From contig JAAELO010000186.1 in NCBI GenBank assembly GCA_024226555.1, positions 1-35,507 on the forward strand: a stretch of 35,507 nucleotides of DNA, read 5' to 3'. A program made the translations under genes and the position numbers. Of the stretch, positions 1 to 35,507 are shown piece by piece (position 1 is the first letter of the stretch; every line of letters begins with the position of its first letter). The DNA is from Desulfobacterales bacterium (lineage in GTDB: Bacteria; Desulfobacterota; Desulfobacteria; Desulfobacterales; JAAELO01). Under the pieces are notes generated by a model. That model saw only the letters and a list, made by a program, of their open reading frames with translations, made no database searches and was not told the origin of the DNA.

Positions 1-4
1 AATT

Positions 5-124
<120 letters not shown>

Positions 125-133
125 TTCTTTTAT

Positions 134-170
134 AAAGGCCTCAAGATTAAATTCTTGAGGCCTTTTTTTA
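134..170 (+). terminator. Terminator of the 5S/rRNA operon
   Basis: A perfect stem (AAAGGCCTCAAGA pairing with TCTTGAGGCCTTT) around a short TTAAAT loop is followed directly by a T tract. It lies 10 bp after the 5S 3' end and is a canonical intrinsic terminator on the plus strand. Confidence 0.93.
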
Positions 171-313
171 TTTGTAAATTGAAAATATTAAAAAAGCTAA
201 TCTACTTAGTGCTTTTATGAGAACTCTTATCTTTTTTAAGAGATGCAATTCCTTTAAGATGCTAATTCATATATTTAAAACTATAACAGTTAACTTTCCT
301 TTGATTGTTGAAA

Positions 314-434
314 GTTCCCATCCCGAACACGATCCGATTTAAAGTTATAAAATAAATTTTTAACAGGGTAAGCTTGATAGTGCCGATTGTACTGCAGGGG
401 CAGCCTTGCGTTCGAGTAGGACGCCTCCGGAAAT
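314..434 (+). pseudogene. Decayed second 5S rRNA copy
   Basis: GTTCCCATCCCGAACACG, then TAAGCTTGATAGTGCCGAT, then TACTGCAGGGGCAGCC and GAGTAGGACGC.TCCGGAAATTC repeat the 5S gene at 5-124. An unrelated AT-rich stretch of about 35 bp (around 332-367) replaces the GGAAGT part, the first ~35 nt of 5S are missing, and several paired positions have changed. It is followed by its own copy of the 5S terminator, so 5S plus terminator were duplicated as a unit and then decayed. It should not give a functional 5S. Confidence 0.85.
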
Positions 435-443
435 TCTTTTTAT

Positions 444-479
444 AAAGGTCTCAAGATTAAATTCTTAAGGCCTTTTTTA
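444..479 (+). terminator. Duplicated 5S terminator
   Basis: Near-copy of the terminator at 134-170: AAAGGTCTCAAGA with TCTTAAGGCCTTTTTT. Two substitutions leave a weaker, mismatched stem. It is part of the duplicated and decayed 5S unit. Confidence 0.75.
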
Positions 480-480
480 T

Positions 481-686
481 TTTGTATTAAAACAAGAGTA
501 AAGTAAGGCTAAATTTTCTTAGTTTTTTTGATGACAACCTATAAGAAATGCAAGTTAGCTCGAATGTAAATATGACTTTTTTTCAACTTAAAATAAACTT
601 AAATTTGTAAGTGTTTACAAAATAACACTCTACGAAGTTAAACAATTCATTACAACTTTCAATTACTTAGAGTTTTAGAATAAAGA
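481..686. other. Intergenic, no gene seen
   Basis: AT-rich spacer after the 5S relic. I see no open frame with a ribosome site and no tRNA. A plus-strand transcript ending in the hairpin at 687-719 would have to start in this stretch or read through from the rRNA operon. Confidence 0.5.
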
Positions 687-719
687 AAAGCAGAGTTATT
701 TATAACTCTGCTTTTTTTG
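687..719 (+). terminator. Orphan intrinsic terminator
   Basis: AAAAGCAGAGTTA, a short loop, then TAACTCTGC followed by seven T residues. This is a strong intrinsic terminator on the plus strand, but no plus-strand gene lies upstream except the 5S copies. It may end rRNA read-through or an unannotated small RNA. Confidence 0.8.
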
Positions 720-799
720 TTCTTAATTGAGATTTGCTACTTACTATAAGCTATCTCAAGAATACTATAAATTAATACTTATGTCCTAAATAGCATGGA

Positions 800-856
800 T
801 TCCCGACTCAAATTTGGTTAAAAAAATCGAACCAAATTTTCTCGGGAATGACGACC
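800..856. repeat. CCCGACTC...CTCGGGAATGACG hairpin repeat
   Basis: CCCGACTCAAATTTGGTT and AACCAAATTTTCTCGGG form a long stem around a short A-rich loop, followed by AATGACGACCAAT. The same plan recurs at about 2354-2400 and 2499-2552, and its right end alone at 2630-2662, so this is a dispersed REP-like family. Confidence 0.7.
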
Positions 857-882
857 AATCATGTTTTTAAAGAATCTGTTTA

Positions 883-959
883 TCAAACTTTTCAAAAGGT
901 TAGATTAAAATAAAAGCAAAGCATTATATTTCAGACCCGGCAGGGAGACTTTTTTCTTA
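883..959. repeat. Dispersed repeat, copy also at 21601
   Basis: CAAACTTTTCAAAAGG, GATTAAAATAAAAGCAAAGC, then CGGCAGGGAG and a TTTTTTCTT tract recur almost unchanged at 21601-21677. It contains two small palindromes. It lies downstream of the kinase gene stop (minus strand). Confidence 0.75.
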
Positions 960-983
960 ATCTTTTTATTTTTGAGATTCCCT

Positions 984-1505
984 CTAATTAAAATAGAGTT
1001 TAATTTCAGAAAGAAGTTCATCAAAGCTTTCATCTTCAGTTTTAAAAGCGGTATCTATAACAACTCTTTTTGACGTCCAGATGTCGTACTCTCTATTTAC
1101 AACCTTTTCCCATGTTGGTAATGTCAGACCTTTAACTGAAGATTTACGAGTTTCTACTCTTTTTCTATGTTCAGATTTATCGGAACAGATTACTTCGATA
1201 TTAATAAACTCAGATTCAGAATCAACAGCAACCTGCTCCCACTCATCTCTTGTTAATACAATTGGATTACAGGAATCTGATATAACGCTAAGGCCCAAAC
1301 GTAAGTTATCAGATGCAACTCTGTACGAAAGTCTGTAACCTTCACCTTCAACTTTGAATGAACATAAATCTCTGATTGCTTGCTCAACAGTATCTATTCT
1401 TAAATGAACTGCTTTTAAATTCTTAGCAAGCAGTTGTGATAGTGTCGTTTTTCCTGTTCCGGGAAGACCTGAAAAAATGTAAAGAACTGGTTTGTTATTT
1501 TCCAT
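984..1505 (-). CDS. P-loop kinase of the AAA/small-kinase type
   Basis: A 173-residue cytosolic protein. The N-terminal beta strand and Walker A motif GLPGTGKTT (residues 13-21) are textbook for small ATP-dependent kinases (COG0645/Zeta-toxin/chloramphenicol-phosphotransferase-like group). A DTVEQAIR segment after the second strand and an arginine-rich lid (KRVETRKSS, about residues 115-125) fit the same fold. The substrate cannot be read from the sequence. It starts 7 bp after the lipoprotein gene upstream, so the two are probably co-transcribed; no good Shine-Dalgarno is visible, which suggests coupling. A fragment of the GGGAATC repeat end lies just after its stop. The kinase fold is sure; the role is not. 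Confidence 0.85.
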   Translation of the reverse strand: MENNKPVLYIFSGLPGTGKTTLSQLLAKNLKAVHLRIDTVEQAIRDLCSFKVEGEGYRLSYRVASDNLRLGLSVISDSCNPIVLTRDEWEQVAVDSESEFINIEVICSDKSEHRKRVETRKSSVKGLTLPTWEKVVNREYDIWTSKRVVIDTAFKTEDESFDELLSEIKLYFN

Positions 1506-1512
1506 AATAAAG

Positions 1513-1971
1513 TTACTTTTTAGTTTTAGATTTTGCTACTTTTTTATCTTCTTTTTTTACCTGTGTCTTAGGCGCATCGAACTGCTCTGAACCACGTCCT
1601 GCTATTGGCTCTTTATTGATTCCCCTTATATGTTTTATATCTTCTATCCGAAATGTAAGATCTCCTGAGTATTTTGAGCTTTTATAGTCATGAATCAGAT
1701 TATCATTTCCCCAATACTTTACTTCACGAAGTAGAATAAAGCCTTTTGTTATTTTGTTACTTGCAATTTTATCATAAAGTGGTTTTGCGACTCGTCCATA
1801 ATAGTAATATGTTTCTATTTGATTATTTTCATGAACATTGAACTGCATATAAACCCATGTGGTTTTCTCACTTATATTATTTTTAAGAGCCGAAGCTTCT
1901 TCCATAGGGTTACAACCAGTTAAAACGATAAAAACAATTAAAACAATTAAAACTAAAAAATACTTTTTCAT
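1513..1971 (-). CDS. Small lipoprotein of unknown function
   Basis: 152 residues. An N-terminal basic residue pair, a hydrophobic stretch (residues 4-18) and the lipobox LTGC (Cys20) mark it as a lipoprotein. The body is mixed alpha/beta with YYYYGRV and WGNDNLIHDYK segments. The C-terminal 25 residues are a lysine-rich low-complexity tail ending KSKTKK. I do not recognise the family. It is the first gene of a probable two-gene unit with the kinase downstream. Its upstream region (1980-2170) carries repeats rather than an obvious promoter. Confidence 0.75.
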   Translation of the reverse strand: MKKYFLVLIVLIVFIVLTGCNPMEEASALKNNISEKTTWVYMQFNVHENNQIETYYYYGRVAKPLYDKIASNKITKGFILLREVKYWGNDNLIHDYKSSKYSGDLTFRIEDIKHIRGINKEPIAGRGSEQFDAPKTQVKKEDKKVAKSKTKK

Positions 1972-2118
1972 TTGATATTCCTAAAATTAAATAAAATTTA
2001 TAAAAAAGGTACAATAACATCAAAAAAATATGGTGTAAATCTTAATAAAAAGTTGGAGGGTTTAGATTAAACTTCATATGAACAATTCTATTTAGCTGAG
2101 TCTCCTAAATTAAAAACA

Positions 2119-2174
2119 GTGGATTTGTTTATAAAATCGGAAGAAGAAATAAAACTAAAGCTTTTTTATTTCTT
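2119..2174. repeat. Direct repeat, copy 1 of 2
   Basis: GTGGATTTGTTTATAAAA, then GGAAGAAGAAATAAAACTAAAGC and TTTTTATTTCTTA. The same sequence recurs at 2430-2490. The GAAATAAAA/TTTTATTTC part forms a hairpin. It abuts the inverted-repeat element that starts at 2175. Confidence 0.7.
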
Positions 2175-2337
2175 AGGGAACCTCTAATAACTGCTCTTTT
2201 GGCGAAAAACTTTGTTATTTCCAAAAAAAACTGTAATAAAATCGGCTCGTTATTTTTGGAAATGCAGAGATTTTATAAAACTAAAGCTTTTATAAACGCT
2301 ATATTTCATCCAAAATTCTAATTATTAGAGGTTCCCC
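2175..2337. mobile_element. MITE-like inverted-repeat element, subtype A
   Basis: Ends are GGGAACCTCTAATAA and TTATTAGAGGTTCCC, flanked by TA-rich ends. The interior shares AAAACTGTAATAAAATCGGC and TCGTTATTTTTGGAAATG with the copies at 10546, 28242, 31496, 34021 and 35366. There is no coding capacity. The whole element can fold on itself, as expected of a miniature inverted-repeat transposable element. Confidence 0.85.
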
Positions 2338-2353
2338 TTAATGATTTTAAAAA

Positions 2354-2400
2354 CGACCCGACTCAGATTTGAATTAAAAACAATTCAAATCCTCGAGACT
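2354..2400. repeat. CCCGACTC hairpin repeat
   Basis: GACCCGACTCAGATTTGAATT and its partner AATTCAAATCCTCGAG form a stem of about 15 bp. Same family as 800-856. Confidence 0.65.
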
Positions 2401-2429
2401 GTCACAAATAAGAAAATTAAATAAAAACC

Positions 2430-2490
2430 TCTGGATTTGCTTATAAAAACCGGAAGAAGAAATAAAATTAAAGCCTTTTATTTCTTATAG
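2430..2490. repeat. Direct repeat, copy 2 of 2
   Basis: Second copy of the 2119-2174 sequence (CTCTGGATTTGCTTATAAAA, CCGGAAGAAGAAATAAAATT). The two copies flank the element at 2175-2337 and the hairpin at 2354-2400. Confidence 0.7.
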
Positions 2491-2498
2491 TTTTTAAA

Positions 2499-2662
2499 AG
2501 CGACCTGATACCTGATTAAGAACAAGCTTTAATCAGGTTCTGGAATGACGACTGTTCGTACTAATTCTTTTGAAGCTCAAATTTCAAAATATTTTCACTC
2601 TAAAGAAGAGAAAAGTGATTTGTGACACAGCCTAAAATCCTCTCGGGAATGACGACCAATTG
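2499..2662. repeat. Hairpin repeats, one whole and one partial
   Basis: 2499-2552 holds an inverted repeat (ACCTGATTAAG with CTTTAATCAGGT) ending in TGGAATGACGACTGTTCG. About 2630-2662 holds only the right end, CTCGGGAATGACGACCAAT, of the 800-856 family. No gene is visible in 1972-2698. Confidence 0.6.
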
Positions 2663-2698
2663 TGAATGTCTTTAATCCCACCTTGCTTTTTAACTTTA

Positions 2699-3157
2699 TT
2701 ATATGGCGTTAGAAAGCGGATCAACTTTGATTCCTTTAGCGCCTTTCCCTAGTTGCAGGCGCATATCATCCGGTATTTCCATTTTAGTATGTTGATCTGC
2801 GCTTATCATTACATAAATAATTTCAGAAGTTGCAATTAATTCAGAATTTTCATAATTATAAAAATCAACTCCTAAGGTGAAAGAGGACGTTCCAATTTTT
2901 ACAGACTTAACCGTTGCTGCGATAATTTCATCGAAATGTGCGGGTGCTTTCCAGCTAATTGTAAGGTTTACAACCTGACTATCTACGCCACTTGCTAAAA
3001 TATCATTGTAATTTCCCCATATTACTCTCATGAACTCAGTAACAGCAATATCAATGTAATCAACATATTTTCCATTAAATACTACTTTTTGAGCATCACA
3101 CTCGGAATACCGAACCCTGAAAAGATAACAAAAATCATTATTTATAGAAATTTCCAT
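2699..3157 (-). CDS. Acyl-CoA thioesterase, hotdog fold (YbgC/FadM-like)
   Basis: 152 residues from the ATG at 3157. Near the N-terminus, FRVRYSECDAQKVVFNGKYVDY is the 4HBT-family pattern (R-Y-x-E-x-D, then G-x-V/Y-x-x-Y), with the Asp that acts in catalysis in this family. A longer frame opening at a TTG (3202) exists, but the ATG has AAAGGGG about 9 bp ahead and lies 4 bp after the upstream hydrolase stop, so I prefer it. The family hydrolyses acyl-CoA or acyl-ACP thioesters in the cytosol; the substrate is unknown. It is the last gene of the operon that starts at 6796. Translational coupling to the hydrolase is likely. Confidence 0.88.
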   Translation of the reverse strand: MEISINNDFCYLFRVRYSECDAQKVVFNGKYVDYIDIAVTEFMRVIWGNYNDILASGVDSQVVNLTISWKAPAHFDEIIAATVKSVKIGTSSFTLGVDFYNYENSELIATSEIIYVMISADQHTKMEIPDDMRLQLGKGAKGIKVDPLSNAI

Positions 3158-3161
3158 TTTA

Positions 3162-3917
3162 TTAGCCCCTTTCAATAAATTTTGTAATGTTGGAAACCAC
3201 AAAGTTTGGCCTTATACACAGTCCGGCATGATCAAGATCCGGAAATGTTTTAAGAGTTGAGCCTTTCAATTTTTGGTGACATCTCTTCATACTATCAAAT
3301 GCAAGATCATTTTCACCAACTAAAAGGAATATTTTTGATCCTGACATTGCAGGGAAATGTGATTCAAGGTTTTCTCTATCCTGTGCAACATCAAGTAATG
3401 CTTTCAAATCAAACTGCCTGATCTTTTCCTTCTGGTTTTCTGTCTGTTTCCCAAAGAAAGATTCGAAATCATTTATAAAAGTTTCCATTCCATTTTCAAT
3501 CCCGGAAACTATAAGGTCTCTGATGGGTTGCATGGATGAGTCGAAAGGGTGTGCTGCTCCAATCATAATTGAATTAAACTTTTCCGGTGCGTATATTGGA
3601 AGTCCGAACCCCACCCAGCCTCCCATGGAAAATCCATAAAAATCACATGATTCAATATATGCAGAATTCAGAACAGCTACAAGATCATAGACCCGCTGTT
3701 TCAGAGTGTAATGTTCCAAACCATATGGAGTATCGCTTTTTCCATGTCCCAATGCATCTGGTAGTATCAACTTGTATTTTGATTTTAATTGATCGACATA
3801 ACCTAATTCATACCATGAAGTGAGAGTTGTAAGAGACCAGTGATAAAGAACAAGAGGTTTACCTTGGCCGATGATTTGGTAATGAATATTATATTTTCCA
3901 CTTTTTGCAAAAGGCAT
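3162..3917 (-). CDS. Alpha/beta-fold hydrolase
   Basis: 251 residues, no signal peptide. The nucleophile elbow is GFSMGGW (Ser97). The general acid is probably in LLVGENDLAFD (Asp near residue 205), and the catalytic His is in DLDHAGLC near the C-terminus. DALGHGKSD (residues 54-62) is the usual strand-5 segment. The length and motifs suit the haloperoxidase/3-oxoadipate-enol-lactonase-like group; the substrate cannot be told. A good AGGAG lies 5 bp before the ATG. It lies within the seven-gene minus-strand operon and its end carries the ribosome site of the thioesterase gene, so the two enzymes are probably made together. Confidence 0.9.
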   Translation of the reverse strand: MPFAKSGKYNIHYQIIGQGKPLVLYHWSLTTLTSWYELGYVDQLKSKYKLILPDALGHGKSDTPYGLEHYTLKQRVYDLVAVLNSAYIESCDFYGFSMGGWVGFGLPIYAPEKFNSIMIGAAHPFDSSMQPIRDLIVSGIENGMETFINDFESFFGKQTENQKEKIRQFDLKALLDVAQDRENLESHFPAMSGSKIFLLVGENDLAFDSMKRCHQKLKGSTLKTFPDLDHAGLCIRPNFVVSNITKFIERG

Positions 3918-3938
3918 AGATGCTCCTGAAAACGTAAA

Positions 3939-4437
3939 TTACTTTATATTTTTCATTAGACGAACTGCAACAACTGATCCCTCTTGATACTCACATACAC
4001 TCTCACCTGATTTCGAAAAACCAATCCTCTCATAAAACTTCTGATTGTATTTTGGAACAGCAGTATTTAAAATTATGTGTTCTATCTTGCGATGATGTTC
4101 CTTAATCCAGCTCTCAAAATATTTTACAAGCTTTACTCCAATGCCCTTTCTAAGAGAATCAAGCCTGATGTATAGGAAAAGAATCTCTATTGTATCTTCA
4201 ACAAAACGGGAAATGCAATAAATCCAACTTGTTCATTACCATCAATGCTACAAAAATTGGTATTGATTCATTTAATTTAATATATTTTTCGGGCAGATAA
4301 GCATTAACAACAGAGGTGACAGTATCAGCACCAATCTCTTCATGAAATATTTTTTTAAAGGCTTCTGAGCGAGTTTGAAAACAAGCATTGGCATCGGAAG
4401 TTGTAAAAAATTTAATTTTAATCTGATCATTTTCCAT
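3939..4437 (-). pseudogene. Broken GNAT acetyltransferase
   Basis: The intact frame from 4437 codes 79 residues and stops at 4198. Downstream, two other frames continue a GNAT protein without a break in logic: IDGNEQVGFIAFP in one, then VEDTIEILFLYI, RKGIGVKLVKYFESWIKEHH and YNQKFYERIGF in the next, ending with TAA at 3939. Two frame changes near 4245 and 4205 are needed to restore a protein of about 165 residues. GIGVKLV is the acetyl-CoA loop (Q/R-x-x-G-x-G/A). So this is a pseudogene, or less likely two sequencing errors, inside an otherwise intact operon. Confidence 0.8.
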
Positions 4438-4450
4438 TTATCATCTTGTA

Positions 4451-4903
4451 TTATTTTTTTATAGGAACTTTGTAGTAGATATGATCAGTGTCTACTACAA
4501 ACCCAATATTTTTATATAATTTCTGAGCATTTCTATTACTTTTGTGAGTTTTTAGCTCTATGCGTACAGCATTGGTTTCCTTAGCATAAACTATTACTTT
4601 GTCTATTAAAGCTTTCGCAACACCTTTTCCCCGGAATTTCTTTGATACTCCCAGATCGTTTAATATCCACAAGCGTTTTAAAGCTATTGTGGAATATGAA
4701 GGATAAAGATTCACAAATCCCATAAGAACATTTTCGGATTCATCAATTGCAATAAAAATGACAGAATCCTCATTATTCATAAGCTTTTCAAAGAAATCTC
4801 TTGTTTCTTTCAAGGCTGGTGATGCGCCGCAAAATTGTTTATACTCTTCAACGACATCAGCCAACTGGTCTAAATATTTTTTATTACATTTTATAATTTT
4901 CAT
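4451..4903 (-). CDS. GNAT family N-acetyltransferase
   Basis: 150 residues. The acetyl-CoA-binding signature is KKFRGKGVAKALIDK (about residues 93-107), preceded by the beta4 strand LNDLGVS and followed by ELKTHKSNRNAQKLYKNIGF, the usual motif B with the N-x-x-A-x-x-L-Y pattern. Complete for the family. It probably acetylates an amine of a small molecule or peptide; the substrate is unknown. It starts 7 bp after the stop of the pyruvate-kinase-like gene and ends 13 bp before the broken GNAT, so two GNATs were encoded side by side in the same operon. Confidence 0.9.
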   Translation of the reverse strand: MKIIKCNKKYLDQLADVVEEYKQFCGASPALKETRDFFEKLMNNEDSVIFIAIDESENVLMGFVNLYPSYSTIALKRLWILNDLGVSKKFRGKGVAKALIDKVIVYAKETNAVRIELKTHKSNRNAQKLYKNIGFVVDTDHIYYKVPIKK

Positions 4904-4910
4904 AAATGTA

Positions 4911-5468
4911 TTACTTGTAAAGAGCTGGCTTACAGATAAATTCCCGAATCTTCAGTTTGAAAAAATCCAGAGTGTTTACTGCTCTTAATATTAATGCAGT
5001 ATCGGCGCCCGTTCCTGTTCCACCAATACAGATAACACTTTCTCCTGTTGTTATTAATCCTGCATCAGCGGCCATAAGGCTGACTTCAACAGCTACTTTT
5101 GTTCCAACACCAAAGAGCTTAAGTGTTTCTGCAATAACTTCATCAACCTGATATGTGTTAAATCTGACCCTTACGGCTCTGCCAATTCCACAAAAAGTAT
5201 GACTGGAAGTCAATACTTTAACATTTGAATCTTCAAGTTGCTTTCTTCTATCTATTGTCAATTCCTGAAAATTCGGTTCTTTTAACCCTGTGTAATGTGT
5301 AACAGCAACAATGTTGAAATCTTCTAATATCTCTACTGCCCGTTCAGCAGTTGCCCCATTTGTTGTTGCAAGAACGCAGGTTTTGATCCCAAGTTCATTA
5401 CCTTTCTCTTTAACATACTTAAGAACATCATCTGTATTTGATTTTCCGGGTTTTTCAAATAGAATCAT
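4911..5468 (-). CDS. Pyruvate kinase alpha/beta-domain-like protein
   Basis: 185 residues from the ATG at 5468. It resembles the stand-alone pyruvate kinase C-terminal (alpha/beta) domain family seen in archaea and anaerobes: LATTNGATAERAVEIL near the N-terminus, THYTGLKEPN, then a glycine-rich C-terminal GESVICIGGTGTGADTALIL. It lacks the TIM barrel and so cannot be a pyruvate kinase; the family has no settled function. A GTG three codons upstream (5477) is possible, but ACGGAG is 8 bp from the ATG and touches the GTG, so I chose the ATG. It lies mid-operon, 54 bp after the membrane protein gene. Confidence 0.8.
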   Translation of the reverse strand: MILFEKPGKSNTDDVLKYVKEKGNELGIKTCVLATTNGATAERAVEILEDFNIVAVTHYTGLKEPNFQELTIDRRKQLEDSNVKVLTSSHTFCGIGRAVRVRFNTYQVDEVIAETLKLFGVGTKVAVEVSLMAADAGLITTGESVICIGGTGTGADTALILRAVNTLDFFKLKIREFICKPALYK

Positions 5469-5522
5469 ATCTAACACTCCGTTATTAACTTTATGATTTT
5501 TATAATTGTGTTTATAGGTCCC

Positions 5523-5864
5523 TTATACTAAAATCATTACAAGCCATACTAACAAACCAGCAATAAACCAGTTTAGTCCATATGTAAGCAAAGATCTGAT
5601 ATCTTTAAAATCCTGAATATTTCCCTCAACGGAAGATTGATTACTCACAGATCTGCCCAGTAAATAAGCATAATTGCCCCGTAATTTATAAAATCCCAAG
5701 AGGCCTAAACAAAACCAGCCCATTGCAATTAATCCAACAATAAAGAGAACATTCTGTAGAGAGTGGTAATCCTTTATGAAGTAATGAACTATTAATCCAA
5801 CAATTGTAAGAGCGAAAGAAATTATAATGGAACTGATTAAAAGCTTTAGAATTCTACCCGGCAC
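5523..5864 (-). CDS. Small three-helix membrane protein
   Basis: 113 residues with three predicted membrane segments: about 8-30, 38-58 and 92-112. A soluble loop (residues 62-90, rich in S, N, Q and D) lies between the second and third. The start is GTG with AAAGGAG 5 bp upstream, and it overlaps the end of the peptidase gene by 19 bp, so translation of the two is coupled. DUF3899-like proteins have a similar size and layout, but I cannot confirm membership. It is probably a membrane partner of the peptidase-like protein. Confidence 0.7.
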   Translation of the reverse strand: MPGRILKLLISSIIISFALTIVGLIVHYFIKDYHSLQNVLFIVGLIAMGWFCLGLLGFYKLRGNYAYLLGRSVSNQSSVEGNIQDFKDIRSLLTYGLNWFIAGLLVWLVMILV

Positions 5865-6796
5865 GTTGTCTCCTTTGAGTCAAAGAAATATGATAAATTA
5901 TCTTTCATTTGACGTATTATCTTTGAAAATGGAGGTTCCTGATTTGTTACTAAAAGATTAACAAAACATTCTGCAAGAATCTCTTCCGGTTCAAATATTT
6001 TACCACTGATGTCAAAATATTCATTTCCTTCCAAATGCTTAATATCAAAAACACATGGTTGTTTATCAATCATTTTAATATTCCATTTATCACTCTTTTT
6101 ATCAAGCACAAGAAGATGTGTTTCAAGACTTTCTATAATATCTTGTGAAGTATCAACATTTGCAAGTTGATTTTTTAAAAGAGTGATAGGTGTAACATGT
6201 GCTGTATTACCATTATGCATAATGGTAATATAATGATCATTTATTGGTGAATCTGGATTTGTGAGTGCTTTTTGCTTTAACTTTTCCGGAAGTAATAGTT
6301 CACTGTTTTCTATTTTCTGAAATCCAATTATGGCATATAGAACGGACTTAAGTTTCGGATATCTTCTGGTTAAAATATGAAAAAACTCATGTGAAATTAG
6401 TCGTAGTATGGCGATCTTATCATTATTTGAATTCAGTTTTCGTTCAGGTAATATTATTGCATTTGAACGTGTATAAGCACAATTCCATTCTTCATGACCA
6501 GTGGTTTTAATAAAAACTATGTTTTCACAAATATTAATCTTATGTTCAGCAAGCTTAATATTTAATTTATTTATCACAGTCTTTAAAAAGATTTTCTCAT
6601 TTTTATTCCACTCAAGAATATTTTTAGTTAGAAAGGCAAAATATCTTTCCTTTGATATCTCTTGAGAGACCTGCATCTTAAGAGACCATTCGTATGGATG
6701 CATAGATTGGACGTATTCATCATTTGTTGTTAATATTGTGTTTGCTTTCTCAATATTTGCAAACTCTGGAATAATTTTTGTTTCAGATTTTATCAT
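5846..6796 (-). CDS. Putative zinc metallopeptidase (HExxH)
   Basis: 316 residues, no signal peptide or membrane segment. RLISHEFFHILTRR contains HEFFH (His136, Glu137, His140), the zinc-binding and catalytic motif of zincins. A downstream EEILAECF (Glu276) could be the third, gluzincin-type ligand. Between them is a long region with RNQ-poor, beta-rich sequence. I do not recognise a named family. It is the first gene of the seven-gene minus-strand unit. No clear Shine-Dalgarno precedes the ATG. A repeat element (6846-7036) sits 50 bp upstream, so the promoter is either inside the element or very close to the gene. Confidence 0.65.
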   Translation of the reverse strand: MIKSETKIIPEFANIEKANTILTTNDEYVQSMHPYEWSLKMQVSQEISKERYFAFLTKNILEWNKNEKIFLKTVINKLNIKLAEHKINICENIVFIKTTGHEEWNCAYTRSNAIILPERKLNSNNDKIAILRLISHEFFHILTRRYPKLKSVLYAIIGFQKIENSELLLPEKLKQKALTNPDSPINDHYITIMHNGNTAHVTPITLLKNQLANVDTSQDIIESLETHLLVLDKKSDKWNIKMIDKQPCVFDIKHLEGNEYFDISGKIFEPEEILAECFVNLLVTNQEPPFSKIIRQMKDNLSYFFDSKETTCRVEF

Positions 6797-6845
6797 TATA
6801 TTTATAGTTTAATCTTATTATAAAAATCATCATTCAAAATCATTT

Positions 6846-7036
6846 AAGGGAATCTCTTCTAAGTAACACTTTTTATATATTATGTGTTATTAGGCAGTTA
6901 GGTTCCAGAATATCTATTCTGGAGGAGTCGCTAATAACTGTCTTTTGACCGAACTACAGCGTTGTTCGAAATAAAAAACTGTTGTAAAATCGCCTCGTTA
7001 TTTATTTCTTACCCTTGTATTTCAATCAAAATCCTA
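6846..7036. mobile_element. Compound MITE-like element, right end lost
   Basis: Begins AAGGGAATCTCTTCTAAGTAAC, runs through a mini-element with the perfect palindrome CCAGAATATCTATTCTGG, then a subtype A core (CTAATAACTGTC ... TTGTATTTCAATCAAAATCC). The right terminal repeat is missing. The mini-element plus core recur at 26340-26550, but there the mini-element is on the other side in inverted orientation. Confidence 0.8.
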
Positions 7037-7515
7037 AACACATACCCGAAAAATAATATAGGCTCAATGTATCTTTTTATGATTATACACTTTAAAGAAG
7101 CATACTCTTTTACAGATATGTGAACAGTGTCATTTTCTATTAAAAACAGGCTCAACCGAAATTATTAGCGGCAGTTTTTTCCACGGTTATTACCAGAAGT
7201 CACTTTCTACCCGTTTCCATCATTACTGGAAGATTCGAATTCGGCGCCTCCTGTTGAGAGGTCTAAATTCAAAGGTTTTAGAGTTGGACCGTTCTCAAAG
7301 TGTTACCTTCCGTACGCACATCTCGCTTTTTATATTATCCCCTTGCATTCAGAACGTTTTTCTGATCAATTCTGTACCGGTATTGAGATATTCCATGGAA
7401 ATATCTCATGTTTTCAACATTTTAATTCAATTTTTACACAATTTTGTGTGAGGAACGATTTAAAATAATCGGTTTTTAACCGTTTTGATTTAAATGATAT
7501 AAGAGAGGATAAAAA
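7037..7515. other. Intergenic region with a 23-bp palindrome
   Basis: No convincing gene. A 65-codon frame at 7254-7451 has no ribosome site and no recognisable content. GAGATATTCCATGGAAATATCTC (written as GAGATATTCC then ATGGAAATATCTC) at 7385-7407 is a near-perfect palindrome about 110 bp ahead of the next gene and could be an operator. AATCGGTTTTTAACCGTTTTG at about 7469-7488 is a second short inverted repeat. Confidence 0.4.
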
Positions 7516-8277
7516 ATGAGACCATTAGTGTTGCTATTGAGTATAATTATTTTATTAGCTGTTCCAACATCATCATACGCTCTTTTAGATTTAGGTGTTG
7601 AAGTTGCAGTAGGTATATCAAAGTCCAGGGCTTCAGGTAAATTTAACTACAGACAGTCTTCAACGTTTGATCTTGAAACAAATTTTGGTTTTGATGAAAC
7701 TGATAATAACCAGGTGGTAAGAATTAAGATATTTTCTCCCAGACTTCTACCCAACATATATTATACTCATTTAAAAATGGATTTTGATGGTGTTTCTAAA
7801 GACTTAACTTATACAGGTGTAGATGTTGGAACCGGTGCATTTACAAAATTGGATATATTTGCAGCTGATTGTGCCTTTTTTTATAGAATTCCAGCGGTGG
7901 GATTATCAACAGCAGGAATTTTAGAGGCTGAAATTGGATTAAATATTAGATTTTTAACTCTTGATGCTGAAGTAGGAACAGAAGATAAAACCAACTTTAG
8001 TGCGCCAATTCCTCAACTTTATGCGAGTTTGGAATTAGACCTTACATTTCTTCCAATTATTCTGCAAGGAGAGGTAAGAACACTTGCAGTTAATGAAGAT
8101 AATGAATGTAGTAGTTTTACAGCAAGATTACTGTTAGAGATTCCAAGTCCTATGGCATTAGGTGAATTTTTTATAGCTGGAGGTGTGAGAAGAGATATCT
8201 ATAAAATTAATGCAGATAGTGTAAAGGCAGATACAAAATTTGATACTTACTTCGCAGAAATTGGCTATAAGTTTTAA
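7516..8277 (+). CDS. Outer membrane beta-barrel protein
   Basis: 253 residues. A signal peptide (residues 1-22, cleaved near SSYA-LLD) is followed by LGVEVAVGISKSRASGKFNY and alternating hydrophobic beta strands, ending in ...YFAEIGYKF, a C-terminal aromatic suited to BAM-dependent insertion. The plan (small barrel, L/G-rich first strand, VVRIKIFSPRLLPNIYYTHLKMDF) resembles TIGR04219-type outer membrane proteins. AGAGAGG lies 7 bp before the ATG. It is a monocistronic plus-strand gene; the neighbours on both sides face away or toward it. Specific function unknown. Confidence 0.75.
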   Translation: MRPLVLLLSIIILLAVPTSSYALLDLGVEVAVGISKSRASGKFNYRQSSTFDLETNFGFDETDNNQVVRIKIFSPRLLPNIYYTHLKMDFDGVSKDLTYTGVDVGTGAFTKLDIFAADCAFFYRIPAVGLSTAGILEAEIGLNIRFLTLDAEVGTEDKTNFSAPIPQLYASLELDLTFLPIILQGEVRTLAVNEDNECSSFTARLLLEIPSPMALGEFFIAGGVRRDIYKINADSVKADTKFDTYFAEIGYKF

Positions 8278-8489
8278 AAAATATTTGATGAAATATTGCT
8301 TTTTATAATATTAAAAAACACTATTTAATCAAGTATTTTTAGAGGGCATCTACTCGTAAGGCTTCTGACCTACCCGATATGTGGTAGACCAAAATTAAAA
8401 TGTGAACTGGGCATCTTGAAATAACTATAAAACTAAAAACATATTTCCATCAGCAGAACCAGAGGCTTTTTCGTGCTAAAGCGCAAATA
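8278..8489. other. Intergenic, no gene seen
   Basis: Spacer between convergent genes. Short direct motifs (GGGCATCT at 8343 and GGGCATCTT at 8408) are the only structure noticed. Confidence 0.45.
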
Positions 8490-8521
8490 ATAAAGGGGCA
8501 GGCTTTTGCCTGCCCCTTTGA
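8490..8521 (-). terminator. Terminator of the DUF3360 permease gene
   Basis: AAAGGGGCAGGC, a TTTT loop, then GCCTGCCCCTTT is a perfect 12-bp stem. Read on the minus strand it is followed by ATTATTT, about 60 bp after the permease stop. It may also stop plus-strand transcription from the outer membrane protein gene. Confidence 0.85.
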
Positions 8522-8582
8522 AATGTCCGGGAAGATATTGAGATGATTCCCGGTCCTATCTGAATTCCATTTGAAGCGTTAG

Positions 8583-10031
8583 CTATTTAAAAAGTCCGGG
8601 GATTCCTGGTAGCTGACCAACAACAGCAAGAGATCCAACACAGATAATAAAGGCTACACCTGGAATTATCAGTTTATCTGTAAGAGATAACTCTTTGGCA
8701 CGCTCGGTGTCACCGATAAGACCAAGGTTATCAAGAAGCATTGTCAATGCCCATCCAAAAACCGGATTAACAAATGCGCATGAAAAGATACAGATACCTG
8801 CACTTAAGGAATCTTTGTGTTTGTGGATCATCTGCATTCCTGCCTCAAGAAGCGGAAGGAAAACACCAACAATAAGAGCCACACGAAGAACCGGTTCCCA
8901 CATTGCAAGGTCCATCGGGTATCCAAGAACACCCGCAAGCACACACATGATACCTGTAAGAAGTGCACCCCCTGGGATTGGGCGCTTGGCAATAGCCGCC
9001 GGAATCATATATGTCCCCCATGAGGAAGCAAGGTTACCACCACCTAAGAAAGAACCGATTCCCTGACGCACGGAAGCAACAACCATGGTGTCATCAACAT
9101 CCATAAGTACACCTTCAGCATCTTTAGGATAGTTCAGTTCCTGAAAAACACGATGTCCAAGATAGTCAGGAGACCACATAGCCACTGCAAGAATCGCGAA
9201 AGGAGTAACTGCGATAAAGTGTTTCAATTCAGGCCAGCCAAGCTGCCATCCTGTAGTTTCTCCCCACCAGTAAAAAGGGCTGAAATGTGGAAGCCCGGGA
9301 GCTGTTGTAAATGAGAAGTCAGCACCGAGAGTAAAGGCAACAATACCTGCAATAAGAGAACAGAGTGGAATTGACAACCAGCGTTTACCAATTTTGGCAA
9401 GGTAAGCATAAATAAGAACGGTAATACCAATAACAGCGAATGAAATATATCCCTGATCAGTTGCACCTGCCCATGTATTTGTTTTGGTTATCTGTCCAAG
9501 CAATCCGACGGCCCCCAGGTAGATCAAGAGCCCTCCACGGACGCCAACCCCGGTTAGGGTAACCAGTTTTGACCCCCCCTTTGAAAATGCGAGGATAAGA
9601 CCAAAAACACATACCATTATCCCGAGTGCGAGTGGATGCCCCCCGGCCGTTGCTATCAGCGGAATTAGAGGGATCATGGGGCCATGGGTTCCGGCAAGGT
9701 TTGCATTGGGAACAAGCATTGCAGAGAAAAGAATAACAAATACAGCTCCGGCAATAAGGAGCTCATAACGTACGTTTTCAGCGACAAATTCAGGTGACAG
9801 TCCAAATTGATGTGCAAAAACTGCGACCATCGCCGTAACCATGACAACTTTACCAATTGTTGCTGCTAATGCAGGAACCATATCCTCAAGTTCAACACTA
9901 TAATCTCTAAAAGGGAGATTAAGTCTCCACCTTCTGAATTTCATGATTGACAGTTCATGATTGAGGTAAGCGTCCCGACTCTCAAATTCAGAGGACTTCT
10001 TCCTCTTCTGTTGATACTTCTGTTCTTCCAT
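8583..10031 (-). CDS. DUF3360 family membrane permease
   Basis: 482 residues from the ATG at 10031. About 12 to 13 hydrophobic segments follow a polar N-terminus of about 50 residues (MKFRRWRLNLPFRDYSVE). Diagnostic stretches are NVRYELLIAG, AGTHGPMIPLIPLIATAGGH, GYPMDLAMWEPVLRVALIVG and NPVFGWALTMLLDNLGLIGD, which I know from the DUF3360 family of inner-membrane proteins related in plan to xanthine/uracil and SulP permeases. The substrate is not established. The frame extends to a GTG at 10067, but GGAG 8 bp ahead of the 10031 ATG decides the start. Base composition is clearly richer in G+C than in the flanking genes, as is the sensor gene upstream. The leader carries a duplicated 67-bp block. 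Confidence 0.88.
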   Translation of the reverse strand: MEEQKYQQKRKKSSEFESRDAYLNHELSIMKFRRWRLNLPFRDYSVELEDMVPALAATIGKVVMVTAMVAVFAHQFGLSPEFVAENVRYELLIAGAVFVILFSAMLVPNANLAGTHGPMIPLIPLIATAGGHPLALGIMVCVFGLILAFSKGGSKLVTLTGVGVRGGLLIYLGAVGLLGQITKTNTWAGATDQGYISFAVIGITVLIYAYLAKIGKRWLSIPLCSLIAGIVAFTLGADFSFTTAPGLPHFSPFYWWGETTGWQLGWPELKHFIAVTPFAILAVAMWSPDYLGHRVFQELNYPKDAEGVLMDVDDTMVVASVRQGIGSFLGGGNLASSWGTYMIPAAIAKRPIPGGALLTGIMCVLAGVLGYPMDLAMWEPVLRVALIVGVFLPLLEAGMQMIHKHKDSLSAGICIFSCAFVNPVFGWALTMLLDNLGLIGDTERAKELSLTDKLIIPGVAFIICVGSLAVVGQLPGIPGLFK

Positions 10032-10051
10032 GTTTCTTTCTCCATCTTCAT

Positions 10052-10118
10052 GTTTACAGTGCTCCACAACTGCTCTTGCAGAAGCTTGACAACTGCTCCG
10101 ACAGAACCTTCAGCCCTG
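10052..10118 (-). repeat. 67-bp leader repeat, copy proximal to the permease
   Basis: GTTTACAGTG..CCACAACTG through CAGCCCTG is repeated at 10163-10229 with 63 of 67 bases identical, at a period of 111 bp. It lies 21 bp upstream of the permease ATG, inside the probable 5' leader. It contains internal GCAGTTGT direct repeats on the minus strand. Confidence 0.85.
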
Positions 10119-10162
10119 TGCGGGGGTAAGGAATGCAGTTTCACACGGTTGCGTTTGCTTAA

Positions 10163-10229
10163 GTTTACAGTGTTCCACAACTGCTCCTGCAGAAGCTTGA
10201 CAACTGCACCGACAGAGCCTTCAGCCCTG
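10163..10229 (-). repeat. 67-bp leader repeat, distal copy
   Basis: Second copy of the 10052-10118 block, separated by 44 bp of unrelated sequence. Tandem blocks in a permease leader could be a duplicated regulatory RNA, a duplicated peptide-coding unit or a recent tandem duplication. Confidence 0.85.
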
Positions 10230-10319
10230 CTCAGTTTTGCCATGTTGGTCACATTCCAAAAAAATAATAAAAATTTCAGAATCGCACCCTATCACTATCT
10301 CTTCAGAGAATGCAAGTAA

Positions 10320-10545
10320 TGAAAATACCCATAAAAAAAACATAATCAGCAAAGGAATATAAACATATTTTGATAACTGTTTTTATGTGGTCGAAGACAG
10401 AACTCCAAGGGCTTACCCGCTGTTGAATGAACCTTTACAAGCGGCATGGTCACCGACAGCTGTAGCAAAAGAGGACCCGAGGCTTGCCCGTAGGAATCTA
10501 TATATCAATTTTATATATTTCTGATTTTGTTTTTTAAATTTTCAT
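10320..10545. other. Intergenic block of unknown nature
   Basis: Between about 10391 and 10490 the base composition rises (GTGGTCGAAGACAGAACTCC, GGCATGGTCACCGACAGC). GGCTTACCCG (10410-10419) and GGCTTGCCCG (10482-10491) bracket it. A plus frame is open across it, but no start with a ribosome site is seen. It may be a gene remnant or an RNA; I do not recognise it. Confidence 0.4.
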
Positions 10546-10706
10546 TAGGGAATCTAATAACCTCTCTTTTGGCGAAATACTATGTTAATTCCAAAAAAAA
10601 CTGTAATAAAATCGGCTCGTTATTTTTTGAAATGCAGAGATTTTATAAAACTAAAGCTTTTATAAACGCTATATTTCATCCAAAATTCTAATTATTAGAG
10701 ATTCCC
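10546..10706. mobile_element. MITE-like element, subtype A
   Basis: TTAGGGAATCTAATAACC ... AATTATTAGAGATTCCCATTA. The interior is nearly identical to 2175-2337, including the AAGCTTTTATAAACGC arm that other subtype A copies lack. Confidence 0.85.
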
Positions 10707-10725
10707 ATTAATAAAAATTGACTCT

Positions 10726-10798
10726 AAGGGAACCTCTAAAAATCAGGAAATTTTTTATGAAATACGAAGTTTATAAAATTTCTAATTATCAGGTCCCT
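10726..10798. mobile_element. Short MITE-like element
   Basis: AAGGGAACCTCTAAAAATCAG ... CTAATTATCAGGTCCCTC, about 73 bp. It is a minimal member of the same family and ends 4 bp after the stop of the sensor gene, where its hairpin could act as a terminator. Confidence 0.7.
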
Positions 10799-10802
10799 CA
10801 AT

Positions 10803-13259
10803 CTAAGATTCGGTCAATTTAAATGTAGAAAGAAGCTCATCAAGGAGTTTTGAAACCTGTTGTTGGATTTTTACCAGAGTGCCCGTTTCTATTGACGTTA
10901 GATTTTGAAGAAGAATATGATTTACAGGAAGATCGTTGTCCAAAATCAGATTGACCTGCCTTTTGATACGCAGATGCATTAAGAATTTGTACATTTCTTC
11001 AATTTCCTGACCGGTCATTTCCTGGATATATCCATAGCCGATTAATTGATCGAGACGTAACAAACTGTTAGTTTCCTGAATTGCATGCTTAAGGGCATGT
11101 ATCCTCAGATAGCATACAATCGGGCGCAAAAAGTTTTTGATATCGACCCGATTGTTTTCGAATTCAGGCTTCAGTTTGACAACCGTTTTTGCCAGCTGGT
11201 TGAAAAAGAGAGTATTGCCTTCAAGAGTTTCTTTAATATGCTCCTGCAGCTGGTCCACAATATTTTTTTTCCCATATACAAAGCGTATATCGCAAAAAAT
11301 AGAGCTGTCCAATGCGTTTTTGATATCAGGATTATTAATCCAGTCAGAGAAATGTTTTTTCCATGTATTCAAAGAATTACACCATTCAGGGTTACCAGCC
11401 ATCAGATCACCGTTACAGCGTGTATAACCAATAACATGAAGATTTTCGTTAACCAGTTCACCAAGGCGCAAAAAATAATCTTTGCTCTCCTCCATGTCAT
11501 CAAAGATAATGGCGTTATCCTGATCTGTTTTCAGGGTTTGCTCACCGCGACCTACGCTCCCCGTAACAACAAAAGCAAAATCACAGGGTGGAGGACCAAC
11601 TTCCCTGACAGCCAGTTCGATGATACGAGTATTTATAGCATCAGCAATAGCTGTCATTATCCGGGATATGCTGTTGATATTATCTGTGCTGGTAAAAACG
11701 GCCTGAACCAGCAGGGGGACCGTGTTGTAAATAGTTTTCAGGTCCTTTACAACAGTACATTCATTGATTTCACGCATCATATAGGTCATCAGGTTACGCT
11801 GCAACTCCAGGCACTCCTGACTGCTTATATTACCAATGATCTGCCCAGCACTGTTTTCAACCAGCAAATGGGAGACATGATGCTTGTTAAAAAGCATCAC
11901 AGCCTCGTACATGAGAGCATTCTGATGAATTCTTATCGTTGGGGATGTCATATAAGATGAAACCGGTTTGTCCAGAGATTCATCCATGGCAATAACTCTG
12001 CTTCTCATATCTGAATCGGTAATAACCCCAATGATATTGCAACTGTCATCTTTCACACAAATGATCTTGGTTTGATTGTCAGACATAAGAACAGCTGCAT
12101 CTATTATGGTATCTGTATGACTACAGTAGATATTTTCGTTGATCAGGTTGTATATCGGCTGATTCATCAACTGTAAAGAGAGCTCAATTTCATCGGATAG
12201 TTTTTGCGCCCTGAACTCCAGCCTTTTATGTTTCGTGACATTCTTTACAACCACGAAATAGCCCAACTGGCCGGAATGCATGACCCGGCTGACTGAGACC
12301 ACAACATTTTCCAGCCCAGCTCTGGCCTTAAGCAATCTGGTTTCAAAAGAATAGGTTCTTTTCGGGTTTTCAAGCTGGGACACCAGATACTTCCAATCTA
12401 TTTCGAACAACTCCGAGAAATAGCAACCAATCACGTTTTCATTATCTACATTGTGTAAATTAGTAAATCTGATGTTGGCAAATACGATCTTCTCATCAAC
12501 AACCATCAGGGTCCCCTCAGGTGATGCCTGAACAAGAATCTTGTACTTTTTAATCGAGAGCTTGAGCTGATTCTCCGCCTCTTTCCTTTTCTCTTCAATG
12601 ATTTTGCTCTGCTGCAGTACATAAAAAAGGGAAAAAATGATTATCAGGATGATAATCGATGAGACAACCCACAGTCGAATCTTTAATTGTCTGATCCCAA
12701 GCCTTACGTCTTCCAGATAGATTCCGGTTCCGATAATCCAGCCCCACTCAGAAAAACCCTTTACGTAGGAGAGTTTCGGAACAATTCTGGATGAGTCATC
12801 TTTCCATTGCCAGTAGTATCGTATGGTTCCCGCGCCTTCTTTTTTGACTAACTCTGCCGCATCGACAAAAAGCTTGTTTTCATGGTTATCGGTAAAATCA
12901 GCCAGATTTCTGCCTACGAGTTCCTCTCTATAGGGGTGCATGATCATTTCCGGAACAGTGGAAATAATCCAGAAATAATCCTTTTGCTCATTGCCATAGC
13001 GCATTTTACCAACATGCTCTACCGCTTTGGCTTTAGCTTCTTTCCGGGTTAATTCACCTTTTCTGTATGCGTCATTGTATTCAGCAAGGACACTCCAGGC
13101 AGTATTTGTCAGTTCAGCAATAACCTCCTTTTTTCCATCCATCATGCTGCTTTCAAACATGGGAATAAAGAAAAAGTAAAAAGCTATAATGAACATGCTG
13201 ATCGATAATAGGGTAGGGAGGACGATACTAATAATAAATTTCTTATTCATGTTTGTCAC
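10803..13259 (-). CDS. Membrane sensor: Cache-PAS-CBS-DUF294 nucleotidyltransferase
   Basis: 818 residues. TM1 (8-34), an extracytoplasmic single Cache domain (about 36-195, with KDYFWIIS and MIMHPYREELVGRNL typical of sCache_2), TM2 (197-216), a PAS domain (about 235-345), two CBS repeats (about 375-490) and a DUF294 nucleotidyltransferase-like domain with GSVGRGEQ...DQDN (Gly567, Ser568, Arg571, Glu573, Asp579, Asp581), then the DUF294 C-terminal helical domain. The acidic residues expected for catalysis are present. It probably links a periplasmic ligand and an adenine-nucleotide signal to nucleotidyl transfer on an unknown target. AGAGG lies 6 bp from a GTG at 13259; an ATG three codons on is the alternative. 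It is G+C-richer than its surroundings and is followed by the DUF3360 permease on the same strand. Confidence 0.88.
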   Translation of the reverse strand: MTNMNKKFIISIVLPTLLSISMFIIAFYFFFIPMFESSMMDGKKEVIAELTNTAWSVLAEYNDAYRKGELTRKEAKAKAVEHVGKMRYGNEQKDYFWIISTVPEMIMHPYREELVGRNLADFTDNHENKLFVDAAELVKKEGAGTIRYYWQWKDDSSRIVPKLSYVKGFSEWGWIIGTGIYLEDVRLGIRQLKIRLWVVSSIIILIIIFSLFYVLQQSKIIEEKRKEAENQLKLSIKKYKILVQASPEGTLMVVDEKIVFANIRFTNLHNVDNENVIGCYFSELFEIDWKYLVSQLENPKRTYSFETRLLKARAGLENVVVSVSRVMHSGQLGYFVVVKNVTKHKRLEFRAQKLSDEIELSLQLMNQPIYNLINENIYCSHTDTIIDAAVLMSDNQTKIICVKDDSCNIIGVITDSDMRSRVIAMDESLDKPVSSYMTSPTIRIHQNALMYEAVMLFNKHHVSHLLVENSAGQIIGNISSQECLELQRNLMTYMMREINECTVVKDLKTIYNTVPLLVQAVFTSTDNINSISRIMTAIADAINTRIIELAVREVGPPPCDFAFVVTGSVGRGEQTLKTDQDNAIIFDDMEESKDYFLRLGELVNENLHVIGYTRCNGDLMAGNPEWCNSLNTWKKHFSDWINNPDIKNALDSSIFCDIRFVYGKKNIVDQLQEHIKETLEGNTLFFNQLAKTVVKLKPEFENNRVDIKNFLRPIVCYLRIHALKHAIQETNSLLRLDQLIGYGYIQEMTGQEIEEMYKFLMHLRIKRQVNLILDNDLPVNHILLQNLTSIETGTLVKIQQQVSKLLDELLSTFKLTES

Positions 13260-13306
13260 AGTTTGCCTCTGGTCTGATTTGATCTGAAAACATGTTGCTC
13301 TATCTC

Positions 13307-13531
13307 AAGTGAACCTCTAATAATAATGATTTTGATTGAAATACGTCGTTTATAAAAGCTTTTAGTTTTATAAAATCTTTGGCTGAGAAAAAAATAACGG
13401 ATTGATTCGTTTATAAAAAGTTTCATTTATAAACATTACTACAGTTATGTTTTTTCAAAATACTCCGTTGTTTTGTTTTTATTTCATTTAAAACAACTTA
13501 AGTAGTTCGTTCAAAATACAGTTATTAGAAT
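13307..13531. mobile_element. MITE-like element, subtype B
   Basis: GTGAACCTCTAATAATAATG at the left, ACAGTTATTAGAATAGAG at the right. The interior (AAAGCTTTTAGTTTTATAAA, ATACTCCGTT, AACAACTTAAGTAGTTCG) is shared with 28888-29061 and differs from subtype A. At about 225 bp it is the longest copy. The ends are eroded. Confidence 0.7.
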
Positions 13532-14037
13532 AGAGCGAAAACGATTTTTCTCCTCATTTACAAGTACTCCATATCATACAATGCCCGATGATGCCTTTTT
13601 AAACCTTTTCGTGCCGAATATTTTAATTTCAACAACTCCAGATATTCACAACTTTCATGTCTATCGCCGGGCAAACAGTCACAATTAAAATTGAATCCAA
13701 ATTCACTATATTATAAACGATTTTGTGTTCAAGGTTTTTTTCAATTTTTTAGCAACCACTTTTGATACAATACCCGCACAAAAAAATAATCGTTTACATG
13801 AAGCTATAGATAAAGTGATGTGTTCCGGGTATTTTTTATAGGATAACAGGAATACAATTATTTTCAAATCAATATGCTAAACGCATTAAGCAAACCTGAT
13901 TTAAAAAAATAATGCTTAACACAATTTTTTTTGTTTATGAACGTTTTGTAATCGCAAAGCTTGGGGCAGGCCTAAAGGTTGGGATACAAAATAGTCCCGG
14001 CTTAAATTGAATTTAATGTTACTAAGAAGTCCTTAAG
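13532..14037. other. Intergenic, no gene seen
   Basis: About 500 bp, AT-rich. TTAAATTCAATTTAA near 14003-14018 is a short palindrome downstream of the DUF3187-like gene and is the only structure I see. No supported coding frame. Confidence 0.45.
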
Positions 14038-15003
14038 TTAGGAACCAAAATTCATTACAAGTCCTGTTTGAAATGTAAAATCAGGTGCTGAAGCTCTGTA
14101 AGTAAGGTCCTCTGAAAAAGAAAACTCGAACTTTACAGTATTTGATAGTTGATATGAGAAACCTAATGATACTTCCACGGTACTATTATCGAAGTTGTCG
14201 ATATCGCTGTTTTTAATATGATTAGTAAATCCATTAAATTGGATTATGAAACTTAAATCCTCATCATACATATATTCTGTTGCAAAAAATAAAGAAACAA
14301 CATCATTTGTTTTTATATCTGCACCTATGGTTTTTGGGTCTTCAATTAATATAAAACCAGAGTTAAGGTAAATAACAAAGCTATCCAATTTGTATTTTGT
14401 CAAAATAAACAAACCGTGGTCAAATTTACCACTTCCAAAACCAAGTTTATCGTCACCTATTGGAACTTTAACCCTGTATGATCCGGAACATTTGAAATTT
14501 TCACCCATATAAAAGATATATTTTAAACCAATTGTTGAATCTGTAACATGGGAACCACCCTTTTCAGCTATAAACCAATCATTATTGTTTTGTCTTATAT
14601 AGTAATCAAACTGATTGTGTGGCCTAAGGTTTCTGCCGTAATCTGGAAAATTTCCGGCTTCATGGTAGTCAGCTAAGGGTCTGTCAAGAAAACCATCATT
14701 CATTGAGATAACAGGTATTTCAAGAGATATTGATGTACTGTCAAAAACTTTGTACTCAAGGGTTGATGTAACCGCTGTATACTCCATATCCATTAAAACA
14801 TCATATTTTGAAGAATTCTTATTGATATGTACACTTGTGTGATCAAGTGAAACTGAAAATCTGAATTTTTCAACTATATCGGGTGATTCAGCTTTCGGTG
14901 ACATAAACATATATAGTGTTGGGAACTGAGTATTGTGATTTAAAGGAGATCCAAAAACAACATTACAAAAAAATATCAGGAAAAGAAAAGTGTATAGTTT
15001 CAT
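14038..15003 (-). CDS. DUF3187-like outer membrane protein
   Basis: 321 residues. A signal peptide (1-18, ending VVFGS) is followed by a protein made of amphipathic beta strands with many alternating aromatic residues. The segments FRFSVSLDHTSVHIN, KVFDSTSISLEIPVI, YRVKVPIGDDKLGFGSGKFD and the C-terminal FTFQTGLVMNFGS match my memory of DUF3187 barrels. Probably an outer membrane beta-barrel of unknown cargo. It lies 111 bp after the SGNH fusion gene, same strand, so it may be the last gene of the acylation cluster. Confidence 0.75.
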   Translation of the reverse strand: MKLYTFLFLIFFCNVVFGSPLNHNTQFPTLYMFMSPKAESPDIVEKFRFSVSLDHTSVHINKNSSKYDVLMDMEYTAVTSTLEYKVFDSTSISLEIPVISMNDGFLDRPLADYHEAGNFPDYGRNLRPHNQFDYYIRQNNNDWFIAEKGGSHVTDSTIGLKYIFYMGENFKCSGSYRVKVPIGDDKLGFGSGKFDHGLFILTKYKLDSFVIYLNSGFILIEDPKTIGADIKTNDVVSLFFATEYMYDEDLSFIIQFNGFTNHIKNSDIDNFDNSTVEVSLGFSYQLSNTVKFEFSFSEDLTYRASAPDFTFQTGLVMNFGS

Positions 15004-15114
15004 TTTAATTAATCAAGGCTAATATTAAAAGTAAATTATTAAAGATTCCCTAAGCAAGCAAAGATAAACAGTTATCATAAATTGATATTAAATAAAAACA
15101 TTATTGTTGAAAAA

Positions 15115-18100
15115 TTATCCTTTGTGGGAATCAAAGAATATTTTTCCAATGGCTTTTGAAGCAGATGAATTTTCCATTTTTGGATCTACCTGAATATCAT
15201 AATTAATATTAAATATTTTATTAAATCTTCTTTTATGGATCTCAGCTTTTTTTGCTGTTATTTCTGAATTTCTTTTTCCTAAAGTTTTAAAATAATTTTT
15301 GAGAAACGTTTTACTATATCCAATATACCTCTTCCTGTTTGTTTTAATAAATATTTTTTTACTGTTTCTTATAAATGTATTGTTTTGTGTTAAAAGCAGT
15401 TGAAGATCAAATTTAGGGTAGTCTGTGTATATTAGTATTATTTGGTCATCTTTAATCTGATCTCTGATTTTTTTAATTGCATCCCAACTAATCAGCTTTT
15501 CAAGTTGCTTTTTTTTGTCTTTTTTTAGTTTTACTCTTTTACTATAGAGTTTTGCTAAGAAAGGTTTTTTGCCAGACAATCCTTGTTTAACATTTACTAT
15601 GTATAGATTGTCATTCTCTTTTTTGCTTACAAAACCTTTTTCATTATACTTGATCTCTTCAGAAAGCATCAGAGAACCAGTCATATAATTAACCGCAGAG
15701 GAGTATTTCTTATTTGTATAATATGTCTTTCCAATATTATTAAAATTATTTGCAATTAACTCCTTTCTTTCCCGATATTTCATAGATTTCTTGTAGTAAG
15801 TAAGAGCATTTTTGTATTTTTTCATCTCAAAAAAACATCGTCCAATACTACTGAGAATATCAGGTATAACTGATACTCTATTAACTTTTTCTTCAAGTGC
15901 TATTGCTGTTTTATATTGGGCTATTGCTTCTTTATAAATACCTTTTTTAAAAAGGGCATCCCCTTTTCTAATGATTTGCACCGTACTTATCAGAGTTGCC
16001 AGTTTTTTTAGTTCTGATTTCTTTATCAGTTCAATAATATACGGTAACTCATCCTGTGATGGGAAATTTCCTTTTACTATCAATAATTCAGAAATTTTAT
16101 ATAAATTATTTATTATTGCATAATGGAGAGATGACTTATCATTCTCATCTTTAAGGTTAATATCAGAACCATAATCTAATAATAGCTTAACCGTATCGTG
16201 ATGGGCTTCGCATGTGGCATATATCAATGCATTTTTTCCACTGGAACTTACAACGTTAACCTTCGCTCCTCTTTTAAGGAGTATGTCAACAACTCTCTTG
16301 TGACCTTTCATTGATGCAATCTGCAGAGGAGTCCAGCCATTTGAATTAACTTTTTCAATATCCGCTCCAGAGTTAAGAAGCAGTTTAACCATATGATAAA
16401 GACCACTTTTAGCAGAATGTAACAGAGGCGTTGATAATGACAGGTCTACTTCATTTATATTAGCTTTTTGCGAAAGTAAATATTTAACAGTTCTTCTTTT
16501 ATTGTATTTAACAGCCTTAATTAAAGGGGTTTCACCATGTTTATCTTTGAGTTTTAAATCAGACCCTTCCTTAATTAACATCTCTACAATTTTTGTTTTA
16601 CCTTTCCATGCAGCGGCCATTAAAGGAGTTCTTTTTTGCAGATCTTTTGTGTTAACTTTTGCTCCATATTTTAAAAGAAGTTTTGTTATTTTTACATAAC
16701 CCCGAAGTGAGGATTTCATAAGTGAAGTCCACCCTAAGTTGTCTTTATCATTTACATTTGATCCGTTACTTAAAAGATACTTTGATATTTCAAATCGATC
16801 TCTTTTTACAGCTTCCATTAATGGTGATTTCTTATCATTATTAAATATGTTAATTTTCGCTCCGGATCGATGCAATATTTTAACAGTTTTAAGTAGACCT
16901 CTTTGTGATGCCATTAAAATTGGGGTTGATCCATAATGGTCTCTGGCATTAACATCAGCCCCATTTCTTATTAAAAGGCTCACAATTTTGTTATTGCCCC
17001 TTGACGCTGCATACATTAAAGCCGTTTTTCCGGATTTGTCTCTAATATAAATTTTTGCATTGTTATCAATAAGAATAGCTGCTGTTTTAAGTCTGTTATA
17101 ATGAGCAGCTGTCATCATAGGAGTTGTTCCATTTAAATTTTGAACATTAACTCTGGCATTTCCCATTAAAAGGTCTTTGGTAATATCAAGATAACCTCTT
17201 TTAATACTTCTAATCAATTGAGTATTACCATGTTCGTCTACTTCATCTAAATCAAGTACAGTGTGGTTAACAGCAGCAACGTGGTATCTGATATGATTTT
17301 TTATCTCAACGATAAGATATTTATAAAGCTTGTAATTGCTATTTTCAGAATTTGTAAGATTAACACCGGTGCCTTTAAGAATCTCTTTTACTTTATTTGT
17401 AAAAAAAGAGATGTTTCTGGCTTTACCCCTTGATGATATTAAAAGTCTTGTACTAAAAGGAATTTTGATGTCCTTTGAGATTATAAAACTACTTTTTTTC
17501 TTTTTAGTTTTATAAAAAAGACCATTAATAGAACTTGCAGAAACAAAACTACCTGGGTTCTCAAGGGCTAATTTCAGTGCACCGGCACCACCTTCATTAA
17601 TCCCCACCAGTGATATTTTGCTATTGACTGGAAATTTTGCTTTAATAAATGGTAAAAGCTCATTTTTAAAGCTTTTATTTGATTTGTGATTGAAGTCAGA
17701 TTCAGCCCAGGTACCTGATATATGAGGTGTGATAACAATGCATTTGAAGGTCTGGGATAACCATCTTAAGTATTTTTCATGTTTATTATAAAAAGAGATA
17801 GTATTTCTTTTCATTCCGGAAAAGAGATAGACAGCCGGGTAACTATCATCATCTGATTGGGGAATGTAAGCTTGTAAAAATATACGTTTATTAAAAATTT
17901 GGGATTTATATGATTTTTTAACAGTTTTAGCATATCGTTTAGGAGGAGTCTGCTGATTATTCTTGATTGTTTTAGTAATACTGTTAAAAATATATTTTCC
18001 TGTAAAGGCCCCACCAAACTCAGTATAATGGATCCCATCACTGGACCTTATCTTCCTCTTTCTACCCTCTGTTACTATAAATTTCTTAACGGATTCATCT

Positions 18101-19056
18101 TCATTTCTTAAAAGATTCCATGTTTCGATGTAGTGGATGTTATCAAACTCCGAAGCTACACCTTTGTGGATAGAGTTTATAACTTCAAGTTTCTCATTGA
18201 TTTCATCTTTTTCAGTTGCTGGCAAACCAATCCAGAAAGCATTAAGATTGTAATTTTTAACAATCTGCATCAGGTTTTTTACGTTACTTCGATAATATTT
18301 TTTCATTCTTTTGCTGTTAAAAGAATAAAATCTTTTTTTGCCAGGGTGGTATAAGGAGGAGATGTCGTTTGTACCAAGCATTATAACAACAATTCCCGGG
18401 TTGTAAATACTTATAAAATTGTTAAGCTTAGAAGACCAGTTATAATAATCAGGTCTTAACAAACCTGAAGAAACAACACCCTTTTTAATCACTGAAGACC
18501 TTGGAATTCCCATGAGCTTTTTCTCTATATCTATTCCTAATGGGGATTGAACCATAGAATCTCCAACGAATAGAAATCTGTATGGAGGAGCAAAACCTTT
18601 TTTTGCAATTTTTTTAACTATTTTTTTAGTTAATTGTTTTCCGAATGGAATTTTTATGTCTTTTTTCTTAATATAAGAATTTGTTTTAATTGCTTTATCA
18701 GGTGTTTTTATCTCTTTAAATTCAGGTTTTATCCTTGAATTTTCTTTTATGATCTTCTCTTTTTTAAAAAGAACCGGAGATTCACTGACCTTATCAAGAA
18801 TGAGTTCCTCCCCTTTATAATAGTAGGAGAGTCCTGTGAATGATTTGAATGATTCAATGGAGTCAGCCATCGAAAAAACACAACTATAAAAACCATTTGT
18901 AAAATTAAATGTTGTGTCAACATCAATGTTGTTGGCTTTCTTACCGGATGCAAAGTGGGCTATTTTTTCTGATTCGTGAAAAAATGTCACAAATAGAAGC
19001 AAAAGCAGAAATACCATTGTTTTGAAAGGTGAACTATATGTGACTATTTGTTTCAT
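15115..19056 (-). CDS. SGNH hydrolase / pseudo-esterase / ankyrin / TPR fusion
   Basis: 1313 residues. One N-terminal membrane anchor or signal (about 11-27) leads to an SGNH (DUF459-like) hydrolase: FVGDSM (Ser167), LGTND (Asn230), DGIH (Asp340, His343), all catalytic blocks intact. Residues ~390-600 are an esterase-D-like alpha/beta hydrolase whose nucleophile elbow reads GINEGG, Asn487 in place of Ser, so it should be inactive. Ankyrin repeats fill ~605-1000 (about 12 repeats, e.g. GKTALMYAASRGNNKIVSLL) and TPRs ~1022-1135. The lysine-rich C-terminus (WDAIKKIRDQIKDDQIILIY) resembles the segment before CHAT domains, but no CHAT catalytic pair is seen. SGNH proteins next to MBOAT genes normally finish O-acetylation of a periplasmic glycan. 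A fusion to this many interaction repeats is, to my knowledge, new. It follows the MBOAT gene by 222 bp. Confidence 0.88.
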   Translation of the reverse strand: MKQIVTYSSPFKTMVFLLLLLFVTFFHESEKIAHFASGKKANNIDVDTTFNFTNGFYSCVFSMADSIESFKSFTGLSYYYKGEELILDKVSESPVLFKKEKIIKENSRIKPEFKEIKTPDKAIKTNSYIKKKDIKIPFGKQLTKKIVKKIAKKGFAPPYRFLFVGDSMVQSPLGIDIEKKLMGIPRSSVIKKGVVSSGLLRPDYYNWSSKLNNFISIYNPGIVVIMLGTNDISSLYHPGKKRFYSFNSKRMKKYYRSNVKNLMQIVKNYNLNAFWIGLPATEKDEINEKLEVINSIHKGVASEFDNIHYIETWNLLRNEDESVKKFIVTEGRKRKIRSSDGIHYTEFGGAFTGKYIFNSITKTIKNNQQTPPKRYAKTVKKSYKSQIFNKRIFLQAYIPQSDDDSYPAVYLFSGMKRNTISFYNKHEKYLRWLSQTFKCIVITPHISGTWAESDFNHKSNKSFKNELLPFIKAKFPVNSKISLVGINEGGAGALKLALENPGSFVSASSINGLFYKTKKKKSSFIISKDIKIPFSTRLLISSRGKARNISFFTNKVKEILKGTGVNLTNSENSNYKLYKYLIVEIKNHIRYHVAAVNHTVLDLDEVDEHGNTQLIRSIKRGYLDITKDLLMGNARVNVQNLNGTTPMMTAAHYNRLKTAAILIDNNAKIYIRDKSGKTALMYAASRGNNKIVSLLIRNGADVNARDHYGSTPILMASQRGLLKTVKILHRSGAKINIFNNDKKSPLMEAVKRDRFEISKYLLSNGSNVNDKDNLGWTSLMKSSLRGYVKITKLLLKYGAKVNTKDLQKRTPLMAAAWKGKTKIVEMLIKEGSDLKLKDKHGETPLIKAVKYNKRRTVKYLLSQKANINEVDLSLSTPLLHSAKSGLYHMVKLLLNSGADIEKVNSNGWTPLQIASMKGHKRVVDILLKRGAKVNVVSSSGKNALIYATCEAHHDTVKLLLDYGSDINLKDENDKSSLHYAIINNLYKISELLIVKGNFPSQDELPYIIELIKKSELKKLATLISTVQIIRKGDALFKKGIYKEAIAQYKTAIALEEKVNRVSVIPDILSSIGRCFFEMKKYKNALTYYKKSMKYRERKELIANNFNNIGKTYYTNKKYSSAVNYMTGSLMLSEEIKYNEKGFVSKKENDNLYIVNVKQGLSGKKPFLAKLYSKRVKLKKDKKKQLEKLISWDAIKKIRDQIKDDQIILIYTDYPKFDLQLLLTQNNTFIRNSKKIFIKTNRKRYIGYSKTFLKNYFKTLGKRNSEITAKKAEIHKRRFNKIFNINYDIQVDPKMENSSASKAIGKIFFDSHKG

Positions 19057-19163
19057 TCAACCAGTCCATACACTCTTTTAATGAAAGATAAAGCTTAAAT
19101 CTCTAAAGTTTACATTTAAAAGTCAACAATAATACGGTTTTTGAGATCAATAAATTAAAATTT

Positions 19164-19213
19164 TAAGGGAACCTTGTATTTTCAATCAAAATTCAAATTA
19201 TTAAAGGTTCTCT
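19164..19213. mobile_element. Minimal MITE-like element between the MBOAT and SGNH genes
   Basis: TTAAGGGAACCTTGTATTTTC ... AATTATTAAAGGTTCTC, only about 50 bp: the two ends and the CTTGTATTTTCAATCAAAATTC part of the family core. It sits in the 222-bp gap inside the acylation cluster and could affect downstream expression. Confidence 0.65.
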
Positions 19214-19278
19214 TTGACCTATTTGAAAAATATCACAAAAAAAACAAATACTCTACTTATAATAAGAGTCTTATATCA

Positions 19279-20724
19279 TTAGAATTGGAAATAGAGAAAA
19301 GGTGGAATGATATCAGGGCTTAGTTTTATTATGCTTATAAAAATAGCAGCATCCAATCCAATATTCAAGTAAAATGGAGCTTTTGTATGAAAATTAAGAT
19401 ACATATCTCTTATCTTTTTACCTTTAAAATGGATAGCAATTCCGATTATTATACATAAAATAACATAAACTTCAATTGGGCCCACAGATTTGTTGAAATT
19501 AAAAAGTCCTTTGAAAACATCAAGGGCAGAATCAAGATTCCTGTGATAAAAAAATACCCATAGAAACGAAATAAGGTGAAAAGTCAGGAAGATACAAACT
19601 TTATTATACAAATCCCGATATTTATGCAGAAAGAAATTTGAACTGAAGGTTTTTATGTAAAAATTTTCATAAATATGGTGAAAAACTAGAAACAAACCAT
19701 GAAGAGAACCCCATACAATAAATGAAAGCGAAGCACCATGCCATAATCCTCCAAGGAGCATAGTTAGAAATAGATTGATCATGGTTTTTCTCTCCCCCAT
19801 TCTGTTTCCACCAAGGGGGATATAAAGGTAATCTCTTAACCATGTTGACAGTGTTATGTGCCATCTTTGCCAAAAATCTCTAATGTTATTTGCCTTATAA
19901 GGGTTCCTGAAATTATCAGGAAATCTTATTCCTAATAGCATGGCGCAACCTATGGCAATATCAGAATAACCACTGAAGTCACAAAAGATCTGAACAGAAA
20001 AACCATAAATACCAAGCAAGACTTCGATCGGGGAGTGGTTTAATGGGGTTGCAAATACATTATCAACCAAATGTACCTGTAGATATGTAGATATTATTAC
20101 TTTCTTGAAAAGACCTGAAAGTATAAGAGACATCGCCATATGAATATCCGGAATTCCATGGAATACTCCTTTTTGCAGCTGAGGAATAAATACTTTCGCC
20201 CTGACAATTGGTCCTGCAACAAGTTGTGGGAAAAACGAGATATATACAAGAAAATCCAAATAACCTTTGATAGAAATATCTGGTGTGACAGATTCTCTAT
20301 AAACATCAACGGTATAAGATATGGCCTGAAATGTGAAAAAAGAGATGCCTACAATTGCAAGGGTGTCCCCCACTGTAAACTGATACTTAGCACCTGAATA
20401 AGCAATAAATGAATTGAGGGACTCAAAGAAAAAACTGTAATATTTAAAATATCCAAGTGTTCCCAGGCTGATAAAAACTGCCAGTGTTAAAATCAGTTTT
20501 GCTCGAATATGTGAAACACTTTTGTAAATTCCCCAGGCAAGAACATAATTTATCGTCGTTATTGAAAATATTAGTATAGTGTACTTCACATTCCAGCATG
20601 CATAGAAGTAGTAGCTTGCAAATAACAAAAAGAGTTTCCATGGAACTTCATGTTTGTGAAGAGCCCAGCTCACTGTAAAAACAATGATAAAAAAAACTGC
20701 AAAAGAGAATGTAGGAAAAAGCAT
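19279..20724 (-). CDS. MBOAT O-acyltransferase, AlgI-like
   Basis: 481 residues with about 11 to 12 membrane segments. Signature segments: FFPQLVAGPIVRA, FSGYSDIAIGCAMLLGIRFPDNFRNPY, DFWQRWHITLSTWLRDYLYIPLGG (His289) and LLGGLWHGAS with the catalytic His329. These place it in the membrane-bound O-acyltransferase family near AlgI/PatA. Known members move acetyl groups from the cytosol to a glycan in the periplasm with an SGNH partner. Here the partner is the giant fusion protein downstream. It starts 47 bp after fadR on the same strand, suggesting co-transcription from the FadR-site promoter region. Which glycan is modified cannot be told; no glycan synthesis genes are in view. Confidence 0.93.
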   Translation of the reverse strand: MLFPTFSFAVFFIIVFTVSWALHKHEVPWKLFLLFASYYFYACWNVKYTILIFSITTINYVLAWGIYKSVSHIRAKLILTLAVFISLGTLGYFKYYSFFFESLNSFIAYSGAKYQFTVGDTLAIVGISFFTFQAISYTVDVYRESVTPDISIKGYLDFLVYISFFPQLVAGPIVRAKVFIPQLQKGVFHGIPDIHMAMSLILSGLFKKVIISTYLQVHLVDNVFATPLNHSPIEVLLGIYGFSVQIFCDFSGYSDIAIGCAMLLGIRFPDNFRNPYKANNIRDFWQRWHITLSTWLRDYLYIPLGGNRMGERKTMINLFLTMLLGGLWHGASLSFIVWGSLHGLFLVFHHIYENFYIKTFSSNFFLHKYRDLYNKVCIFLTFHLISFLWVFFYHRNLDSALDVFKGLFNFNKSVGPIEVYVILCIIIGIAIHFKGKKIRDMYLNFHTKAPFYLNIGLDAAIFISIIKLSPDIIPPFLYFQF

Positions 20725-20771
20725 TCTTTATCTTTTCCCGCTAAAAAGTAATTTCAAGATAGCATCAGTCA

Positions 20772-21446
20772 TTAAACAAGTTCATCCCATATCAGATTAG
20801 AATTAATCATTACTTCTCTAACAATATTTTTTACATCACTATCCTTTTCTGTAAATGCATCTCTTATGGTTTTATAATAGATTGAAGATACATCCCTTGC
20901 TTTTTTATACCTGAAATATATCTTTGCAAGATGATTAAAAGGAGTAGTGAAATCGTTTACAATTAGTGGGAATAAAGGGTTTTGTGAGCATCTGGCCATT
21001 TCAAGTTGTAGATTCCAGTCAAATTCAGAAAATTTTTCAGGATCATCAATTTGTTTGAATCCATCAAGATAGTTTATTATTGCTTCTGGTTTTCTCTTGT
21101 AAGCTAACTCTGCAATTTCTGGAAAAAGAATAGTCCTGAACTCAAGCATTGAGCTCAATAGATTATCTGGCATAAGGTCAATATATTTTATTAAAGTTCT
21201 TAATATGCCCAAACCACCTTTTTCCCAAAAGTCATTAACTATGGTAGATTTCCCATGATTGATTGTTACCCATCCATCCCTTGAAAGCCTCTGCAGAGCT
21301 TCCCTTAGAGTAGGTCTTGTAACACCGGTTTTTTCAGCAAGTACTCTTTCTCCAGGGAGTTTAGAGTTTTTTGGATAAACACCGGATATTATGTCTGTTA
21401 TCAGGCTATTTTCAACAAATTCAGCTGGCTTAATTGGCTTTTGCAT
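20772..21446 (-). CDS. fadR: Fatty acid regulator FadR (GntR family)
   Basis: 224 residues from the ATG at 21446 (AAAGGA just upstream; a longer frame to 21509 has no ribosome site and would overlap the operator). The winged helix (LPGERVLAEKTGVTRPTLREALQRL in two parts: LPGERVLAEK and TGVTRPTLREALQRL) followed by DGWVTINHGKSTIVNDFWE aligns closely with E. coli FadR, including the DNA-contact residues Arg34, Thr43, Arg44, Arg48 and His64. The C-terminal helical domain (LNAI-like LLSSMLEFRTILFPEIAELA, NPLFPLIVNDF) is the FadR_C acyl-CoA-binding type. E. coli FadR represses beta-oxidation and activates unsaturated fatty acid synthesis genes, and releases DNA on binding long-chain acyl-CoA. Probably autoregulated; see the site at 21495. 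Confidence 0.88.
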   Translation of the reverse strand: MQKPIKPAEFVENSLITDIISGVYPKNSKLPGERVLAEKTGVTRPTLREALQRLSRDGWVTINHGKSTIVNDFWEKGGLGILRTLIKYIDLMPDNLLSSMLEFRTILFPEIAELAYKRKPEAIINYLDGFKQIDDPEKFSEFDWNLQLEMARCSQNPLFPLIVNDFTTPFNHLAKIYFRYKKARDVSSIYYKTIRDAFTEKDSDVKNIVREVMINSNLIWDELV

Positions 21447-21494
21447 ATGTTCCTTTAAAAAATGTCTCTGATATACGAAAAATAAGGATACATC

Positions 21495-21511
21495 AAGTGG
21501 TCTTACCATGT
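21495..21511. promoter_or_regulatory. Candidate FadR operator upstream of fadR
   Basis: AAGTGGTCTTACCATGT contains TGGTCTTACCA, a palindrome matching the known E. coli FadR core TGGTCYGACCA at 10 of 11 positions. It lies about 50 bp upstream of the fadR start codon, where binding would control fadR and any co-transcribed MBOAT and SGNH genes. Confidence 0.65.
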
Positions 21512-21569
21512 AAAGAAGTAAACAAAATTGTTAGAAATAAAAATAGATAAAAAATATTCCTGTAAGCGA

Positions 21570-21677
21570 ACAAAGCTAAAAAATTTTTGTTCTATTGGTT
21601 CCAAACTTTTCAAAAGTTTGGATTAAAATAAAAGCAAAGCATTTTATTTCAGTTCCGGGCAGGGAGGTTTTTTCTTT
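21570..21677. repeat. Dispersed repeat, copies at 883 and 26614
   Basis: GCGAACAAAGCT...TTTGTTCTATTG matches 26614-26655. CCAAACTTTTCAAAAGTTTGG, AAAATAAAAGCAAAGC and CCGGGCAGGGAGG match 883-959. This copy joins both parts and so is probably the most complete. Two hairpins are present. It lies between fadR and the rtc operon and may serve as the terminator of the latter. Confidence 0.7.
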
Positions 21678-21765
21678 TAAATATTTTTGAAATGCTTCTA
21701 CATAAATATAGCCTTAAAGCACTATTATTAGTTCATCCCTAAGGCTTGATCTATATTTTAGTTGT

Positions 21766-22227
21766 TTAGAAGAAGAGGTTCCCAAGATCTGTTTTATAAA
21801 TATCCATATCGCTTCTAATGTTCTCAAGAATCTCCAAATCATCTTCTGATTTTGATTTCTTTAAAGTTTTAATCCATACTTTTATTAGCTGATCCACTGC
21901 ACCATACTCCTCTTCAGGCCATGCCTCCCACTTTGCATACTCAAGCTTTGAAAAGAGAATACCAATATCATAGGGAGCTCCAAAAAAATCATCGATATAG
22001 AGCTCCAGAATCCTTGGCAGGAAATGCTTAAAATCGTCAACATCACCAAAGGTTGTCATGGCTTTAAATATAAAATCTTCCAAATCATCAAATGACAGAG
22101 ACCTGAGAGATTTTGTATGCAAAATTTTCTCAGATGAATCAAGTCTGCAACAGGGGCATCCATCAATTTTGTCTTTTAATGGAAACCCCTTAAATGCTTC
22201 ATAACCCCTTTCAATGTGTTCTTTCAT
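21766..22227 (-). CDS. CPCC-motif protein in the RNA-repair operon
   Basis: 153 residues, soluble. A GCPCC motif (Cys24, Cys26, Cys27) near the N-terminus could bind a metal. Next comes FKAMTTFGDVDDFKHFLPRILELY (FKAMTTFGDVDDF then KHFLPRILELY, about residues 53-77), a strongly conserved-looking segment I recall from uncharacterised bacterial proteins. The C-terminal half is acidic and helical (EEYGAVDQLIKVWIKTLKKSK). Only one base separates its ATG from the rtcB stop, and the AAAGGA at the end of rtcB is its ribosome site, so it is translationally coupled to rtcB. This makes it a candidate third component of the RtcAB repair pathway. I know of no assigned function. Confidence 0.82.
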   Translation of the reverse strand: MKEHIERGYEAFKGFPLKDKIDGCPCCRLDSSEKILHTKSLRSLSFDDLEDFIFKAMTTFGDVDDFKHFLPRILELYIDDFFGAPYDIGILFSKLEYAKWEAWPEEEYGAVDQLIKVWIKTLKKSKSEDDLEILENIRSDMDIYKTDLGNLFF

Positions 22228-22228
22228 A

Positions 22229-23440
22229 TTATCCTTTTACAACAGCCAGAGGAAACAACTTAACAAGAGGTTTGATAAGATCAAGCTCCTGCTTGATAAC
22301 CTTATCGATATTCTTATAAGCCTGAGGAGCCTCACCAAGATCATGTGTCCCGGCTTTGTTTTTAAGGCGCTTCTTTTGCTTCTTCCATCTGTCACAAACA
22401 ATACCTTCCATGGCCTTGTCAGCTTCTGCTATGCTTAATCTTCTTGAAGCTTCCATGCGACCCATTGTTCTTCCGGCTCCGTGTGAACAGGATTCGAAAG
22501 ATTCAGAGTTTCCTTTTCCTTCCACAATATAGGAAGGAGCTCCCATTGATCCCGGAATTATACCTACTTCACCTTTCTTTGCAGAAGTTGCACCCTTTCT
22601 GTGTATCCAAAGCTCTTTATCGAAATGCTTTTCAAGGGCAGCATAATTATGGTGTATATTTGCACCCTCTTCGAATTTCACATCATTGAAGAAAGTCTTA
22701 AATACATCTTTGAAATTTTCCATAATTCTTTTTCTGTTTTCCATGGCATAGGCCAGGGACATATTCATATCTCGAATATACTCCTTACCCTCATCTGAAC
22801 CGGAAGGAAGGTAAGCAAGGTCTTTATTAGGAATAAAAAGACCGTTATCTTCGATATATTTTATTGCCACTTTGTTATGATATTGAGCAACCATATTTCC
22901 AAGGTTTCTTGACCCCGAATGGATCATAAGCCAGATTGTTCCATCTTCATCTCTCTGAACTTCAATAAAGTGGTTACCTCCACCTAACGTACCAAGGTTC
23001 TGTCTTGCAAGTTCAGCAATTCTGTTTGAATACCATCCGGCATCTTTAAACTCTTTTATATTATATTCAAATCCTTCCCATGATTGTTCCAATCTATGTG
23101 GATGTCCTTCACCAACAGGAATTGTCCCCTTAATTCGTTTTGTCATATCCCGCAAAAGTTGAATATTAGTTTCGGAAACATTCACATCTGTTTTCACAGC
23201 GCACATACCGCAGCCAATATCAACTCCAACAGCATTGGGGATTACGGCCTCTTCACAACCAATAACACCCCCAATTGGCATTCCATAGCCCTGATGGCAA
23301 TCGGGCATTAAAGCTATGTGTGAGTATACTTTCGGGTGATTAGCAAGGTTTTCCGCCTGGGCAAGTCCGCCATCCTCAAGGTCTTCACACCATGATTTTA
23401 TAGGTACTCTGTATGATTCTTTCTCTTTAGTCCATTCCAT
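22229..23440 (-). CDS. rtcB: RNA-splicing ligase RtcB
   Basis: 403 residues, the length of bacterial RtcB. It joins RNA 2',3'-cyclic phosphate or 3'-phosphate ends to 5'-OH ends using GTP and Mn2+. Key residues are intact: GVDIGCGMCA (Asp74, Cys77), GGGNHFIE (His157), HSGSRNLG (His174), NIHHNYA, HRKGATSA and SCSHGAGRTMGR with His320 as the guanylylated histidine. It starts 6 bp after rtcA, with GAGG overlapping the rtcA stop. Gene order is rtcA-rtcB-CPCC, unlike E. coli rtcBA. It is controlled by the sigma-54 promoter upstream of rtcA. Confidence 0.97.
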   Translation of the reverse strand: MEWTKEKESYRVPIKSWCEDLEDGGLAQAENLANHPKVYSHIALMPDCHQGYGMPIGGVIGCEEAVIPNAVGVDIGCGMCAVKTDVNVSETNIQLLRDMTKRIKGTIPVGEGHPHRLEQSWEGFEYNIKEFKDAGWYSNRIAELARQNLGTLGGGNHFIEVQRDEDGTIWLMIHSGSRNLGNMVAQYHNKVAIKYIEDNGLFIPNKDLAYLPSGSDEGKEYIRDMNMSLAYAMENRKRIMENFKDVFKTFFNDVKFEEGANIHHNYAALEKHFDKELWIHRKGATSAKKGEVGIIPGSMGAPSYIVEGKGNSESFESCSHGAGRTMGRMEASRRLSIAEADKAMEGIVCDRWKKQKKRLKNKAGTHDLGEAPQAYKNIDKVIKQELDLIKPLVKLFPLAVVKG

Positions 23441-23446
23441 TTTATT

Positions 23447-24466
23447 TTACCTCGTAACTTTAATTTCAAAAATATCTTCATTTATCTCTACTATTTCGAT
23501 TGTCACATCCAGAAATTTTTGAATTATATCTATATTTGTTATTGTATGATTTGTTGGTTTTACTGTTCTAAACGAACCTGATCCTGCCATTGCAAATGGT
23601 ATAAGAAGCTGATCCGCAAGATACTCAAAAACCGGAGCATCTTTTGACAGATATCTCTTAACCTTCTTAACAACGCCATTAGCAACCTGTTCAGCCTTAA
23701 CACCTTTGATTCCAAAACCTGTAAAAACCTCTGTTATATTCTCAGATTCGATTTCAACAGTTAATACATTTCCAGGGCCTTTGGAATTTTCCACATCTTG
23801 TGAAATCAGATCCTCACCATCAAAAAGCAGTTTTTTCCTGATCACATTAAGTTCCCGATCACATATCTTGTCAGGCAGATTGGTAACTATTGAAACGGCT
23901 CTTTTCCCCTTGATCTCACCTCTTTCAGAAAGGTCTAAAGGGGTAATAGTGTTAAAAGGTGTAATCTCAACAGTAAACCTTCCTCCACCAGCTGGATAAA
24001 AGCCATAGTTTTCAAGATCTACCTTAATATCTGCTCCCATCTTATTTAGAACAGGTATAAAAGACTTTGCCAGAAAATCAAATGGTGGTGCCATTGGATT
24101 ATGTGTTCCGCCTTCAAGCACAATTTTTGACTTTCCTTCAGCTTTTAAAAGAGCTGGCAGAACAGATTGTAAAACAAGGGTTGCACTTCCTGCTGTTCCT
24201 ATTTTGAACTCATATTCACCACTTTCAATCTCACCTGGATTAAATTCAAGAGTTGTTGAACCTATTATATTCCCGGAGCATTTAGCGCCTCCAATCTCAA
24301 CAGCGGCATTAACACAAGTCAGGTGTTGTCTCATCAGACCTGGTTTTCTTCGATTTGTACGGATGTTATTAATCTCAAAAGGTTTTCCTGTTATAAGCGA
24401 AAGTGCAAGCGAACTTCTTAAGATTTGTCCACCACCTTCTCCATATGATCCGTCAATTTTTATCAT
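23447..24466 (-). CDS. rtcA: RNA 3'-terminal phosphate cyclase RtcA
   Basis: 339 residues, standard for RtcA. It converts RNA 3'-phosphate to 2',3'-cyclic phosphate with ATP via a covalent His-AMP intermediate. Features: IDGSYGEGGGQILRSSLALS at the N-terminus, LEGGTHNPMAPPFDF, the family-typical PAGGGRFTVEI and the C-terminal TNHTITN with His307 as the probable adenylylated histidine. AAAGGA lies 7 bp ahead of the ATG. It is the first gene of the repair operon, with an 87-nt leader from the predicted sigma-54 start. Confidence 0.97.
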   Translation of the reverse strand: MIKIDGSYGEGGGQILRSSLALSLITGKPFEINNIRTNRRKPGLMRQHLTCVNAAVEIGGAKCSGNIIGSTTLEFNPGEIESGEYEFKIGTAGSATLVLQSVLPALLKAEGKSKIVLEGGTHNPMAPPFDFLAKSFIPVLNKMGADIKVDLENYGFYPAGGGRFTVEITPFNTITPLDLSERGEIKGKRAVSIVTNLPDKICDRELNVIRKKLLFDGEDLISQDVENSKGPGNVLTVEIESENITEVFTGFGIKGVKAEQVANGVVKKVKRYLSKDAPVFEYLADQLLIPFAMAGSGSFRTVKPTNHTITNIDIIQKFLDVTIEIVEINEDIFEIKVTR

Positions 24467-24563
24467 CGTTTTTTCCTTTATTACTTTCCTTGTTTCTATC
24501 CACTTTTCAGCATTTTCGATAAATCTTCAAGTAGATTTTTCTTTAATGTCTGGGAATTTATAT

Positions 24564-24579
24564 TGCAGGGGCTGTGCCA
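24564..24579 (-). promoter_or_regulatory. Sigma-54 promoter of the rtcA-rtcB operon
   Basis: On the minus strand TGGCACAGCCCCTGCA matches the -24/-12 consensus TGGCACRNNNNTTGCW at all but one base, with the correct GG-to-GC spacing. Predicted start near 24553, about 87 nt before the rtcA ATG. The activator gene rtcR diverges from the other side of this region, as expected for sigma-54/RtcR control. Confidence 0.9.
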
Positions 24580-24642
24580 AAAAAAATAAAAGATAATAAA
24601 ACACCTTTTACCGGGGTTTTATGGAAAAACATAAGAATTGCT

Positions 24643-24671
24643 TTGACTCATAAATTATAAAATTATATAAA
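24643..24671 (+). promoter_or_regulatory. Sigma-70 promoter of rtcR
   Basis: TTGACT, a 17-bp spacer, then TATAAA. It lies 28 bp ahead of the rtcR ATG, with AGAGAGG as ribosome site. This is a strong housekeeping promoter, consistent with constitutive production of the activator. Confidence 0.75.
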
Positions 24672-24698
24672 TAAATATATTATTATAGAGAGGATTAT

Positions 24699-26285
24699 AT
24701 GAAAAAAAATGTCGTTATTGGTGTATTAGGATCAAATCTTGATAGTGGTAAGAGTGTAAAAAGGTGGGAGAGGTGGCGCCCTTCAATATCCCTTTGTCAG
24801 CATGAAGATTTCCTTGTGGACCGCTTTGAACTCATTTACCAGAAAAGATTTAAAAACCTTGTTAGTACTGTTGTTGAAGATATTAATGATGTATCACCTG
24901 AAACCAAAGTTAATACATTTCCTGTGGCTCTTAATAATCCATGGGATTTTGGAGAGGTTTACGGAGAACTGTACAACTTTGCAAAGAATTATAACTTTGA
25001 TCCGGATAACGAGGAATACCTTATACACATTACAACAGGAACCCATGTTTTACAGATCTGCATGTTCCTGCTCACTGAATCAAGATATTTTCCGGCAAAA
25101 CTGATCCAGTCAAGCCCTTCTCAAAAACGTAATGGTGAAAACCCGGGTGAATTTACAATTATAGATCTCGATCTGTCCAAATATGATAACATTGCAATGA
25201 GATTTTTAGAGGAGAAAAGAGATGACATATCACTCTTAAAATCTGGTATTGAAACCAAAAACAAAGAGTTTAATGCTCTGATTGAACGAATAGAGTATGT
25301 TGCCGGAAGAAGTTATGATCCAATGCTTCTAACAGGCCCAACAGGAGCCGGAAAATCAAGACTGGCAAGAAAGATCTTCGATCTTAAGAAATCCAAACAT
25401 CAGGTTAAAGGAAATTTTGTTGAGTTAAACTGTGCAACTCTTAAAGGCGATGCCGCTATGTCAGCACTTTTTGGACATAAAAAAGGAGCTTTCACAGGAG
25501 CCCTTGAACAAAGAGATGGTTTTCTAATGGCTGCAAATGATGGAATGCTCTTTTTAGACGAGATTGGTGAATTGGGAGCAGACGAACAAACCATGCTCCT
25601 GCGTGCAGTTGAAGAGAAATGCTTTATTCCCATGGGCTCAGATAGTGAAGTAACAAGTGATTTCCAACTGATATGCGGAACAAACAGAGATCTTGAAAAA
25701 AGAGTTACGGAAGGGAAATTCAGGGAGGACCTTCTTGCAAGGATTAACCTCTGGACATTCAAAATGCCCGGTTTAAACAAAAGAGTTGAAGATATTGAAC
25801 CAAACCTTACCTATGAAATTGAAGAATTCTTTGAAAAAAGTGGTGTAAGGGTGAGATTCAACAAGGAATCAAAAGACCTGTTCCTTAAATTTGCCAAATC
25901 CAAAGATGCAATATGGTCTGCAAATTTCAGGGATCTGAATGGCGCTGTAACAAGAATGGCAACCCTTGCAGAAAGAGGCATCATGAATAAAAATGTTGTT
26001 TCTGAAGAGATCGATAGGTTGAATAGTTCCTGGAAAGGTAAAGAGACAGATCATGACATTGAAATATTGAACGAAGTACTTGGTGAAGAGAAAGCAATCA
26101 ATCTTGATCTTTTTGATAAGGTTCAATTAGCTGAAGTAATAAGAGTCTGCAAGAAGTCAAAATCACTGTCAGAAGCTGGTAGAAAACTTTTTTCCATATC
26201 AAGGGAAAGTAAAAAGAAAGTAAATGATTCTGACAGGCTGAGGAAATATCTTGCACGGTTTGATCTGATATTTCCCTTTGAGTAG
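24699..26285 (+). CDS. rtcR: RtcR, sigma-54 activator of RNA repair genes
   Basis: 528 residues. The N-terminal CARF-related sensor domain (1-~180; GVLGSNLDSGK, RWERWRPSISLCQHED, HITTGTH at 110-116) is followed by an AAA+ domain with Walker A GPTGAGKS (213-220), the sigma-54 loop GAFTGA (263-268), Walker B LFLDE (284-288) and the arginine-finger region. The C-terminal Fis-type helix-turn-helix (about 475-528) is SLSEAGRKLFSISRESKKKV. In the family, RNA ends carrying 2',3'-cyclic phosphate, including tRNA fragments, relieve CARF repression and turn on rtcBA. It is divergent from rtcA. A copy of its last ~49 codons occurs at 28566. Confidence 0.97.
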   Translation: MKKNVVIGVLGSNLDSGKSVKRWERWRPSISLCQHEDFLVDRFELIYQKRFKNLVSTVVEDINDVSPETKVNTFPVALNNPWDFGEVYGELYNFAKNYNFDPDNEEYLIHITTGTHVLQICMFLLTESRYFPAKLIQSSPSQKRNGENPGEFTIIDLDLSKYDNIAMRFLEEKRDDISLLKSGIETKNKEFNALIERIEYVAGRSYDPMLLTGPTGAGKSRLARKIFDLKKSKHQVKGNFVELNCATLKGDAAMSALFGHKKGAFTGALEQRDGFLMAANDGMLFLDEIGELGADEQTMLLRAVEEKCFIPMGSDSEVTSDFQLICGTNRDLEKRVTEGKFREDLLARINLWTFKMPGLNKRVEDIEPNLTYEIEEFFEKSGVRVRFNKESKDLFLKFAKSKDAIWSANFRDLNGAVTRMATLAERGIMNKNVVSEEIDRLNSSWKGKETDHDIEILNEVLGEEKAINLDLFDKVQLAEVIRVCKKSKSLSEAGRKLFSISRESKKKVNDSDRLRKYLARFDLIFPFE

Positions 26286-26339
26286 ATGGGGTTGGCAATT
26301 CTATCGATAGGTTCAATAGTGATCGAACAAGAAGTCTAT

Positions 26340-26550
26340 TAAGGGAATCTCTAAAAACTGCTCTTTGACTGAACTACTGTGTTATTCGAAATAAAAAACT
26401 GTTGTAAAATCGGCTCGTTATTTATTTCTCATCCTTGTATTTCAATCAAATTTCTAGTTATTAGCGACTCCTCCAGAATAGATACTCTGGAACCTAACTG
26501 CCTAATAACACATAATATATAAAAAGTGTTACTTAGAAGAGGTTCCCTTA
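26340..26550. mobile_element. Compound MITE-like element, complete
   Basis: TAAGGGAATCTCTAAAAACTG starts a core (GAACTACTGTGTTATTCG, AAAACTGTTGTAAAATCGGC) ending at TAGTTATTAG. This is joined to a mini-element with the inverted ends GGAACCTAACTGCCTAATAA and GTTACTTAGAAGAGGTTCCC. It is a near-copy of 6846-7036 but with the mini-element on the right and inverted. It lies 54 bp after the rtcR stop. Confidence 0.85.
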
Positions 26551-26613
26551 ATATAGAATTCTAAATTTACAGAAGCCTATCCCCCAAATATATTAACAAA
26601 GAAAATCCTCTGC

Positions 26614-26677
26614 AAAGCGAACAATCCTTAAATCTTGTTTGTTCTATTGAATTCCAGACTTTTGAAAAATTTGATAA
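26614..26677. repeat. Partial copy of the 21570 dispersed repeat
   Basis: CTGCAAAGCGAACAATCCTT, CTTGTTTGTTCTATTG and CCAGACTTTTGAAAAATTTGA match 21560-21622 with some drift. The AAATAAAAGC half is absent. Confidence 0.6.
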
Positions 26678-26759
26678 ACACATTATGCAAAAAAGAAAGA
26701 TTGATTCTCAAAATATGTTCATTTTATAAGCAACAAATTTGATTTAAGACTATATATTA

Positions 26760-26788
26760 TTGACACTTCTTATATTTAACGGTAAGTT
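26760..26788 (+). promoter_or_regulatory. Possible promoter of the GAF-like membrane protein gene
   Basis: TTGACA, 17-bp spacer, TAAGTT: perfect -35, weak -10. It lies 47 bp before the ATG. Confidence 0.4.
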
Positions 26789-26834
26789 CATCTCGTGTAA
26801 TGCCCTGTGAAACCTACTAATATAAGGGAACTTG

Positions 26835-27965
26835 ATGAAATCATTAAAAGATATATTCAGCCTTAATGGTATAGTTAATATTTTAATAGCTATAATATGT
26901 AGTTTAGTTGCCTGGTTGCTGAGTTTAATTATACTAAAATATTTTCCTAATCTCCCAAACAAAATTCAGTTGAAATACGTTGGAGTATCTTTCATATTTT
27001 TATTTTCATTTGGGTTTCTATTTTTTCTTAAAAGGATAGTAATAAAGAAAATTAAAAATGAAGTATTAGAGGAAGAAGGAAAGAAACATTTAGAACTTGT
27101 AAAATTGATCAAAAAATTCATTTGTTATAACCAGGGTTGGTTAGCCCAATTTTCATTTCTAGCAGGGGAAATCCATAAAAATATAAAGAGTGAATATAAT
27201 AAAGGTGATAAAAGCAATCCAAAAACCCTGGAAAAAAATTGTAAAATAATCGAAGGTCAGCTTAATGAATATTTAAGTGAAATTTTTAAAAAGAATTGTA
27301 ATTACTTTTTTGATCACTTTAACAATCGCTCGCAAAAAAAACCAAGAGTATGTCTTAAAATTGTATTAAAAAATGGTGATGTTGCTGCAATGTATAGAGA
27401 TAGGTATGAATACACAGTGAGATATCCAATTGATGATAATAAAGGATTTAAAACTGTTAATAAAAATGGAAACCCTTATTTCTGTAATGATATACCCCAA
27501 GCAGCAAGAGATGAAAAATATTATAATTATAGACTTGATAATAAAAAAGTGAAACGTTTGTACTTTAATAATTTTAATGAAAAGAAACCAGCTCAAAACA
27601 ATATAAACTGGCAAGAATGCTGGAAAAAGAATGAAATTGATGGAGAATTAAAAGATACATCTTTTGAATCATGTTATAAATCCACTTTAATTATCCCATT
27701 AACTCTTGTAAACAATGATGGATTGCAGGATTCTTTTAGAAAACATTTTAAAATACCACATTTAGTTGATGAAAATTCTAACCAAAGAGCAATATATGGA
27801 TATTTATGTTTTGATCATCAGGAAACAGATTATTTCATTGAAGAAATAGATTGTAGGATTGGGTATGTTTTTGCTGATATTCTTTCTGTCTATCTTATTC
27901 ATATGTTGGTTTTTACGCAATACTCAGAAACGTACAACAATGCATGCAATGTATTTAAAAAATAA
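26835..27965 (+). CDS. Membrane protein with GAF-like domain
   Basis: 376 residues from the ATG at 26835 (AAGGGA 5 bp upstream; the codon before it is TTG). Two N-terminal membrane helices (about 15-37 and 48-66) precede a charged coiled region (KIKNEVLEEEGKKHLELVKLI), a helical middle, and a C-terminal beta-rich domain. Its end (STLIIPLTL ... YGYLCFDHQETDYFIEEID ... YVFADILSVYLI) is the pattern I associate with GAF-like sensor domains. No output domain is present. It is AT-richer than rtcR and lies between rtcR and a copied rtcR 3' end, so it is probably an inserted accessory gene. Function unknown; a sensing or defence-related role is conjecture. Confidence 0.7.
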   Translation: MKSLKDIFSLNGIVNILIAIICSLVAWLLSLIILKYFPNLPNKIQLKYVGVSFIFLFSFGFLFFLKRIVIKKIKNEVLEEEGKKHLELVKLIKKFICYNQGWLAQFSFLAGEIHKNIKSEYNKGDKSNPKTLEKNCKIIEGQLNEYLSEIFKKNCNYFFDHFNNRSQKKPRVCLKIVLKNGDVAAMYRDRYEYTVRYPIDDNKGFKTVNKNGNPYFCNDIPQAARDEKYYNYRLDNKKVKRLYFNNFNEKKPAQNNINWQECWKKNEIDGELKDTSFESCYKSTLIIPLTLVNNDGLQDSFRKHFKIPHLVDENSNQRAIYGYLCFDHQETDYFIEEIDCRIGYVFADILSVYLIHMLVFTQYSETYNNACNVFKK

Positions 27966-27990
27966 ATATACATGAAATAGAATTAGAAAA

Positions 27991-28134
27991 TTATTTTCTC
28001 TTTTTTGAATCCCGATTAGACTCTTTAGATTCTGTAACAGTCACTATATGTCCATTATTAGCTTTACGAACACATTCTTCAGCATATTTAACAAAAGAAC
28101 TGTCAACCGTAACGATATGATTAGCTTGTTCCAT
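27991..28134 (-). CDS. Small protein of 47 residues
   Basis: Begins MEQANHIVTVDSSFVKYAEE, contains HIVTV twice (residues 6-10 and 29-33) and ends with the basic tail SNRDSKKRK. GGAG sits 7 bp ahead of the ATG, a good ribosome site. It is convergent with the GAF-like gene, 25 bp from its stop. No family recognised. The clear ribosome site and the internal repeat make chance less likely. Confidence 0.55.
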   Translation of the reverse strand: MEQANHIVTVDSSFVKYAEECVRKANNGHIVTVTESKESNRDSKKRK

Positions 28135-28241
28135 AATAAATCTCCAAATTGATTATATATAAAATATAATATCTATACCAACACTATCTATGATTTTATG
28201 ATGTGTCAAATTAAATATAATTAATTATTTACTGTTTATAT

Positions 28242-28373
28242 AGGGAATCTCTAATAACCGCCTTTTAAATGAACTACTTCGTTATTACGAAAAAAAAACT
28301 GTTGTAAAACCAATTCGTTATTTTTTCTAATGCCTTGTATTTCAATCAAAATTCTAATTATTAGAGGTTCCCC
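28242..28373. mobile_element. MITE-like element, subtype A
   Basis: TATAGGGAATCTCTAATAACC ... TAATTATTAGAGGTTCCCC. Core AAACTGTTGTAAAACCAATTCG. About 132 bp. It lies about 110 bp upstream of the 47-residue ORF start. Confidence 0.85.
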
Positions 28374-28565
28374 TGTAACTATTGAGAAGTTAATAAATAA
28401 TATCATTTCTATAAAACTCATAAAACACGATGTGTCAGCAGTTGTATCTTTTTTTTGATATGATCACACTGTTTAATTTTTCTGTATTACCAATAACAAA
28501 GTTAGTTTATTGCTAAAGGCGTACAACGCGTTAATTACAACATTTGTAAACCATATAAAAAGCCC
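28374..28565. other. Intergenic, no gene seen
   Basis: AT-rich spacer between a repeat element and the rtcR fragment. No supported frame or RNA. Confidence 0.4.
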
Positions 28566-28712
28566 TAAGCAATAAGTCTGCAAGAGTCAAAATCACTGTC
28601 TGAAGTTGGAAGAAAACTTTTTTCCATATCAAAGGAAAGTAAAAAGAAAGTAAATGATTCTGACAGGCTGAGGAAATATCTTGCTCGGTTTGATCTGGTA
28701 CTTCCCTTATTT
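28566..28712 (+). pseudogene. Copied 3' end of rtcR (DNA-binding domain fragment)
   Basis: About 145 bp match rtcR 26134-26277 at roughly 90 % identity, covering residues ~479-527, the helix-turn-helix. One base is missing in CAAGAGTC (rtcR CAAGAAGTC). The rest of the frame is open (ESKSLSEVGRKLFSIS, KESKKKVNDSDRLRK) and runs to a TAA near 28735. No start codon or ATPase part is present. Most changes are silent or conservative, so the copy is fairly recent or was once constrained. Confidence 0.92.
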
Positions 28713-28887
28713 CTCAAATTTAGTATTGATCAGTAAAAATAAGAATTATTCAAAAGAGATGTTGTTAAATATTAATTTACCCCTTGTACTATTTTTGTAC
28801 AATAAAGATTTAACAATTACTCATAGTGGTTTGGTTTGAAATGCTGTTTACACAAGCGTTTTTTAATGTTAAATGAATTTTAACTAT

Positions 28888-29061
28888 AGGGAACCTGATA
28901 ATTAGAATTTTGATTTAAATTCAGATTATAAAAGCTTTTGTTTTATAAAATTTACAGTTTTTTTATGAAGATACTCCGTTTTTTTTTAACAACTTATGTA
29001 GTTTGGTCAAAATAACAAAACTAAAGCTTTTTGTTTTATAGGCAGTTATTATAGATTCCCC
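28888..29061. mobile_element. MITE-like element, subtype B
   Basis: ATAGGGAACCTGATAATTAG ... GTTATTATAGATTCCCCTAA. The interior (AAAGCTTTTGTTTTATAAAA, AAGATACTCCGTT, AACAACTTATGTAGTTTGG) matches 13307-13531. About 174 bp. Confidence 0.8.
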
Positions 29062-29138
29062 TAAAAATTATAAATATATTGCAAAAGTACAAACAAAAAT
29101 TGAGTATTTGTGCATTGTAAGTATAGTCAGGAAACAGA

Positions 29139-29696
29139 ATGAAAGAAAATCCAAGAATTAAAACAGAACGATTGTTACTGAGACCATTCGAACTCTCTGA
29201 TGCTAATGATATCCAGCGATTGGCTGGAGATAAAGCTATCGCAGATACCACACTCAACATACCGCATCCTTACGAGGATGGTATGGCCGAGGAGTGGATT
29301 TCAACTCATCGTCCTCAATTTGAGGCAGGAGAACTTGTAAATTTTGCTATTGTCTCAAAGGTATCCAACGAACTAATGGGAGCTATAGGGTTGATTATAG
29401 TTCCTCAATTTGAGAGAGCAGAGCTTGGTTACTGGATTGGAAGACCATACTTGAAAAATGGATACTGTACAGAAGCAAGCAAGGCTGTTCTTCATTACAG
29501 CTTTAATACAATGAAGCTGAATCGTATTTACGCGTTTCACTTAAGCCGTAATCCTTCATCGGGCAGAGTGATGCAAAAAATAGGCATGACTCACGAGGGC
29601 AGAGCTCCTCAACATACGAAGAAGTGGAATAAATTTGAAGACCTGGAACAATATGGAATACTAAAGGAAGCATTTGAAAAAAGGATGGTCGGATAA
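29139..29696 (+). CDS. RimJ/RimL-like N-acetyltransferase
   Basis: 185 residues. The N-terminal KTERLLLRPFELSDANDIQRL is the classic start of the RimJ/RimL GNAT group. AELGYWIGRPYLKNGYCTEASKAVLHYSF holds the acetyl-CoA-binding region, and HLSRNPSSGRVMQKIGMTHEG is motif B with the N-x-x-S/A-x-x-V/L pattern. Enzymes of this group acetylate protein N-termini or small amines in the cytosol. AGGAAACAG precedes the ATG. Its neighbours on the same strand are 80 bp or more away, so co-transcription is uncertain. Confidence 0.92.
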   Translation: MKENPRIKTERLLLRPFELSDANDIQRLAGDKAIADTTLNIPHPYEDGMAEEWISTHRPQFEAGELVNFAIVSKVSNELMGAIGLIIVPQFERAELGYWIGRPYLKNGYCTEASKAVLHYSFNTMKLNRIYAFHLSRNPSSGRVMQKIGMTHEGRAPQHTKKWNKFEDLEQYGILKEAFEKRMVG

Positions 29697-29776
29697 CCAA
29701 TAGATGAAGCTTGTTCGTATGTCGCTGCAGTGAGTTGGGACTGCTAAAGGTTAGCTAACACTTAAAAAGGTATAAA

Positions 29777-30211
29777 ATGAAAATATTCCTGATTTTTGTA
29801 ATTGCAATAGTCGCTTCAATGAGCAGCTTTGTTGTTCATATTGCAACTGTAGATTGGTTGCCAGTCTGGATAGGTAACCAAATGCAGGGGATAAATATTC
29901 AGCCATCCTGGAGCGTTCGTTATGTTGCTGCAGTTACATCAGTAGAATATGGCTTAGCAGGCATTGTACTATATTCTCTTGCCCGCGAAAAACTTTTAGT
30001 TTTTGGTACATTTAAAACAGCCATAATCTTTTCAATTCTACTTGCATCCATCCATGGTGCGTTTGTTCGACAACCTTTAATGGATTATTTAGTTGGAAAT
30101 CCCATGCATGTTGCATTAGTACAAAATGCCTTCAAGTGGCTTATATGGCTAATTATGTCATTTGTTATTGTGTATGGTTATGAGTTTATAGTCAAAAGAA
30201 ACAGGTGTTAA
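29777..30211 (+). CDS. Small integral membrane protein
   Basis: 144 residues with four hydrophobic helices: about 3-26, 47-68, 80-97 and 113-135. Notable is MQGINIQPSWSVRYVAAVTSVEYG ahead of helix 2 (MQGINIQPSW then SVRYVAAVTSVEYG). The C-terminus is short and basic (KRNRC). AAAGG 6 bp ahead of the ATG. I do not recognise the family. It lies between a GNAT and an oxidoreductase gene on the same strand. Confidence 0.75.
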   Translation: MKIFLIFVIAIVASMSSFVVHIATVDWLPVWIGNQMQGINIQPSWSVRYVAAVTSVEYGLAGIVLYSLAREKLLVFGTFKTAIIFSILLASIHGAFVRQPLMDYLVGNPMHVALVQNAFKWLIWLIMSFVIVYGYEFIVKRNRC

Positions 30212-30291
30212 CAAGCTGATAAACAGAAATCAAATAGTTGGATTTTATTGAATCATGCTCAACAGATAATAAAGGAATTTGAAATTAAATC

Positions 30292-31488
30292 ATGTCAAAA
30301 TTATTCACCCCCTCAAAAATAGGCACTTTGGAGCTGAAGAATCGTTTTGTTTGCTCAGCTACAGTGGAATGTCTGGTTTCAGAAGACAATATTATAACAG
30401 ATAAATATTTGAAAGTTCACAACAGACTTTCAAAAGGTGGTGTCGGACTGATTATACCCGGAAACTACTTTGTAAGTAAATCAGGGGTTGCTGTTGCCCG
30501 GAATTTAGTCATTGATAATGACAAAGTGATAGATGATCTACAGAAATTAACAAGTATTGCTCATGACAATGGGTCAAGAATAATTGCACAATTAAACCAT
30601 GGGGGGCGACAGTGCAGCCCTGAAGTTATCGGCCAAACACCTTTATCTCCATCCTCAGTGAAAGACAGTCTAACAGGAATTCGTCCTATAGAGATTAAAA
30701 CCGAAGAGATTAAAGAGACAATAAAGTCATTCGCAGAAGCAGCATTAAGAACTAAACAAGCAGGATTTGACGGAGTTCAAATAAATGCTGCACATGGATA
30801 TCTGATCAATCAATTTTTGAGCACACGTACAAACCGAAGAAAAGATAACTGGGGAGGCTCACTTGAAAACCGAATGCGTTTTCTTATAGCAATATATGAA
30901 GGTATTCGAAATAAGGTGGGTAAGACGTTTCCTGTATTAGTTAAAATAAATGCCCAGGATAATATAAAAAAAGGTGTTACACTGTTTGAGAGTATTGCTT
31001 TATGCAAAAAGCTGGAATCAATTGGAATTGATGCCATTGAAATCAGTGGTGGGATAAAAGAAACCGGTTTTACTACAACCAAAGGGGATATTCCTGAAGA
31101 TATACTACTTACGAATGTTAACATGCTGAAACGTATGTTGTTTAAATTTATCAGGGGAAAATTAAAAAAGGCTGCTAAATTTCAAGAAGGCTATCATCTA
31201 TCTTGCGCAACAGCTATCAAAAATAGCGTTAGTGTTCCTATTATCTTAGTTGGGGGAATAAGAAGAAGAGAGATGATGGAAGGTATCCTTGAAAACGGAA
31301 ATGCTGACTTTGTTTCCATGTCTCGTCCTTTTATCCGACAACCAAACCTGGTTAATAAATTATTAGAAAAACCCGACTCAGAGTGTATTGCTTGCGTTAA
31401 TTGCAATAGATGTACTGTAGAAATTACTGTTAATAATAAACCTTTGCGGTGTTACTATATCCCACAAAAAAAAGAAGTTAGTAAATAA
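30292..31488 (+). CDS. Old yellow enzyme family NADH:flavin oxidoreductase
   Basis: 398 residues forming one TIM barrel that binds FMN. Evidence: LFTPSKIGTLELKNRFVCSA, AQLNHGGRQ, INAAHGYLINQFLSTRTNRR followed by DNWGGSLENRMRF, and VPIILVGGIR near the end, all family signatures. The C-terminal CIACVNCNRC plus LRCYY supplies a cysteine cluster resembling the 4Fe-4S site of 2,4-dienoyl-CoA-reductase-type members, but the second flavin/NAD domain of that enzyme is absent. Substrate probably an unsaturated carbonyl compound; not determinable here. The ribosome site (AAAGGAATTT) is rather far from the ATG. Confidence 0.92.
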   Translation: MSKLFTPSKIGTLELKNRFVCSATVECLVSEDNIITDKYLKVHNRLSKGGVGLIIPGNYFVSKSGVAVARNLVIDNDKVIDDLQKLTSIAHDNGSRIIAQLNHGGRQCSPEVIGQTPLSPSSVKDSLTGIRPIEIKTEEIKETIKSFAEAALRTKQAGFDGVQINAAHGYLINQFLSTRTNRRKDNWGGSLENRMRFLIAIYEGIRNKVGKTFPVLVKINAQDNIKKGVTLFESIALCKKLESIGIDAIEISGGIKETGFTTTKGDIPEDILLTNVNMLKRMLFKFIRGKLKKAAKFQEGYHLSCATAIKNSVSVPIILVGGIRRREMMEGILENGNADFVSMSRPFIRQPNLVNKLLEKPDSECIACVNCNRCTVEITVNNKPLRCYYIPQKKEVSK

Positions 31489-31495
31489 TGTATAT

Positions 31496-31627
31496 AGGGA
31501 ACCTCTAATAATTAGAATTTTGGATAAAATACAAGGCATTTCAAAAAATAACGAGCCGATTTTATTACAGTTTTTTTTGGAAATAACAAAGTGTTTTGCC
31601 AAAAGAACAGTTATTAGAGATTCCCTA
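31496..31627. mobile_element. MITE-like element, subtype A, reverse orientation
   Basis: TATAGGGAACCTCTAATAATT ... ACAGTTATTAGAGATTCCCTATA. The core reads as the reverse complement of 35366-35497. TA repeats at both ends look like a TA target duplication. It begins 7 bp after the oxidoreductase stop and could end its transcript. Confidence 0.88.
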
Positions 31628-31765
31628 TATTTATAAAAACTTGATTCATTTGTTTTCCACATACAAAAACTATGTTGTAATCACCAAAATATGTCAATTT
31701 GTCACGGAGGTCCCTAATGTCCTCCTTATTTATTAGAGGTTCTCAAGATTCAATTTAGTATAGAA

Positions 31766-31794
31766 TTGTCACTTTATAAAATATGTGATAGATT
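31766..31794 (+). promoter_or_regulatory. Possible promoter ahead of the permuted tRNA
   Basis: TTGTCA, a 17-bp spacer, then TAGATT. Predicted start near 31801, 37 bp before the tRNA 3' half. Confidence 0.4.
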
Positions 31795-31837
31795 ATTTTA
31801 AAAAGGATTATGGATCATTTCCTTCAGAAATTCGAAA

Positions 31838-31918
31838 TCAGGTGCCGTAAGGCTTCGCAGGTTCGAATCCTGCCTTCTGAAAAATTTTCAGATGTAGCAA
31901 AGTGGCAAATGCGCCTGA
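31838..31918 (+). tRNA. Candidate circularly permuted class II tRNA (3' half before 5' half)
   Basis: The 3' half comes first: anticodon-stem strand TCAGG (31838-31842), long variable arm TGCCGTAAGGCTTC with a GCC/GGC stem, T arm GCAGG-TTCGAAT-CCTGC (31857-31873), acceptor strand CTTCTGA (31874-31880), then A. Six bases later the 5' half follows: acceptor strand TCAGATG (31888-31894), TA, D arm GCAAAGTGGCAAATGC with the GG of the D loop, G, and anticodon-stem strand CCTGA (31914-31918). The acceptor strands pair 6 of 7 (one T-T mismatch), the anticodon stem 5 of 5. Reassembled, this is a complete ~82-nt class II (Leu/Ser-type) tRNA. If joined at position 32/33 the loop reads CTCGAAA, anticodon CGA, but the junction is a guess. 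Alternative: the remnant of two tandem copies or an attachment site. Confidence 0.5.
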
Positions 31919-31927
31919 CCATTATAT

Positions 31928-31962
31928 TTCGGAAAGGCATATTTTATATATGTCTTTCCGAA
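31928..31962. other. Long hairpin after the tRNA 5' half
   Basis: TTCGGAAAGGCATA pairs with TATGTCTTTCCGAA (13 pairs plus one G-T). The T tract on the plus strand comes 10 bp later (CCATTTTTTATT), so it is an imperfect terminator for the tRNA transcript. It may also end the hydrolase transcript from the other side. Confidence 0.6.
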
Positions 31963-31976
31963 TGCTTCTCCATTTT

Positions 31977-32996
31977 TTATTGTAGGGAATCAAAGAATTC
32001 AAATACTCTTTTCTCAACACTTTTATGAATTTTTTGTCTGTTTTTGTCTATACAAATGGGTATATTAGCCCGTATACCCCTTTCAGTACAGATAGGAAGA
32101 AAACTAAAATGATCACTTCCATCAACAATACTAATGTGATTCTTTGGTAGTTGCAGAAATAGATGAGAGCCTATTCGCAACCCTACTTTTTTGTTATCTG
32201 CAATCAAAATAAAGTAATTTTTAAGACTATTAAAACTTTGAAAATTAAGAGATCTTCCATACCCCGGATCTAATGCAACAACAGCTTTTATTCTTTCGTC
32301 CCTGTAAGATGTTTCCACAATTTTCGGATCGAATTTTTTAAAGTTTACCTTTTTGATATCTGAACACTTCTCATAGAAAAAAGGATCCTGGGATTTGCAA
32401 TCTGGATCAAGAGGATTCTGAAATTTCTTGAATGACAGTTTGGCACCCTTTAAGAGTAAAACAGAACTACCTCCCATGGAATGTCCTACTGCAAATATTC
32501 TTTTCTTGTCAATTCTACTCTTAAACGTAGACTTTTTTAATAAATTATCTAAAATAAACCGAAAATCATTAGCCCTGTGCCATACCCGGATTACACCAAA
32601 AACGGAGTCTTGCCCTGTTGTATTGTTTGGGTGATTGACTGAAGCTGCTATATAACCACGTTTTACAAAATATTCTGCAAGCCAGGCCAGATTAAGATTA
32701 TTGCCACCAGAGCCATGGGACAAAAGAAGTAGAGGATATTTTTTACTTCTTTTACTTATTGGAATTTTTTCAATTCCCTTAAACCCTTTGAACACCGAAC
32801 TGTTAACCTGATTCGACTTCTTTTTTGTATCACCAGGGTACCAGACAATTACTGATAGTTTTCTAAATCTAACACTATCGTACATAACCATATTACGATA
32901 CCCAACACTATTTTCAGAAGCAATTAAATCAAAATTAATGCCAAATACAAGAAATAAAACGAATACCAAGAAATATTTTTTAAAGTTATATTGCAT
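31977..32996 (-). CDS. Secreted alpha/beta hydrolase
   Basis: 339 residues. Signal peptide about 1-26 (ending FDLIASE). LLLSHGSGGNN supplies the oxyanion region, AVGHSMGGSSVLL the nucleophile elbow (Ser173), VVALDPGYG follows, and VDGSDHFSFLP near residue 300 holds the likely catalytic His. The plan (N-terminal YRNMVMYDSVR...WYPGD, then SHGSGG) is that of the predicted dienelactone hydrolase / PAF-acetylhydrolase-like group of secreted esterases. The C-terminal insert has cysteine pairs (DCKSQDPFFYEKC, PICTERG...PICIDK) that could form disulfides, fitting export. Monocistronic on the minus strand. Confidence 0.88.
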   Translation of the reverse strand: MQYNFKKYFLVFVLFLVFGINFDLIASENSVGYRNMVMYDSVRFRKLSVIVWYPGDTKKKSNQVNSSVFKGFKGIEKIPISKRSKKYPLLLLSHGSGGNNLNLAWLAEYFVKRGYIAASVNHPNNTTGQDSVFGVIRVWHRANDFRFILDNLLKKSTFKSRIDKKRIFAVGHSMGGSSVLLLKGAKLSFKKFQNPLDPDCKSQDPFFYEKCSDIKKVNFKKFDPKIVETSYRDERIKAVVALDPGYGRSLNFQSFNSLKNYFILIADNKKVGLRIGSHLFLQLPKNHISIVDGSDHFSFLPICTERGIRANIPICIDKNRQKIHKSVEKRVFEFFDSLQ

Positions 32997-33299
32997 AACT
33001 ATCTCCGTTTACAATTAAAAAGGTTCCAGTACAAAACGGACTAAAATTAATATTGATAATAGTGTTTGTCAAGAGACTTGTCGCCTTTATAAAAAAGACA
33101 ATAAGGCACCTGTTAAGCTATAAAGTGTGATAACGATTTTTCAAACACGATTACAAACATTATAATCCAGAGAAATAGTTAGGGACGCCTGGATGCGTCG
33201 GGATAAACGGGTATAGTGTCGCAGGATGTTATCAATGCACCTTTGACGATTCTTAAAGTTCTGGTAGTGTAACCAAAAGAAAAAAGCATCCTACTGGGA
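32997..33299. other. Intergenic, no gene seen
   Basis: Spacer of about 300 bp. GACGCCTGGATGCGTC (33184-33199) is a small hairpin in a less AT-rich block that continues into the ankyrin gene. No frame supported. Confidence 0.4.
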
Positions 33300-33896
33300 C
33301 TATTTTGAAGCATTGATACTTTTCAGGTATTCTACTATTTCGTTGCTATTCCGGATTCTTGCCATCTCTACTAAGGTCAGTTCCGGTTGGGCCGGATCAA
33401 AAAAGTCGGTGGTCGCTCCCCTGGCTACCATCATTTTTACCAGATCCAGGTTTAATCCGGTGACAGCATATGCAATGGGCGGATACCCTTTATTATCGAG
33501 GACTTTCAGTTTTGCGCCGTTGCTTAACAGCATTTCTGCCAAATCAAGATTGCCTTTGCCGGCAGCATAATGGAGCGGTGTCCTGTTAAACCAGTCTCTT
33601 TTATTGACGTCAGCCCCTTTTTCTATAATCACTTTTGCTGCTGCGTTCACTTCATAAAAATAGTTCGGCTGATGATAATCGCTTAAAAAATGCAGACCCG
33701 TAAATTTTTTATCGCCTTTCACTATATTCACATCGGCATTTAAATCTACCATTTTTTTAATTGACTCTAAACTTCCTCCACCAAAGTGTTCACAGGCAAC
33801 GATGAAATAATGATTGACTTCTTCCTGAGTATATTTTTGACAGGATAAGGACAACAAAAAAAGAAAAATAACTGCTAGTTTTTTAATGTGTTTCAA
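33300..33896 (-). CDS. Ankyrin-repeat lipoprotein
   Basis: 198 residues. Signal peptide with lipobox LSLSC (Cys19), then four or so ankyrin repeats: SLESIKKMVDLNADVNIV, AAKVIIEKGADVNKRD, NRTPLHYAAGKGNLDLAEMLL and GYPPIAYAVTGLNLDLVKMMV. It is a membrane-anchored interaction module; the partner is unknown. Its codons are more G+C-rich than those of the neighbours, suggesting a different origin. It is the second ankyrin protein of the window, unrelated in context to the 1313-residue fusion. Confidence 0.88.
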   Translation of the reverse strand: MKHIKKLAVIFLFLLSLSCQKYTQEEVNHYFIVACEHFGGGSLESIKKMVDLNADVNIVKGDKKFTGLHFLSDYHQPNYFYEVNAAAKVIIEKGADVNKRDWFNRTPLHYAAGKGNLDLAEMLLSNGAKLKVLDNKGYPPIAYAVTGLNLDLVKMMVARGATTDFFDPAQPELTLVEMARIRNSNEIVEYLKSINASK

Positions 33897-34020
33897 ACCT
33901 TTATCTCCTAATAATAAACTTCAATAATCACCATTATCACACAGGGTTCTTTTTTTACAACCATATAGTTCAACCTTGATTAACCAGAAGAAAAAATTAA
34001 TGACGCTCCCTAATATCCTT

Positions 34021-34154
34021 TAAGGGAGTCTCTAATAACTGATCTTTTTGCGAAACACAGATATAACAAAAATAAAACTGTAGTAAAATCAACCCGTTGT
34101 TTTTTGTTACGTCTTGTTTTTTATCAAAAATTCTAATTATTAGAGGTTCCCTTA
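34021..34154. mobile_element. MITE-like element, subtype A
   Basis: TTAAGGGAGTCTCTAATAACTG ... CTAATTATTAGAGGTTCCCTTAA. It has matching TTAA at both outer ends. It ends 10 bp after the GDPD stop (minus strand), so its hairpin may terminate that gene. Confidence 0.88.
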
Positions 34155-34164
34155 AATAACATAA

Positions 34165-35160
34165 CTATTTTTTTTTAATATAATTTTTTTTTACTGAGGA
34201 ACTAATTGTATCAATCCTGTTGGTCCAGACATATCCCGAATATCCACCGGGAATAAGGGCTAAATCATTTTCGTTGTCAAATCCTCCGGACCATTTCCCC
34301 TTCATATTGACCAGGAAAACCTTTGTATTTACAGATTTCATTCTTTCAAGAAATTTCTCAGGCCAGCCCCACAAAAACTTTGTATATTGAATTGGGAGAT
34401 GAAGCTGAACATTTTTGATGTTCTCTGGGATATATCCACTCCAACCTATTAACTCATAAGAGATCAAAGCCTTTTTGATAATTTTTTTTGAGAAGGTTTT
34501 TACTTGTGGATATCTTTTTTTTATAGTTTTAATGGCTTGGTCATTCCCATAAATTGAAATATTTTCTAAATCTCCAGTTGAAAGCAAACTCAATTCCATA
34601 AGTAATAACTCACCAATTTCGTTTCCACTATCTTTAATATGGATAAGAAAAGCTTTTCCTTTAAAATTTTTAAAAATATCTTCAATTGATGTCATAAGTC
34701 CAACACCCTTTCCTCTTAAAGGGTAACTCTTTCCCTCATCATGAGTATATCCATATCCAACATCAAGTTTTTGAAGTTCTTTCAATGTAAAGTCAGAGAC
34801 TTTTCCATGACCATTAGTTCTAAAATCAATAATATAGTCATGAAATACTACCAGTTTTTTATCCCGGGTAACTCTGATATCAAATTCCACCATATCAGCT
34901 CCATAGTTAAAAGCTGCTTTTATTGAAGGTATAGTATTTTCTATATAAAAATGCTCAGGAGGGTAAATTATTTTGGCCGTGTTAGTATTCCATTTCGCAT
35001 TTTCAATTTCAAAAGTTTGTCCAAGTCCTCTATGAGCAAGTAATGATATGTTTTTTTTTGATTTGTCAGTTACAAAGTTGCAGTTATTTAGAATTATAAA
35101 CAAAATCAAAATCAATAAAATTCTTACAAAATACTTTCTTTTGCTTTTATTCTTTGACAT
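34165..35160 (-). CDS. Glycerophosphodiester phosphodiesterase lipoprotein
   Basis: 331 residues. A membrane segment 11-24 with LNNC (Cys27) suggests a lipoprotein. GDPD signatures: LLAHRGLG (His43, Arg44), YIENTIPS (Glu74, Asn75), MVEFDIRVTRD (Glu92, Asp94) and VVFHDYIIDFRTNG (His107). These are the metal-binding and catalytic residues that hydrolyse glycerophosphodiesters to glycerol-3-phosphate and an alcohol. The C-terminal TIM-barrel strands are present (VFLVNMKGKWSGG ends the barrel). GDPD enzymes of this surface type feed phospholipid head-group salvage; the exact substrate is open. Monocistronic. Confidence 0.93.
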   Translation of the reverse strand: MSKNKSKRKYFVRILLILILFIILNNCNFVTDKSKKNISLLAHRGLGQTFEIENAKWNTNTAKIIYPPEHFYIENTIPSIKAAFNYGADMVEFDIRVTRDKKLVVFHDYIIDFRTNGHGKVSDFTLKELQKLDVGYGYTHDEGKSYPLRGKGVGLMTSIEDIFKNFKGKAFLIHIKDSGNEIGELLLMELSLLSTGDLENISIYGNDQAIKTIKKRYPQVKTFSKKIIKKALISYELIGWSGYIPENIKNVQLHLPIQYTKFLWGWPEKFLERMKSVNTKVFLVNMKGKWSGGFDNENDLALIPGGYSGYVWTNRIDTISSSVKKNYIKKK

Positions 35161-35365
35161 AGATATTTCTCATTATTTTCAATATTGTTCAAAAAAAATC
35201 ATTTTTAACATTTCACTTTAATACACATTAAGACTATGTTTTACTGAATGTATCAGGAGCATAGTTAAGTGTTTATTATCAAATAATCAACCTAAAAATA
35301 TAGATTCTTAGAATATGAATTAAGAAATCAGTTCATTTAAAACAATTAAGGGATTTTCAGGTTTA
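35161..35365. other. Intergenic, no gene seen
   Basis: AT-rich upstream region of the GDPD gene. No coding frame or clear promoter motif picked out. Confidence 0.4.
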
Positions 35366-35497
35366 TGGGAATCTCTAATAACCTCTCTTTTGACGAAATA
35401 CATTGTTATTTCCAAAAAAAACTGTAATAAAATCGGCTCGTTATTTTTTGAAATGCCTTGTATTTCATCCAAAATTTTAATTATTAGAGATTCCCCT
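35366..35497. mobile_element. MITE-like element, subtype A
   Basis: TTATGGGAATCTCTAATAACC ... AATTATTAGAGATTCCCCTAAG, about 132 bp. Its core is almost identical to the reverse complement of 31496-31627. Confidence 0.88.
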
Positions 35498-35507
35498 AAG
35501 ATTTCAG

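Follow-up and report, generated by a model that had tools for sequence, protein, structure and literature searches.

The window, by which we mean the whole stretch of 35,507 nucleotides analyzed here, is contig C186 of a Desulfobacterales draft genome (G000; 904 contigs, 7.69 Mb, 97.95% complete). At 31838-31918, the parts of a tRNA-like sequence follow each other in the order anticodon-stem 3' strand, variable arm, T arm, acceptor hairpin, D arm and anticodon-stem 5' strand. This is the order given in the original prediction, and the stem pairing claimed there, with 6 of 7 pairs in the acceptor stem and 5 of 5 in the anticodon stem, was also found. The features of the locus and of the RNA-repair genes in the window were as follows.

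22229-23440, minus strand: rtcB, RNA ligase (PF01139, E 7e-111)
23447-24466, minus strand: rtcA, RNA 3'-phosphate cyclase (PF01137, E 2.3e-79)
24699-26285, plus strand: rtcR, sigma-54 activator of RNA repair (PF06956, E 3e-83)
31803-31826, plus strand: 5' flank with outer strand, internal loop, 5' strand of helix P2 and UUUCCUUC bulge (pattern match, 2 mismatches)
31831-31837, plus strand: loop-like TTCGAAA before the anticodon-stem 3' strand (sequence)
31838-31842, plus strand: anticodon-stem 3' strand TCAGG (5 of 5 pairs with 31914-31918)
31844-31853, plus strand: variable arm GCC-GTAA-GGC, class II-like (ARAGORN drawing of the reordered halves)
31857-31873, plus strand: T arm GCAGG-TTCGAAT-CCTGC (analysis of the reordered halves)
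31874-31880, plus strand: 3' acceptor strand CTTCTGA (acceptor hairpin, no CCA)
31881-31887, plus strand: acceptor linker, 7 nt (acceptor hairpin)
31888-31894, plus strand: 5' acceptor strand TCAGATG (acceptor hairpin)
31897-31912, plus strand: D arm GCA/TGC with a 3 bp stem (analysis of the reordered halves)
31914-31918, plus strand: anticodon-stem 5' strand CCTGA (5 of 5 pairs with 31838-31842)
31919-31940, plus strand: 3' flank, degenerate, with P2 partner and outer strand unrecognisable (broken pairs in the alignment to covariance model R1, see below)

In the unaltered window, ARAGORN called no tRNA, and 5S rRNA alone scored above the Rfam gathering scores. The linker, previously given as 6 bp, measures 7 nt and shortens to 6 only when the first of these is assigned to position 73. 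The sequences CGAAAT (31833-31838) and ATTTCG (31926-31931), which had been proposed to pair as outer flanks, are both present, but T31838 is taken by the anticodon stem, and the RNA family described below has a different flanking helix. A fold of 31800-31965 showed a strong hairpin at about 31927-31963, directly after the unit and overlapping the place of the apparently lost 3' flank. Identical 20-mers over the T arm occur in tRNA genes of the same and related genomes. It was also noted by eye that MITE-type short inverted repeats (GGGAACCTCTAATA ... TATTAGAGATTCCC) flank the unit at 31494-31633 and about 35320-35480.

A search of 389 genomes of the order with the Rfam model for YrlA gave nothing above the cut-off and drew attention to contig C755, which belongs to the same genome. 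This contig contains six consecutive units on a common stem at 31457-32965; two intact tRNA-Pro(UGG) genes are interspersed among the units. The units u0 to u4 have permuted tRNA heads, while u5 is truncated and has a T arm only, and several units keep an anticodon-loop-like sequence. All units start with GAGGAYTA, followed by helix P2 and then by UUCCUUCU, and P2 has changed on both sides between units. In a five-row alignment of the array, 94.9% of the cells were paired and 18 of 35 pairs had changed on both sides; none of 500 shuffles was as high, and slid controls reached at most 52% paired cells. The repeats GGGAACCTCTAATA ... TATTAGAGATTCCC were also seen by eye inside and after the array (locus L104, about 6909-7046 and from 7969).

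The covariance model R1 was built from the five units u0 to u4, with the window excluded. It matched the window over its full length at 31803-31940 (30.9 bits, E 0.0043 in the 7.69 Mb genome). Ten further matches in the genome had E up to 1: the six C755 units, plus four sites within or next to intact tRNA genes. The 5' flank at 31803-31826, where the R1 match begins, is homologous to the C755 units: a pattern for the 5' stem strand and bulge matched it with 2 mismatches at 17 fixed bases. Allowing up to 2 mismatches, this pattern occurred in the window, in the six C755 units and at four further sites of the genome, 11 places in all, compared with 2 for a reversed-pattern control. The permuted order is thus not isolated, as sibling units have the same order in the same genome and elsewhere.

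The outer helix and P2 of the window copy contain broken pairs in the R1 alignment, and the best 8-bp partner for P2 pairs at 7 of 8 positions, which is no better than in shuffled sequence; this leads us to read the copy as a decayed orphan. It failed the E cut (5e-5) of the 27-unit alignment described below, and it has no adjoining gene of the MXAN_6230/SCO0854 family, the gene for this protein being located on C755. The locus is probably a stray, orphan and decayed copy of a Y-RNA-like small RNA; its differences may instead reflect divergence. None of the 40 relatives compared was from the same family or genus as the window genome.

The genome has 58 Rfam tRNA matches, and ARAGORN gave 46 distinct tRNA sequences in the fetched loci. 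All but one of them (45 of 46) have a terminal CCA, which is missing only from a tRNA-Trp-like sequence on C616. A check for an intact tRNA of the same kind as the window unit found tRNA-Ser with the anticodons UGA, GCU and GGA among the 46, and none with CGA. Separately, we noted a tRNA with anticodon CUA, called tRNA-Pyl by ARAGORN (L049, G000:C870:629-704), and a tRNA-Asp (L057, G000:C524:4909-4984) that carries an uncommon anticodon, AUC, and has diverged from the regular tRNA-Asp(GUC).

In half order, short linker and the absence of an encoded CCA, the unit resembles the permuted tRNA genes known from algae and one archaeon, as portrayed in an excerpt of PMC3978253. It could therefore be taken for a true permuted tRNA-Ser(CGA) gene, with RtcB as the ligase of its pre-tRNA and RNase P and RNase Z as the processing nucleases. 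ARAGORN indeed took the reordered 82 nt as tRNA-Ser(cga), but only with joints that leave a 7-nt loop of the TTCGAAA type; other joints gave other or undefined anticodons, or no call. The lack of an intact tRNA-Ser(CGA) among the tRNAs read and the presence of rtcB within the window also favor a permuted gene, and the same excerpt states that CCA is added later to permuted pre-tRNAs, with intervening sequences of 1-74 bp. The units differ from the genes in that excerpt in having no bulge-helix-bulge, no matching tRNA identity elements and a stem common to all units.

Inspection of the folds of the window locus and its siblings revealed a long one-sided loop where a bulge-helix-bulge would be expected. 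The acceptor ends in the window are closed by the short linker without CCA, and the bases T1-A72 and A73 stand against G1-C72 and G73 in the three tRNA-Ser of the genome, so that the isotype identity elements of a working tRNA are lacking. The most similar intact tRNA shared the isotype of the anticodon in one of five C755 units (u0, Gly) and not in the window. By the wobble rule, tRNA-Ser(UGA) should read UCG. The siblings have a common covarying stem with a conserved bulge, some related units are stems without any tRNA head, and two Ro60 loci have the same architecture. Splicing to a mature tRNA was unsupported, and we regard a permuted tRNA gene as very unlikely.

The intact tRNA-Pro genes between the C755 units and the repeat elements seen by eye around units would fit recombination debris from a tandem tRNA array or an integrase site, the alternative raised in the original prediction. 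For the family as a whole, this was contradicted by the covarying common stems, the same order in other organisms and the confinement to one strand, and such an origin is extremely improbable.

The C755 array begins 14 nt after the end of a 748-aa ORF. The encoded protein had no Pfam match and matched the NCBIfam family NF041916 (MXAN_6230/SCO0854 RING domain-containing family; RING-TerD) at E 1.2e-96 with 324.7 bits, below the equivalog cut-off of 600; the description of NF041916 names no RNA partner. With this protein as the query, matches were obtained in 8 of the 389 genomes of the order, including its own, and those in the other 7 covered about 100-120 residues in the TerD part; nothing beyond such TerD-length stretches was matched in the other 388 genomes. 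Using tblastn, relatives were identified in 31 plasmid records, 15 of which matched at least 80% of the query, and in 11 phage records, 2 of which did so (near-duplicates included).

Among the genes near the family gene are rtcR (Variovorax), rtcB together with tRNAs (Rhodococcus phage Weasels2), an RNA ligase gene (Vibrio plasmid), and tRNAs along with a nucleotidyltransferase gene (Rhodobacter phage RcXuper). R1 matched beside the family gene in Weasels2 (60.1 bits), RcXuper (48.6 bits) and the Vibrio plasmid (31.6 bits), where a permuted-head unit follows the gene, a permuted-head unit precedes the gene, and a stem without a tRNA head follows the gene, respectively. Another match in RcXuper, with 31.5 bits, lies over an intact tRNA and was left uncounted. 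In 7 of the first 10 homologue loci fetched, R1 gave nothing at E <0.01, including Variovorax, in which two units were recognized by eye; four were recognized by eye in Weasels2. We also observed a permuted tmRNA directly before the stem-RNA array in RcXuper (L173, 2736-3158), and a tmRNA and several tRNAs near the family gene in the phage contig MT835874 (L170, 808-1105).

A viral search with the C755 protein alone gave no matches, and an alignment of ten family proteins was used to collect 80 IMG/VR loci, the best 80 of 93, which hold 66 distinct proteins; one of them (L247) has the length and array of Weasels2. All 110 R1 matches in these loci at E up to 1 were located on the strand of the gene, and some of them, for example in L245, may be ordinary tRNAs. 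Sixteen matches scored above 56 bits, or 14 without the duplicate locus L249. Among the 65 best matches (E up to 0.03), 46 were no more than 600 nt from the ORF; they fell in 29 of the 80 loci, duplicates included.

Motifs were counted in one locus per distinct protein (66 loci), with sites within 600 nt of the ORF considered to be near. The motif CTTCCTTCT occurred near the ORF 104 times in sense and never in antisense orientation (45 of 66 loci), TCCTTCTA 103 times in sense and twice in antisense (47 of 66 loci), and TACTTCTA 28 and 4 times, while TACTTCG showed no strand bias (3 sense, 4 antisense). Farther from the ORF, the sense and antisense counts were 14 and 8 for CTTCCTTCT and 20 and 11 for TCCTTCTA. 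A perfect partner for the 8-mer upstream of TCCTTCT was present at 73 of 136 sites, compared with 20 after shuffling. An alignment of 27 units, obtained with R1 from 18 chosen sources at an E cut of 5e-5 and with rows fitted to the model, had 93.1% of its cells paired versus 62.1% in shuffled and 40-48% in slid controls, and 271 cells changed on both sides versus 79 after shuffling. All 9 pairs of P2 were compensatory; in the 21 rows from outside C755, P2 was 92% paired and again 9 of 9 pairs had changed on both sides. In its architecture, covariation, co-location and strand bias, this is one stem family with two kinds of head, linked on the same strand to one protein family.

The structure predicted for a viral family member of 711 aa (pLDDT 85.4, pTM 0.82) suggests a helical part up to about residue 425, a TerD-like domain and C-terminal helices. 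In Foldseek searches with the full model, TerD was the only match at E up to 0.001, and no Ro60 was among the 50 matches listed. VIA-align 2 placed TerD proteins first (Z 13.1-15.8), with some single-domain rows also above Ro60, which ranked 8 and 16: the Ro60 structure 1yvp aligned over 324 residues (Z 6.6, rmsd 4.3) and 2nvo over 272 residues (Z 6.0, rmsd 4.7), and most other helical rows over about 70-105 residues. With the N-terminal helical domain modeled alone (pLDDT 85.7, pTM 0.69), the Ro60 of phage phiLo (9l5y) ranked second (Z 8.0, rmsd 4.0, 237 residues), tied with helical-repeat proteins aligning about 90-105 residues, the best of which was 7z8t (Z 8.8 over 96), and human Ro60 (9nf8) aligned over 261 residues (Z 6.6, rmsd 7.9); according to the aligner's own warning, such Z values may mean merely a common helical arrangement. 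Foldseek gave nothing at E up to 0.001 for this domain, and no Ro60 among the 50 matches listed. Pfam scans of the C755 protein and five viral members contained no TROVE domain, and profile comparison with TROVE gave nothing (hhalign probability 0.2). The modest match of the predicted fold to Ro60 agrees with the RNA evidence and is a lead, not a demonstration.

The Rfam model for YrlA (RF02553) matched the window over its full length with 18.8 bits (E 0.18; gathering score 69). This was the lowest E among five sub-threshold Rfam matches at the locus, of which another family reached 21.9 bits. In the alignment, the tRNA-like head stands in T-acceptor-D order on a terminal stem, as in RF02553. 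A C755 unit scored 45.4 bits with YrlA, and Ro60-linked units in two other genomes of the order, G059 and G018, 43.4 and 39.7 bits.

R1 matched 14 of the 389 genomes of the order at E 0.001, its own included. Eight of the other 13 contained ordinary tandem tRNA genes, which can reach 50.6 bits with R1, and were rejected; 5 did not. In G018 and G059, the unit was located directly upstream (5') of a TROVE gene, for which the Ro60-vWA model was above the cut-off in G018 and below it in G059; a short tRNA-Leu called by ARAGORN over the unit in G018 was taken as spurious. TROVE gave no match in G038 and G092, which belong to one genus, nor in G000, and a sub-threshold match in G006, where the anticodon stem of the R1 match was unconvincing. 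In both G038 and G092, two adjacent stems differ in their heads. One head is permuted; the other is tRNA-like in the ordinary, unpermuted order, and ARAGORN called it tRNA-Ile(TAT) in L133 and left it undefined in L132, the loci from these two genomes.

The stem formed from both ends and the head order of T arm, acceptor hairpin and D arm are shared with YrlA, whose head order is described in an excerpt of PMC8394870. Unlike YrlA, the family scores below the gathering score, has a UUCCUUCUA-type bulge and an anticodon-loop-like sequence in several units, and adjoins a gene other than Ro60 in most loci seen here. The likeness to Ro60/Rsr consists of the two loci of the order that pair a TROVE gene with such an RNA and possibly of the fold predicted for the MXAN_6230/SCO0854 family, which modestly matches Ro60; this family differs in having no detectable sequence similarity to Ro60 and a TerD-like domain in place of the vWA domain. 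Jumbo phages with ROT/TROVE proteins and a tRNA-like partner are mentioned in an excerpt of PMC7824862.

The units could also be canonical Ro60-type Y RNAs (YrlA) with the Ro60 partner lost or unassembled, in which case the association with the MXAN_6230 family would be secondary. The E of YrlA, the lowest at the locus, and the C755 score, which is as high as those of the Ro60-linked units, speak for this, as do the rtcR, rtcA and rtcB genes 5.5-9.6 kb from the window unit, given that rsr-yrlBA-rtcBA operons are described in an excerpt of PMC7790460. On the other hand, no TROVE (PF05731) candidate was identified in two tests of the 97.95% complete draft genome, the scores remain under 69, and the arrays adjoin another protein family in dozens of viral loci. 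We consider this unlikely. The distance of 5.5 kb between the window unit and rtcR may itself be a coincidence. The nearest named RtcA relatives were from Desulfosarcina (60%) and Desulfobacula (58%); at the RtcA-linked loci of named genomes (Desulfobacula, Desulfosarcina and 3 more), R1 matched 0 of 5 and Rfam 0 of 3, and a general link of the units to rtcA is therefore not claimed.

Taken together, the window locus is likely to be an orphan, probably decayed copy of a tRNA-capped Y-RNA-like RNA, from a Ro60-like particle with another protein partner and a tie to RNA repair. Intact members consist of an outer helix, an internal loop, the covarying helix P2, the conserved UUCCUUCUA-type bulge and a head. 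In some members the head is no more than a short loop; in others it is a tRNA-like cloverleaf that sits on the stem through its anticodon arm and has a loop-closed acceptor stem. Because such a head joins the stem through the anticodon arm, its halves appear in 3'-then-5' order and no splicing is needed. We infer that the RNAs are expressed and functional, and that the neighboring protein, with its helical part and TerD-like domain, would bind the stem in the manner of Ro60 and Y RNA. The tRNA head may serve as a mimic for tRNA-handling enzymes or as a decoy in RNA damage and repair, although a pure mimic would not need the anticodon-loop-like sequence that several units retain. Given the neighbors rtcR, rtcB, ligase and tRNAs, the system may act when tRNAs are cut.

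More broadly, we lean toward a joint reading in which the MXAN_6230/SCO0854 proteins are Ro60-like RNA platforms and the stem-RNA arrays in phages, plasmids and bacteria, some with a tRNA-like head attached through the anticodon arm, are their cognate RNAs, forming a second, TerD-bearing branch of the Ro60/Y-RNA type tied to tRNA damage and repair. We recognized no paper linking TerD or MXAN_6230 proteins to Y RNAs in a literature search. Burroughs and Aravind reportedly mentioned a novel tRNA-like RNA with Band-7 proteins in 2016, and such RNAs may thus have been described earlier. To our knowledge, no particle of this type other than Ro60 and its Y RNAs has been well described. If our reading is correct, an uncharacterized family, named after SCO0854 and MXAN_6230, would gain a testable function, and another protein family, common in viral contigs, would possess arrays of Y-RNA-like RNAs of its own. 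It would also explain "permuted tRNA" sequences in bacteria without splicing.
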